Shown here: positions 1 through 60,120 of the stretch, piece by piece | How positions within the stretch are numbered: the stretch's first letter is position 1 | Layout of the letters: every line of letters starts with the position of its first letter | From: Gammaproteobacteria bacterium | Lineage (GTDB): Bacteria; Pseudomonadota; Gammaproteobacteria; Arenicellales; JAANXG01 | Direction: 5' to 3' | DNA length: 60,120 nucleotides | Assembly (NCBI GenBank): GCA_024639325.1 | Contig: JAHEIO010000017.1 | Coordinates: 1 to 60,120, forward strand | The notes under the pieces: model-generated | What the model saw: only the letters and a program-made list of their open reading frames with translations | The model's database searches: none | What the model was told of the DNA's origin: nothing | Program-made: the position numbers and the translations under genes

Positions 1-1209
1 GCGCAAATGGCTACTCCGTTGCCCGACAAACCTTCCATCGCCGTGCTGCCGTTTGAAAATATGAGCAGTGATCCGGTGCAGGACAATTTCGCTGATGGGC
101 TGACCGACAATATCATCACTTCGTTGTCACAGTTCGGCGGCCTGCTTGTCATCGCCCGGCATTCAACTTTTCAGTACAAGGGAAAGCCCATCGATATACG
201 CGACGTAGGCCGTGACCTGGGAGTGCGTTATGTACTCGAGGGCAGTATTCAAAAGTCTTTGGACAGTCTGCGGGTAATGGTGCAACTCATCGATACGGAA
301 ACGGCCGGTCACGTATGGGCTGAACGAATCGACCGTCCGCTGGACGATCAGTTCAAGGTCCAGGACGAGATCACGAATCATATCGTCGCGATGATTGCCT
401 CTGTTGGTGTGGGACACGGGAATCTGCAGAAAGCCGAGTTCGCGCAGGTTGCCCGAACACCAACGGAGAGTCTTCAGGCATACTACTATTTCCTAGGCGG
501 CGTGAGCGATCGTTACACTGAGGAGGACAATCTCATTGCGCGACAGATGTCTGAGAAGTTCCTTGAAACCGATCCCCGCTATGCTCGAGCCATAGCCAAA
601 AATGCGTGGACACACCTGCAGGACTACTGGAACGGATGGAGCGAGTCGCCCGAAGATTCTCTGATCAGGGGCATCGAGTTGGCCCGAGCGGCTATTGATA
701 GTGATCCCAACGATACGTGGAGCCGTTGGAGCATGGCGTCGGCTTTACTTCTCCAACAGCAGCATGATGCAGCCATCCGGGAGTATCAACGGGCACTCGA
801 ACTCAGTCCAAACGATGCTGACGTGCTGATTGAATACGGCTGGGCCCTGGCCTATGCGGGCTGGCCGGAAGATGGAATCTCCTTAATGAAAAGTGCGATT
901 CGACTCAATCCGCAACCCCCGGGCTGGCACTTGTGGGACTTGGCGTGGACGTACTTCGTGGCCCATCGTTATCAGCAGGCGCTCGATGCGCTGGACAGAC
1001 AGGAGCCGAAAACGAATTTTACCTACCTGTTGTTGGCAGCGTGCTATGCGCAGGTGGACAGGCTTGAGGAAGCCGCAAGTACCATGAAACACTTTAGGCA
1101 GCTTGAACCCGGATATTCGATAGCGCTTACCGCGGCGACAGAGCCTTTCAAGCATCCACAGGATCTCGAGCATTGGCTCGATGCTCTGCGCAAGGCCGGC
1201 TTGCCCTAG
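1..1209 (+). CDS. TolB/FlgO-like domain and TPR protein, 5' truncated by the window edge
   Basis: The frame is open from the first base, so the true start probably lies outside the window; the first ATG seen is at 7. Residues about 8-130 form the TolB-like/FlgO-like domain (PSIAVLPFENMS, FADGLTDNIITSLS, VRYVLEGSIQ, VWAERIDRPLDDQF) that in known families follows an N-terminal class III adenylate cyclase or winged-helix domain. Residues about 200-390 contain tetratricopeptide-like helices (DPNDTWSRWSMASALLLQ, LSPNDADVLIEYGWALAYAG). The effector domain would be upstream and cannot be seen, so a regulatory or signalling role is inference. The next gene starts 26 bases after the stop on the same strand. 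Confidence 0.8.
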   Translation, partial: AQMATPLPDKPSIAVLPFENMSSDPVQDNFADGLTDNIITSLSQFGGLLVIARHSTFQYKGKPIDIRDVGRDLGVRYVLEGSIQKSLDSLRVMVQLIDTETAGHVWAERIDRPLDDQFKVQDEITNHIVAMIASVGVGHGNLQKAEFAQVARTPTESLQAYYYFLGGVSDRYTEEDNLIARQMSEKFLETDPRYARAIAKNAWTHLQDYWNGWSESPEDSLIRGIELARAAIDSDPNDTWSRWSMASALLLQQQHDAAIREYQRALELSPNDADVLIEYGWALAYAGWPEDGISLMKSAIRLNPQPPGWHLWDLAWTYFVAHRYQQALDALDRQEPKTNFTYLLLAACYAQVDRLEEAASTMKHFRQLEPGYSIALTAATEPFKHPQDLEHWLDALRKAGLP

Positions 1210-1235
1210 CTTGATTTGCCGGAGAGAATAGTGGT

Positions 1236-2096
1236 ATGAGGCGTGTTATCGGCAGCTCCAATATCGAGGTTTTTCCTATCGGTCTCGGCGCCATGCCCCT
1301 GTCTATACAGGACCGCCCCGATAAAGAGCAGGCGGAAGCCGTGATCGTTGCTGCCGTTGAAGCTGGTGTGGAATTCATCGATACGGCGAACTGTTATTGC
1401 ATAGATAACACTGATTTCGGGCACAACGAAAGGCTCATCAGCGCGGCAATGAAAAATCTTCCCCGCGGAGCACAAGTCACAATTGCCACTAAAGGTGGAT
1501 TGACTCGACCAGAGGGGCGCTGGGAAACTGATGGCCGGCCGGAGAGTCTTCGGCGGGCCTGCGAACAAAGCCTGCGCAACCTCGATGTGGACACCATCTT
1601 ACTGTACCAGTACCACGCGCCGGACTCCTCAGTGCCATTTACCGACTCGGTCGGGGAGTTAGCGCGCCTGCGTGAAGAGGGAAAGATCCAACACGTCGGC
1701 CTGTCCAATGTCGATCGGCATCACATCGACGCCGCCCGCGAGATCGTTCCCATTGTGTCCGTTCAGAACAGATGCCACGTGTTGTACAAGCACGACCTGA
1801 ACAGCGGTTTGCTGGACTACTGCGGCAAGGCGGGTATCACCTATATACCCTATAGTCCGGTAGGTGGCGGACGCGGCCACAAACGGCTGCCTCAGGTGGA
1901 GACGTTAGGCGAGATTGCCTCAACACACGATACCAGCGTCTACTGCGTTGCGCTGGCCTGGCTTTTACAGAAAGGCCGGCACGTGCTGCCTATTCCGGGT
2001 GCGAGTCGAGCAGCGAGCATTACGGACAGCGTCAAAGCGGTGGAGGTCCGCCTGAGTGCGCAGCAGGTTGCAGACATAGATGCCCTGCCCGAATAG
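1236..2096 (+). CDS. Aldo/keto reductase
   Basis: A 286-residue TIM-barrel NAD(P)H-dependent oxidoreductase of the aldo/keto reductase superfamily. The catalytic tetrad is visible: D49 and Y54 (FIDTANCY), K86 (ATKGG) and H127 (YQYHAPD). The cofactor-binding C-terminal part is present (PIPGASRAASITDSV). It resembles the bacterial YdbC/IolS-type group, which act on aldehydes or sugar-derived carbonyls, but the substrate cannot be read from sequence. It starts at ATG 1236, 26 bases after the TPR gene, so the two may be co-transcribed. Length is a little short of the usual 300-330 residues, with no obvious truncation. Confidence 0.88.
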   Translation: MRRVIGSSNIEVFPIGLGAMPLSIQDRPDKEQAEAVIVAAVEAGVEFIDTANCYCIDNTDFGHNERLISAAMKNLPRGAQVTIATKGGLTRPEGRWETDGRPESLRRACEQSLRNLDVDTILLYQYHAPDSSVPFTDSVGELARLREEGKIQHVGLSNVDRHHIDAAREIVPIVSVQNRCHVLYKHDLNSGLLDYCGKAGITYIPYSPVGGGRGHKRLPQVETLGEIASTHDTSVYCVALAWLLQKGRHVLPIPGASRAASITDSVKAVEVRLSAQQVADIDALPE

Positions 2097-2153
2097 AGCC
2101 CACCAAGAACTCCTCGCCATCGGACACGATCCAGTTGAAGTAACCCGCTAGCC

Positions 2154-2186
2154 CGCAAAATTACCGCTATCGGACACCTTTTTGCG
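2154..2186. repeat. Short inverted repeat between convergent genes, with a copy of the GCGGGCTAG repeat beside it
   Basis: CGCAAAA at 2154-2160 is repeated inverted as TTTTGCG at 2180-2186, in the 106-base gap between the convergent reductase and TPR-methyltransferase genes. It could act as a weak bidirectional terminator. Bases 2148-2167 read CTAGCCCGCAAAATTACCGC, a divergent copy of the dispersed repeat described at 5402-5486. Confidence 0.35.
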
Positions 2187-2202
2187 CGATGGCGTTGGGC
2201 CT

Positions 2203-4614
2203 TCAGGCGGGCTTGCAACACCAGAACACGTACATGGCGGCGAAAGTCTGCGGATTCTGCTCTTCGAAACGCGCCCAGCCGGCAAGATCGGTGAGTGTTT
2301 TATCGTCCGGGTTGTGCGCGAGGTAGCGGCGCCTGATGCCCGGATCGGGATGTTCGAACCCAATGAACTCGAGGCCAAGGCTGGCCAGTGCGCGCTCGAC
2401 GCGGGGCAGCGTAAAACATTGTTCTTGAACATGGAAAAGCAGGTCCCGACAGGCGCTCAGGGTGTACAGGTCCTCACTGTAACGAAGCGGATACAACGGG
2501 TTGTCAGGATTCGATTCGAGAATTCCCGCACGAAAGTCTCTGATGTTTTTCGCGCTGGTCGCCATCCCCTGCGCCCTGATCAGTTCGCGTGCTGCGGTGA
2601 CTTCCGCGCTTGCGTGTTCACTGTAAAGCCCGATCTTCATTACTCCGCCGGGATCCAGGCATTCCGTAAGAGCCCGCCAACCCGACTCGGGATCCGCCAT
2701 GTGGTGAAGCACGCCGGAGCACTCGATCACCTGAAATCGACGGCCTAATCGGGAAATATTGAGGATGTCACCCTGATAGAAGGACAGGTTGTCGATGTTC
2801 AGATCCCGGGCCATGCGCGTCGCATAGGCCAGACTGGACAAGCTGAGATCCACACCTATGACCTCGCAATCTGGACGCGAACCGGCAATTGCCGCCGCCT
2901 CCTGACCCGTTCCACAGCCGGCTGCGAGTGCGATCACGGCATGACCAAGAAAATCCGCTGGTCGAAAATGCGGGAACATCCTGTTGAGATCATGCCCATA
3001 ACTGGACCGTATTCCAACGTGTAGCGAACGCCACCGGGGATAGGGATTTTCTTCGTACTGGCGCCTGACGGAGCGCGATACCGCGTCCTCGATATCACCG
3101 ACCACGGGAACGTGTGCCTGTAATTCCATCTCCTCGAGCGGGTTCAGCAAAACATGCTCAACCAGGGGCCGAAAGGTGGCGCTCCACGTTTCCGGCGGGA
3201 CATCCGCGAGCGTTCCGGCGCAGCTGAGCCCGGCGAGCGGCCGATACATTGCCGTGCATATGAGCGAAGCCTCGGTGCGTGCATTCGAGCACGTGCCGGT
3301 TGCGCATATTTCCTGGACGTTTCGCTCCAGATCGTCGATGACGCCTTTTTCACGATCATCGCAGAGGTAGATGTACTCATTGGCAAAACACTGCTGCACC
3401 AGGGCAACCGCCAGATCGAGAAGTTTGCCGTCCCGATCATCAAACACCGCCAGACGTTCGAGCACGAATCGTCGTACCGATATCGTGAGCTTCTCGATGA
3501 GTGGATCGGTATTGATTGCATAGGCCATTAGATCGAGATACAGCCGGTCTCGTTTCAGCCTGGAAATCAGCGCGGGTAGCTCGGCCTCCAGCCGGGGCGG
3601 CTCCCCGCTCAAGCCGTATTTGTGTCGTAACTGGTTGGCGGATATTCTGGCAAGCGCCTGAGGATGAATATCCGGATCCCGAAACAGGCTGATGACGTGA
3701 CTCTCCAGTTCGGGGCGAAAGCCATCCGGTTCCAAATACCTCAAAGCGGAAACCAGACCTCGTCGAGCCCGAGCGTCGGCGGGCGACTTATCCAGAACCT
3801 TGGAGAATTCACCAGACGCCGCATCATAGCGGCCCGCCAGATTCAACGAGCGGCCAAGGGCCAGACGGGCTTCCGGATCGTCCGGATGGAGCCTGACCAG
3901 ATCCTGGAAGCATCCGATCGCCTCGAATTCCCGTCCCGACTCCAGATAAACACAGCCCAGGTTGAAGCGTGCATCGTAGTCCCGTGGCCGCACGGACAGT
4001 ACCTGATTGTAGATCTCCACGGCTTCCTCCGCGCGACCCAGTGCAATCAGGGAGTTCGCCAGATTCGTATACGCCCCCTCGGCCGTCGGAACGCATTCGA
4101 CAGCTTTGCGATAGCAAGCAGCCGCTTCTTCCATCCTGCCTGCTATCATCAGCAGATTCCCCAGGTTGAAGTGGAAATCACTTTCTTGCGGATTCAACCG
4201 AACGGCGCTGCGATAGGCCCTTTCGGCTTCTTGTTGCCGATCGAGCCTTTCGTACGCAACCCCCATATTGAAGCAACGGTGGGGTTGCTCCCCTTCCAGA
4301 CGCTCCGCCGTTCGAAGTGCCGCCAGTGCCGTCTCGAACTCCCCCGTAGACATGCAAACCATTGCGAGGTTATCGTGGTAGGGCGGAAACGCGGATTGGT
4401 GCGCGATGGCTTGTTTGATAAGCCGCGTTGCTTTGGCGCCATCGTCGCAGTGGAAGCACAATAATCCAAATAAATGCAGTGCATCCGGATTCTCGGGATG
4501 CCTCGTAAGCACCTGTTCGTAAAGCACTTTTGCGCGTTCCAGACGCCCGGCCCGATGGTGCGACGCGGCCTCCTGCAAGATCTGCTGTACGCTGGCATTG
4601 GATGGGGAATTCAT
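2203..4614 (-). CDS. TPR repeat protein fused to a SAM-dependent methyltransferase
   Basis: An 803-residue two-part protein. Residues about 8-290 are seven or eight tandem tetratricopeptide repeats (for example VLTRHPENPDALHLFGLLCF, NLGNLLMIAGRMEEAAACY, FNLGCVYLESGREFEAIGCF). Residues about 300-520 are an unassigned, mainly helical region. Residues about 555-690 are a class I methyltransferase domain with motif I ALAAGCGTGQE, an acidic residue after beta-2 (VIGVDLS) and IECSGVLHHMADPESG. The family of TPR-methyltransferases is common in proteobacteria, but substrates are mostly unknown; protein or small-molecule methylation is inference. ATG at 4614 is followed by no signal peptide, so it is probably cytoplasmic. 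It appears to be a single-gene unit. Confidence 0.85.
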   Translation of the reverse strand: MNSPSNASVQQILQEAASHHRAGRLERAKVLYEQVLTRHPENPDALHLFGLLCFHCDDGAKATRLIKQAIAHQSAFPPYHDNLAMVCMSTGEFETALAALRTAERLEGEQPHRCFNMGVAYERLDRQQEAERAYRSAVRLNPQESDFHFNLGNLLMIAGRMEEAAACYRKAVECVPTAEGAYTNLANSLIALGRAEEAVEIYNQVLSVRPRDYDARFNLGCVYLESGREFEAIGCFQDLVRLHPDDPEARLALGRSLNLAGRYDAASGEFSKVLDKSPADARARRGLVSALRYLEPDGFRPELESHVISLFRDPDIHPQALARISANQLRHKYGLSGEPPRLEAELPALISRLKRDRLYLDLMAYAINTDPLIEKLTISVRRFVLERLAVFDDRDGKLLDLAVALVQQCFANEYIYLCDDREKGVIDDLERNVQEICATGTCSNARTEASLICTAMYRPLAGLSCAGTLADVPPETWSATFRPLVEHVLLNPLEEMELQAHVPVVGDIEDAVSRSVRRQYEENPYPRWRSLHVGIRSSYGHDLNRMFPHFRPADFLGHAVIALAAGCGTGQEAAAIAGSRPDCEVIGVDLSLSSLAYATRMARDLNIDNLSFYQGDILNISRLGRRFQVIECSGVLHHMADPESGWRALTECLDPGGVMKIGLYSEHASAEVTAARELIRAQGMATSAKNIRDFRAGILESNPDNPLYPLRYSEDLYTLSACRDLLFHVQEQCFTLPRVERALASLGLEFIGFEHPDPGIRRRYLAHNPDDKTLTDLAGWARFEEQNPQTFAAMYVFWCCKPA

Positions 4615-4810
4615 GGCTGATCGTATGAATTTATTGTGAAGGCCACAGAAGATCGGATCGGTTTTTCGGCCAGATTACGATTTTTTCGAGAATTAACTGC
4701 AAACGTAGATATTTACTGAATTAGAACATATACTTGGGTTAACTATTAAGAGTGTATCTTAATTGTTTTTATAACTAACTGATATTTAAACAATTTATTG
4801 AGAAGACACC
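4615..4810. promoter_or_regulatory. AT-rich divergent intergenic region
   Basis: This 196-base gap separates divergently transcribed genes and is far richer in A and T (especially 4640-4805) than its surroundings. It should hold the promoters of both the TPR-methyltransferase (minus) and the beta-barrel gene (plus). A GAGAAG Shine-Dalgarno-like sequence lies at 4800-4805, six bases before the ATG at 4811. No clear -35/-10 pair was chosen. Confidence 0.5.
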
Positions 4811-5371
4811 ATGCATATTGCGCGTAAGTATCTGGTTGCACCCTTCATCCTAAGCCTCTCGATGATGACCTGCGCCGTCGCCGACGAGGAAGGGACATTT
4901 TTCGGTCAAGACGCAACGGGAAAGTGGATACTCGGTATCAAGGCTGGAGTCATGCAGAACGATACCGACGGATTCGGCGATGCCACCAACGCCGGTGTCG
5001 TGCTCGGTTACCGGTTCTCCCGAGCAATAGGCGGCATCGGAGGATCTTCGTCCATTGAACTCGAATTCACCACATCCGTGGATGACGGTGACCTTTCAAA
5101 TGTGAACGGCACCTGGGACGTCGACACGTACGCTCTGTTCTTTACCTACTCAACACCCGGGACGGTATATTTCAAGGGCAAACTCGGCGGCATGACGACC
5201 GATGTTTCGTCCAGCGTGGCGGGCATCGAGAATGACGCTAGCGGCTTTGCCTATGGTGTGGGTCTTGGCGTGAAAGCCGGCGAAAGCGGAAAATTCGAGC
5301 TCGAATACACCGGCGTCACCGGAGACAACAATATCAACTTCATCAGCCTCGGGGGTTTGATCGAGTTCTGA
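4811..5371 (+). CDS. Small outer-membrane beta-barrel protein
   Basis: A 186-residue precursor. Residues 1-25 look like a Sec signal peptide with a hydrophobic core and a CAVA|DE-like cleavage site. The mature part alternates polar and hydrophobic residues in about eight beta strands rich in Gly and aromatic residues (GVVLGYRFSRAIGG, YALFFTYSTPGTVYFKG, FAYGVGLGVKAG) and ends in phenylalanine (GGLIEF), the usual BAM recognition signal. It matches the OmpA-like/OmpW-sized outer-membrane beta-barrel superfamily. Function is not assignable. It occupies the place downstream of recO where pdxJ is found in many gammaproteobacteria. Confidence 0.8.
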   Translation: MHIARKYLVAPFILSLSMMTCAVADEEGTFFGQDATGKWILGIKAGVMQNDTDGFGDATNAGVVLGYRFSRAIGGIGGSSSIELEFTTSVDDGDLSNVNGTWDVDTYALFFTYSTPGTVYFKGKLGGMTTDVSSSVAGIENDASGFAYGVGLGVKAGESGKFELEYTGVTGDNNINFISLGGLIEF

Positions 5372-5401
5372 GGTTAAAGTCTAGTTGGCACGCATTGCGC
5401 A

Positions 5402-5486
5402 CTAGCCCGCATATTGCACCAGTATCCCGAGCGATGACGCAGGACAGGTTTGGCTGAGCGCCGGTCTGGTGCAATATGCGGGCTAG
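5402..5486. repeat. 85-base element with perfect 21-bp inverted ends (REPIN/MITE-like)
   Basis: Bases 5402-5422 start CTAGCCCGCATATTGC and are repeated exactly inverted at 5466-5486, separated by 43 bases. It lies between the convergent beta-barrel gene and recO, and its right arm contains the recO stop codon (TAG read at 5485-5483). Related single copies are at 16448-16468 (identical 21 bases), 2148-2167, 23376-23386, 39253-39271, 40223-40246 and 58364-58379. The paired arrangement resembles a REPIN or miniature inverted-repeat element; a role as bidirectional terminator is also possible. Confidence 0.75.
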
Positions 5487-6190
5487 ATCTTGAATGCCCC
5501 CAGCAAACTTCTCGATCGGAGTTGATGGCGCCCCAAATGGTGCCCGATTATGCCGCGCATCAGATATTTGCATTCTTCAATACTGTTTTTGTCGTCCAAT
5601 TCTTCACGTGACAATGCCAGCAAAGTCGCTCCGCTGACGGTCAGCGCGCCGCTTCCCTCATCCCGCGCCCTTACCACCCCGTACGTCGGTACGTACTGGT
5701 ATCGCGCCTCTGCAATGACTGGTGCGGACCCGTCCGCCTCCCGTTCGAGGTCAAGTGCGTAGCCCAGTTCCCGCAACAGATTTTTCTCGAAAAAGCGCAG
5801 GCTGATCTCCACGTTGCCGCTCTTCCCAAGCGCACCAAGTAGCACATCGTAAGCATCGAACAACGCCGGGTGCGGGTCGTGTTTGTGAAGCAGTCTGACC
5901 AGGAGTTCATTGGCATAAAATCCACAAACCCGCTCCACGCCGGACAGCAGGTTCACGGGTCCATCGTGCTCGGCCTGTGTCAACACGGGCAATTCGCCCT
6001 TGCCCGACCAACCAAGAGACAGCAGAGAGAAAGGTATTGTTGCGCTGCGGTTTCGCGATTTCAGGTTTCGTATTCCCTTTGCCAGCAGTGTCGTACGACC
6101 GTGGTTACGGGAAAATATGTCGATCAGCAGGCTGGACTCACGGTACGGTCTGGTGTGCAGGGTATAACCGGGCTGGCGAGACACGCGCAT
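5483..6190 (-). CDS. recO: DNA repair protein RecO
   Basis: A 235-residue recombination mediator that, with RecF and RecR, loads RecA onto SSB-coated single-stranded DNA. The N-terminal OB-fold signature is visible (YTLHTRPYRESSLLIDIFSRNHG and TTLLAKGIRN), followed by the helical domain (CGFYANELLVRLLHKHDPHPALFDAYDVLL). Zinc-finger cysteines of some RecO proteins are lacking, as in many gammaproteobacteria. ATG at 6190 directly abuts the era stop codon, showing translational linkage in the rnc-era-recO operon. Its stop codon lies within the inverted-repeat element, so the last residues (GAFKI) are next to the repeat. Confidence 0.95.
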   Translation of the reverse strand: MRVSRQPGYTLHTRPYRESSLLIDIFSRNHGRTTLLAKGIRNLKSRNRSATIPFSLLSLGWSGKGELPVLTQAEHDGPVNLLSGVERVCGFYANELLVRLLHKHDPHPALFDAYDVLLGALGKSGNVEISLRFFEKNLLRELGYALDLEREADGSAPVIAEARYQYVPTYGVVRARDEGSGALTVSGATLLALSREELDDKNSIEECKYLMRGIIGHHLGRHQLRSRSLLGAFKI

Positions 6191-7084
6191 CTATCGTTCC
6201 TCGATGTATCCCAGGCTATGCAGGTCCGCCTGGTTGTCCGCCCAGCCCTTGCGTACTTTCACCACGACATCGAGATAAACTTGTTTTTCAAGCACCCGTT
6301 CTATGGCTTTGCGGGCGTTGATACCAATTTTCTTGATTCTCTGACCCTCCTTTCCAACGACCATCCGCTTCTGGCTCTCCCGATCAACCCAGATTTGAGC
6401 CTCAACAATTGGCATGTTTTCGCCTGACACACTGACCAAGCGCACCGCCGCTTCGTAAGGCAGTTCCTGTCCCAATAGTCGAAATACCTGCTCCCTTATC
6501 AATTCCGATATCATGAACTCGGATGAACGATCGGTATGCTGGTGTTCCGGGAAATACATCGGCCCCGTAGGTAAAATTTGTCCGAGAGCAGACAACAGGT
6601 CCTCGATATTCGTTCCCGATGTCGCCGACAGCGGAATGATTTCCTGGAATTTCCAGAGTCTCGAAGATTCGGCGATCAACGGCAGCAGCTTTTTCTTGTC
6701 CTTCAATCGGTCAATTTTGTTGATTGCCAACATCACGGGCACCGAGACATCCTCCAAGGACCGCAGAACGTAACGATCCTGTTCGCTCCAGCCACCACAG
6801 GTAATCATCAGCACAATGGCGTCCACGCCGAGCAGGCATGAGCGAGTCGTCCGGGTGATGATCTTGTTTACGGTCCTGCCGGATGCCCGGTGCAGACCGG
6901 GAGTGTCGACAAATATGTACTGACACCCCTCTCGGGTAAGGACACCGAGAATCCGATGGCGCGTCGTCTGCGGTTTACTCGACGTGATACTGATCTTCCG
7001 CCCAACAATCGCGTTCAGCAGTGTTGATTTTCCAACGTTTGGTTTGCCAAGGAGGGTGACAAACCCGGCGCGGTGCTCAGCCAT
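6191..7084 (-). CDS. era: GTPase Era
   Basis: A 297-residue GTPase needed for 30S ribosome maturation; it binds the 3' end of 16S rRNA. G1 is GKPNVGKST at residues 13-21, G2 a threonine in the TTRH segment, G3 DTPGLH, G4 NKID. The C-terminal KH domain has the VGKEGQRIKKIG loop around residue 250. Length matches the family (about 300). ATG at 7084 lies inside the end of rnc (8-base overlap), which supports co-translation with RNase III. Confidence 0.97.
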   Translation of the reverse strand: MAEHRAGFVTLLGKPNVGKSTLLNAIVGRKISITSSKPQTTRHRILGVLTREGCQYIFVDTPGLHRASGRTVNKIITRTTRSCLLGVDAIVLMITCGGWSEQDRYVLRSLEDVSVPVMLAINKIDRLKDKKKLLPLIAESSRLWKFQEIIPLSATSGTNIEDLLSALGQILPTGPMYFPEHQHTDRSSEFMISELIREQVFRLLGQELPYEAAVRLVSVSGENMPIVEAQIWVDRESQKRMVVGKEGQRIKKIGINARKAIERVLEKQVYLDVVVKVRKGWADNQADLHSLGYIEER

Positions 7085-7748
7085 GCAGTCTTACGAAAGC
7101 CTGTTCCGCAGCGGACTGTTCGGCATCGCGCCTGCTGCCACCGGTTGCCAAAAAGGATTCGTCGCAACCCTCGACCTTGCATGCAACCTCAAATACCTGC
7201 CGGTGTGGTTCTCCCTCTATGCTGACGATCTGGTAAACCGGTACCGGCAGACTTCGCTGCTGAAGGAATTCCTGTAAGCGGCTTTTCGGGTCCTTGTATC
7301 CGCCGTCCGGGCTCAGGGAAGCGAGAGTGGCTCCGAATCGGCCGATGACAACCCGTTTTGCCTGTTCAATACCCGAGTCCAGGTACACCGCCCCAATCAG
7401 CGCCTCCAGGGCATCCGCCAGAATGGAATCGCGATTGAATCCGCCGCTCTTCTGCTCGCCTTCACCCAGGATCAAAACTTTCGGTACCTCAAGGTTCCGC
7501 GCATGGGCGGCGAGTGTTTGCTTGCGGACGACGATGCTTCTCATTCTGCTCAGTTTGCCCTCTGCGACATCCGGGAAGCGGTCATATAACCACTCTGCTA
7601 CCAGAAATCCGAGAATACTGTCGCCGAGAAATTCAAGCCGCTCGTTGTTGTCCGGGCTTTTGCTCCGGTGCGTTAGCGCCCGAGTCAGCAGGTTTGTATC
7701 TTCGAACTCGTATGATAGTTTTTGCTGAAGTTCACCGAGTCCGCTCAT
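7077..7748 (-). CDS. rnc: Ribonuclease III
   Basis: A 223-residue double-stranded-RNA endonuclease that processes rRNA precursors and structured mRNAs. The signature NERLEFLGDS starts at N35, with catalytic E39 and D43, and the second acidic set is in DALEALIGAVYLDSG. The C-terminal double-stranded-RNA-binding domain spans about residues 150-222 (DPKSRLQEFLQQR, ATGGSRRDAEQSAAEQAF). ATG at 7748 is 3 bases after the DUF4845 gene's stop. Confidence 0.97.
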   Translation of the reverse strand: MSGLGELQQKLSYEFEDTNLLTRALTHRSKSPDNNERLEFLGDSILGFLVAEWLYDRFPDVAEGKLSRMRSIVVRKQTLAAHARNLEVPKVLILGEGEQKSGGFNRDSILADALEALIGAVYLDSGIEQAKRVVIGRFGATLASLSPDGGYKDPKSRLQEFLQQRSLPVPVYQIVSIEGEPHRQVFEVACKVEGCDESFLATGGSRRDAEQSAAEQAFVRLHG

Positions 7749-7751
7749 CGT

Positions 7752-8120
7752 TCAATAGACGACGTCCGCGCTGTTGTTGAAATCCAGCAGGGCACTGATA
7801 TTCGACACCAGCGGGACGACGACCTCATAGTCCAGAGAAAGAGTCATCCCGCCACGACGTTTTTCTATGACCAGGGATTCATCCAGATTGATCAGCTCGT
7901 CACCATAGTCGATGTACAGCTTGTTCTTGATTTCGCGAAGGATCTCCCGCCTGGTCATATTGGCCACCCTCGAATCGGTGGAAACGTGTTCGAGCGCAGA
8001 TTCCAGTTTATAGTTGTCGAGATAATGCGGAGTCAGTTTCATGACAAGCAAGACCACCGCCAGCAGTACCGCCACGGTCAACAGCAACGTCCAAATCGTC
8101 CACCCGTTCTGATTTTTCAC
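7752..8120 (-). CDS. DUF4845 membrane protein between lepB and rnc
   Basis: A 122-residue small protein with an N-terminal transmembrane segment (WTLLLTVAVLLAVVLLVMKL, residues about 10-29) and a short periplasmic alpha/beta domain. It matches the DUF4845 family, regularly found between lepB and rnc in gamma- and betaproteobacteria. Start is GTG at 8120. The function is unknown; position suggests co-expression with the signal peptidase. Confidence 0.85.
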   Translation of the reverse strand: MKNQNGWTIWTLLLTVAVLLAVVLLVMKLTPHYLDNYKLESALEHVSTDSRVANMTRREILREIKNKLYIDYGDELINLDESLVIEKRRGGMTLSLDYEVVVPLVSNISALLDFNNSADVVY

Positions 8121-8133
8121 AAATTACCCCCGT

Positions 8134-8913
8134 TCAGTTGACAGAATTGCCGATCCGCTCCCATGCGAGATCGCCACTACCCTCAAGATCCCAGCTAAAC
8201 CAGATAAAGAATGCCCTTCCTATTATATTTTTCTCGGGCACGAAACCCCAGTACCGGCTATCATTGCTGTGATCGCGATTATCTCCCATTACGAAATAAT
8301 GCCCCTCAGGTACAGCGTAGCTCGTTTTAGTCGTTCTTTTATTCGGATCGACGATGATTTCATGCATATTTGAGTCCAGAGTCTCCAAATACCGTTTGCC
8401 GACATACTTATTCTGGCTGACTTCCTGAAAGTCGAATTCGCCCATGGGCTCTGTTTTGACCTGCTCGCCGTTGAGATACAGATTCTTTTCCTTGTATTCG
8501 ATCTTGTCGCCCGGCAGCCCGATCACCCTTTTTATGAAATTGATCGACGGATCATGAGGGAACCTGAACACCATGACGTCTCCCCGCTCGGGAGCGGACG
8601 TATCGATCACCTTCTTGTTGATGACCGGCAGTCTGATACCGTAACTGAATTTGTTGACGAGAATAAAGTCACCGATATGGAGATTGGGAAGCATCGATCC
8701 CGACGGGATCCTGAACGGTTCCACAATGAAGGACCGGAGCAGAAATACCACGAGTATCACCGGGAAGAAAGCTTTCGAATATTCGATCAGCCAGGGTTCT
8801 TTCCTCTCGGTCCCGTCCACGATCCCCTGATCGGATTTTCTCGCAATTCGATCCCACAACGTAATTGCGCCCGTCGCAACCAGGGCGATAAACAATATGA
8901 GGGAAAAATCCAT
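8134..8913 (-). CDS. lepB: Signal peptidase I
   Basis: A 259-residue inner-membrane serine protease that removes Sec and Tat signal peptides on the periplasmic side. Two N-terminal transmembrane segments (residues about 3-19 and 48-64) precede the catalytic domain. The nucleophile is S73 in RIPSGSM and the general base K128 in FIKRVIGLPGD; GDNRDHSNDSR is the conserved box near the C-terminus. ATG at 8913 is 3 bases after lepA's stop. Confidence 0.97.
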   Translation of the reverse strand: MDFSLILFIALVATGAITLWDRIARKSDQGIVDGTERKEPWLIEYSKAFFPVILVVFLLRSFIVEPFRIPSGSMLPNLHIGDFILVNKFSYGIRLPVINKKVIDTSAPERGDVMVFRFPHDPSINFIKRVIGLPGDKIEYKEKNLYLNGEQVKTEPMGEFDFQEVSQNKYVGKRYLETLDSNMHEIIVDPNKRTTKTSYAVPEGHYFVMGDNRDHSNDSRYWGFVPEKNIIGRAFFIWFSWDLEGSGDLAWERIGNSVN

Positions 8914-8916
8914 GGA

Positions 8917-10713
8917 TTACTCTCCGACCTTCAACACTGCGAGAAACGCTTCCTGCGGAATCTCCACTGAACCAATCTGCTTCATTCGCTTCTTTCCTTC
9001 CTTTTGTTTTTCCAATAACTTACGTTTTCTGGTTATGTCCCCACCATAGCATTTTGCCGTAACATTCTTGCGCAAGGCTTTGACGCTTTCCCTGGCCACG
9101 ATGCGCGCACCGATGGCTGCCTGAATCGCAACATCGAACATCTGCCTGGGAATGATCTGACGCATCTTTTTGACCAGTTCACGGGCCCGATACTGGCTTT
9201 GATCACGGTGAACTAGGATTGCCAGGGGGTCAACGCGATCTCCGTTGATCAACACGTCGAGTTTTACCATGTCGCTGCTGCGAAATCCGATGAACTCATA
9301 GTCCAGGGACGCATAGCCCTTGGTGGCCGATTTCAACTTGTCAAAAAAATCCAAAACCACTTCATTTAGCGGCAGCTCAAAAATCATCATTGCCTGCCGG
9401 CCCAGGTATTGCACCGCTTTTCTACTTCCCCGCTTCTGAATGCACAGGGTCATTACCGCTCCGATAAAGTTCTGGGGCACCAGAATCCGGGCTTCGATTA
9501 TCGGTTCCCTTGTTTCCAGTATACGCGCCGGATCGGGCATTTTCGCTGGGTTGTCTATGGTGATCACCTGTCCGTCCGTAGTGACCACTTCGTAGACAAC
9601 GGTAGGTGCGGTGGAGATAAGCTCGAGCCCATATTCCCTTTCCAGCCGTTCCTGTACGATTTCCATGTGCAGCATCCCCAGGAACCCGCAGCGAAACCCG
9701 AATCCCAGCGCCGCCGAAGTTTCGGGTTCATAGTGCAGAGAAGAGTCATTCAGGCTCAGTTTCTCCAGTGCACCCCGGAAAGCCTCGAACTCGGCAGCGA
9801 TAATCGGGTACAAACCGGCGAAAACTCTTGGCTTGATTTCCTTGAATCCCTCCAGGGGGTGGGCAGTGGGATTTCGCGTGGACGTAAGGGTGTCACCGAC
9901 CTTGGCGCCGCTAACGTCTTTCACACCGCAAATTACATATCCTACTTCACCGCATTCGAGCTCGCCCACCGTCAGCCGCTTGGGCGTGAATACCCCGATC
10001 TGCTCCGCCGTATAGCTCCGCCCGGTCGACATCATGCTGATCTTCTGCTTCGACACCAAATTTCCATCGAACACCCGGATCAGCGAGATCGTACCCAGAT
10101 AGTTATCGAACCAGGAGTCCATGATCAGGGCCTTGAGCGGTTTTTCGGAGTCTCCGGACGGCGCCGGCAAGTTATTCACGATCGACTCCAGCACTTCGAC
10201 GACACCCTCGCCGGTCTTGGCGCTTACATTCACCGCTGCCGTGCAGTCGATCCCGATAACTTCTTCTATTTCCTCCGCAACACGTTCCGGATCCGCCGCC
10301 GGCAGGTCGATTTTGTTGAGCACCGGTATAACTTCCAGCCCCAGATCGACGGCGGCATAGCACACCGCCAGGGTTTGAGCTTCTACGCCCTGGGATGCAT
10401 CGACGACCAGAAGCGCGCCGTCACAAGCGGTAAGAGACCTGGAAACCTCGTAGGAGAAATCGACATGCCCAGGCGTATCGATGAGATTGAGTCGATAGAC
10501 TTCACCATTTCGTGCCTCGTAGTCGAGGCGCACGCTCTGGGCCTTGATCGTGATACCACGCTCCCGTTCCAAGTCCATGCTGTCGAGGACCTGCTCGTCC
10601 ATCTCACGATCGGACAGTCCTCCGCAGAGCTGGATAAACCTGTCCGCCAGCGTGGATTTACCGTGGTCGATGTGCGCGATGATCGCGAAGTTTCGAATAT
10701 GCTGAAGTTCCAC
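8917..10713 (-). CDS. lepA: Elongation factor 4 (LepA)
   Basis: A 598-residue translational GTPase associated with ribosome assembly and back-translocation. The GTPase domain shows [28 protein letters not shown] and NKIDLP. Domains II, III and V follow, and the LepA-specific C-terminal domain carries the basic segment [20 protein letters not shown]. Start is GTG at 10713, giving the standard length of about 599. It heads the lepA-lepB-DUF4845-rnc-era-recO run. Confidence 0.97.
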
Positions 10714-10762
10714 TGATTCTCACTACAAATGCATTACCGGCAAAAAGCGCTCCCCATAATGG

Positions 10763-10786
10763 AACGGGGCGCTGGTGCGCCCCGTT
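10763..10786 (-). terminator. Strong GC hairpin downstream of mucD
   Basis: AACGGGGCGC at 10763-10772 pairs perfectly with GCGCCCCGTT at 10777-10786 around a four-base loop. It lies 45 bases past the mucD stop and upstream of lepA. The T-run is short on both strands, so it may be an imperfect intrinsic terminator separating the sigma-E operon from lepA. Confidence 0.6.
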
Positions 10787-10830
10787 TCAGGGTGTCCGTA
10801 TTGTATCAGTAATGCTTTGCTTCGCTGAAC

Positions 10831-12237
10831 TCACTCTTCGGGACTCTTGCGCAGTGCGAGAAATGTCGATCTTGACTCGCGCTTGATCAGAACCGGTACC
10901 GATTTTTCGGGCAATTCGTCAACGATCTCCTGCAGCACCTCGAGGTCGGCAACCTCTTTGCCCTGGATCTGCACGATTACATCCCCTTCGACTATACCGG
11001 CTTTTTGCGCGGGTCCGGCCCCCACCTCGGTGACAATCACCCCCTGATCGATCTGCAGCCTCTCCTTCTGTTCCTGGGACAGTTCTTCAACGGTCATGCC
11101 GAGAACGTCCAGTCCCTTTTCGAGGGGGGCTGCTGCGCCCAGAATCCGTTCGGCGTCACCGGGCAACTCACCGATCCTGACCTCGATGTCAAAAGATTTC
11201 CCCTGGCGAATGACTTCCAGCGCAACGACCTCACCGATTGGCGTGACGCCGACCAGTGGGGGCAGATCGGACATTTTATCCAGGTTCCTGCCATCGTATT
11301 TCACGATGATATCCCCCTGCTTCAGGTCGGATTTCGCGGCGGGGCTGTCGGGCAGTATCTCGGATACCAGAGCTCCGGCGGGTTTGCTCATGGCGAATGA
11401 CTCGGCCAGATCGCCGGTCACATCCTGAATCAGCACGCCCAGCCAGCCGCGGGTCACCTTGCCTTTGGCCTTGAGCTGGTCGGTGACCCTGATCGCGATA
11501 TCGATGGGCACCGCGAAGGACAAGCCCATGAATCCGCCGGTTCGGCTGTAGATCTGGGCGTTGATCCCGACCACCTCGCCGTTGAGATTGAACAGGGGCC
11601 CCCCGGAATTGCCCGGATTTATGGCGACATCGGTTTGGATGAACGGGACGTAATTTTCGTTGGGCAGGCTGCGTCCCTTGGCGGACACGATACCGGCCGT
11701 GGCCGTACTCTCGAATCCAAACGGCGATCCGATCGCCAATACCCATTCACCTACGGCCAGTGCACCAGGATTGCCTATTTTGACGATCGGGAGATCCGCC
11801 GCGCTGACTTTGAGAAGCGCCACGTCGCTGCGCTTGTCCGCACCAACCACCTCGGCATTGAACTCCCGGCGGTCGTTGAAGCGGACGACGATCTCAGTCG
11901 CGTCGGAAATGACATGGGCGCTGGTTAAAATGTACCCGTCCGAGGAGACAACGAATCCTGATCCCAGTGAACGGGCATCTCTGGGAAGCTCGTCCTCGTC
12001 CAGAAACCTTCTGAAAAAATCGTGAAACGGACTATCTTCCGGAAGATCCGGCATTTCGAAGCCGCGCGGCCGCGATCCCTTCAGGGTCTGGGTGGTGCTG
12101 ATGTTGACCACGGCGGGCGCATTGGCCGCGACGAGTTCCGCGAAATCCGGGAGATCATTGGCAGTGAGCCCCCAGGCTACGGGTATGCCGAGCACCATGA
12201 TCGACGCCAATACCAGTTTTGCAAAGTAGTTGCACAT
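10831..12237 (-). CDS. mucD: Periplasmic serine protease MucD (DegP/HtrA family)
   Basis: A 468-residue periplasmic quality-control protease/chaperone. A signal peptide spans about residues 1-23. The trypsin-like triad is H108 (TSAHV), D138 (RSDVALLKV) and S211 (NPGNSGGP). Two PDZ domains follow (about 255-350 and 370-465; the latter includes VTEVGAGPAQKAGIVEGDVI). Fourth gene of the rpoE-rseA-rseB-mucD run, as in Pseudomonas algU-mucABCD, although no mucC homologue is present here. ATG at 12237. Confidence 0.96.
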   Translation of the reverse strand: MCNYFAKLVLASIMVLGIPVAWGLTANDLPDFAELVAANAPAVVNISTTQTLKGSRPRGFEMPDLPEDSPFHDFFRRFLDEDELPRDARSLGSGFVVSSDGYILTSAHVISDATEIVVRFNDRREFNAEVVGADKRSDVALLKVSAADLPIVKIGNPGALAVGEWVLAIGSPFGFESTATAGIVSAKGRSLPNENYVPFIQTDVAINPGNSGGPLFNLNGEVVGINAQIYSRTGGFMGLSFAVPIDIAIRVTDQLKAKGKVTRGWLGVLIQDVTGDLAESFAMSKPAGALVSEILPDSPAAKSDLKQGDIIVKYDGRNLDKMSDLPPLVGVTPIGEVVALEVIRQGKSFDIEVRIGELPGDAERILGAAAPLEKGLDVLGMTVEELSQEQKERLQIDQGVIVTEVGAGPAQKAGIVEGDVIVQIQGKEVADLEVLQEIVDELPEKSVPVLIKRESRSTFLALRKSPEE

Positions 12238-12264
12238 GATTTGCCAGCTGTTCAGATTTCCTGT

Positions 12265-13230
12265 CTATTCTAGTAGTTTCTTGACCGACATAGCCATCAT
12301 ATCCACCGTCCGTGACGGAACCCCTCCAACGACCGTTACATGATAACCATCCTGGGTATGCCCAAACGCGTGGACAGCACCGATACGGGTCGTTCCTTTG
12401 ATCAACGGAGTGGTATTGACGCCATTCAGCACTTCGATGAAAACGGACACTGCCGCCAGCCCGTCACTGTAGACGTAGTGCTCCATCATACGCTTGTTGA
12501 TTGGCGAAATCCTCCTGATTTGTCTGGAGAGCTCGAAACCATCAGGCAGGTCGGTAACGGCCCACCCCGGATTCATGACCTCGTCATTTACCGGCCCGGG
12601 GGAACCGTCGGCGGGACCGAACCACTTCAAATTCTCTTTGCCCGTATTCGGCGCGAGATCGACGCTATCGATGTTGTCCCCGATACTAACCTTGGTGAAC
12701 ATGTATTGCTCAACCGGCTCCTTTTCGTTTGCGACCAGGGCGGCCTTGAGTAACAGTCCCGTCTTCCGATCCGCCCACAAAACGTAGCCGTACCTGTACT
12801 CGTCCCGGGGTGCAATAACGATCTGCTGCGCGGTGCGATCGGCGATTCTGTCCTCTCGCCCGAGGGTCAACGAATAATTGTCGCTCAACTCACCGAGTCG
12901 GCGCGGAAGAATATTGGGAAAGCTCTGTTTGGGCACCTGTCGAAACTCATGCATACCCATCTTCTGCTCCGGCACGTAGCACCAAACCTGCTCCGCGTCA
13001 CGGACGATTTCCCTCGGCGCACCGTTAAGAGAGTAGATCCGCTCCCTTACTATCCCGTCATCCACCTGATGGGCTACCTGCATCGTCTCCAGGTTGGAGC
13101 CGTTGACGTACACGAATATGCCCTGGTAGCTCAAATTTGCAGCAGCATCGTTCATGCGCATGAGCCAATCGTTTACTGAATCAGCCCCCGCCGTGCCGGG
13201 CCAAAGGGCCAGGAACAATATAAAGCGCAT
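12265..13230 (-). CDS. rseB: Sigma-E regulatory protein RseB/MucB
   Basis: A 321-residue periplasmic protein that binds the anti-sigma factor RseA and senses mislocalised lipopolysaccharide. An N-terminal signal peptide (residues about 1-16, FLALWPGTAGA) is followed by the lipoprotein-localisation-like domain (NDAAANLSYQGIFVYVNG, the typical start) and the smaller C-terminal domain (GWAVTDLPDGFELSRQIRR). ATG at 13230; 14 bases after rseA. Confidence 0.95.
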   Translation of the reverse strand: MRFILFLALWPGTAGADSVNDWLMRMNDAAANLSYQGIFVYVNGSNLETMQVAHQVDDGIVRERIYSLNGAPREIVRDAEQVWCYVPEQKMGMHEFRQVPKQSFPNILPRRLGELSDNYSLTLGREDRIADRTAQQIVIAPRDEYRYGYVLWADRKTGLLLKAALVANEKEPVEQYMFTKVSIGDNIDSVDLAPNTGKENLKWFGPADGSPGPVNDEVMNPGWAVTDLPDGFELSRQIRRISPINKRMMEHYVYSDGLAAVSVFIEVLNGVNTTPLIKGTTRIGAVHAFGHTQDGYHVTVVGGVPSRTVDMMAMSVKKLLE

Positions 13231-13244
13231 CGAATTAGCCGGCT

Positions 13245-13784
13245 TCAGCGTTCCGAGTCGTAGCTTACGAACCTCGCGTAAGCCATCAAACCGTGCATGT
13301 TGGGCATCGGCGTAAATTCGCCGTGTTCCACCAGAAAAGCATTCAACGTGTGTTCCAGCTCAGGCGAGGTGGTTTCCCACTTGGTGCCCTGGTCCATCTC
13401 CGCTACCTGTACGTTACGGCTGGACTCGCCTGATTTCAGGCCCGGCAGATAACTGAATAGACCCAGGCCCACTATTCCGGCGATGGAGGCCGCCAGTGCC
13501 AGCCCGGGTATCCACTTTACGGCAGTGGGTCTGTGCGACGGCAGCGGCCTAACCGGTTTGCTGCTGGATCCCAAAACCGGCGCCATCTTTTCCGGCAGAT
13601 CGGGCAGGTGAATGATCGCCTCGCGTCTGACCGCTGCACGTATCAGGTGATAACGCTGCCACGCATCGGCCAGGCGCGAGTCATCCCTAATCGCCACAAG
13701 AATGTCGTCCTGTTCCGATGCATCGAGTTCGTCATCCAGCAGAGCCGAAATTTTTTCGTGTATCACTTGGTCGGAGTTGTTCAT
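13245..13784 (-). CDS. rseA: Anti-sigma-E factor RseA/MucA
   Basis: A 179-residue single-pass inner-membrane anti-sigma factor. The N-terminal cytoplasmic domain carries the family pattern EKISALLDDELDASE and DSRLADAWQRYHLIR; a transmembrane segment lies at about residues 92-112 (IPGLALAASIAGIVGLGLF), followed by a periplasmic tail bound by RseB. RseP, which performs the intramembrane cut in the known cascade, is encoded in this window at 37880-39250. ATG 13784, 12 bases after rpoE. Confidence 0.93.
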   Translation of the reverse strand: MNNSDQVIHEKISALLDDELDASEQDDILVAIRDDSRLADAWQRYHLIRAAVRREAIIHLPDLPEKMAPVLGSSSKPVRPLPSHRPTAVKWIPGLALAASIAGIVGLGLFSYLPGLKSGESSRNVQVAEMDQGTKWETTSPELEHTLNAFLVEHGEFTPMPNMHGLMAYARFVSYDSER

Positions 13785-13796
13785 ATCAGCATGTGT

Positions 13797-14396
13797 CTAC
13801 TTCAGTAAAGGTGCCAGTTGTTGATCGATTGCCTCGCGCGCCCTGAAGATCCGCGATCTGACGGTGCCAATCGGGCAATCCATGACGGCCGCAATCTCTT
13901 CGTAACTCAGTCCTTCCAGTTCCCGTAATGTTATTGCCATCTTCAGTTCCTCCGGCAACTCCCGCACCGAGTGCGCGACACGATCTGCAAGCTCCTGAGT
14001 GAGCAAATTCGACTCGGGCGTACTGATATCCCGCAGGTTACGCCCGGCATCCGTCAACTCGGCATCCTGAGGCTCGACGTCCGTGTTCGGCGGGCGCCGG
14101 CTCTGGGCAACCAGGTAGTTCTTTGCCGTATTGATTGCAATCCGATACAACCAAGTATAAAACGCACTGTCTCCACGAAACCCTCCTATCGCACGATATG
14201 CCTTTATAAAGACTTCTTGCGTGATGTCCTCGATATATCCCGAATCGTAAACGTAGCGGGACACCAGATTTGCTACTTTGTGCTGGTACTTTCTAACCAG
14301 CAAGTTGAACGCAGCATCGTCTCCCGCCTGAACCCTTTTTACTATGGTCAGATCAACGCCGGGCTTATCCATGGAAATCCCGTTTAACTCGCTCAC
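13797..14396 (-). CDS. rpoE: RNA polymerase sigma factor RpoE (AlgU)
   Basis: A 199-residue ECF sigma factor controlling the envelope stress response. Region 2 is visible (FNLLVRKYQHKVANLVSRYV, DITQEVFIKAYRAIGGFRG, FYTWLYRIAINTAKNYL) and region 4 (LPEELKMAITLRELEGLSYE, AAVMDCPIGTVRSRIFRARE). GTG at 14396 and ATG at 14372 are both possible starts; neither has a strong Shine-Dalgarno sequence. A perfect GAACTT element upstream suggests autoregulation. Confidence 0.96.
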   Translation of the reverse strand: MSELNGISMDKPGVDLTIVKRVQAGDDAAFNLLVRKYQHKVANLVSRYVYDSGYIEDITQEVFIKAYRAIGGFRGDSAFYTWLYRIAINTAKNYLVAQSRRPPNTDVEPQDAELTDAGRNLRDISTPESNLLTQELADRVAHSVRELPEELKMAITLRELEGLSYEEIAAVMDCPIGTVRSRIFRAREAIDQQLAPLLK

Positions 14397-14419
14397 GTAG
14401 GGATTTGCCCAACGCTAGG

Positions 14420-14449
14420 TTGAGAGACAACCGCTTGCGGACAAAGTTC
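14420..14449 (-). promoter_or_regulatory. Candidate sigma-E (ECF) promoter of rpoE
   Basis: On the minus strand GAACTT (14449-14444) is followed after 16-18 bases by TCTCTCAA (14427-14420). GAACTT is the classic -35 of RpoE/AlgU promoters, and the -10 consensus is close to TCTGA or TCAAA. It lies about 25-30 bases upstream of the rpoE start, consistent with the known autoregulation of this operon. The -10 match is imperfect. Confidence 0.6.
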
Positions 14450-14560
14450 GATTGGAAACACAAAGGAAATGAGGAATCGAAAAATCTTATAGTCACTGGT
14501 GGCGCGTTATAATACCCCAAATTCAGCGGCTGGCACCTGCCATAAACGGTATTCATCGAG

Positions 14561-16210
14561 ATGACGCCCCCAGACACCCAACAATACGAAATCCTGGTAG
14601 TCGGGACCGGACTGGCCGGTCTAACGGTCGCGCTGCATCTGGCTGAAGCGGGCAGGCAGGTCACGATGCTTGCCAAGCGGTCGGTCACGGAGGGCTCGAG
14701 CTATTACGCTCAGGGCGGAATTGCGGCGGCAATCGGCACCGCAGATTCGTTCAAAGACCACATCGACGACACGCTGGATGCCGGTGCAGGCCTGTGCAGC
14801 CCGACAACCGTCGATTTCATCGTCAGGAACGCACCGGAAGGCGTCGACTGGCTCATCGGACAGGGTGTTGATTTCAGCCGCATTCACGATCAAGGTGAGT
14901 CATTTCACCTGACTCGGGAGGGCGGCCACAGTCACCGGCGAGTCCTTCACTCCGAAGACGCCACCGGCAGGGTAATCGAACAGACCCTGGCCGACTCGGC
15001 CAATCGGCATCCCCGCATACGCGTCCTCGAGCATCAGTTGGCAATCGATCTGATTGCGTCATCCCGGGTGGAGCCAGCCAGCCAGAACCGCTGCCTCGGT
15101 GTTTATGCACTGAACCTTGAAACCGGGATCGTAGAAGCGTTGCCTGCCCGCTGCGTCGTTCTCGCAAGCGGCGGGGCCGGCAAGGCTTATCTTTATACCA
15201 GCAACCCCGATACCGCCACCGGGGACGGGATCGCGATGGCCTGGCGTGCCGGATGCCGGGTGGCAAATATGGAATTCATACAGTTCCACCCCACCTGCCT
15301 TTATCACCCACAGGCGAAGACGTTCCTTATCTCCGAAGCCGTACGCGGTGAGGGCGGACGCTTGCTGCTGCCCGACGGCAGCAGGTTCATGACCAGGCAC
15401 GACGAACGCGCCGAGCTTGCCCCGAGGGATATCGTCGCCAGGGCCATAGACTACGAGATGAAAAAACACGGTATCGATTCCGTATTTCTTGATATCAGCC
15501 ACAAGCCGGATACATTCATCGAACAGCATTTCCCCAACATTCTGTCTGCGTGCCTCAAGTATGGATACGATATGCGCACGCAACCCATACCCACGGTACC
15601 GGCCGCTCATTATACCTGCGGTGGCGTAGTAACGGATATCAGGGGGCGAAGTGATCTTCCGGGTCTGTACGCCATAGGCGAATGCGCCTCTACCGGCATG
15701 CACGGCGCAAACAGACTGGCGAGCAATTCACTGCTGGAATGTCTCGTGCTCGGCAAATCCGCTGCGGGCGATATCGACGGCAACCTCGATGGCTGGCTTG
15801 AATATGGCAATTCCTTGCCAGCATGGGACGAAAGCCGGGTCAGTGACCCGGACGAGCAGATCGTTGTATCCCACAACTGGGACGAACTTCGCCGCTTCAT
15901 GTGGGACTATGTCGGCATTGTACGCACGACTAAACGCCTGCGGCGGGCGCACCATCGTATAAAACTGCTTTCCGACGAGATCCGTGACTTCTACAGCAAT
16001 TTCAGAATCAACAACGATTTGATCGAGCTCAGAAACCTCGTACTCGTTTCCGACCTGATCGTACAGTGTGCTCTGGCCCGGCAGGAGAGCCGCGGTCTGC
16101 ACTATACCCTGGATTTTCCGGGAAAAATCTCTGAGAACTCAAAAGACACCGTGCTCGTGCCAATGAACTTCGTCGGCCGTCAACTAGATCCCAACTGGTC
16201 CTACTCCTGA
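14561..16210 (+). CDS. nadB: L-aspartate oxidase
   Basis: A 549-residue FAD enzyme oxidising L-aspartate to iminoaspartate, the first step of de novo NAD synthesis. The FAD motif VVGTGLAGLTVALHLAEAG is at residues about 11-29; SSYYAQGGIAAAI is the family's flavin segment, and HYTCGGVVTD, GMHGANRLASNSLLECLVLG mark the C-terminal flavin contact. Length agrees with the family (about 530-540). It diverges from rpoE, the same neighbour relation as in E. coli. Its last 10 bases overlap the 3' end of convergent sdhE. Confidence 0.96.
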   Translation: MTPPDTQQYEILVVGTGLAGLTVALHLAEAGRQVTMLAKRSVTEGSSYYAQGGIAAAIGTADSFKDHIDDTLDAGAGLCSPTTVDFIVRNAPEGVDWLIGQGVDFSRIHDQGESFHLTREGGHSHRRVLHSEDATGRVIEQTLADSANRHPRIRVLEHQLAIDLIASSRVEPASQNRCLGVYALNLETGIVEALPARCVVLASGGAGKAYLYTSNPDTATGDGIAMAWRAGCRVANMEFIQFHPTCLYHPQAKTFLISEAVRGEGGRLLLPDGSRFMTRHDERAELAPRDIVARAIDYEMKKHGIDSVFLDISHKPDTFIEQHFPNILSACLKYGYDMRTQPIPTVPAAHYTCGGVVTDIRGRSDLPGLYAIGECASTGMHGANRLASNSLLECLVLGKSAAGDIDGNLDGWLEYGNSLPAWDESRVSDPDEQIVVSHNWDELRRFMWDYVGIVRTTKRLRRAHHRIKLLSDEIRDFYSNFRINNDLIELRNLVLVSDLIVQCALARQESRGLHYTLDFPGKISENSKDTVLVPMNFVGRQLDPNWSYS

Positions 16211-16458
16211 TCGAGGCCCACGTCTTTCCGGATCATCGCGATGATTCCGCCGATTTCACCATCGGGAAAGGGTGTCCTGCCCCAGATCCAGTCTGCGATT
16301 GCCGGGTCCGGTTGTTCCACCAGCTTCGTGAAGGCCGTCTGCTGCGATTCGTCCAGTTCGTCGAACCGCCGCTCCAGAAATCCACCCAGCAGCACGTCCA
16401 GCTCCTTCGTGCCCCGGCGGCAATGCCAGCGCAGTCTCGATTTGAAACTAGCCCGCAT
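16201..16458 (-). CDS. sdhE: FAD assembly factor SdhE
   Basis: An 85-residue small helical protein that promotes covalent flavinylation of SdhA. The conserved RGxxE signature is R15-G16-T-K-E19 within LRWHCRRGTKELDVLLGGF. Start ATG at 16458 is inside a copy of the dispersed 21-base repeat, so the start codon and upstream GGTG come from the repeat. It is the last gene of the sdh run, 18 bases after sdhB, and its 3' end overlaps nadB by 10 bases. Confidence 0.9.
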   Translation of the reverse strand: MRASFKSRLRWHCRRGTKELDVLLGGFLERRFDELDESQQTAFTKLVEQPDPAIADWIWGRTPFPDGEIGGIIAMIRKDVGLDQE

Positions 16459-16468
16459 ATTGCACCAG
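16448..16468. repeat. Single copy of the 21-base GCGGGCTAG repeat
   Basis: These 21 bases are identical to the left arm of the inverted element at 5402-5422. The copy lies between sdhB and sdhE and covers the sdhE ATG (16458-16456). No inverted partner is seen within 100 bases. Confidence 0.8.
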
Positions 16469-16476
16469 GCCGGTAA

Positions 16477-17256
16477 TCAGCGCCTGGCGACGAGGAGTTT
16501 CTTGATTTCGGAAATGGCCTTGGCCGGGTTCAAACCCTTGGGACAGGTCTTCGTGCAGTTCATAATGGTGTGACAACGATACAGCCGGAATGGGTCATCG
16601 AGTTCATCCAGACGCTCCCCCGTCACCTCGTCCCGGCTGTCGGAGATCCAACGGTATGCCTGCAGCAGGGCGGCGGGACCGAGATACCGGTCGCTGTTCC
16701 ACCAGTAGCTGGGGCAGCTCGTCGAACAACTCGCACACATTATGCACTCGTACAGTCCATCGAGTTCCGCCCTTTCGTCTTTCGACTGCAATCGCTCACG
16801 ATCGGGAGGTGGCGGCGTCTTCGTCTGCAGCCAGGGCTTGATGGCGGCATACTGGGCATAGAAATTCGTCAGATCCGGAACCAGGTCCTTCACGACCGGC
16901 ATGTGGGGCAGCGGATAAATCTTGACTTTCCCCTTGATTTCGTCGATCGGCTTGGTGCATGCCAGGGTGTTGGTGCCGTCGATATTCATTGCACATGAAC
17001 CGCAAATCCCTTCCCGGCACGATCTTCGAAAGGTCAGCGTGGCGTCCGAATCGTTTTTAATCCTGATCAGCGCATCCAGGACCATCGGCCCGGTGGCATC
17101 CAGATCCATCTGATAGCTGTCCAGTCGGGGATTTTCGCCGCCATCCGGATCCCATCTGTAGATTTCAAAGGTCTTCAGGTTGCCGGTCTGGGTTGGGCTC
17201 GAATAAGTTCTACCTTTGACGATCTTCGAATTTTTCGGCAGTGTAAATTCAGCCAT
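16477..17256 (-). CDS. sdhB: Succinate dehydrogenase iron-sulfur subunit
   Basis: A 259-residue subunit of complex II that passes electrons from SdhA flavin to quinone. The 2Fe-2S ligands are in [16 protein letters not shown] with a further Cys in TLAC; the 4Fe-4S and 3Fe-4S ligands are in [16 protein letters not shown] and [17 protein letters not shown]. Length is slightly above E. coli SdhB (238) because of N-terminal and internal additions. ATG 17256; 71 bases separate it from sdhA. Confidence 0.97.
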
Positions 17257-17327
17257 AGTTGATCATTACTCGATTAAAGCGTTAGTCAGTGCGTTCGTTT
17301 GCGGCATCGGTCACCTGCCTGCGACGA

Positions 17328-19115
17328 CTAGTACACGCGGGCCTTGGGAGGTATCGGGTCGATTTCGTCTCCCAGGGTAAAATCGTGTACCGGCCGATAA
17401 TCCAGATTGGGGATATCGCCTTCCCGAAGCCAGGCAAGCGTATGTTTCATCCAGTGCTCATCGTCCCGGTCGGGATAGTCCTCCCTAGCGTGCGCACCTC
17501 GGCTTTCCCGGCGGTTTATGGCAGAGTGAATGGTGACCGTCGCTTGACCAAGCAGGTTTTCCAGTTCCAGGGTTTCGACCAGATCGGTATTCCAAATCAT
17601 ACTTCTGTCGCTTACGTTTACGTCGCCGTAGCGTTCACGCACCTGCGACATTTTTTCGACGCCTTCCTGCAGTACTTCGCCGGTACGAAATACCGCACAG
17701 TTGCTCTGCATTACTTTTTGCATCTCCAGCCGGATATCCGCGGTCGTGCTTTCACCCTTGGCGTGGCGCAGTTCGTCAATATGCTCGATGGTGTTTTGCC
17801 CGGCGTCCTTGGGCAGCGGGCGCTGCGCGGCATCTCGATCCACGACCTGGGTCGCCCGGTGAGCCGATGCCCTGCCGAAGACGATGAGATCCAGCAACGA
17901 GTTCGAACCCAACCGGTTTGCGCCGTGCACTGACACACACGCGGCCTCCCCGATGGCCATCAGCCCGGGCACCACCGAATCGTAGTCGCCGTCCTTGAGT
18001 GTGACGACTTCGCCCTGAAAGTTGGTTGGTATGCCACCCATGTTGTAGTGAACGGTAGGGATGACGGGTATGGGGTCCCTGGTAACGTCTACGCCAGCGA
18101 ATATCTTCGCGGACTCCGATATGCCCGGGAGCCTTTCGGCCAGTAATTCCGGCCCGAGATGCTCCAGGTGGAGTTGGATATGATCCGATTCCGGCCCGAC
18201 GCCGCGCCCGTCGCGAATTTCGAGCGTCATCGAACGGCTGACCACATCCCGGGAGGCAAGATCTTTGGCGTTGGGAGCGTAGCGCTCCATGAACCTCTCG
18301 CCCGTGGAGTTGGTCAGGTATCCCCCCTCACCGCGCGCACCCTCGGTTATCAGGCAGCCCGAGCCATATATGCCGGTCGGATGAAACTGAACGAATTCCA
18401 TATCCTGCAGCGGCAGCCCCGCGCGCAGCACCATGGCATTACCGTCGCCTGTACAGGTGTGTGCCGAGGTGCAGGAAAAATAAGCTCTGCCGTATCCACC
18501 CGTGGCAAGCACCGTCATCTTCGCGCGGAAACGGTGCAGGGTACCGTCTTCCAGACACCAGGCCATCACGCCGCGGCACTCGCCGTCTTCCATGATCAGA
18601 TCCAGCGCGAAATACTCGATGTAAAAGGTGGCCGCGTGCTTCAGTGACTGCTGGTAGAGCGTATGTAAAATCGCATGTCCGGTGCGATCCGCCGCCGCAC
18701 AGGTTCGCATGGCCTGGCCCTGTCCGAAATGCGTGGTCATACCACCAAAGGCGCGCTGGTAGATCTTGCCCTCGTCCGTTCTGGAGAAGGGGACACCGTA
18801 GTGTTCGAGTTCCACGACCGCGGCTGGTGCCTCCCGGCACATGTACTCGATAGCGTCCTGATCGCCGAGCCAGTCAGAACCCTTGACCGTGTCATACATG
18901 TGCCAGCGCCAGTCGTCTTCACCCATATTACCCAGAGCGGCGCTCATGCCGCCTTGCGCGGCGACCGTATGGCTCCGGGTTGGAAAAACCTTGGTGATGC
19001 AGGCCGTGGACAAGCCGGCCGACGCCGTGCCGAAGGCTGATCGCAGGCCTGCCCCGCCCGCACCTACCACAACCACGTCGTAGGTGTGGTCGATAATCGT
19101 GTAGTCTCCTTGCAC
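17328..19115 (-). CDS. sdhA: Succinate dehydrogenase flavoprotein subunit
   Basis: A 595-residue FAD-containing catalytic subunit oxidising succinate to fumarate. The dinucleotide motif [15 protein letters not shown] is at residues about 15-29, the covalent-flavin histidine is in [17 protein letters not shown], and substrate-site segments HPTGIYGSG and [19 protein letters not shown] are intact. Start is GTG at 19115, supported by a GGGAG Shine-Dalgarno sequence six bases upstream and a one-base gap to the sdhD stop. Confidence 0.97.
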
Positions 19116-19116
19116 G

Positions 19117-19497
19117 CTAGACTCCCAGAAAAATTCGCAGAACCAAAAGGACCGCTATTACCGAAAACAACGCGACCAACAATTTGACCGCAATAAGCAC
19201 AGCCATTTTCAACCACTCTGTGTGGACGTAGTCTTCCACGACAACCTGCAAACCAAGTGCGGCGTGCCAGAAGACCGCCAGTACAAACGATACGAACAGA
19301 GCGGCATTTAGCGGGGACTGCAGCCACCCGGACGCGACCTCATGGCTCGAGCCGGCCAGCGAAATTACAGACCAGACGAACCAGATCCCCAACGGGATCA
19401 GGGCGATTGACGTAATGCGCTGCCACCACCAGTGATCGACGCCCGATTTAGCCGAGCCAAGGCCCAGGACGCGTGCAAGCGGAGTCTTGAGCGCCAT
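19117..19497 (-). CDS. sdhD: Succinate dehydrogenase membrane anchor SdhD
   Basis: A 126-residue three-helix membrane anchor. It shows the conserved start of helix I ([19 protein letters not shown]) and [17 protein letters not shown] in helix II, with the quinone-site Asp-Tyr. I chose the ATG at 19497, whose first base is shared with the sdhC stop (TGATG); a longer frame begins upstream at 19533 within sdhC but adds residues not expected in SdhD. Confidence 0.92.
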
Positions 19498-19886
19498 CAG
19501 ACTGCCCCCCTTGCCATGTATGCCGCTATCCAAGTCAAAAGAGTCAGCGCAACCGCGGCGGCGATGACCACCCGGCCGCTGCGATAGGCGTCATCCAGTT
19601 CCAATCCCATACCGACATCCCAGAACAGATGACGGATTCCATTGCACAAATGATAGTAGAACGCGAGAGACCAGAGCAGCAGCAGCGCACGTCCGATGAA
19701 GGAGCCCAGGTATTCCCTGGCGTGAGAATAAGCTTCTTGACCAGACTCTAGTGACCAGAGCCAGTAAACGAAAAACGGAATACCCAGGCTCAAGAAAATC
19801 CCCGAGGCCCGATGGGCGATGGACAATATAGACGTCAGTTGTGGTCTATAGATCTGCAGGTGAGGTGATAGGGGTCTGTTTGTCAT
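19497..19886 (-). CDS. sdhC: Succinate dehydrogenase cytochrome b556 subunit SdhC
   Basis: A 129-residue membrane anchor with three transmembrane helices. Signature segments are SPHLQIYRPQLTSILSIAHR near the start, with the SIAHRASG quinone-site serine and arginine, and YHLCNGIRHLFWDVG, whose histidine is the expected heme b ligand. ATG 19886. It overlaps sdhD by one base and follows the SdhAF4-like gene by 56 bases. Confidence 0.95.
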   Translation of the reverse strand: MTNRPLSPHLQIYRPQLTSILSIAHRASGIFLSLGIPFFVYWLWSLESGQEAYSHAREYLGSFIGRALLLLWSLAFYYHLCNGIRHLFWDVGMGLELDDAYRSGRVVIAAAVALTLLTWIAAYMARGAV

Positions 19887-19942
19887 TTTCTCGGATGGGC
19901 CTTACGACAGGCCACTAGAACATACTCGTTGAAAAAACACCT

Positions 19943-20107
19943 TCAGAAATCAATACAGCGACCTTTGCGCTCCCAGTCGCCGTAACGGGTAGGTTCTGGG
20001 CCGGAGGGCCCGCCGGTTTCCTTCTGGCGCCCAGTTTTTGAGTTCCGCTTGGATTGCAAGGGGGGTGGCGCGTCGCCGGTACGATTTTTAAGCCTTTTCT
20101 TCATCAT
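19943..20107 (-). CDS. SdhAF4-like assembly factor (DUF1674)
   Basis: A 54-residue protein ending in PEPTRYGDWERKGRCIDF, the hallmark of the DUF1674/SDHAF4 family that binds newly flavinylated SdhA and protects it before assembly. The rest is basic and probably disordered. I chose the ATG at 20107 (or the tandem ATG at 20104); the frame is open further to an ATG at 20200, but that one overlaps the divergent ygfZ start and gives a non-conserved leader. It sits directly upstream of sdhC, so both known SdhA maturation factors flank the operon. Family recognition is from motif, not a search. Confidence 0.85.
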   Translation of the reverse strand: MMKKRLKNRTGDAPPPLQSKRNSKTGRQKETGGPSGPEPTRYGDWERKGRCIDF

Positions 20108-20198
20108 TGTGCGGTGCAATAAAAACTTGTATTCTGTACTGTAACGTTCTGAAAAACAAGCTGCGAATGATTCGAACGGACTATGTGCGGGGTGCGGC

Positions 20199-21236
20199 AT
20201 GAAAGAAAATTCGCGTCACGACGATCTGGGCATCGGGCCCACGGGGTACAGTTATTTTGGCCCTGAAGTCGCGGAGAACGGCATCCGTCGTCAAGAAAGA
20301 TTCATTTGCGATCTTTCGCACCTGGGATTTGCCATCGCGGCGGGACCTGACGCGATTTCTTTTCTGCACGGCCAACTAACCAACGATCTGCAAAACCTCG
20401 GGGACGGTGAATCACAACTCACCGGCTATTGCACACCCAAAGGCAGAGTGGTTTGTATATTCCGGGTGCACCTCGACGACGGCAAAGTTCTGCTGCAGGC
20501 CAATAAATCCGTGCTGCCCTCCGCGCTCGAGACACTGCGACGTTTCATTCTGCGCGCAAAGCTCGAATTGGAATACGGCAATGACGTCGACAGTATCGGG
20601 GTGGTCGGAAGCGAATGCGGCCGGGCCCTGGCGGAATTGACCGGGGGTGTTCCTGAACGGGCGGACGGAGTCTTGGCAACAGGGGGAGTCACCATAATCC
20701 GCCATACCCAGGCCGCCCCGGAGCGTTATCAGGTCATCGGCCCCGCGGCTTCTCTGGACCCTTTGCGACACGAACTGTTCGGCGCGTGGCCCAGAGCAGG
20801 CAGCTGGGCATGGGCATCACTAGATGTCGAACAATGCCAGCCCGTAATCTTCGAACAAACGACAGAGAAATTCGTTCCGCACAGCCTGAACATGGACCTC
20901 GTAAAGGCCGTCGATTTCCACAAGGGCTGTTACCCGGGGCAGGAAATCGTCGCCCGTATGCAATATCTGGGAAAGCCCAAATACCGTATGGTCCGCGCGA
21001 GAGTGCACGCAGATTCACTACCGGCTCCGGGCGATAAGCTCTACGCATCCGACAAAGATCAAAGCATCGGCATGCTGGTCAACGCCGTTCCCGCAGATCA
21101 AGGTTGCGATATCCTGACCACGGTACGAATCGAATACCTTGAAGGCGGCGATCTCAGACTGCACGAAAGATCGGGCGCACACGTTGAGCTGTTGGATATG
21201 CCATACGCCCTGGACGGTGTTGCCACCGGCAAGTAA
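20199..21236 (+). CDS. ygfZ: Folate-binding protein YgfZ (Fe-S cluster repair)
   Basis: A 345-residue GcvT-fold protein that uses tetrahydrofolate in maturation or repair of iron-sulfur enzymes. The diagnostic YgfZ signature K-G-C-Y-x-G-Q-E is present (DFHKGCYPGQEIVARMQYLG), with the essential cysteine. The N-terminal part has FLHGQLTNDLQNL and the GYCTPKGRVV segment. Divergent from the sdh operon, whose SdhB is an iron-sulfur protein; functional association is inference. Confidence 0.93.
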   Translation: MKENSRHDDLGIGPTGYSYFGPEVAENGIRRQERFICDLSHLGFAIAAGPDAISFLHGQLTNDLQNLGDGESQLTGYCTPKGRVVCIFRVHLDDGKVLLQANKSVLPSALETLRRFILRAKLELEYGNDVDSIGVVGSECGRALAELTGGVPERADGVLATGGVTIIRHTQAAPERYQVIGPAASLDPLRHELFGAWPRAGSWAWASLDVEQCQPVIFEQTTEKFVPHSLNMDLVKAVDFHKGCYPGQEIVARMQYLGKPKYRMVRARVHADSLPAPGDKLYASDKDQSIGMLVNAVPADQGCDILTTVRIEYLEGGDLRLHERSGAHVELLDMPYALDGVATGK

Positions 21237-21258
21237 CCAAGGGAAAAAACGGCGCGGC

Positions 21259-21567
21259 CTACGGCAATATGGGCTGGACGACGGAGCCTTCCTGCGTCGG
21301 CTCGATGACCTGAAAAAACACCTCGCCTTGCTTGATCATACCGAGCTGGACTCTGGCTCGCTCTTCCAGCGCATCGGTACCCCGTTTGAGGTCGATCACG
21401 TCCGCCCTCAGGCGCTGATTTCGTTTTTCGAGCGCCGCATTGGTGTCTTCCTGAACCATAACGGCGGCCTGCAGCGCCGTCAGACGAACGTAGCCAAAAT
21501 CACCCAGCCAAACCGTGTACTGGAGTGCCAGAAACATCAGGGTCAGCGACGCCAGAATGGCGCGCAT
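21259..21567 (-). CDS. ftsB: Cell division protein FtsB
   Basis: A 102-residue divisome protein with one N-terminal transmembrane helix (ILASLTLMFLALQYTVWLG) and a periplasmic coiled coil (VMVQEDTNAALEKRNQRLRA), followed by the conserved GTDALEERARVQLGMIKQGE. It forms a complex with FtsL and FtsQ. I prefer ATG 21567 (MRAILASL) over the in-frame ATG at 21600, since FtsB proteins start just before the membrane helix. It follows eno, as in E. coli; the ispD gene that normally follows is absent and ygfZ converges instead. Confidence 0.9.
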   Translation of the reverse strand: MRAILASLTLMFLALQYTVWLGDFGYVRLTALQAAVMVQEDTNAALEKRNQRLRADVIDLKRGTDALEERARVQLGMIKQGEVFFQVIEPTQEGSVVQPILP

Positions 21568-21617
21568 CCCACCTCCGATGCTTGACAGATTGAAATGCAT
21601 TAGGTTTTGTATATTAT

Positions 21618-27347
<5,730 letters not shown>

Positions 27348-27467
27348 GAACGATTGGGTCAGACAAGATTGATTATTTCGCAGCAGAGACCATGCCCTAT
27401 TGCAGAATCAAACGAATCAATCGCGTCTGACTCCGTTGACATGTTTAACTCCATTGATGGAAACGGC

Positions 27468-28427
27468 TCACCCGGTCGTGTAGTTGCCGTATTGCATCAG
27501 GCGTGACTGGCGCTGTTCGAGCAACTCTTCGACAGGCTTCGAGCAAAGGATGTCGAGGTTTCTCACAACAGCGCTTTTCAGTATTTCCGACATCGCTTCC
27601 GGGTTCCGATGCGCGCCGCCGAGCGGCTCCGAAATGATCTCGTCGATCAATCCCAACTGGTGTAGTTTTTTGGACGTCATCCCCATGGCCTCGGCCGCGT
27701 CCGCCGCCTTGTCCGCGCTCTTCCAGAGAATCGAAGCACATCCTTCCGGCGAAATCACCGAATAAGTAGCGAACTCAAGCATCAACAATCGATCGCTTAC
27801 ACCTATCGCCAACGCGCCTCCGGACCCGCCTTCTCCGATGACAACGGCAACGACCGGTATCGAGAGCTCCGCCATAACGAACAGGTTACGGGCGATCGCT
27901 TCGCTTTGTCCGCGTTCTTCGGCGCCAACACCGGGATATGCGCCCGGAGTATCGATCAATGCGACGACGGGCATAGCGAATTTTTCTGCCATACGCATCA
28001 GGCGCAGCGCTTTGCGATAACCTTCCGGCCTGGGCATTCCGAAGTTTCTAAAAACCTTCTCATTGGTGTCTCGCCCTTTTTGATGTCCGACCACCACCAC
28101 GGATCGTGCACCCAGACGCGCCAATCCGCCGACGATCGCATGATCGTCCCCAAACATTCGATCCCCGTGCAGTTCATGGAAATGATCGAATATTCTTTGT
28201 ATGTAGTCCAAAGTGTATGGCCGCTGAGGATGACGGGACAGCCGGGAGATCTGCCAGGGCGTTAGTGAGCTGAATATCGATTCGGTCAGTTTCGTGCTTT
28301 TTTTCTGCAGGCGTGCGATCTCATCTGAAATGTTTACCCCCCCTTCCGAACCTACAAGCTTCAGTTCTTCGATCTTTGCCTCGAGTTCAGCAATGGGTTG
28401 TTCAAAATCAAGGAAATTAAGATTCAC
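27468..28427 (-). CDS. accA: Acetyl-CoA carboxylase carboxyltransferase subunit alpha
   Basis: A 319-residue subunit that, with AccD, transfers the carboxyl group from biotin to acetyl-CoA. It starts [20 protein letters not shown] like other AccA proteins and carries [36 protein letters not shown] and the oxyanion-forming [12 protein letters not shown]. Start is GTG 28427. Length is exactly that of E. coli AccA. Confidence 0.97.
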
Positions 28428-28481
28428 AATTCTTACCGTGCCATTATCGTGCCGTACAATAGTCCTGATATTTCATCAGCA

Positions 28482-31400
28482 TCAGGCTGCTGATTCTATA
28501 CTTCCATCTGCTGACGCCAACGGTTTCTTGCGATACGAAACCATTACGCAGTCATCACCCACCAACTTGCGCAGCGACACCAGCAATTCTCCATCCAGCC
28601 GGATCCGTGCTCCATCATTTATCTCGAACCGGCCTTCCTCGCTGTTGGTAGCATACTGCAACATTACCTTGCAGTCCCCTCCCGATGCTCGTTTTAGCAA
28701 GTCCGCCAAGCTGTCGATCACAGCCAAATCCGCGGATGACCTGCTGATAGAGAGTATCAGCGTATCGGCAAATGCTTCTCTTGCCTGTTCGAGGCTGTAA
28801 ACGGATTCCGCCGCCATTTTGTATCCGCCGGTATATTCGTCCACGCTGACCTGACCGTAGACAACGAGCAGGCTGTCTTTCCTGATTACATCCCGGTGCC
28901 GGGAGAATAGTTCCGAAAAAACCGCCAGCTCGAGCCTCGCGGTCTGGTCATCCAGTGTAACAAAAGCCATCCTTCCGCCTCGGCGGGTATTCATAATGCG
29001 CATAGCGACGACGAGGCCAGCCACCACGAGCGCCCGGTCGCGATCCGGATTCAGGTCGGCTAGTCTGGCATGAATGATCTTGTCAAGCTCTTCGCGGAAA
29101 CCGTCGATGGGGTGGCCGCTAAGGTACAGCCCAAGCGTATCTTTTTCCGCATTCAGGATTTGTTCTTCACTCCACTCCTCGGTCTCCGCATATCTGGCCG
29201 CGGTTTCATGGGAGGCGTCGATCCCGAACAGATCCGACTGTCCCACCCTTCTATTTTGGAATTTCTGCTCGGCGAGATCCAGTGCAAGCGGCAGCGTTGC
29301 CATGAGACTCGCGCGGTGTGTTCCCAGATCGTCCAGAGCGCCGGCCTGAACAAGCGATTCAAGCGCTCTTTTGTTGATGCGCTTCGTATCAACGCGTGTA
29401 CACATATCAAACAAATCAGTGAATTTGCCCTTTTCGTTTCTTGCACGGATCAGGGCCTCGATAACGGCAAAGCCTAGCCCTTTAATGGCGCCGAGACCGT
29501 AGGTGATAGCGCCGTCACCGGTCGCCTCAAAATCGTACTGACAGGTATTTATGTTGGGCTCCTCGATTTCGAGCCCCATATCCCGGCATTCGGCAATGAG
29601 CGTAACCACCCGGTCGGTGTTCTCCATATCCGCGGATAATGAGGCGGCCATGAAGTGGGCCGGATAGTGCGCCTTGAGCCATGCCGTCTGGTAAGTGATT
29701 ACCGCATAGGCCGCTGAATGCGACTTATTGAAGCCGTATCCGGCAAACTTTTCCATCAGATCGAAAATATGTGTCGCCGTCTTCTCGGCAATATCGTTCT
29801 TTACCGATCCGTCCACGAAAACTTCCCTTTGAGTGGCCATTTTCTTCTCGTTTTTTTTGCCCATAGCGCTTCTGAGCAAATCCGCCGAGCCCAGCGAATA
29901 TCCCGCCAGCGCCCTTGCAATTTCCATTACCTGCTCTTGATATAGAATGACTCCATAGGTTGGTTTCAGTATGGACTCCAAAAGCGGGTGGGCGTATTTA
30001 ATCGTCGCCCGGCCGTACTTGCGATTGATGAAATCGTCGACCATGCCGGATTGCAGCGGACCCGGACGGTACAGTGCGACCAGCGCGACCAGATCATCGA
30101 AACAATCTGGTTGCATGCGCTGGATCAGGTCTTTCATGCCCCTCGATTCGAGCTGGAACAAAGCCGTGGTCTGGCATCTCTTCAGCAGATCAAAGGTCGG
30201 GGGATCATCCGCCGGTAATTCCTTCAGTGAGACCATGCCGTGCTCGCTGCCAACGTCGCTGTCGTTTATGGCCTTTACCGCCCGGTCGATTATGGTCAGT
30301 GTTCGCAGCCCGAGAAAATCGAACTTGACCAGTCCCACCGCCTCGAGGTCGTCCTTGTCGAACTGCGTCACCATCTGGTCGCTGCCGTGTTCGCAGTACA
30401 GGGCGGTAAAGTCGGTGAGTTCCGACGGGGCGATGACGACGCCACCGGCGTGCTTTCCGACGTTTCGGGCAAGGCCTTCGAGGCCGCGAGCGATATCCAT
30501 CATCTCCCTGAGTTCCTCCTCCTTTTCATAGCGCTCGGCCAGCAATTCCTCCTGCTTCAGCGCCTTGTCGAGTGTCATGCCCACTTCGAACGGGATGAGC
30601 TTTGCGATCTGATCGACGAAGCCGTAAGGCATGCCGAGCACCCGGCCGACATCCCTCACCACCGCTCTCGCGGCCATGGTGCCATGAGTAACGATCTGCG
30701 AAACCTTGTCGCGGCCGTATTTCCGCGTCACGTACTCGATCACCCTGTCGCGCCCCTCCATGCAGAAATCGATGTCGAAATCCGGCAACGAAACCCGTTC
30801 GGGATTGAGGAAGCGTTCGAACAGTAAACCGTGTTCAATGGGATCCAGCTCCGTGATTCCAAGTGACCAGGCCACCAGTGACCCGGCCCCCGATCCCCTG
30901 CCGGGCCCAACCGGAATGTCTTTTTGCTTCGCCCAGTTGATGAAATCGGCAACGATAAGAAAATACCCGGAAAAACCCATACTCGTAACGATGTCGATTT
31001 CCTCTTGCAGACGCCGTTGATACGCTTCCGCGTCATTCAATCGTTCCGGATGTGCTTCAAATTTTATTTGCAGGCCTTGCCGGGCCTGCTCCTCGAGGGT
31101 TGCATCTACCGTGGTGGACGCGGCTGCTTTGAACCTGGGCAAAAAATAATCTCCCAAATTCATCATGTAGTTGCAGCGTTTCGCTATTTCGCCGGTATTC
31201 TGGATTGCCTCCGGGATGTCGCGGAAAAGTTCCAACATTTCCTGCGGCGACCTGAAAAATTGCTGCTCCGTGAAATTTCGCGGTCTTCTGTTGTCGCTCA
31301 GTATTCTTCCCTCGTTAATACAGACACGGATTTCATGAATCTGGAAATCTTCACGATGGAGGAAATTTACATCATTCGTTGCTACAACCGGCACGCCCTT

Positions 31401-31970
31401 CAATGCCGCGAGCGAAGTGGCCTCAGCCAAGTAGTCCTCCTCTTGCGGTTTTCCGACGCGCCTCAACTCGATGTAAAACTTATCTCCAAAGTACTCGGAA
31501 TAATCATCGATCAGCTGATTCACCCGATCCTTGGTTGCCTGAAGCAAAGCGATTCCGAGGTCACCCTCCTGCGCACCCGACAGCGCGATCAAGCCTTTGC
31601 CTTGCTCCTTGAACCATGGCTTTCTGATGCAGGCTTTGCCATTGTGCTGTTCCGAGCGATATGCCCGTGTCAGCAGGCGGCACAGGTTCTTGTATCCCGA
31701 CTGATCCTTTACGAGCAGGGACAGCCGGGTCGGCGCGTTCGATTTCTGCTCATTGTGTATCCACACATCCGCTCCGATGATCGGTTTGATGCCCGCCGAC
31801 AGCGCGGCCTTGTAGAATTTCACCACGCCGTAGATATTGGCCTGGTCGGTCAGTCCCATGGCAGGCATTCCGAATTTTCGTGCCGCGGCTATCGCATCCC
31901 GCACGCGAACCGTGCTGTTGGACAGGGAATACTCCGAGTGGAGGTGCAGGTGGACGAACTGGGTGGTCAC
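28482..31970 (-). CDS. dnaE: DNA polymerase III subunit alpha
   Basis: A 1162-residue replicative polymerase catalytic subunit. The N-terminal PHP domain starts FVHLHLHSEYSLSN; the polymerase core includes GPGRGSGAGSLVAWSLGIT and PDFDIDFCMEGRDRVIEYV, carrying catalytic aspartates; a helix-hairpin-helix and OB domain follow (VAGLVVAMRIMNTRRGGRMA). I chose GTG 31970, which shares its first base with the rnhB stop (TAGTG) and starts right before the conserved sequence; the frame is open further, inside rnhB. Normal full length. Confidence 0.96.
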   Translation of the reverse strand: MTTQFVHLHLHSEYSLSNSTVRVRDAIAAARKFGMPAMGLTDQANIYGVVKFYKAALSAGIKPIIGADVWIHNEQKSNAPTRLSLLVKDQSGYKNLCRLLTRAYRSEQHNGKACIRKPWFKEQGKGLIALSGAQEGDLGIALLQATKDRVNQLIDDYSEYFGDKFYIELRRVGKPQEEDYLAEATSLAALKGVPVVATNDVNFLHREDFQIHEIRVCINEGRILSDNRRPRNFTEQQFFRSPQEMLELFRDIPEAIQNTGEIAKRCNYMMNLGDYFLPRFKAAASTTVDATLEEQARQGLQIKFEAHPERLNDAEAYQRRLQEEIDIVTSMGFSGYFLIVADFINWAKQKDIPVGPGRGSGAGSLVAWSLGITELDPIEHGLLFERFLNPERVSLPDFDIDFCMEGRDRVIEYVTRKYGRDKVSQIVTHGTMAARAVVRDVGRVLGMPYGFVDQIAKLIPFEVGMTLDKALKQEELLAERYEKEEELREMMDIARGLEGLARNVGKHAGGVVIAPSELTDFTALYCEHGSDQMVTQFDKDDLEAVGLVKFDFLGLRTLTIIDRAVKAINDSDVGSEHGMVSLKELPADDPPTFDLLKRCQTTALFQLESRGMKDLIQRMQPDCFDDLVALVALYRPGPLQSGMVDDFINRKYGRATIKYAHPLLESILKPTYGVILYQEQVMEIARALAGYSLGSADLLRSAMGKKNEKKMATQREVFVDGSVKNDIAEKTATHIFDLMEKFAGYGFNKSHSAAYAVITYQTAWLKAHYPAHFMAASLSADMENTDRVVTLIAECRDMGLEIEEPNINTCQYDFEATGDGAITYGLGAIKGLGFAVIEALIRARNEKGKFTDLFDMCTRVDTKRINKRALESLVQAGALDDLGTHRASLMATLPLALDLAEQKFQNRRVGQSDLFGIDASHETAARYAETEEWSEEQILNAEKDTLGLYLSGHPIDGFREELDKIIHARLADLNPDRDRALVVAGLVVAMRIMNTRRGGRMAFVTLDDQTARLELAVFSELFSRHRDVIRKDSLLVVYGQVSVDEYTGGYKMAAESVYSLEQAREAFADTLILSISRSSADLAVIDSLADLLKRASGGDCKVMLQYATNSEEGRFEINDGARIRLDGELLVSLRKLVGDDCVMVSYRKKPLASADGSIESAA

Positions 31971-32548
31971 TACAGATCCAGTTGCCGTTGCCACAGCGCC
32001 TCTCGAACCGGGGAAAAGCTGCGCCGGTGGATTTCGCATGCCCCATCGCGCCTGAGCGCTTCCAGGTGCCGGGATGTAGCATACCCCTTGTTACGGTTGA
32101 ATCCGTATTTGGGATAGGCCTCGTGCAGCATGCACATCTCCCGGTCACGTGCCACTTTCGCCACGATGGAAGCCGCGGATATCGACGGTTCACTCAGATC
32201 GCCCTTGACGATGGTTACCGCCCTGCACGCCAGCTCTGGGGCAAAGCATCCATCGATTAGGCTGACATCCGGCATGACGGAAAGCGATTCGACCGCTCGT
32301 TTCATGGCCAGGAGGGCTGCCTGAAGGATGTTGATCCGATCTATTTCATCGACGTCACAACGCCCCGTACTCCAGGCAACGGCCTGGTGTTTTATCAATT
32401 CACTCAGAATTTCCCGCTTTTCTGGGGACAGCCTCTTGGAGTCCGTCAATCCCGCCAGTTCATAACCGTCTGGCAGTATGACAGCTGCCGCAATCACTGG
32501 GCCGGCCAGCGGTCCGCGTCCAACCTCGTCCACACCTGCAAAAATCAT
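31970..32548 (-). CDS. rnhB: Ribonuclease HII
   Basis: A 192-residue endonuclease cutting RNA-DNA hybrids and single ribonucleotides in DNA. The signature FAGVDEVGRGPLAGPV contains D7 and E8; LTDSKRLSPEKR follows. Third acidic residue is in VSLIDGCF. ATG 32548, 10 bases after lpxB; it overlaps the dnaE start by one base. Confidence 0.96.
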   Translation of the reverse strand: MIFAGVDEVGRGPLAGPVIAAAVILPDGYELAGLTDSKRLSPEKREILSELIKHQAVAWSTGRCDVDEIDRINILQAALLAMKRAVESLSVMPDVSLIDGCFAPELACRAVTIVKGDLSEPSISAASIVAKVARDREMCMLHEAYPKYGFNRNKGYATSRHLEALRRDGACEIHRRSFSPVREALWQRQLDL

Positions 32549-32558
32549 CGTAATACGA

Positions 32559-33692
32559 TCAATCGGTAATCAAACTCGCCACCACCTCCGCCGCCCTTTC
32601 GTTAGCACCGCAGCAAAGCGCCGACATGATAGCACCGAACGAATCCGAGACCGTCCTGGAATACTCCCGGTCGAGCAGGTAGCGAGACATTGCGCCGACC
32701 AGATTTTCTACCGTGGCATCGGCTTGGAAAAACTCCGGCACTATCGGCTCGTCGAGGAGGTGGTTGGGCATGGAGAAATAGTCGACGTGGGCCAGCATCC
32801 TGACCAGGACCGCAGATACCCAGGACCCCTTGTACGTCACGACCATGGGCACCCTCAGAAGCGCAGCTTCGAGCGCCGCGGTGCCCGAGGCCAGGAGAGC
32901 GGCGTCGGAGGCGGCGATAACTGTCCTCGACATGCCATCCACGACGTCTACCCGGACGCCGGGATTTTTCTCGAGCAGTGACTGAAAATACGATCTGGTT
33001 TCGTTGTTTGCAAACGGGGCGACAAATCTGATGTCCGGGATACGCCTGCCGAGTTCCCTGGCGACCTCGATGAACAACTCCCCCAGCTTCTGCAACTCGA
33101 TCATCCTGCTGCCGGGCAAAAGGGCGGCAATCCTGGTCCCCTCCGTTGGCATGCCAAGCCCTGCCCTGATTTCGGCCTTGTCGTAATCTTTGTCGACCTC
33201 GTCGGCGATGGGGTGACCGACAAAGTCCACGGGTACTCCATGTCGCTCGTAGTAGCTGGCCTCGAAAGGGAAGAGGGTCAGCATGTGTGATACGGACCGC
33301 TTGATTTTTCTTATCCTGTAGCCTCGCCAAGCCCAAACCGTAGGGCTGACGTAGTGCACGGTGGTAACGCCGTTTTGTCGGAGTTTTCCCTCCAGACCAA
33401 GATTGAAATCAGGCACGTCTATTCCAACGAACAGCGATATTTCCTGTTCCAGGAAATATCTGTACAGTGCACGTCGAATTCTCAGAATATCTCGCACACT
33501 CTGAAGCAGTTCGTCCAGGCCCATGATAGAGATGCGCTCCATGTCGTAGAGCTTTTTCATCCCGGCCTGTTCCATCAGAGGCCCGCCAACACCAACGAGT
33601 TCGATTTCCGGTATGCGGCGAGACAACGCCTCGATCAATCCGGCGCCAAGATAATCACCCGACGGTTCGCCGGCAACGACTCCGACTCTCAT
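32559..33692 (-). CDS. lpxB: Lipid-A-disaccharide synthase
   Basis: A 377-residue peripheral membrane glycosyltransferase joining UDP-2,3-diacylglucosamine and lipid X. Recognised by GVVAGEPSGDYLGAGLIEAL, FVGIDVPDFNLGLEGKLRQN, HYVSPTVWAWRGYRIRKI and ALLPGSRMIELQKL. ATG 33692, 10 bases after lpxA. Complete. Confidence 0.96.
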   Translation of the reverse strand: MRVGVVAGEPSGDYLGAGLIEALSRRIPEIELVGVGGPLMEQAGMKKLYDMERISIMGLDELLQSVRDILRIRRALYRYFLEQEISLFVGIDVPDFNLGLEGKLRQNGVTTVHYVSPTVWAWRGYRIRKIKRSVSHMLTLFPFEASYYERHGVPVDFVGHPIADEVDKDYDKAEIRAGLGMPTEGTRIAALLPGSRMIELQKLGELFIEVARELGRRIPDIRFVAPFANNETRSYFQSLLEKNPGVRVDVVDGMSRTVIAASDAALLASGTAALEAALLRVPMVVTYKGSWVSAVLVRMLAHVDYFSMPNHLLDEPIVPEFFQADATVENLVGAMSRYLLDREYSRTVSDSFGAIMSALCCGANERAAEVVASLITD

Positions 33693-33702
33693 GAGGCCGC
33701 GG

Positions 33703-34473
33703 CTAACGTATGATGCCGCGCTCGGATGTCATCACGAAATCGACAAGCCGTGGCACGTACCGCCCTTGCCAGGCATGATCCTTTAGTCTTGAAATCGCGT
33801 CCTGCAAGGATAAACCGTTTCGGTAGATGATTTTATAGGCGCTCTTCAGTTCGGAAATATCCTTATCGGTAAAGTCCCTGCGCCTGATCCCCTTGGTATT
33901 GACACCGTGAGGCGAAGCCCGGTTGCCGGCGGCCACGACGTAGGGCGGGACGTCCTGGAAACAAACTGAACCGATTGCGGTAATACAGTGCTCGCCAACT
34001 CTACAAAACTGATGGATCAGAGAAAAACCGCCGAGCACGGCATAGTCCCCCACACTGACATGCCCGGCCAGGCTGGCGCAATTTGCAAAGATTGTCCTCG
34101 ACCCCACCTGGCAATCGTGGGCTATATGAACGTAGGCCATCAAAAAATTGTCATTAGCAATACGCGTAACCCCGCCGCCTTGTGCGGTACCTCGATTGAT
34201 GGTGCAGTACTCCCGGATCAAGTTGCGCTGCCCGATATCCAGCCTCGTTTTTTCATCTTTGTATCCGAGGTGCTGCGGCGCTTCCCCAATGGAGCAGAAC
34301 TGATAGATCCTGGTGTCGCTGCCAATGTTGGTATCGCCGTTGATTACGACATGCGGCCCGATCCACACCCTGTCCTGTAGTTTTACATCCGGCCCCACGA
34401 CCGAGTAGGGGCCTATGTAAACGTTATCTCCAATTTGCGCCCCTGCTTCGACAATGGCGCGTTCATGTATCAC
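33703..34473 (-). CDS. lpxA: UDP-N-acetylglucosamine acyltransferase
   Basis: A 256-residue left-handed beta-helix enzyme catalysing the first step of lipid A synthesis. Hexapeptide repeats run through residues about 1-180 (IHERAIVEAGAQIGDNVYIG, GDYAVLGGFSLIHQFCRVG). The catalytic histidine is expected in AYVHIAHDCQVG. Start is GTG 34473 immediately after the fabZ stop. Acyl-chain choice cannot be read with confidence. Confidence 0.96.
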   Translation of the reverse strand: MIHERAIVEAGAQIGDNVYIGPYSVVGPDVKLQDRVWIGPHVVINGDTNIGSDTRIYQFCSIGEAPQHLGYKDEKTRLDIGQRNLIREYCTINRGTAQGGGVTRIANDNFLMAYVHIAHDCQVGSRTIFANCASLAGHVSVGDYAVLGGFSLIHQFCRVGEHCITAIGSVCFQDVPPYVVAAGNRASPHGVNTKGIRRRDFTDKDISELKSAYKIIYRNGLSLQDAISRLKDHAWQGRYVPRLVDFVMTSERGIIR

Positions 34474-34908
34474 TCACAGGTCCTTATACGTAAACATCAA
34501 TTCAGCGGAACAGCACAATTGATTCTCTACCTTTGCCTGACCAGCGCACTTCCACATATTCCTGATCCGCCTCAGAGGCTGAACATTTATATCGATGGTA
34601 TCGCCGGGTTCGACCGGCCTTTTGAACCTGGCCTTGTCGATACCCGTGAACAGGTAGACACGCTTGTCGCTGCTTTCCTCGCCCAGCTCCTTGCTAGCCA
34701 TGATGGCGCATGCCTGGGCAATGGCCTCCACGATGAGCACCCCCGGCATTACCGGGCGATGCGGGAAATGACCGGCAAAGTAAGGTTCATTTGCGGTGAC
34801 GTTTTTCTTGGCGAGCAGATACTCGCCCTTTTTATAGTCCAGCACGCGGTCAACCAGCAGGAAAGGGTATCGATGAGGCAGGTAATTCTTGATTTCGTGA
34901 ATATCCAT
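34474..34908 (-). CDS. fabZ: 3-hydroxyacyl-ACP dehydratase FabZ
   Basis: A 144-residue hot-dog-fold dehydratase of fatty acid synthesis. The active-site motif HFPHRPVMPGVLIVEAIAQA starts at H47, with the catalytic glutamate at E61. Residues 1-15 (DIHEIKNYLPHRYPFLLVD) are typical. ATG 34908. In the usual block lpxD lies directly upstream; here only about 94 bases separate it from skp. Confidence 0.96.
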   Translation of the reverse strand: MDIHEIKNYLPHRYPFLLVDRVLDYKKGEYLLAKKNVTANEPYFAGHFPHRPVMPGVLIVEAIAQACAIMASKELGEESSDKRVYLFTGIDKARFKRPVEPGDTIDINVQPLRRIRNMWKCAGQAKVENQLCCSAELMFTYKDL

Positions 34909-35002
34909 GGATATCCCTATTTCGATTCAGTGCTGATCCGTTAATTAAGGAACGTAAATTGTTAAACGGCGTTGACCTTTACGAGCACCGACCCTGCTCC
35001 CA

Positions 35003-35524
35003 CTACTCATCCACTTTCGTCTTGGAGAGTGCCGCCAGCACCTTGTCCGTGATGTCGATGCGGTTGCTTGCGTACATTGCCCCCTGATGAATAATGAGGT
35101 CGTACTTTTCGGTTTCGGCGATCTTGGCAACAACTTTCAGCACCAGCCTTTCCAATTTTCTCAGTTCTTCGTTCTGCCGCACGTTCAGTTCTTCCCTGAA
35201 TTCTTCCGTATCGCGCTTTATTTTGCGTCGCAAATCTCGCACGTCCTTTTCCAGTTCCTTGCGGTCCGACTCGGCCAGTACCAGGGCTTTTTTCTCGAGT
35301 TCGGACTCGATTTTCTTCAGCTTCTCTCTTTGCCCGGTGAGTTTTTGGTCTTTTGGGTCGAATTCCGCTTTGAGCTTTTGGAGTACGGTTTCCGCGTGCG
35401 TGGATGTCTCGATTGCCTTTGCCATGTTGACATAAGCAATCTTGAGTTCGGACACCTGCGCATTTGTCGTCGAAACGAGTCCAAGCAGAAAAAATCCTGA
35501 TATTCCCAGAAAAACTCTCATCAT
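35003..35524 (-). CDS. skp: Periplasmic chaperone Skp/OmpH
   Basis: A 173-residue precursor of the jellyfish-shaped periplasmic chaperone that escorts unfolded outer-membrane proteins. A signal peptide spans about residues 1-22 (MMRVFLGISGFFLLGLVSTT), then ELKIAYVNMAKAIETS and a long charged coiled coil (residues about 45-120), ending with a small beta segment (YDLIIHQGAMYASNRIDITD). I chose ATG 35524, preceded by GGTGA five bases upstream; a TTG at 35536 is possible but less likely. It lies 24 bases after bamA, as in most gammaproteobacteria. Confidence 0.92.
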   Translation of the reverse strand: MMRVFLGISGFFLLGLVSTTNAQVSELKIAYVNMAKAIETSTHAETVLQKLKAEFDPKDQKLTGQREKLKKIESELEKKALVLAESDRKELEKDVRDLRRKIKRDTEEFREELNVRQNEELRKLERLVLKVVAKIAETEKYDLIIHQGAMYASNRIDITDKVLAALSKTKVDE

Positions 35525-35548
35525 TACCGTCACCAAGATGAAATGTAG

Positions 35549-37828
35549 CTAGTTGAAAAAGCGTCCGAGCGTGAATTGAATGCGTTCTATATCATCACCA
35601 GGCTTGTCGTTGAGGGGTTCGGCTATGGATAAAGACAACGGACCGACCGGAGAATACCAGTTGAATGCCACACCCGCAGAAAATCGCATCTCGCCAAGGT
35701 CGATATCCTGACCTGGCCCATACACCTGCCCTCCGTCCACGAACAACGAAAAGCGCTTGTCCTTCCCGGTTGATCCGGGAAGAGGGAACAGAAGTTCCGT
35801 ATTGAACAGCACCCTTCGATCGCCACCAATCGGTTCAGGTGATTCTCCCAGATCCTTAGGGCCAAGCGAACGCGCTTTGTATCCCCGCACGCTCGTCGCA
35901 CCGCCGGCAAAGAAGTTCTTGAAAAAAGGCAGCGTATTGGTGTCGCCGTAGCCGTCACCGTAGCCGAGTTCTCCGCCGATTTTATAGGTGAATGTCTTGC
36001 TGATCGGCCAATAGCGCACGCCGCGATAGCTCAGTTTGAAGAACTCGAGGTCACTGCCGGGCACGGTTACCTCATAATTCAATCGATGAATGTTCCCGCG
36101 GGTTGGAAAAAGCACGCTGTCCCGGGTATCGTGAGAACCGAAGCCAAGAAGGGTAAGCAGATCGTTGCTGGGATTTTCGTCGATGAACTCTCTTATTCCG
36201 GGCGGCGTCTCGTCGGTGGTCTCGAGATCGACGCGCTCCGCATTCAAACCCGCACCGAGGCTGTTGAACTCCGAGAACGGAAACCGGTAATTTATACCGG
36301 CACCCGTGGTTTCAGTGAGGTAGCTCGCCGTATTTGCCCGGGACGCATCGACCGTTCTGCGAAAAATGGTGAAGCCCCGGCTGACGCCGTTAATCGTGTG
36401 ATAGGGGTTGAGATAACTCAACCGCAGGACATCGGTCACCGATGAGTTGTCGAAGCTGAGATCGAGTTCCTTACCCGTGCCGAACAGGTTCTTCTGCGTA
36501 ATTGCGGCCTGGAACAGCAGTCCATCGGCGTCCGACCATCCTACGCCGAACAGCAGGCTGCCCGTTTGCCGCTCGACGACCTCGATGTTGACATCGACCT
36601 GATCGGGACTGCCCGGCACCGCGGGCGTTTCAATCGTGATGTTGTCGAAAAAGCCCAGCCGCTCCAGGCGCACCCTTGATCGCTGTACCTTTTGCGCCGA
36701 ATACCAGCCACCCTCCAACTGTCGCATTTCCCTGCGAATGACCTCGTCTCTGGTGATGTTGTTACCTGCGATATTGATCCTGCGAACGTACACTCGCCGG
36801 CCTGGGTCTATAAAAATCGAAAACGACACGGTGCGGCTCTCCTGATCCACATCGGGCACGGCATTCACCTGGGCGAAGGCATATCCCTCGTTTGCTAGCG
36901 CATCTGATATTGCCTTTTCACTGGCCGCAACGTCCCTCCTTGAATAAATACCACCAGGAGAGATGGAAACCAGGGGCACCAAATCATCCTCCGGAATGAT
37001 CATCTTGCCTTCGACGGAGAAATCCGTAACGGTGTATTGTTCTCCCTCCGAGATATTAATGGTAACGAATATGTCTTGCTTGTCCGGCGAGATGGTGACC
37101 TGGGTTGATTCGATCCTGAAATCGAGGTAACCCTGGTCCTGATAGAAACTGCGCAGGCTTTCCAGGTCCGCCTGCAGCTGCTGCCGCGAGTAGCGGTCCT
37201 TGCGTGTAAAGAATGAAAACACGGCGGTGGGGCTGAGTTTGAATTCATCCGTCAGGTCGTCTTCATCGAACTCCTTGTTACCGACGATATTGATCTGTTT
37301 GATCTTCGCAGTCTCGCCTTCATTGAATTCGAGCTTAATTGCCACCCGGTTCCTCTCCAGGGGCGTCACGGTGTCGGTGATCTTGGCACCATACTTTCCC
37401 AGCACGAAGTATTGCTTTTTCAGTTCCGAAATGACCTGATCGAGCACCTTTCTATCGAACACCCTTCCTTCGACCAGACCGATCTGCGCCACCGCCGCTT
37501 TGATGTCATCGTCCTTTATTTCCCGGTTACCCACGTATTCGATGCTAGCAATAGATGGACGCTCGGCCACCTTGACGACCAGAACGGTTCCCTCCTGTTC
37601 GAGCCGGACGTCCCTGAAAAACCCGGTCTTGAAAAGAGCCCGGACGGACTCTTTTGCGATCTCGTCGTCGATCTGATCACCCACCTTGACCGGGAGGTAG
37701 TTGAACACCGTGCCCGGCGCGATCTTCTGAAGTCCATCCACCCTTATATCCGATACGATAAACGGCTCCAGCGCGAACGCCGAAGCGCTTGCCAACAGCA
37801 ATAGGAATGTAACGAATCGTTTTTTCAT
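35549..37828 (-). CDS. bamA: Outer membrane protein assembly factor BamA
   Basis: A 759-residue Omp85-family protein, the core of the BAM complex. A signal peptide (residues 1-19, ending SASAFA) is followed by five POTRA domains (about 22-420; for example FIVSDIRVDGLQKIAPGTVF) and a 16-strand barrel with the VRGY/F lid signature as SVRGYKARSLGP. The C-terminus is TLGRFFN, one residue longer than the usual aromatic end. I chose ATG 37828; an in-frame GTG at 37837 would add three residues. Confidence 0.96.
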   Translation of the reverse strand: MKKRFVTFLLLLASASAFALEPFIVSDIRVDGLQKIAPGTVFNYLPVKVGDQIDDEIAKESVRALFKTGFFRDVRLEQEGTVLVVKVAERPSIASIEYVGNREIKDDDIKAAVAQIGLVEGRVFDRKVLDQVISELKKQYFVLGKYGAKITDTVTPLERNRVAIKLEFNEGETAKIKQINIVGNKEFDEDDLTDEFKLSPTAVFSFFTRKDRYSRQQLQADLESLRSFYQDQGYLDFRIESTQVTISPDKQDIFVTINISEGEQYTVTDFSVEGKMIIPEDDLVPLVSISPGGIYSRRDVAASEKAISDALANEGYAFAQVNAVPDVDQESRTVSFSIFIDPGRRVYVRRINIAGNNITRDEVIRREMRQLEGGWYSAQKVQRSRVRLERLGFFDNITIETPAVPGSPDQVDVNIEVVERQTGSLLFGVGWSDADGLLFQAAITQKNLFGTGKELDLSFDNSSVTDVLRLSYLNPYHTINGVSRGFTIFRRTVDASRANTASYLTETTGAGINYRFPFSEFNSLGAGLNAERVDLETTDETPPGIREFIDENPSNDLLTLLGFGSHDTRDSVLFPTRGNIHRLNYEVTVPGSDLEFFKLSYRGVRYWPISKTFTYKIGGELGYGDGYGDTNTLPFFKNFFAGGATSVRGYKARSLGPKDLGESPEPIGGDRRVLFNTELLFPLPGSTGKDKRFSLFVDGGQVYGPGQDIDLGEMRFSAGVAFNWYSPVGPLSLSIAEPLNDKPGDDIERIQFTLGRFFN

Positions 37829-37879
37829 TATTAACACTGCCGGGTCAGTGACATGGCGCGACGCGTGAAGAGTATCGAA

Positions 37880-39250
37880 TCATCCAAACAGACGGACTAT
37901 ATCATTATAAAAAGCGAGGCTCATCAGTCCGAACAGTGCGACGATCCCGATTTGCTGGCCCCACAACATCACCTCCCGGGACACGGGCCCGCCTGTAAAC
38001 AGTTCGATCGCATAATAGAGCAGGTGCCCCCCGTCCAGCAGGGGTATGGGCAGGAGATTGATAACACCCAGACTGATACTCACCACGGCCAGGAACAGAA
38101 GGAACCTGTCGATACCCACACGCACGGTCTGCCCCGCGTACTGAGCGATTGTCAGCGGTCCGCTGATATTCTTGGCCGAAACCTCAAAACGAAGGATCTT
38201 CCAGAGCATCTTCAACGTAACCGAGGACATTATCCATACGTTTTCCACACTGCGACCGAACGCCTCCAGGGGGCCGTACTCCACATGGACCAGCACCTCG
38301 TCCGGCAGTTCGATGGGTGCTGGGCGAACGCCTATGCGCCCGAAGACGCGCCCGTCCTGTTCAATTCGAGCCGGAATGATCGAAACGGCCACTACCTCAC
38401 CTTCCCGAATCACGTCGAACCGAGCAGATTTTCCTGCCCGTGCTTGTACCAGGATTACCATATCCTGCCACGCGGACACCGTCTCTCCGTCTATGTAGAG
38501 CACCGTGTCTCCTGTCCTCAAACCAGCCAAATCGGCGGGTGAACCGGGATCCACGGTACCGATTTGCGCTGGTATTTCCGGAATGAAGCCAATCAGACCG
38601 ATCCCGGATTCGAGCAATCCAGGATTGATCTGGTGTAGCGACAGCCCGCTCAGGTCCATAATTCGATGCTGCTGCATCCCGCTCGTGTCGATTACGTCGA
38701 CCTCGATGCGTTTTCTGCTGAATGCCTGATTGTATAGATAAAGCCTTTGCTCGTCCCAGCTTCTGTTCGGCCTGCCGTCGATATGAGTGATTTCATCACC
38801 CGCTCTGAATCCGCCCGCCGCTGCGATAGAGTCTTCCACCACCTTGCCGACAACCGGAGCGATACCGTCAACACCCATGCTGAAAACAATCCAGTAGGCA
38901 AGGATGGCAAAAATAAAATTGAACATGGGACCTGCGAGGACAATGGACGTTCTTTTCCACAAGGGTTGCCTGTTGAACGCCCGGGGCAGTTCCGCCTCGG
39001 AAATGCCGTTTTCGTCCTCGTTCTCATCCAGCATCTTCACGTAACCACCCAAGGGGATCGCGCCGATCGCATATTCCGTATCGTCCGGGCCCGCGGTCCT
39101 GGACCAGATGGCTTTACCGAAACCTACGGAAAACTTGAGAACCTTGACACCAAGCTTGCGCGCCACCCAGAAGTGGCCGAATTCGTGCACCGTAACAAGG
39201 ATCCCCAGGGCCACGACAAATCCCATCGCACTGTATAAGAATTCACCCAT
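37880..39250 (-). CDS. rseP: Intramembrane zinc metalloprotease RseP
   Basis: A 456-residue site-2 protease that cleaves RseA within the membrane to release RpoE. The zinc motif is H22-E-F-G-H26 (VTVHEFGHFWVARKLG) in the first transmembrane helix; the third ligand is in NLLPIPLLDGGHL near the C-terminus. Two PDZ domains lie between. ATG 39250 was chosen because the conserved protein begins there; the frame is open for 27 more codons. It connects functionally with rpoE/rseA/rseB at 12-14 kb. Confidence 0.96.
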   Translation of the reverse strand: MGEFLYSAMGFVVALGILVTVHEFGHFWVARKLGVKVLKFSVGFGKAIWSRTAGPDDTEYAIGAIPLGGYVKMLDENEDENGISEAELPRAFNRQPLWKRTSIVLAGPMFNFIFAILAYWIVFSMGVDGIAPVVGKVVEDSIAAAGGFRAGDEITHIDGRPNRSWDEQRLYLYNQAFSRKRIEVDVIDTSGMQQHRIMDLSGLSLHQINPGLLESGIGLIGFIPEIPAQIGTVDPGSPADLAGLRTGDTVLYIDGETVSAWQDMVILVQARAGKSARFDVIREGEVVAVSIIPARIEQDGRVFGRIGVRPAPIELPDEVLVHVEYGPLEAFGRSVENVWIMSSVTLKMLWKILRFEVSAKNISGPLTIAQYAGQTVRVGIDRFLLFLAVVSISLGVINLLPIPLLDGGHLLYYAIELFTGGPVSREVMLWGQQIGIVALFGLMSLAFYNDIVRLFG

Positions 39251-39252
39251 AA

Positions 39253-39271
39253 CTAGCCCACATTTCCAACC
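39253..39271. repeat. Divergent copy of the GCGGGCTAG repeat upstream of rseP
   Basis: Bases 39253-39271 read CTAGCCCACATTTCCAACC, matching the 5402 repeat at its conserved end (CTAGCCC-CAT) and diverging afterwards. It lies two bases upstream of the rseP ATG on the minus strand, where it may affect translation initiation. Confidence 0.45.
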
Positions 39272-39392
39272 TGGATGGGCGCTACGAACAACCGTTGTTT
39301 TTTTAACAAAACTAAATACCTCGACATCCACGACGCTTTAGCAACCACCCAGAGCCGCATGGCGAAAAATGCGTGCTTGAGATCGCTAATTG

Positions 39393-40226
39393 TCAAAATT
39401 GAATCCCTATTGAACCGCATGCCGACAACCTGCTATCGACCAGGTAAAGCCCGGTAACGTACACCGGTGCCGCCGCTGTGACACTGTCTATTCGATCCAG
39501 CACGCCACCATGTCCAGGCAGCAAGGTTCCGCTATCCTTCACACCGACGATTCGCTTCATTTTGCTCTCCCACAAATCCCCCACCACTGAAATCGCCGCG
39601 GTGATTACACAAATAGCGATCCAGGCCACGCTGCACGTCAAATTGAGGCCAACCCAGAGAGCGGCCACTGTCGCGAAGACGGCCACTGATACTATACCAC
39701 CAACCGCACCCTCGATCGTTTTACCCGGGCTGATTAGTGGCGCCAGTTTCCTTCGGCCCAGGGCACGTCCACAGAAATACGCCCCGGTATCAGCGAGCCA
39801 GACAACCAGGAAAAGCGCGATCAGCAGCGGTACATCAGCCTGGTGCAGGTGAACCAGGGCCGCCCAGGCGGGAATCAGCGCCATCACGCCGGCGAGGGTG
39901 CGAATCAAGACCGGTTCGGGCGCCGCCGGAAAAGACGACAGACGCCAAAACGCAACTAACCACCAAATCGATCCCATTGCAAGGAGGAAAGGCGTTGACT
40001 GTTCGCGGTACAGCCAGGCAACGACAAGCATGATGCAGAAAGCAAGCAACCAGGATGACTGCCGCAACCCGCCATCAAGTTTGACCAACGCGGACCATTC
40101 CATCGCCCCTGCCAGAACGACGATGGCCAGCGCAAGCGCGAACCAGGGATTGGGTAACCAGAATACAAGAACCAGAAAAACCGAGACAAGGACCAGCGCA
40201 GTCGTAACGCGCTGCTTAAGCTGCAT
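39393..40226 (-). CDS. cdsA: Phosphatidate cytidylyltransferase
   Basis: A 277-residue inner-membrane enzyme making CDP-diacylglycerol from phosphatidic acid and CTP. Seven or eight transmembrane segments; the C-terminal signature is complete (VVGDLWESKMKRIVGVKDSG followed by LLPGHGGVLDRIDS). I chose ATG 40226 (QLKQRVTTALVL, the usual CdsA start), inside the hairpin at 40223-40246. The frame continues upstream into uppS but without homology. The usual dxr gene between cdsA and rseP is absent. Confidence 0.94.
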   Translation of the reverse strand: MQLKQRVTTALVLVSVFLVLVFWLPNPWFALALAIVVLAGAMEWSALVKLDGGLRQSSWLLAFCIMLVVAWLYREQSTPFLLAMGSIWWLVAFWRLSSFPAAPEPVLIRTLAGVMALIPAWAALVHLHQADVPLLIALFLVVWLADTGAYFCGRALGRRKLAPLISPGKTIEGAVGGIVSVAVFATVAALWVGLNLTCSVAWIAICVITAAISVVGDLWESKMKRIVGVKDSGTLLPGHGGVLDRIDSVTAAAPVYVTGLYLVDSRLSACGSIGIQF

Positions 40227-40246
40227 ATTGCACCGATGCAATATGC
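40223..40246 (-). promoter_or_regulatory. Perfect hairpin enclosing the cdsA start codon
   Basis: On the minus strand GCATATTGCA is followed by the loop TCGG and the exact inverse TGCAATATGC; the cdsA ATG (40226-40224) lies in the 3' arm, and the only Shine-Dalgarno-like bases (GGTG) overlap the loop. The hairpin begins four bases after the uppS stop. Such an arrangement could sequester the start and couple cdsA translation to uppS; this is inference. The arm sequence is the core of the dispersed repeat. Confidence 0.6.
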
Positions 40247-40249
40247 TTT

Positions 40250-41035
40250 TCAGGCATTCGTGATCTTTTGCGCGCCCATCACCTGGTCTCCGGTTTGTCC
40301 AAATCGCCGCTGCCGATTCATAAACGAATTCAATGCCAGCTCCCAGGCCTCGGCATCGAAATCCGGCCACAACGTATCGGTGAAGTAAAGCTCCGTGTAC
40401 GCAAGTTGCCACAGCAGAAAATTGCTGATCCTTTGCTCTCCGCCGGTGCGTACAAACAGGTCCGGTTCAGGCAGAAAGCGGGTGCTCAGATGCCGCCCCA
40501 GGTCCTGTTCGCTGATGTCGTTCGGGTCGAGATCACCATTGGCGACTTCCAGCGCAACGTTCCGGCACGCCTTTGCGATATCCCATCTACCGCCATAGTT
40601 GGCGGCAATGGTCAGGTTTAGCGTTTTGTTGTCTCGCGTCAGATTTTCGGCCCGGTTTATCAGCATGCGGATCTTTGAACTGAATCGGACAATGTCGCCC
40701 ACCACCCGAAGGCGCACGTCGTTGTCGTGCAATTTTCGCGCCTTGCTTTCCAGTGCGTTTGCGAACAGCTCCATGAGCAGCTGCACTTCGGTGGGGGGTC
40801 GGCGCCAGTTTTCGCTGCTGAACGCAAAAAGCGTCAGGTATGGAATGCCTTTGTCCACGCAGACCTTGACAGCGGTCCTGACCGCTTCCAGACCCCTCTT
40901 GTGACCCGCTATTCTGGGCATGCCCCGACGTTTAGCCCAGCGGCCGTTGCCGTCCATTATGATAGCCACGTGAGCCGGCAACTCCGCCGTACCCGGGATG
41001 GTTTCCGTTGAACTGTTGTGGATGTCGTCCGTCAT
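40250..41035 (-). CDS. uppS: Undecaprenyl diphosphate synthase
   Basis: A 261-residue cis-prenyltransferase producing the C55 lipid carrier for peptidoglycan and O-antigen. The signature HVAIIMDGNGRWAKRRGMPR has catalytic D28; GHKRGLEAVR, FAFSSENWRRPP and the C-terminal DLFVRTGGEQRISNFLLWQL are intact. ATG 41035 chosen; the frame extends 21 codons further without homology. 28 bases after frr. Confidence 0.96.
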   Translation of the reverse strand: MTDDIHNSSTETIPGTAELPAHVAIIMDGNGRWAKRRGMPRIAGHKRGLEAVRTAVKVCVDKGIPYLTLFAFSSENWRRPPTEVQLLMELFANALESKARKLHDNDVRLRVVGDIVRFSSKIRMLINRAENLTRDNKTLNLTIAANYGGRWDIAKACRNVALEVANGDLDPNDISEQDLGRHLSTRFLPEPDLFVRTGGEQRISNFLLWQLAYTELYFTDTLWPDFDAEAWELALNSFMNRQRRFGQTGDQVMGAQKITNA

Positions 41036-41063
41036 GATGTTGTACTTGCTGAATTCGGCCCCG

Positions 41064-41624
41064 TCAGACTTCCATGATCTCCGCTTCCTTGTCGGCAACT
41101 ACGCTGTCGATCTGTTCGACGTACTGATCCGTCAAACGTTGGATATCCTCCAGTGCCTTTTTTTCCTCGTCCTCCGCAACCTCCTTGTTTTTAAGGAGCT
41201 CCTTGAGATGATGGTTGGCATCCCGTCGGATGTTACGAACCGCCACCTTACCGTTTTCGCCCTCGCCCCGAACCAGTTTGGTCATCTCCACCCTGCGCTC
41301 TTCGGTCAGCGGCGGCAAAGGGATGCGAATGACCTCGCCCGCAGTGACGGGGTTTAGCCCGAGATCAGATTCCATGATGGATTTTTCGACTAGCGGGATG
41401 ATCGACTTATCCCACGGAGTCACGGCCAGCGTCCTCGCATCGGACACGCTCACCGTCGCCACCTGATTCATCGGTGTCGGGTTGCCATAATAATCGACCT
41501 TCAGGTGGTCCAGCAGAGCAGTGCTTGCCCGGCCGGTTCTGACCTTGGCCATATCTTCCCGTATTGCCTCGACGCTCTTTTTCATGCGGATTTCGGCATC
41601 TTTAAGGATTTCTTTTCTATTCAT
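41064..41624 (-). CDS. frr: Ribosome recycling factor
   Basis: A 186-residue tRNA-mimicking protein that splits post-termination ribosomes with EF-G. Recognised by [50 protein letters not shown] and the final helix [23 protein letters not shown] 41624 overlaps the pyrH stop by four bases (ATGA). Confidence 0.97.
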
Positions 41625-42361
41625 GACTCGATCTCGCTATGTACCAGTGTCCCCTCGTTATTATCGCCCATGATGATTCTCTGCAAACACCCGGAATCCC
41701 GTAGATTGAAAATCCTGAGGGGAACGCGGTGCTCCCTGCACAGGGCCACCGCCGTGGCGTCCATGACATTCAGCCGCAGACTCAGGACTTCATCATAGCT
41801 CACTTTATCATAGCGGCGTGCGCCCTCATACTTGTTGGGATCGCGATCGTATACGCCGTCTACCTGGGTTGCTTTCAGCAAAAGATCGGCCCCGATTTCG
41901 ATTGCCCTCAGACTTGCCGCCGTGTCGGTTGTGAAAAACGGGCTGCCGGTACCGGCAGCAAACACGACGACTCGGTTGTTTTCCAGATGATTGAGAGCAC
42001 GTTCACGTACATAGGGCTCCGCGATAGGTGACATGGGTATGGCGGTTTGAACGCGCGCCTGGACTCCCTTTGACACCAGCGCCTGCTGCAGGGCGATTGA
42101 ATTCATGACGGTAGCCAGCATGCCGACATAGTCTGCGCTGGCCCGATCCATCGCGAGGTTATCGGCCCTGGCCCCACGGAAAAAGTTGCCGCCACCGACG
42201 ACAATCGCCACCTGCACGTTCTGCTTTACAATGTTGCCGACTTCGCTGCAGATGTCTTCGATAACAGATTTATCGAGGCCTTGCTTCCTTTCGCCTGCCA
42301 GCGCTTCCCCGCTGATTTTCAACAGGACTCTGTTATAGCGAACGGCAGATGACGGCACCAT
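41621..42361 (-). CDS. pyrH: UMP kinase
   Basis: A 246-residue hexameric amino-acid-kinase-fold enzyme phosphorylating UMP to UDP. Seen: [74 protein letters not shown] 42361 shares one base with the tsf stop (TAATG). 20 bases or fewer separate all genes of tsf-pyrH-frr-uppS. Confidence 0.97.
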
Positions 42362-43248
42362 TACGCCCCTTTGGCTTGGGCCATGACCTCCGCTACAAAA
42401 TCATCCTCTTTTCTCTCGATCCCCTCGCCGACCTCGAATCTTACGAACTGCTGTACCTCGGCCCCCTCGGATGCCAGGAGCTTCTGCACTGACTGATCAG
42501 GGTCCTTGACATACGGCTGACCTAAAAGTGTTACTTCGTTGATGTACTTTTGCAGGCGACCTTCCACTATTTTTTCAACGATATCCTGGGGCTTTCCGGA
42601 CTCCGCCGCCTGAGCGCCGTATATTTCCTTTTCTTTGTCCAGTTGGTCCTGGGGAACGTTTTCTTTTGACACGCATACCGGGCGCATTGCGGCCACGTGC
42701 ATTGCGATATCTTTGCCGAGATCGGGTCGTCCTCCCCTGCTGCGCACCAGGACGCCGATCCTCGAACCATGCGAATAAGCGCTGACATTTTGATCATCCC
42801 GCGCTTCGACGCGGGCAAAACGCCGGACTGAAATATTCTCTCCGATCTTGCTGAACAACTCGACCCGGGCTTCGTCCACGGTTTTATCTGAGCCCGTCAT
42901 CGTCGTGCCGGCCAATGCCGCGACATTTTTCGGCTGCTGTGACAACACCGTACCGGCAACTTTCGTGACGAAATCCTTGAAGTTCTCGTCCTTGGCGACG
43001 AAATCCGTTTCACAATTGACCTCGACCAGCACACCGGTCTTTCGATCGTCGCTGATCTCCACGCTGATCGCGCCTTCTGCGGCAATCCTTCCGGATTTCT
43101 TGTCAGCCTTGGCCGCACCTTTCTTTCGCAGCTCTTCGACCGCGGACTCCATATCGCCGCCCGCGTCGGTCAGCGCTTTCTTGCATTCCATCATGCCCGC
43201 ACCGGTCCGTTCCCTAAGTGCCTTAACCATGGACGCTGTAATCGTCAT
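42361..43248 (-). CDS. tsf: Elongation factor Ts
   Basis: A 295-residue guanine-nucleotide exchange factor for EF-Tu. N-terminal UBA-like domain VKALRERTGAGMMECKKAL and the TDFVAKDENF signature (NCETDFVAKDE) are intact; coiled-coil and C-terminal subdomains follow. ATG 43248 is 27 bases after rpsB. Confidence 0.97.
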   Translation of the reverse strand: MTITASMVKALRERTGAGMMECKKALTDAGGDMESAVEELRKKGAAKADKKSGRIAAEGAISVEISDDRKTGVLVEVNCETDFVAKDENFKDFVTKVAGTVLSQQPKNVAALAGTTMTGSDKTVDEARVELFSKIGENISVRRFARVEARDDQNVSAYSHGSRIGVLVRSRGGRPDLGKDIAMHVAAMRPVCVSKENVPQDQLDKEKEIYGAQAAESGKPQDIVEKIVEGRLQKYINEVTLLGQPYVKDPDQSVQKLLASEGAEVQQFVRFEVGEGIERKEDDFVAEVMAQAKGA

Positions 43249-43275
43249 AGCGTATTTGTCTCCGGATAACCTTCG

Positions 43276-44418
43276 TTAGTCGCTGCCGACGAGTGCTTTG
43301 GCCTGTGCGATCCAGTCCTCGCGTTCGATGCGGCCCTTCAAATCCAGATCCTCGCCCAGCTTCTCGAGGTTCGCCTCGGTAAGTGCGGCTATCTGGCCCA
43401 CCGTCGTGTAGCCCGCTTCCTCTAGCTTTCCGGCAATGACCTTGCCAATACCGCTGAGCTCGGTCAGCGGCCTGTCTTTTGCGGGAATGTCGCTTTGTTC
43501 GGGCGCCGTCGGCGCCGATTCGTCTGCATCTGCAGGCGCAGCTTCGGTGGCCGTCTCCTCCGCCGCCGTACTTGCCTGGTCGGCCTCCGCGTCCGCAGCG
43601 GCGGTAAATTCCGGCACGGGAGGCCGTGCCTTTGCCGCAGCTTTCTTCGTGGTGACGGCAGCCTTGCTCTTGACGACCTGTCCGGATTCGTCGACCTCGA
43701 TGTATTCCTCACCCTCGTCAACCACCTGGACGCGGGCGGTTTTGCGTCCTTCAAGGATCGCGTCCGCCGCACATTCCACATAGAGGCGAATAGCCCGGAT
43801 GGCGTCGTCATTGCCTGGGACAACGTAATCTATGCCATCGGGAGTACAGTTCGTATCCACAACCGCGACGACGGGGATGCCGAGTTTGTTAGCCTCCGCC
43901 ACCGCGATATATTCCTGTTTGACGTCGATCACGAACAAGATGTCCGGCAAGCCGGGCATATCCTTGATGCCGGCGAGGCTGCGGTCCAGCTTTACCCTTT
44001 CACGCTCGAGTCTCAAACCCTCTTTCTTGCTCAGCTTTTCGAATCCGCCTTCGGCAGCGTCGGTCTCCAGTTCCTTGAGACGCTGAATGGAATTTTTTAC
44101 GGTCTTGAAATTGGTCAGCATGCCCCCTAACCATCGGTGATTGACATAGGGGCAACCGCAGCGCTCCGCGGCCTCTCTGACCTGCTTGCCGGCCGCGCGC
44201 TTCGTTCCGACGAACAGGATCGTGCCGCCGTTGGAGGCCATCTGACCAAGGAAATTCATTGCATCCTTGAACATGGGAAGCGTGTGTTCCAGATTCAAGA
44301 TGTGGATCTTGCTGCGCTCACCGTAGATAAAGGGGCGCATTTTTGGCGACCAATAGCGAGTCTGGTGGCCGAAATGGACGCCAGCTTCCAACATCTGGCG
44401 CATGGTGATGTTCGACAT
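43276..44418 (-). CDS. rpsB: 30S ribosomal protein S2 with C-terminal helix-hairpin-helix tail
   Basis: A 380-residue S2, about 140 residues longer than E. coli S2 (241). Residues about 1-230 are canonical ([45 protein letters not shown]). Residues about 235-317 are an Ala/Glu/Pro-rich linker, and residues about 318-380 a helix-hairpin-helix-like domain ([20 protein letters not shown], ending [19 protein letters not shown]). Similar tails are known from memory on alphaproteobacterial L21 and NuoE. ATG 44418 has GGAG ten bases upstream; the frame opens another 67 codons without homology. Confidence 0.95.
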
Positions 44419-44530
44419 GTTCAATTCTCCGTTCGGGTTTAGTCTTGCCACACGCACTCGGGCGCCGACCCCCGAAGGAGCAACCCAGGCCACCGATTTT
44501 GAGGTACGCAAGCGGATTTGAAGCGCGCGC

Positions 44531-44559
44531 TTTATATCATAGTGTCGATTATGGGGCAA
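44531..44559 (-). promoter_or_regulatory. Candidate sigma-70 promoter of rpsB-tsf
   Basis: On the minus strand TTGCCC (44559-44554) is followed after exactly 17 bases by TATAAA (44536-44531), then by GCGCGCGC, a GC-rich discriminator typical of stringently controlled ribosomal promoters. The implied transcript begins near 44524, leaving a leader of about 105 bases before the rpsB ATG, in which autoregulation by S2 is known in relatives. Confidence 0.6.
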
Positions 44560-44665
44560 ACCCGCGTGATGACACGGCGCAGGCCGCACCCGGTGCCGCG
44601 ACAGTCTGCGGTTCCGCAATAAAATGGTGTAGGATTCGTCTTTTTCGAGGAAACCGATCTCTTAC

Positions 44666-45433
44666 ATGGCCATCACCATCAAAACACCGATGGAAATAGA
44701 GCGAATGCGCGTGGCCGGCCGCCTGGCGGCGCAGGTGCTGGACATGATAGAACCTTTCCTGAAAGCCGGCATTTCCACCGGGGAACTCGATGAGATCTGC
44801 CACCGCTACATCGTGGAAGAACTGGACGCCATTCCCGCCCCCCTCAACTACCGTGGTTTTCCAAAGTCCATCTGTACGTCGGTCAACCACGTGATCTGCC
44901 ATGGCATCCCCGGCAACAAAAAACTCAAGAAAGGTGACATCATCAACATCGATATCACCGTTATCAAGGACGAATTTCACGGTGACACCAGCCGGATGTT
45001 CTGCATAGGTGATCCCTCGGTGCTGGCAAGACGCCTCACCGAAGTCAGCAGGGAGTGCATGTTGAAAGGCATCGAGATGGTCCGGCCCGGCGCCCGACTC
45101 GGGGATATCGGGCACGTTATTCAAACTCACGCCGAAAAGCATAACTTTTCCGTAGTCAGGGAGTACTGCGGTCACGGCATCGGCAGGCAGTTCCATGAAG
45201 ACCCTCAGATACTCCATTACGGAACGGCCGGCACCGGCCCTGAGCTGGTACAGGGCATGACCTTCACCATCGAGCCGATGATAAACGCAGGCAGAAAGGA
45301 GACCCGGCTCCTCTCTGACAACTGGACCGTCGTCACCCGAGACCACAGTCTGTCCGCCCAGTGGGAGCATACGATCCTGGTCACCGACGAAGGGCACGAA
45401 ATATTGACCCTGTCACCCAGTGCACAGAGTTAG
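44666..45433 (+). CDS. map: Methionine aminopeptidase, type I
   Basis: A 255-residue metalloprotease removing N-terminal methionine from nascent proteins. Metal ligands are visible in DIINIDITVIKDEFHGDTSR (two Asp), GHGIGRQFHEDPQI (His), FTIEPM (Glu) and WEHTILVTDEG (Glu). Short form, no zinc-finger extension. ATG 44666. It diverges from rpsB as in E. coli and leads the map-glnD-dapD-dapE run. Confidence 0.97.
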   Translation: MAITIKTPMEIERMRVAGRLAAQVLDMIEPFLKAGISTGELDEICHRYIVEELDAIPAPLNYRGFPKSICTSVNHVICHGIPGNKKLKKGDIINIDITVIKDEFHGDTSRMFCIGDPSVLARRLTEVSRECMLKGIEMVRPGARLGDIGHVIQTHAEKHNFSVVREYCGHGIGRQFHEDPQILHYGTAGTGPELVQGMTFTIEPMINAGRKETRLLSDNWTVVTRDHSLSAQWEHTILVTDEGHEILTLSPSAQS

Positions 45434-45451
45434 CGGCCCGACCGAGACAAT

Positions 45452-48148
45452 TTGAACATCGTGTACTTCTCCCGCAATAAGCTGATCGACCACAAGAAGT
45501 TCGAATTCCTTCTCAAGCAAACCAACGAGCCGCTGAGTCTGTTTCGGGAGACCCTCAAAGCCGGTCGTGAGGCTTTGAGAACGCATCATCGGCGCGGCGC
45601 GTCGTCACAGGACATCGTGCATCACCATGCCTGGTTCGTCGATCAGCTTCTGCATTATGCCTGGGCCCACTTTCAGGAATCATTGCAACCATCCATCGAC
45701 ATGGCGCTGATCGCTGTCGGTGGTTATGGACGGGGCGAACTGCACCCCTACTCCGACGTCGATCTGCTCATACTGCTGCCGCAGGACGATTACCAACAGA
45801 TCAGCCCGTTTACAGAGGCATTGTTGCGCTTTCTCTGGGATATCGGATTGGAAGTCGGGCACAGCGTACGCTCCGTAAAGGACTGCGTGAGTGCGGCCAA
45901 AGCCGACATCACCGTAGCCACAAATCTCATGGAAGCCCGTCATATCGAAGGCGACGTCGAGCTCCTGCCCAAGATGCAGCGCAGGACGGAACCGAACAAA
46001 CTATGGGCGCCGCGCAAGTTTTATGAAGCAAAGCTGGCGGAACAAGAGGCCAGATACCGTAAATACAACGAAACCGCCTATAACCTCGAGCCCAACATCA
46101 AGGAAGGACCCGGCGGACTGCGTGATCTGCAGACCATCAGCTGGATAATTCAGCGCCGTTATGGCGTTACCGATCTGCGCGGCCTGATCGACATCAATTT
46201 TCTGAACGAGGAAGAATACCGTGCACTCGTCAGGGGGCGCAATTTTCTATGGAAATTGCGCATCGGTCTTCACTATGCCGCCGGCCGGTGCGAGGACCGC
46301 CTGCTGTTCGAGCATCAGCGGACCCTTGCGGCCGAACTGGGTTACGAGGATCGTGAAGGCAATCTCGCTGTAGAGCAGTTGATGAAAAGATATTATCGAA
46401 CGGTCAAGGAACTCAGGCTGCTAAACGAGATACTGCTTCAAACCTATGAAGAGGAGAATTCGGCGGTAAACGCACAGGGGGAAGAGTCGCTGAATGACCG
46501 TTTCCGGATCAACAACGGATATCTGGAGGCGATGGACGACCGGCTTTTCGAACGCCATCCCGAGGCCATCCTGGAAACCTTTCTGCTCCTCACCGAGCAT
46601 CCCGACCTCAAAGGTATCCACGCCGGTACGATACGAAAGATCCGGGCTAATACGGACAGAATCAATCAGTCTTTTCGAGACGACCCCGCGAATCACAAGC
46701 TGTTCATGACCATCATGCGCCAGCAGTACGGCATCACTCGTGTGCTGAGGCGCATGAACGCCCTGGGTGTCTTAGGCGCCTACATCCCGGTATTCGGCGG
46801 CGTGGTCGGGCAAATGCAGCACGATCTCTTTCACGTCTATACCGTGGATGCTCACTCTTTGTTCGTCGTGCGCAATCTGCGTCGATTCTTCGTCGACAGG
46901 TTCAAGTCCGAATTCCCGTTCTGCAGTCAGATCGCGTCTAAGTTGGCCAAGCCGGAGCGCCTCTACCTGGCCGGGCTGTTTCACGATATCGCCAAGGGCC
47001 GTGGCGGGGACCACTCGGTGCTGGGCGAGGCCGATTCGCTCGATTTCTGCAGACAGCACAATCTGAGCGACTACGATTCACATTTCGTGTCCTGGCTCGT
47101 CAGAAACCATCTGCTCATGTCCTATACGGCGCAGAAAGAGGATATTTCCGACACCGCCGTCATCGCGCGCTTCGTGGAAAAGGTTGGCGACCAGGAACAC
47201 CTCGATAATCTCTATTTACTCTCGGTGGCCGACATCCGCGCTACCAGCCCGCACGTTTGGAACGCCTGGAAGGGCAAGCTGCTGGAAGAGCTTTATATCG
47301 TCGCGACTCACGCCCTCAGCCTCGGCAAGGGCAATCCCATCCGCATGGAAGATCGCATTTCGGATGCGAAGGAGGAGGCGCAGAAATATATCAATACGGG
47401 CAATATTTCAATCGATAACGCCCATGAATTCTGGTCGTCCCTAAGGCAGGACTACTTTCTTCGTTACAATGCCGAGGAACTGGCCTGGCACGTCAACGCA
47501 ATTGCAAGTACCAGCGCAATCGACCTGCCGCTGGTGGTGATTCGCCACGATTCTAATCTGGGCGCCTTCGTGTTTCTGATTTATGCGGCGGAATCTGATC
47601 CGTTCCTGTCAACGGTGACCGGCGCGTTCGAACGATTGAATCTGAGTATCACGGACGCCCGTATTCACAATACGCTGTCGGGTTTCGCACTGTACAGTTT
47701 TGTCGTCCTGACCGGAGCCGAAGAGGAAGCACAGGTCAGTGAGTTGGCTGCGCTCCAGCACGAACTTCGCCGTCTCATCCTCAATCCCAATGCCGAAACA
47801 CGGCCCAGGGTGACGCGAATCTCCCGCACCCTGAAGCAGTTCCCCATCGAACCCCGCGTTCGCTTCGACTCGACTCAGAGCGCAAACACCGTTATGGAAG
47901 TGGTCGCCCAGGACCAGCCGGGGCTCCTGCATAGGGTAGCTCGATGTTTGTGGTACTGCAGGGTAAAGCTTGTGAGCGCAAAAATAGGGACATTCGGTGA
48001 ACGCGCCGAGGACGTTTTCATCATCACCGACCGCGATGGAAACCCGGTCAAAGATTCCGCCACGCGGAATTGCCTGTCCAGCCGGATCGAGGACGCCCTT
48101 TCAAGCGGTGAGCGCAGTCAATCTGCAAAAGGCGCCTCCGCAATCTAA
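45452..48148 (+). CDS. glnD: Bifunctional uridylyltransferase/uridylyl-removing enzyme GlnD
   Basis: An 898-residue nitrogen sensor that uridylylates PII under nitrogen limitation and removes UMP when glutamine is high. The nucleotidyltransferase motif [20 protein letters not shown] has G90-G91 and D102/D104; the HD domain is [17 protein letters not shown] (about 510-525); two ACT domains occupy about 700-890 ([20 protein letters not shown]). The start is TTG 45452 or GTG 45461; no ATG is available near the conserved start. 18 bases after map. Confidence 0.95.
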
Positions 48149-48170
48149 TATCAATAACTGTGGGAGATTG

Positions 48171-48992
48171 ATGAGCATGCTGGAACAAGTCATCGAAGAA
48201 GCATTCGAGAACAGGAGCCGGATCAGTCCCCGTACGGTCGATCCTGCGATAAAGGATGCCATTGTAGAGACCATCGAGTTGCTGGACAGCGGCAAGGTGC
48301 GGGTGGCTGACAAGCAGGACGGAAACTGGGTAGTCAATCAGTGGCTTAAAAAAGCGGTGTTGTTGTACTTTCGCATCGAAGACAACCAGGTGCTTCCAGG
48401 TGGATTCACCAACTACTACGACAAGGTCCCACTCAAGTTCTCCGGGCACGACGATAACAGATTCGGTTCCGATGGATTTCGCGTAGTACCCCCGGCAGTC
48501 GTCAGAAAAGGGGCGTACATCGGACCCAACGTCGTGCTGATGCCGAGCTACGTCAATATTGGTGCGTTTGTCGACAGCGGAACCATGGTGGACACCTGGG
48601 CCACCGTCGGGTCCTGTGCGCAAATTGGCAAAAACGTGCATCTATCGGGCGGTGTAGGCATAGGGGGTGTGCTGGAACCGGTACAGGCGGCTCCGACGAT
48701 CATCGAGGATAACTGTTTCATTGGCGCCCGCAGCGAAGTGGTCGAAGGTGTCGTGGTGGAATCGGGGTCCGTATTGTCCATGGGTGTATTCATCGGCCAG
48801 AGCACGAAGATTCTCGACCGCGAGAGCGGTGAAATTATCTACGGTCGGGTTCCGGCGGGTTCGGTAGTGGTCGCCGGCTCGATGCCTTCACCAGATGGCA
48901 GCCACAGCCTGTATTGTGCGGTGATCGTCAAGCGGGTAGATGAAAAAACTCGCACCAAGGTGGGAATCAACGAACTCCTCCGCGCAGACTGA
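48171..48992 (+). CDS. dapD: 2,3,4,5-tetrahydropyridine-2,6-dicarboxylate N-succinyltransferase
   Basis: A 273-residue left-handed beta-helix enzyme of lysine/diaminopimelate synthesis. Seen: [31 protein letters not shown], the hexapeptide region PGAV-like [20 protein letters not shown] and [23 protein letters not shown] 48171 is six bases after GGGAG; the frame extends upstream into glnD without homology. 22 bases after glnD. Confidence 0.96.
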
Positions 48993-49027
48993 ATACCGCG
49001 TTACACGCCACGGAATGAATTCCGCCT

Positions 49028-50158
49028 ATGTGTGATCAAACCCTGGAACTGGCCAAAGAACTCATCGCGCTGCCCTCGGTCACCCCGGTCGACGCGGGAT
49101 GTCAGCGCCTCGTGTCCGATCGGCTATCGTCCTCGGGTTTCATTGCGGAACACATGCGGTTCGGCCAGGTCGATAATCTGTGGCTGCGAAGGCATGAGCG
49201 CGAACCGTTGTTCGTGTTTCTTGGCCATACCGATGTCGTACCAGCGGGGCCGCTGCAGGATTGGCTCTTCGACCCGTTCGATCCCACCGAACGCGACGGA
49301 TTGCTATACGGACGGGGCTCCGCGGATATGAAGTCATCGATTGCGGCGTTCGTCATTGCCGCGGACGAATTCGTAGCTCAACATCCGTCTCACCGCGGAT
49401 CGATCGCGATATTGCTCACCTCCGACGAAGAAGGCCCCGCTCGCGACGGGACGCGCAAGGTTATCGAAAAATTGACTGCGCGAGAAGAACACATAGACTA
49501 CTGCCTGGTCGGTGAACCGACGTCACATTCACGGCTGGGCGACACCATTAAGATTGGGCGGCGCGGTTCTCTTCTCGGCGAACTCAAAGTCGTCGGCGTC
49601 CAGGGGCACGTTGCGTATCCCCATCGGGCGAGGAATCCGGTTCACGAATTCGCTCCCGCTCTGGCGGAGCTGACCCGCACCACATGGGACGAAGGTAATT
49701 CCCGTTTCCCTCCGACCAGCCTACAGATCACCGGAATGACCGCCGACGGCATCGCCGAAAATATGATACCAGGCGCTCTATCCGTATCCTTTAATTTTCG
49801 ACATTCCACGGCATCCACGTCGAATACGCTGATGCGGAAATTCGAGGAAACTCTGGTCAGGCACGGCGTGAATTACGAAGTCGACTGGAGAGTTTCCGGG
49901 ATCCCGTATCTGACCGATGGTAATGAAATGATCGATGTCGTTTCACAAGCCATACACCACGAACTGGGGATCAGGACCGAATCCTCGACCACCGGAGGAA
50001 CGTCCGACGGGCGATTCGTGGCCCCGACAGGGGCCCAGGTGGTTGAGCTGGGGCCGCTGAACCAGACGATCCACAAGGTCAATGAATGTATTGCATTGGA
50101 TGACCTGGAAAAGCTGCATAAAGTTTACTATCGGATCCTTGTTTCTATACTGACATAA
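49028..50158 (+). CDS. dapE: Succinyl-diaminopimelate desuccinylase
   Basis: A 376-residue dizinc M20 peptidase-family enzyme releasing LL-diaminopimelate. Zinc ligands are in FLGHTDVVP (His), GRGSADMK (Asp) and TSDEEGPARDG (Glu-Glu); the dimerisation domain has GRRGSLLGELKVVGVQGHVA. TGGTSDGRF and GPLNQTIHKVNE near the end are family marks. ATG 49028. It completes the two-gene dapDE lysine segment; dapC is not here. Confidence 0.96.
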   Translation: MCDQTLELAKELIALPSVTPVDAGCQRLVSDRLSSSGFIAEHMRFGQVDNLWLRRHEREPLFVFLGHTDVVPAGPLQDWLFDPFDPTERDGLLYGRGSADMKSSIAAFVIAADEFVAQHPSHRGSIAILLTSDEEGPARDGTRKVIEKLTAREEHIDYCLVGEPTSHSRLGDTIKIGRRGSLLGELKVVGVQGHVAYPHRARNPVHEFAPALAELTRTTWDEGNSRFPPTSLQITGMTADGIAENMIPGALSVSFNFRHSTASTSNTLMRKFEETLVRHGVNYEVDWRVSGIPYLTDGNEMIDVVSQAIHHELGIRTESSTTGGTSDGRFVAPTGAQVVELGPLNQTIHKVNECIALDDLEKLHKVYYRILVSILT

Positions 50159-50200
50159 TGAGCACAATAAAAACCGGGCAAGAACGGACAGGAGAACACG

Positions 50201-50974
50201 ATGCCAGTTGAAATGGTTGGCGCTTCCGACAAAGGGCTGGTACGAGAGCGCAATGAAGATGCCATCAAAATGATTCCGGACCAGGGAATCGCCATTCTGT
50301 CCGACGGAATGGGTGGCCACCTGGCGGGCAATGTGGCGTCACAAATGGCGGTCGATGTCATCGCCGAAGAATTGGGCAAAGGCAGCATCGTTCCGAACGC
50401 GCCGTTGCCCGAGTCCGCCCGTGACATGATAGTTTCGTCGCTAAGCGCGGCAAATAATGCTATTCGCGCGGTGTCGCGAAGCCGGCCCGAATGTCATGGA
50501 ATGGGAGCCACCGTCGTGGTGTGCATCGTTTCCGGACAGGTTCTGGTTTCCAATCTGGGCGACTCACGCGTCTATCTGTTCGCCAACGACCGCCTGACCC
50601 AGGTCACCGAGGATCACACTGTTGCGCAACAATATCTCAGGCAGGGAGTCATAAACGAAAGAGAAGCCCGAGTTTGGCCCGGCCGCAATTTGTTGATCAA
50701 GGGCCTCGGTATAGAATCCCGAGTCGACCCAGACATCAGCATCAGCGAATCCGACCGTAACCAAATCTACCTGCTTTGCTCCGATGGCCTGACTGACGTC
50801 GTCAGCGATGAGGCTATTGCTGAAACAATGCGGGATGCAGCCACCGGTGCACTGGAAACAGGTGTCAAGCGGCTCATTGACATGGCAAATGCGAATGGCG
50901 GACCGGATAACATTTCCGTCATCATGATCAGGACAAACACAGGTAAAGCAGACGATGGTCGAGATCATAGTTAA
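50201..50974 (+). CDS. PP2C-family serine/threonine phosphatase
   Basis: A 257-residue soluble metal-dependent phosphatase of the Stp/PrpC type. The motifs are in order: SDKGLVRERNEDA, ILSDGMGGHLAGNVAS, VSNLGDSRVYLF, LCSDGLTDVVS and GGPDNISVIMI, giving a complete metal site. The ATG at 50201 has AGGAG eight bases upstream. It overlaps the FHA gene by 20 bases, so the two are co-translated. A partner Ser/Thr kinase is not encoded in the window. Confidence 0.93.
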   Translation: MPVEMVGASDKGLVRERNEDAIKMIPDQGIAILSDGMGGHLAGNVASQMAVDVIAEELGKGSIVPNAPLPESARDMIVSSLSAANNAIRAVSRSRPECHGMGATVVVCIVSGQVLVSNLGDSRVYLFANDRLTQVTEDHTVAQQYLRQGVINEREARVWPGRNLLIKGLGIESRVDPDISISESDRNQIYLLCSDGLTDVVSDEAIAETMRDAATGALETGVKRLIDMANANGGPDNISVIMIRTNTGKADDGRDHS

Positions 50975-51884
50975 CCAAAAAAACACGGAGCGCACGCGCT
51001 ACTCTTTCGACAGCGGAACGATTACGATCGGCCGCGGCTCCGCTAACGAGTTGCATTTGAACTCACCTACGGTTTCCGACAAACACGCACGGGTATCACT
51101 GTTCGACGACAATTGCGTCATCCAGAGCCTCGTTCCCGGAGGCGCAGTTTTCGTCAACGGCAGTGAGATCGAGAAGGCCCGCCTTTATGATCAGGACGTT
51201 ATTCAGATCGGACCCTACAAACTCAACATCCGTGGCGACGAACTGGTACGGAATACCGTGGAGCCGGCACCGCTGGACGGCGGCGCAACGGAAGTCGAAT
51301 CCGATGTCCACGATGCGCTGGACCCTCCGGAGCTTGAGGCCGGACCGGACGAAGCAACAATCGGTTCCGGGCTTAAAGACCGTCCGGAACAGACCGCACC
51401 CGCAGCGGAGCGGGAGCCCGACGCCGAGCAGGCCACGCCGGGAGATCTGAATCAGTCGCCGGCGCCGGAAATCATGGGCACTTTTTCAACGTTCGATGAC
51501 GGGGCTCCAAAGATGGACGACTCCAACGGCGCGGCTGCACTGTCAATCGAAGAACGCAATCTCGCTGAAGAACAGCGATTGGCCAAAGTAAGAGACACCT
51601 TGCCAAAGGTTAGCCTGATATCTACCGGGGTCGACGTTCTTTCGGGTCCTGCCAAAGGCAAACGTATCATTTTCACCGGAAAATGCGCCAGGTTGGGCAT
51701 AAAAGACGATACCGCGGCCACTATTAGACCGTCCCAGCACGGGTACATGGTGTCAGCATCGAATCACTATATCGTGGTGACCCTCAACGGTAAGCGCCTG
51801 ACCGACAAGCCAGAACCCCTGTCGCACGGGGACCTGATCGAGTTTTCAGAACTGAAAGCGCGTTTCTACGTCGGCCCCGACTAA
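50955..51884 (+). CDS. FHA-domain protein, probably with a second degenerate FHA fold
   Basis: A 309-residue cytoplasmic protein. Residues about 18-95 are a canonical forkhead-associated phosphothreonine-binding domain: G-R-G-S at the first loop (ITIGRGSANELHL), SDKHARVSL with the key Ser and His, and VFVNGSEI. Residues about 100-205 are acidic low complexity. Residues about 215-308 look like a second beta sandwich of the same fold (VLSGPAKGKRIIFTG, VVTLNGKRLTD, SHGDLIEF), without the phosphopeptide-binding Arg/Ser/His. The link to the phosphatase upstream points to a phosphosignalling module; targets unknown. Confidence 0.85.
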   Translation: MVEIIVNQKNTERTRYSFDSGTITIGRGSANELHLNSPTVSDKHARVSLFDDNCVIQSLVPGGAVFVNGSEIEKARLYDQDVIQIGPYKLNIRGDELVRNTVEPAPLDGGATEVESDVHDALDPPELEAGPDEATIGSGLKDRPEQTAPAAEREPDAEQATPGDLNQSPAPEIMGTFSTFDDGAPKMDDSNGAAALSIEERNLAEEQRLAKVRDTLPKVSLISTGVDVLSGPAKGKRIIFTGKCARLGIKDDTAATIRPSQHGYMVSASNHYIVVTLNGKRLTDKPEPLSHGDLIEFSELKARFYVGPD

Positions 51885-51916
51885 AATATGGAGTTGGAGC
51901 AAGATTTCTCGAAATA

Positions 51917-53272
51917 TTACTCCGACCTCATTTTAGAAATAGCCTCAGATAGCCGCTTTACGGCAATGATCCCTATGCCCTGGGGCATGCTGCGACTCTT
52001 GTTCTCATGCGGGATGATCGCCGACTTGAAACCGAGTTTCGCGGCCTCCCTCAACCGGTCCAGGCCACGCTGCACCGGCCGTACCTCGCCGGCCAGACCG
52101 ACCTCACCAAACACGATCATATCCTGCCTCAGCGGCTTGTCACGGAGACTCGATACGACGGCGAGGGCCACGGCCAGGTCGGCCGCCGGTTCGGTTATCT
52201 TGATCCCGCCTACCGCGTTTACAAACACATCCTGGTCGTATAATGGGTAACCGCCGTGACGATGCAGCACAGCGAGCAGCATACTCAACCGGTTGGAGTC
52301 GATACCGACCGTCAACCGTTTTGGATTGGCGACCGGGCTTCGATCCACCAGGGCCTGCACTTCGGCGAGCAGCGGCCGGCTGCCCTCCTGGGTCGCCAGG
52401 GTCACTCGTCCCGGAGACGGATCCCGATTGGGATTGACGAACATGGCGGAAGGGTTGCTGACCTCCCGCAGCCCGCGCTCGGTCATTGCAAATACACCGA
52501 TTTCGTTGACCGCGCCAAATCGGTTCTTTATCGCCCTGATCAGGCGAAACCTGCTGGACTTTTCGCCTTCGAAATAAAGGACCGTGTCCACCATGTGCTC
52601 CAGGATACGCGGACCGGCCAGCGCACCCCCTTTGGTGACATGACCGATGAGGATCATAACCGTGTTTTCACGCTTGGCGAAGCGCACGAGCTGCGCCGCG
52701 GTTTCACGCACTTGCGCGACACTCCCGGGCGCAGATGTCAGTTGGTTGCTATACAAGGTCTGTATGGAATCGATCACGACCACCCGGGGCTTTCTCGACT
52801 CGAGACAGCCCGTGACGTCTTCCAAGTTATTCTCGGTCAGCAGCGCCAGTTCGGGGGCGTCGATACCCAGGCGTCGTGCCCGCATTGCAACCTGCTGCGC
52901 GGATTCCTCGCCAGTAATGTACAGCACCGGGACGCTTTGGCTCAGGTGCGCGAGGCTTTGCAACAGCAGCGTGGATTTCCCAATGCCAGGATCGCCCCCA
53001 ATCAACACCACCGAACCTTCGACATAACCGTCGCCGAGCACCCGGTCCAGTTCGCCAATACCGGAGCTGAAGCGTACATCCCGTTCAATGGATACCTCAT
53101 CCAGACGTTGCGCCGGCGGCGCCGACCGTGTCGCGCGACGCACCGTGGACCGTTCGATACGGGACTCGACCAGCGTGTTCCAGCTTTCGCAATCGTCGCA
53201 TTGCCCTACCCATTTGGGTGCCTGGGCACCGCATACGGAGCAGACGAACACGGACTTGCGTTTAGCCTGCAT
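51917..53272 (-). CDS. radA: DNA repair protein RadA
   Basis: A 451-residue RecA-like helicase that drives branch migration. Residues 8-30 are a four-cysteine zinc finger (CSVCGAQAPKWVGQCDDC); Walker A is GGDPGIGKSTLL; the RadA-specific KNRFG motif occurs as AIKNRFGAVNEIG; the C-terminal third is Lon-protease-like without a catalytic Ser. ATG 53272 chosen; an upstream frame exists but overlaps alr. It converges with the FHA gene. Confidence 0.96.
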   Translation of the reverse strand: MQAKRKSVFVCSVCGAQAPKWVGQCDDCESWNTLVESRIERSTVRRATRSAPPAQRLDEVSIERDVRFSSGIGELDRVLGDGYVEGSVVLIGGDPGIGKSTLLLQSLAHLSQSVPVLYITGEESAQQVAMRARRLGIDAPELALLTENNLEDVTGCLESRKPRVVVIDSIQTLYSNQLTSAPGSVAQVRETAAQLVRFAKRENTVMILIGHVTKGGALAGPRILEHMVDTVLYFEGEKSSRFRLIRAIKNRFGAVNEIGVFAMTERGLREVSNPSAMFVNPNRDPSPGRVTLATQEGSRPLLAEVQALVDRSPVANPKRLTVGIDSNRLSMLLAVLHRHGGYPLYDQDVFVNAVGGIKITEPAADLAVALAVVSSLRDKPLRQDMIVFGEVGLAGEVRPVQRGLDRLREAAKLGFKSAIIPHENKSRSMPQGIGIIAVKRLSEAISKMRSE

Positions 53273-53273
53273 G

Positions 53274-54383
53274 TTACGCCCGGTGTCCGGGTACGCGCGG
53301 GGGAGGTTCGCCAATGATGCGAGGAACCCTGCTGGTCACCCCGCTTAGAATTTCATAGGAAATGGTGCCTGCCGAGCTCGCAACCTCCGTTGCGGCGACG
53401 TGCTTTCCCCACAATTCAACCACGTCCCCGATCTCCGCTTCGTCGAGTCCGCGCAAATCCACCGTCATCATGTCCATCGACACCCGTCCCAAAATGCCCG
53501 CTCGCTGCCCGCGGATCCATACCGGCGTCCCGCTGGGTGCGTGTCTTGGGTATCCGTCGCCGTAGCCGCAGGCCACAACACCGACACGCATATCCTCCGG
53601 GCAACACCAGTCCCCACCATAGCCTATACGGTCACCCCGTTTGAGCCGATGTACTGCAATAATTTTTGAGCACAGGGACATCACGGGTCGCAAACCAATA
53701 TCGTTTTCCGTTTCATCGAGCAGCGGTGTACAACCGTACATCATGATCCCCGGGCGCACCCAGTCTTGGTGGCTGCGAGGCCAGGCGCAAACACCGGCCG
53801 AATTAGCCAGGCTCCTTGAATGATCGAATGGCGCCGTGGTCCGACCGAACAGCTCGATCTGCAAATCGTTGTACGCGCTTTTACGGTCATCGGCACAGGC
53901 CAGGTGCGACATCAGGCCCGCACATTTGACATGCGCATGACTGCCGAGCCGATCCAGCACGCCGGCGACCTGCTCCGGCGGGAAGCCGATCCTGTGCATT
54001 CCACTGTCGAACTTGACCCACACGGTTAGTTGTCTTGATACCGACGCGATGTCGATTTGCTGTATCTGCTCCCAGCTATGGATCACAGGGATGAACCCGC
54101 GCTCGCCGATCTGATTGATCTCAGGCCGCTCGTGGAATCCAGATAGAAGGAAAATTTGCTTTTCGATGCCGGCGGATGCCAGCTCCTCGGCTTCGTCAAT
54201 GCCGGCCACGGCGTACCCATCGACGAGGCTTCGTATCGACCGTGCGACGCCCACTGCCCCATGTCCGTATGCATTGGCCTTGACGACCGCCATGATCGCG
54301 GACCCCGGCGCCAGCGTGCGGACAAGCTGCAGATTTGAATGAAGTGCGTTGAAATCGACCCGAGCCCAAACGGGTCGACTCAC
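53274..54383 (-). CDS. alr: Alanine racemase
   Basis: A 369-residue PLP enzyme interconverting L- and D-alanine for peptidoglycan. The PLP lysine is K35 in VVKANAYGHG; the catalytic tyrosine lies in RIGYGGDW, a variant of the usual GYG(R)xY; DMMTVDLRG and GDVVELWG follow. Start GTG 54383 overlaps the dnaB stop by four bases (GTGA). Gene order dnaB-alr matches E. coli. Confidence 0.95.
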   Translation of the reverse strand: MSRPVWARVDFNALHSNLQLVRTLAPGSAIMAVVKANAYGHGAVGVARSIRSLVDGYAVAGIDEAEELASAGIEKQIFLLSGFHERPEINQIGERGFIPVIHSWEQIQQIDIASVSRQLTVWVKFDSGMHRIGFPPEQVAGVLDRLGSHAHVKCAGLMSHLACADDRKSAYNDLQIELFGRTTAPFDHSRSLANSAGVCAWPRSHQDWVRPGIMMYGCTPLLDETENDIGLRPVMSLCSKIIAVHRLKRGDRIGYGGDWCCPEDMRVGVVACGYGDGYPRHAPSGTPVWIRGQRAGILGRVSMDMMTVDLRGLDEAEIGDVVELWGKHVAATEVASSAGTISYEILSGVTSRVPRIIGEPPPRVPGHRA

Positions 54384-55756
54384 GGATAGCCCCCGACCGA
54401 CTGCGTGCTCGAGTAATTTTCGAAACGCGTGTACTCACCAAGAAATGTCAGCCGCACCGTTCCCACAGGTCCGTTGCGCTGCTTGCCGATAATGATTTCC
54501 GCAATACCCTTGTCGTTGCTGTCTTCGTTGTAGACTTCGTCCCGGTAGATAAAAAAGATCACATCGGCGTCCTGCTCGATGGCCCCCGATTCGCGCAGAT
54601 CAGACATGACGGGGCGCTTGTTGGGCCGTGATTCGAGACTTCGATTTAGCTGGGACAACGCCACCACCGGGACATCGAGTTCCTTTGCAAGGATCTTCAG
54701 CGAGCGCGTAATCGCGGATATTTCCGTCGCCCGGTTTTCCGAACTGTCGGAAGACTGCATCAGCTGCAGGTAATCTATGACTATCATTCCCAGACCGTGC
54801 TCCCGGTGGAGTCGGCGTGCCCGCGTGCGGATTTCCAGGGCCGACAGAGCCGGAGAATCGTCGATATAGATCGGGAGCTCGGACAGCATACTCATCGTGC
54901 TGGTCAGACGCGGCCAGTCTTCGTCGTGCAGTTTGCCTGTGCGCAGCCGCTGCGCATTGACACGGCTCAGAGACGCCAGCAATCTCATCGCAAGCTGGGT
55001 CCCGGGCATTTCCATGCTGAAAAACGCCACTGGAATGTTCTGATCGATCGCGGCGTGCTCGATGAAGTTCATTGCCAACGCGGTTTTACCCATGGATGGG
55101 CGCCCCGCCACGACCACCAGATCCGAGGATTGAAGGCCCGCCGTCATCTCGTCCAGATCGGTGAATCCGGTCGCCGTTCCGGTCACGGGATTCTTGGTTT
55201 CGTACAATTTCGCAACCTGATCGAGGGTCTCCTTCAGCAGTCCCTTGAGGGGGGTAAACCCCCCCCGGCGACGGATGTCCTGCTGCGCAATATCGAAGAC
55301 CAGCTGTTCGGCCTCGTCCAGCACTTCGGCCGGGGTCCTGCCGTCCGGTCGATAGGCCTGATCGACGATTGTATTGGCCGCCGTAATGAGTCGACGCAAT
55401 ATGGCGCGCTCCCTCACGATGTTCGCGTAGGCCACCACGTTGCCGGTATTGGGTGTGTTCTGGGCCAGCGAGCCGACGTATGCCAGCCCACCTACTGCCT
55501 GGAGCTGATTGACGTTCTCCAGCCACTCCGATACGGTAACCACATCCACCGGTTCGTTTGCGCTGCTCAGAGCGGTGATGGCGTCGAATATGATCTGATG
55601 GGCGGAGCGATAGAAGTCGTCGGCGGTCAGGATGGACATAATTTCGTCCATACGATGGTTGTCCAGCATCAGGCCGCCGAGCACCGATTGTTCGGCTTCC
55701 AGCGCCTGGGGTGGAAGGCGCAGGGCATCACTGACTTGCTTGGGTTGAGCGCTCAC
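54380..55756 (-). CDS. dnaB: Replicative DNA helicase DnaB
   Basis: A 458-residue hexameric helicase. N-terminal domain RLPPQALEAEQSVLGGLMLD; RecA core with Walker A AGRPSMGKTALAMN, Walker B MIVIDYLQLM, and LSQLNRSLESRPNKRPVMSD. Complete, no intein. Start GTG 55756; 129 bases after rplI with an inverted repeat in the gap. Confidence 0.97.
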   Translation of the reverse strand: MSAQPKQVSDALRLPPQALEAEQSVLGGLMLDNHRMDEIMSILTADDFYRSAHQIIFDAITALSSANEPVDVVTVSEWLENVNQLQAVGGLAYVGSLAQNTPNTGNVVAYANIVRERAILRRLITAANTIVDQAYRPDGRTPAEVLDEAEQLVFDIAQQDIRRRGGFTPLKGLLKETLDQVAKLYETKNPVTGTATGFTDLDEMTAGLQSSDLVVVAGRPSMGKTALAMNFIEHAAIDQNIPVAFFSMEMPGTQLAMRLLASLSRVNAQRLRTGKLHDEDWPRLTSTMSMLSELPIYIDDSPALSALEIRTRARRLHREHGLGMIVIDYLQLMQSSDSSENRATEISAITRSLKILAKELDVPVVALSQLNRSLESRPNKRPVMSDLRESGAIEQDADVIFFIYRDEVYNEDSNDKGIAEIIIGKQRNGPVGTVRLTFLGEYTRFENYSSTQSVGGYP

Positions 55757-55777
55757 GGGTCGAGTAACCTTAACTTA

Positions 55778-55816
55778 TTCACCCGTGACGGGCAATGATG
55801 ATCGCTGACGGGTGAA
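55778..55816. repeat. 9-bp perfect inverted repeat upstream of dnaB
   Basis: TTCACCCGT at 55778-55786 is matched by ACGGGTGAA at 55808-55816, with a 21-base spacer, 22 bases upstream of the dnaB GTG. The dyad and helical spacing (about 30 bases centre to centre) fit either an operator or an RNA stem in the dnaB leader. No known regulator motif was recognised. Confidence 0.5.
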
Positions 55817-55885
55817 CCAGCTGGATTCCGGCCGGTAAGGTGTTGCCGGTCGAATCTCAATCCGGCGAAACTAGGCCGGCTCTGA

Positions 55886-56335
55886 CTATTCCTCAGCGGT
55901 GACGATTATCTTGATGCTGAAATGAACCTCGGGGTGAAGGGAGATAACCACGTCGTGCTCACCCAGCGTCTTCAGTGCACCCTCGTCGAGATTGATCTCA
56001 GATTTTTCCAGGGTAAGCCCCCTGCCGTTTACGGCATCGGAAATATCGATGGTGCTTACGGATCCAAATAGCTTTCCTTCCTCACCAGCTTTGCGTGTCA
56101 GCTCGATTACCAGATTCTCCATCTGCTGCGCGCGCAGCCGGGCTTCCCGCAACCGCTGTGCATCCGCCTGTTCCAGTTCCTTGCGCTGTTTCTCGAAGGC
56201 GGCCTTGTTTTCATCGGTAGCAAATGTCGCCTTGCCGTGTGGGATGAGATAGTTGCGGGCGTAACCTGGCCTGACCTTTACCAGATCGCCGAGATCCCCA
56301 AGGTTCTGTACTTTTTCGAGTAGAATAATCTCCAT
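55886..56335 (-). CDS. rplI: 50S ribosomal protein L9
   Basis: A 149-residue two-domain ribosomal protein with a long connecting helix. N-terminal signature MEIILLEKVQNLGDLGDLVK followed by PGYARNYLIPHGKA; helix residues about 45-75; C-terminal domain ends VVISLHPEVHFSIKIIV. ATG 56335, 6 bases after rpsR. Confidence 0.98.
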   Translation of the reverse strand: MEIILLEKVQNLGDLGDLVKVRPGYARNYLIPHGKATFATDENKAAFEKQRKELEQADAQRLREARLRAQQMENLVIELTRKAGEEGKLFGSVSTIDISDAVNGRGLTLEKSEINLDEGALKTLGEHDVVISLHPEVHFSIKIIVTAEE

Positions 56336-56341
56336 CGTCCT

Positions 56342-56578
56342 TTATCCTTTGTGCAGATCCGTATAGGGCAACAGGGCGATGTAGCGCGCCAGCTTCACGG
56401 CCTGTGATAGTTGCCGCTGGTAACGGGCCTTGGTGCCCGTATTACGGCTGGGAATTATTTTTCCGGTTTCAGTAATGTAATTCTTCAGTGTCGCGATGTC
56501 CTTGTAGTCGATTTCATCGACTCCGAGCGCGGTGAAACGGCAATATTTGCGGCGTCGCGTAAATGAGCGTGACATCAT
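56342..56578 (-). CDS. rpsR: 30S ribosomal protein S18
   Basis: A 78-residue ribosomal protein: [39 protein letters not shown] and [20 protein letters not shown] are all conserved. Two tandem ATGs (56578 and 56575) are possible; the second shares a base with the rpsF stop. Confidence 0.97.
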
Positions 56579-57192
56579 TCTTTCTCCTGTTTTAGGCCAT
56601 CTTCGGCTTTGAGGTCGTCATCGGCACCTTCCTGGTCACCAGCACCATCGGTTGTTTCGCCGCTTTCATCGGCTGTTTCCCGCGCATCTTCAGTTGCGTC
56701 CACCGCTTCATTAGTGTCGCCACGGCCCTCTCCAACGACGGGTTTCTCCGCGACGGTGCCTACCTCGGCGGTGCCTTCCTCGGCTGCGCTTTCCGAGGAT
56801 CCCGCCCCCTCCGCTACGGTCTCACGGGCGCTGCTGGCGGCAGCCGCGGCCCTCTCCCTTTCCCTCTCCTGCTCGACCTCCGTCATCATAGGTGAAGTTT
56901 CCGTGACGGCCTTTTTGCGCCGCAGCACCATGGATCGGATCACGGCGTCATTGAAGCGGAATACGTTCTCCAGTTCATCCAGCGTGGCTCGCTCACACTC
57001 GATGTTCATCAACACATAGTGCGCTTTGTGCACACCGTTGATGTGGAAGGCAAGCTGCCTGCGCCCCCAGTCCTCGAATCGATGAATTTTTCCGGCGTCT
57101 TTTTCGATCATGCCGCGGTAGCGATCCACCATAGCGGACACCTGCTCACTCTGGTCAGGGTGGACCAGAAACACGATTTCATAATGTCTCAA
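56575..57192 (-). CDS. rpsF: 30S ribosomal protein S6 with long acidic C-terminal tail
   Basis: A 205-residue S6 precursor form. Residues 1-105 are the ferredoxin-like S6 fold ([52 protein letters not shown]). Residues about 115-205 are a low-complexity tail rich in Glu, Ala, Gly and Thr, far longer than the poly-Glu tail of E. coli S6. TTG 57192 is chosen as start because AGGAG lies seven bases upstream and S6 begins exactly there; ATGs at 57240 and 57225 have no comparable site. First gene of rpsF-rpsR-rplI-dnaB-alr-radA. Confidence 0.93.
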
Positions 57193-57509
57193 AGATAGGC
57201 TCCTTATGGGTTTGCCTCCCGACATGATTCGGTGAGGCAAGGAGTTGATGTAGAAAGGCGCGCGATTCTATATGACTCCGGCGCTCGTGCCAAGGGGCGG
57301 GGATGCCGGTAATTTTCCTTCGTCGATCTGGATGAACCTGGGGTCAGTTCGGCGAACCCCGATTTCCCTCCAGCCGGCTTTAATCCGTTGTTAAGGGCTG
57401 AACCTCGGCCTCATTAAATCCAGTGCTGTCTCTACGCACCTCACTGCAGCCCGGCGTTCATCGGCGCCCGAGCTTCGCCATCGCTCGGGATTCTGGTTAG
57501 AAAAGCGGA
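57193..57509. other. 317-base intergenic region between rpsF and the B2-like gene
   Basis: It contains the rpsF ribosome binding site and the candidate promoter. A hairpin CCCGAGC/GCTCGGG (57467-57489, nine-base loop) lies 21 bases past the B2-like stop and may weakly terminate that operon; it lacks a T-run. The rest (about 57300-57460) shows no gene that I can support. Confidence 0.55.
57265..57293 (-). promoter_or_regulatory. Candidate sigma-70 promoter of rpsF operon
   Basis: On the minus strand TTGGCA (57293-57288) and TAGAAT (57270-57265) are separated by exactly 17 bases and followed by CGCGCGCC. Each hexamer matches consensus at five of six positions, and the GC discriminator fits a growth-rate-controlled promoter. 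It leaves a leader of about 65 bases before the TTG start of rpsF. Confidence 0.7.
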
Positions 57510-57929
57510 CTATCGCAGGCCCGCGAACACCCTGTAGTCGGATGGGACGACCTCACCGATAGGACGCCCGTCACACTCGAGCCAGGCATGAGCAGAAAAT
57601 TCGTCTCCGACCTTATCTACGCCGATGCGGAATTCGGATTCGATCCCGTTTCGCAGCAACAATTCCCGTAAAGCCAGGGACATGGAAAGGCAGGTGCCGA
57701 TGCCCAAACCGTTCGAGGCACGTCGAATCGCTTGCGCATATTCGTCGAGGCGTTCCGCGGGTACTGCGTCACGGGTGGCCGGCTTGAGATTATTGAATAT
57801 TGCAAAAGCGCGTTTGAAACCGAACAACTTCAAGAAGAATATCGAGCGAACGAGAAGTGGCGCGGCCTGAATAAACAGGCGACGCTCATGCGCATTTAAT
57901 TTTCGAAACCGACTCAGCCGGCGAATCAT
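57510..57929 (-). CDS. Transglutaminase-like 'lasso peptide biosynthesis B2' family protein
   Basis: A 139-residue protein matching the McjB C-terminal/transglutaminase-core-3 family, cysteine peptidases that remove leader peptides in lasso peptide pathways. The core is CLSMSLALRELLLRNGIES (probable nucleophile C80) and FSAHAWLECDGRPIGE (H114); the third, acidic member is not clear (D120 or E126). The N-terminal RRLFIQAAPLLVRSIFFLK is the family helix. ATG 57929 overlaps the PqqD-like stop by four bases (ATGA); GTG 57935 is an alternative. No asparagine-synthetase-like cyclase gene is in view, so the product is unknown. Confidence 0.82.
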   Translation of the reverse strand: MIRRLSRFRKLNAHERRLFIQAAPLLVRSIFFLKLFGFKRAFAIFNNLKPATRDAVPAERLDEYAQAIRRASNGLGIGTCLSMSLALRELLLRNGIESEFRIGVDKVGDEFSAHAWLECDGRPIGEVVPSDYRVFAGLR

Positions 57930-58201
57930 GCCCACTCTGACACAATAAGTTTCTCTTCCTTCAATTTCTGCAGAAACTGTCGCAGATCCCGTTTTGCTAC
58001 ATCAGCACCTACTTCGAATTCCCGGGTAATACGGTCCACGATCTCTTCTTCTGTTTTGTTCTTAGAAATTTCTTCCCAGATCACCGTCGCCACAGGATCG
58101 AGACCAAAGTAGCTCTGGCTATCGAGATCGAGCAGCACGGCCTCATCCCGGACTTTCTGTAGCAACACTTTAGCGGATGTCTTGATCTCTGTTTCTCTCA
58201 T
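57926..58201 (-). CDS. PqqD-family protein (RiPP recognition element-like)
   Basis: A 91-residue PqqD-fold protein. Seen: VRDEAVLLDLDSQSYFGLDP, ATVIWEEISKNKTEEEIVD and a final winged-helix segment (VAKRDLRQFLQKLKEEKLIV). PqqD-like proteins bind leader peptides in RiPP pathways, and in other clusters accompany HprK-like kinases and nucleotidyltransferases. ATG 58201 chosen; the frame runs 22 codons further with no likeness to the family. Translationally coupled to the B2-like gene. Confidence 0.82.
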   Translation of the reverse strand: MRETEIKTSAKVLLQKVRDEAVLLDLDSQSYFGLDPVATVIWEEISKNKTEEEIVDRITREFEVGADVAKRDLRQFLQKLKEEKLIVSEWA

Positions 58202-58496
58202 ATAGACCCGCCGATACGCACATACGCGTTGCCGGTAGTCTATCACCCGGATTCGGCACAGAATCAAAAAATGTCATTTGTTCGACTAGCACCGGGCTCG
58301 TTTAGCCCCAGCATACAAATACACCCGCCTGACCAGACTTTGAGTCTGCGTTTCGCGGCAAAACTAGCCCGAGTGTTCAAACACCTGCTTCGAAAGCGGG
58401 AGAGCGGGCCATTCTTCCGAATCCCGTGGCGGCGGAATATTCGCGCCGTCGGACCCCGGCCGCCGCGAAATATGGATGTGTGCAACCGAGTTTGTC
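58202..58496. other. 295-base gap upstream of the PqqD-like gene
   Basis: No supported gene. It includes a GGGCT/AGCCC hairpin on the minus strand (about 58292-58308) and a CTAGCCCGAGTGTTCA segment at 58364-58379 related to the dispersed repeat. It would be the natural place for a short RiPP precursor, but none of the short frames shows a recognisable leader/core. Confidence 0.4.
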
Positions 58497-59012
58497 TCAG
58501 CTCGTCCCGGGTTTGTTCCGGTTGATCGTCGTTTTTTCACGGACCATGGCGAGGCTTTCCAGATTCCCTTGCCTATCGAGTATGACTTTTTCGTTTTCCA
58601 CCTTGTGCAGTTGTGCATCGGTTCCTTCAATCGATTCCCCGATTGCGTACGTCTTCAATCCTTTGGAACTGACCTCGATCATGGCGCGGGCATAGTGCTC
58701 GTCCCTGCTCGCCAGGACACCGAGCAGCTTCAGTTTCAGCTTGGTTTGCGGCGCATTATCCGTCTTCTTCTCCACCGATTGATCGGCTTTCCCAAAAAGA
58801 TGTGCAGAAACGATGTTGTTGATGCTATAGCCCGATGGTCTCAATTGGTTTTGCGCCGACTCTGCGATTTCCGTGTGCCTGTCATCGGATATTCCCAGCA
58901 GTTGGGGGTAATACCGGTCAACGAACCCCCAGGCGGACCACACGATCAGCCCAATGCCCGCTGCAAGCAGTAATATTGCCGCCAGCCTGTTGTAGTCAGC
59001 AGACGCACTCAT
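58497..59012 (-). CDS. Orphan GspC-like protein (type II secretion HR domain)
   Basis: A 171-residue protein with a short cytoplasmic start, one transmembrane helix (RLAAILLLAAGIGLIVWSAW, residues 9-28) and a periplasmic domain. The HR-domain features of type II secretion protein C are present: I-V-S-A-H-L-F-G (residues 67-74), APQTKLKLKLLGVLAS, RAMIEV and TYAIGESIEG. It stops after the HR domain and lacks the PDZ or coiled-coil end of full GspC (about 270-300 residues). No other gsp gene is adjacent. ATG 59012. Confidence 0.8.
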   Translation of the reverse strand: MSASADYNRLAAILLLAAGIGLIVWSAWGFVDRYYPQLLGISDDRHTEIAESAQNQLRPSGYSINNIVSAHLFGKADQSVEKKTDNAPQTKLKLKLLGVLASRDEHYARAMIEVSSKGLKTYAIGESIEGTDAQLHKVENEKVILDRQGNLESLAMVREKTTINRNKPGTS

Positions 59013-59179
59013 GGTCGGGTAATCCTGTCGGCGATGTTCCTGATGAATTGTACTCGATTATAGCTAATAATGCCTTCGACGTGTATGAAAAACCATATTT
59101 AACTGTTTGTTTCCATTGTTGATTTTCTCGAAAAAACCTTCCCTTCTGTGATAACGTGTCGATAACCTTCCGGCGCGGC

Positions 59180-60120
59180 ATGCGCCTCGACGAGGACGGA
59201 CAAATACCCAATAACAAAATTCCCGGTTCAATTGAATTGGCCCACATCCTCTTGGAATCAACGAATGTCGAACGAGGCCAGACGGAAGCAGGATATGCTG
59301 ACAGAATTCTGGATCTGGCTAAGATTCACGGCGTTCATGCACTGCTGTATTCATTGCTCGAAAAATCTAGCGTATTGAAACACACCGATACACTGAAGCA
59401 GGCCGCTTTCCGCCAGGCAGCGCTGTTCCAGCTTCAGGACAAAGAGCTGGAAAGGGTTTGCGCGGGATTGTATGCCGCCAATGTGCCCTACCTGCTCGTC
59501 AAGGGCGCGGCGCTCTGTTACCAGATTTATGCAACCCCGGATGTAAGGCCCAGAGTCGATACAGATCTGTTTATCGATGAATCGAGCCTCGCGGACATAA
59601 GGGAGACGCTATCCTCGTTGGGTTATGAGTCAGTCCTCGCCCACGACGGCGGACTTGTCAGTTATCAGACGAGTATGAGGTACACAGATGAATGTCAGGT
59701 GGCTCACACCGTTGATATCCACTGGAACCTTTCCAACCGGCATGAATACCGGAATATCCTCAGCTTTGAATTCGTTAATGAGTCCGCCGTTACATTGCCC
59801 CGCTTTGCCTTTCCGGTGCTTGCGCCGAATTATGGGCTCGCGCTGTGCCTGGCCTGCCTCCACCTGGTCGGGCACCACTCCGAAAATCCTCGGTTGATTT
59901 GGTTTTACGACATGCATCTGCTGCTGCAGCGGATGCGACAACGGGAGATCGAGGAATTTATGGAATTGATCCGCTCCCGTAAACTGGAAAATGTAACCTG
60001 CCGGGCGCTCACGGCGCTGGAGTGTCACTTCGGCAATGAAAGCGTTTCGGCAATCCTGGAGAAACTGGGTTACGGCGACGGGATTCCCATGCCGGAAGAA
60101 TCCCGACTTGCCCTATTGAG
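59180..60120 (+). CDS. NTP_transf_5-type nucleotidyltransferase, 3' truncated by the window edge
   Basis: The frame is open to the last base, giving at least 313 residues. The segment VPYLLVKGAALCYQIYATP followed by RPRVDTDLFID is the signature of the uncharacterised nucleotidyltransferase family PF14907: K-G-A at 108-110 and the metal-binding pair D127/D129. Later helical parts include LALCLACLHLVGHHSE and WFYDMHLLLQRM. ATG 59180 or GTG 59156 may start it; neither has a clear ribosome site. It diverges from the GspC-like gene and may continue into a larger accessory cluster with the PqqD and B2 genes. Confidence 0.85.
   Translation, partial: MRLDEDGQIPNNKIPGSIELAHILLESTNVERGQTEAGYADRILDLAKIHGVHALLYSLLEKSSVLKHTDTLKQAAFRQAALFQLQDKELERVCAGLYAANVPYLLVKGAALCYQIYATPDVRPRVDTDLFIDESSLADIRETLSSLGYESVLAHDGGLVSYQTSMRYTDECQVAHTVDIHWNLSNRHEYRNILSFEFVNESAVTLPRFAFPVLAPNYGLALCLACLHLVGHHSENPRLIWFYDMHLLLQRMRQREIEEFMELIRSRKLENVTCRALTALECHFGNESVSAILEKLGYGDGIPMPEESRLALL

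Follow-up and report, generated by a model that had tools for sequence, protein, structure and literature searches.

Genome mining for lasso peptides usually looks for a single cluster with the B and C genes side by side. Lasso pathways that include a kinase (K) and a nucleotidyltransferase-like gene (N) are already known, as is a lasso tailoring enzyme encoded elsewhere: in citrulassin biosynthesis the peptidylarginine deiminase is described as encoded away from the lasso cluster (PMC12971885, PMC8498205). PsmN is reported to place one or two hexoses on the C-terminal Ser once it is phosphorylated, and a nucleotidyltransferase gene is described as fused to B2 in some Firmicutes (PMC9266682, PMC8498205). 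Lasso kinases are reported to share conserved His, Lys, Asp and Asp residues (PMC9266682). Lasso B1 is described as binding the leader and activating B2, with a conserved Thr at position -2 (PMC10885120). For lanthipeptides, leader proteases are reported that can be unclustered from the precursor (PMC8960859). Among the matches listed for open-licence PMC articles, we recognised no report of lasso B1/B2 genes unlinked from the precursor (A) and cyclase (C) genes, which is weak evidence of absence.

The window analysed here is a stretch of 60,120 nucleotides that constitutes a whole contig (G000:C296), the contig end falling at base 60120. Its last genes probably represent a B1-B2 leader-processing module and the N gene of a lasso pathway working in trans, with A, C and K located at another locus. 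We infer the joint action of these scattered parts, and their product.

Gene content of the window and its counterpart in a sister species

Four genes at the end of the window each score above their own Pfam cut-off, confirming the gene calls of an earlier note on this DNA. B2, a transglutaminase-like lasso leader peptidase (57510..57935, minus strand, GTG start), matches PF13471 at 71.2 bits (cut-off 26). B1, a PqqD-fold leader-binding RRE protein (57926..58267, minus strand, TTG start as called), matches PF05402 at 70.3 bits (cut-off 23.4). They are followed by gspC, encoding a GspC-like protein without a recognised PDZ domain (58497..59012, minus strand; PF11356, 91.9 bits, cut-off 27), and by N, a nucleotidyltransferase-like NTP_transf_5 gene cut by the contig end (59156..60120, plus strand; PF14907, 114.8 bits, cut-off 31.2). 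The B1 and B2 genes overlap by 10 bases, which makes the translational coupling asserted earlier plausible; the overlap itself is observed. Precursor, cyclase and kinase profiles returned nothing significant in the 60 kb, in agreement with the earlier statement that no precursor or cyclase is visible, the best precursor-profile score being 7.8 bits (E 0.84). On the other side of B2 lies rpsF, encoding ribosomal protein S6 (56575..57240, minus strand; PF01250, 100 bits), a conserved flank that lasso genes adjoin in several lineages.

The PqqD-B2 pair had been assigned as lasso B1/B2, and this identification is upheld by the PF05402 match together with more specific models. B2 passes the NCBIfam lasso B2 model NF033537 (77.5 vs a cut-off of 33) and is the only PF13471 match in its own genome (G000); a structure-sequence search matched no solved structure to it at E 0.1. 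For B1, the lasso PqqD models of NCBIfam are top-scoring, yet below their cut-offs (52.3 vs 80 and 48.6 vs 70). The best matches of a profile built from B1 and six relatives are two lasso B1 proteins of solved structure, TbiB1 (E 2.2e-22) and TfuB1 (E 3.6e-16), which rank ahead of PQQ-type PqqD.

Cys82 and His116 of B2 are invariant among 17 aligned B2 proteins. The third catalytic residue completing the lasso B2 triad is an Asp. At +12 from the His, where Asp is usual, the B2 proteins of the window and of the sister species (G001) carry Glu. The same Glu is found in 12 of the 13 B2 proteins from genus g14, Asp is found in 8 of 9 one-locus B2 proteins, and the f6 B2 has Ser at +12 and Asp at +11. 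Judged by sequence, Glu for Asp would be a conservative change. Between G000 and G001, dN/dS is 0.28 for B2, 0.29 for gspC, 0.49 for N and 0.70 for B1, the last on 10 changes; the values for neighbouring genes are 0.30 (alr), 0.19 (radA), 0.09 (dnaB) and 0.60 (rpsF). The B1 and B2 frames are open in both species and the N frame is open in the sister.

N is a candidate tailoring enzyme by analogy with known lasso pathways. Its Lys-Gly and Asp-x-Asp motifs are retained in all 12 aligned homologues, and the gene is full-length in the sister (L035:2741-3931). A second NTP_transf_5 gene of the same genome, whose two parts lie on contigs C327 and C294 that overlap by 121 bases, was rejected as a pathway part; its neighbours look unrelated by eye. 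Nine pattern matches for viral contigs carrying N were obtained and none was confirmed.

In the sister species the same locus lies on contig C137 (L035) and reads, in outward order, rpsF, B2, B1, gspC, N, SPOR/Sel1 and glnB. The earlier note had expected an undescribed cluster to extend past the window end. On the sister's sequence such a continuation past 60120 is rejected: the lasso gene group would stop at N and be followed by SPOR/Sel1 and glnB.

The gspC gene is a resident of this chromosomal site. In G002 and G003, two members of the same genus, the order is glnB-Sel1-cpdA-gspC-rpsF with none of B1, B2 and N in between, and gspC is thus retained there in the absence of the lasso genes; neither genome contains a PF13471 match anywhere. 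The possibility that gspC is a pathway member by origin was rejected on the same grounds, its presence where lasso genes are absent. The GspC-like protein scores 58.5 with TIGR01713, below the cut-off of 101.6. It was previously called an orphan, a description that does not fit: it is the sole PF11356 match of its genome, and a GspD is encoded on another contig (G000:C153; 521.5 vs a cut-off of 351). PF11356 matches occur in 49 of 119 genomes, one in each except G005 (three) and G065 (two), where the extra matches are weak. In our view gspC encodes the ordinary GspC of the secretion system; we regard it as a neighbour and do not judge it part of the pathway.

Precursor, cyclase and kinase genes at other loci

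A set of A, C and K genes without B1 or B2 is present in the sister bin. Contig C567 of G001 carries, according to precursor and cyclase profiles, a 63 aa precursor, a lasso-type cyclase and an HPr-kinase-like kinase. The precursor scores 22.7 with the NCBIfam lasso leader model, above the cut-off of 19, and its predicted core, GGSAGINDSGDPDGKQTPGGPS, with the cut site inferred from the Thr, has Asp at position 8 and a terminal Ser. The cyclase scores 101.5 with PF00733 (cut-off 21) and its best NCBIfam match is the lasso cyclase model, but at 112.6 against a cut-off of 525; the cyclases of G017 and G034 likewise stay below 525 (382.6 and 268.1). The kinase frame is interrupted. Because contamination of the sister bin amounts to 8% and the aminopeptidase gene neighbouring A-C-K occurs in it twice, on C43 and C567, this contig may come from another, close strain.

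In the genome of the window itself, the search for these partners recovered a kinase fragment and neither A nor C. Contig C23 has a length of 14000 bases and breaks off within the kinase gene that is also seen on C567 (C23 positions 13578-14000, 101 bits), and the surrounding sequence matches C567 at 89-94% identity. The fragment is the C-terminal part of K, covers the Asp-Asp part only and has a frame open to its end. Full K genes exist in relatives, and the His, Lys and Asp-Asp residues are conserved in six cluster kinases. The G000 assembly yielded no precursor in profile searches with E up to 0.1 and no lasso cyclase, nothing scoring above 176 bits with the cyclase profile. The likeliest reading of these contigs is that A and C of this genome lie in the gap at the C23 end. 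The missing partners resemble ordinary lasso genes situated elsewhere in the genome, and not an undescribed system, as had been proposed. Genome profile searches of G002 and G003 found neither a lasso cyclase nor a precursor. The aminopeptidase neighbourhood of G002 does not represent an empty site for A-C-K, its flanks being different.

The C-termini of 21 precursors could be read; one ends in Ser, seven in Thr and 13 in other residues. As few precursors end in Ser, K and N may have different targets in different relatives.

The HprK-like kinase in the gene set is also what an HprK-related or exosortase-linked PqqD system would contain, and a link to exosortase or exopolysaccharide loci had been suggested for this locus. 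The f6 kinase does match TIGR04352 (24.7 bits) and TIGR04355 (21.6 bits), but weakly, the cut-offs of both models being 200 bits, and the sister and G029 kinases had no NCBIfam match. With the f6 kinase this far below the HprK-related A/B cut-offs, the window PqqD scoring best with lasso models and lasso B1 structures and matching no model of that kind, and the kinase-linked precursors passing the lasso leader model, the suggested link gains no support from these model comparisons, and we regard a system of this type as extremely improbable.

Joined and split layouts among relatives

Lasso cyclases and PF13471 proteins co-occur across the 119 genomes. A cyclase of at least 300 bits, a limit set after seeing the list, is found in 30 genomes and a PF13471 match in 38; PF13471 is present in 28 of the 30 genomes with a cyclase and in 10 of the 89 without (Fisher P 1.2e-16, kinship ignored). 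G025 and G080 possess a cyclase and no PF13471 match. The genome of the window is one of the ten with PF13471 and no cyclase. Seven others (G015, G027, G032, G062, G070, G073 and G079) have PF13471 and no cyclase above the limit, those of G015, G027 and G073 coming near it (263-294 bits), and G047 and G074 contain B2 as well as an rpsF-B1-N-K run, with no precursor (E 0.1) or lasso cyclase found. In the 28 genomes with both proteins, cyclase and PF13471 genes are less than 10 kb apart in nine, about 556 kb apart in one and on different contigs in 18, which in fragmented assemblies does not prove distance. On a single contig of G034, 555,598 bases separate cyclase and B2.

All lasso parts are joined at this site, around gspC, in seven genomes of family f1 from two other genera (G005, G006, G008-G012). 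The run consists of N, gspC, a secreted protein of no assigned family, B2, B1, K, A and C; next to C lies a giant SdrD-like gene. The flanks that could be read include cpdA and Sel1 on one side (L040, L041, L046, L047, L059, L077) and, on the other, a second C-A-K set, a membrane protein and then rpsF (L058, L060). In a variant, G004, B2 directly adjoins rpsF and no B1 was found in that stretch. The f6 genome G017 combines glnB-B2-B1-gspC-rpsF at one locus with a separate contig that carries N, C, A and K (L050, L057). Genus g14 of family f10 has the pathway parts in three places. The rpsF-B1-N-K run is complete in 15 of the 17 loci fetched, the exceptions being G080, whose contig ends inside B1, and G051, where only K was found. 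Of 17 gspC loci, 12 have a divergent B2 next to gspC; in G086 contig ends separate the two genes, in G021 a B2 relic with an in-frame stop is present, and G043, G059 and G068 have no B2 beside gspC. G021, G043, G059 and G068 each have a PF13471 match elsewhere in the genome. C and A occupy the third place (L053-L055, L061-L063, L070, L071). In G039, the only PF13471, PqqD and lasso-type cyclase matches are distributed over three contigs. In a profile scan of 80 named dnaB loci, lasso genes next to rpsF were seen in L115 only; many of the loci did not extend as far as rpsF. These layouts bear out two earlier expectations, that homologues of the window genes are co-located in other genomes (joined in f1, B1 and N together in g14) and that the PqqD, B2 and NTP_transf_5 genes are linked with HprK-like kinases (the f1 runs and the g14 rpsF-B1-N-K run). 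Taken as a whole, the earlier interpretation is partly supported.

The proximity of B2 to gspC could indicate that B2 has a role of its own there, such as that of a protease associated with type II secretion, its lasso link being incidental. By hand count, 34 genomes have both B2 and gspC, and in 22 of them, from families f1, f6 and f10, the two are no more than 2 kb apart; B2 stands alone beside gspC in g14, and A and C are undetected in G047 and G074. Such a role appears very unlikely to us: gspC occurs without a PF13471 match in 15 of 49 genomes, including G002 and G003, PF13471 follows the lasso cyclase, and B2 and gspC also occur together inside full lasso clusters. As those clusters contain both genes, the pairing is explained by shared ancestry of place.

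That the window genes serve a lasso pathway whose A, C and K lie elsewhere is indicated by the sister A-C-K set without B1/B2, by the kinase fragment on C23 and by B2 being the only PF13471 protein of its genome. The reading is further supported by the single runs of the seven f1 genomes, in which the same genes adjoin A, C and K, by the three-contig layout of G039, by the co-occurrence of lasso cyclase and PF13471 across the 119 genomes, by the absence of lasso cyclase and precursor in G002 and G003, which also lack B2, and by a B2 dN/dS close to that of its neighbour alr. It is weakened by the absence of A and C from the assembly, the doubtful binning of C567 and its interrupted K, by a C567 cyclase score far below the cut-off, the B1 dN/dS and the Glu in B2, and by the genomes in which A-C (G047, G074) or a PF13471 partner of C (G025, G080) went undetected.

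Several of the same observations would also be expected of a decaying remnant, in which an ancestral lasso cluster at the gspC-rpsF site fell apart, leaving B1, B2 and N without a working pathway. A and C are missing from the assembly, dN/dS is 0.70 for B1 and 0.49 for N, the sister K is interrupted, a B2 relic lies beside gspC in G021, and G047 and G074 keep B2, B1, N and K without detected A-C. Decay is, however, an unlikely explanation in our estimate: the frames of B1 and B2 in both species and of N in the sister are open, B2 has a dN/dS of 0.28 and retains its catalytic Cys and His, the kinase fragment is open to its end, and g14 keeps the same split parts across many species.

A bolder interpretation, not needed to account for the data, is that the dispersal represents a stable, selected layout. 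A lasso pathway with phospho-tail decoration would then operate, in this bacterial order, from two or three fixed chromosomal positions anchored to core genes: rpsF for B1, N and K and gspC for B2, with A and C at a separate place. One processing module could serve several A-C pairs, and the position beside gspC may couple maturation or export to type II secretion. We hold such a maintained layout, tied to rpsF and gspC, to be improbable.

Proposed pathway and comparison with known systems

For a pathway with its processing genes encoded apart from A, C and K, the following steps can be proposed by analogy with described lasso pathways. K would phosphorylate the C-terminal Ser of the precursor. 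B1 would bind the leader through its YxxPxLxxWG..T-x motif and hand it to B2, which would cleave one residue past the conserved Thr. C would then close the ring by joining Gly1 to the acidic side chain of core residue 8, and N may decorate the phosphate, similar to PsmN in pseudomycoidin biosynthesis.

Cluster-based searches would call split pathways of this kind incomplete and would overlook N and the leader protease. The joined (f1) and differently split (g1, f6, g14) forms represent a testbed for the survival of a pathway after its break-up, and the N homologues offer new candidates for the PsmN-like step, which is poorly understood.

Among the described systems, the psm cluster of Bacillus pseudomycoides, responsible for pseudomycoidin and encoding PsmK and PsmN, resembles the present gene set in combining A, C, K, B1 and B2 with an annotated nucleotidyltransferase. 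As described, the psm genes form one cluster, whereas in the present case B1, B2 and N are separated from A, C and K; what N shares with PsmN is the annotation as a nucleotidyltransferase. Paeninodin-type clusters (PadeK, ThcoK, SyanK) are reported to possess the HprK-like kinase residues that are also found in the cluster kinases of the relatives, and the sister precursor ends in Ser. These are again single clusters, and the relatives' precursors here mostly lack the terminal Ser (1 of 21 has it). The citrulassin pathway, in the published account, shares the feature of a pathway part encoded away from the cluster, but the part concerned is a late tailoring enzyme and not, as here, the leader-processing pair B1-B2. 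An unlinked leader protease is described for lanthipeptides, which belong to another RiPP class and use other proteases.

Flanking genes and a B2 relic at gspC

Within the window's own family (f1), seven genomes of two other genera carry NTP_transf_5, gspC, B2 (PF13471 peptidase), B1 (PqqD-fold), HPr-kinase-like kinase, lasso precursor and cyclase genes in one run. In f1 clusters gspC is followed by a gene for a secreted-looking protein of ~270-330 aa with an ADLF/ADLY motif downstream of the signal (fetched loci L041:5531-6403, L046:10223-11092, L047:8701-9693, L040:5346-6275 and L037:338-1156); Pfam gives no hit for the one at L040. The cyclase gene is adjoined by a gene for a giant protein (L047:14022-18851, L041:10473-15350, L046:990-5993 and L037:4907-7897), with repeated SdrD B-like domains in the L047 copy. 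In genome G021, the B2 relic adjoining gspC (L076, G021:C3:109467-109652) contains an in-frame TAG and a further PF13471 gene is present on contig C27, indicating that B2 at gspC is caught mid-decay.

Other genes of the window and its genome

The window's genome (G000) possesses a second PqqD system, distinct from that of the window, in which PqqD and an adjacent HprK-like gene accompany a gene for an 891-aa protein (L064:2854-6738, G000:C78). Judged by eye, this protein resembles an ABC transporter. A second NTP_transf_5 gene is split between L048:2-625 (G000:C327) and L049:4467-5222 (G000:C294), two contigs having an exact 121-base end in common. Ribosomal protein S6 (rpsF, window 56575-57240, minus strand) bears a long acidic C-terminal extension and comprises 221 aa compared to 241 aa in the sister species, whose copy has an expanded short repeat.

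Precursor peptides of relatives

In genus g14, whose lasso pathway parts lie in three places, the precursors at L054:6941-7147, L053:7072-7356 and L063:6612-6818 possess two cysteines in cores of the GPTLGGGESGCEGVFRVGPGGCPIP type, which suggests a disulfide. At L053 and L054, the gene ahead of the cyclase-precursor pair resembles, by eye, a TonB-dependent receptor. The precursor at L058:15181-15363 carries isoleucine at the presumed leader -2 position instead of the threonine conserved in lasso precursors.
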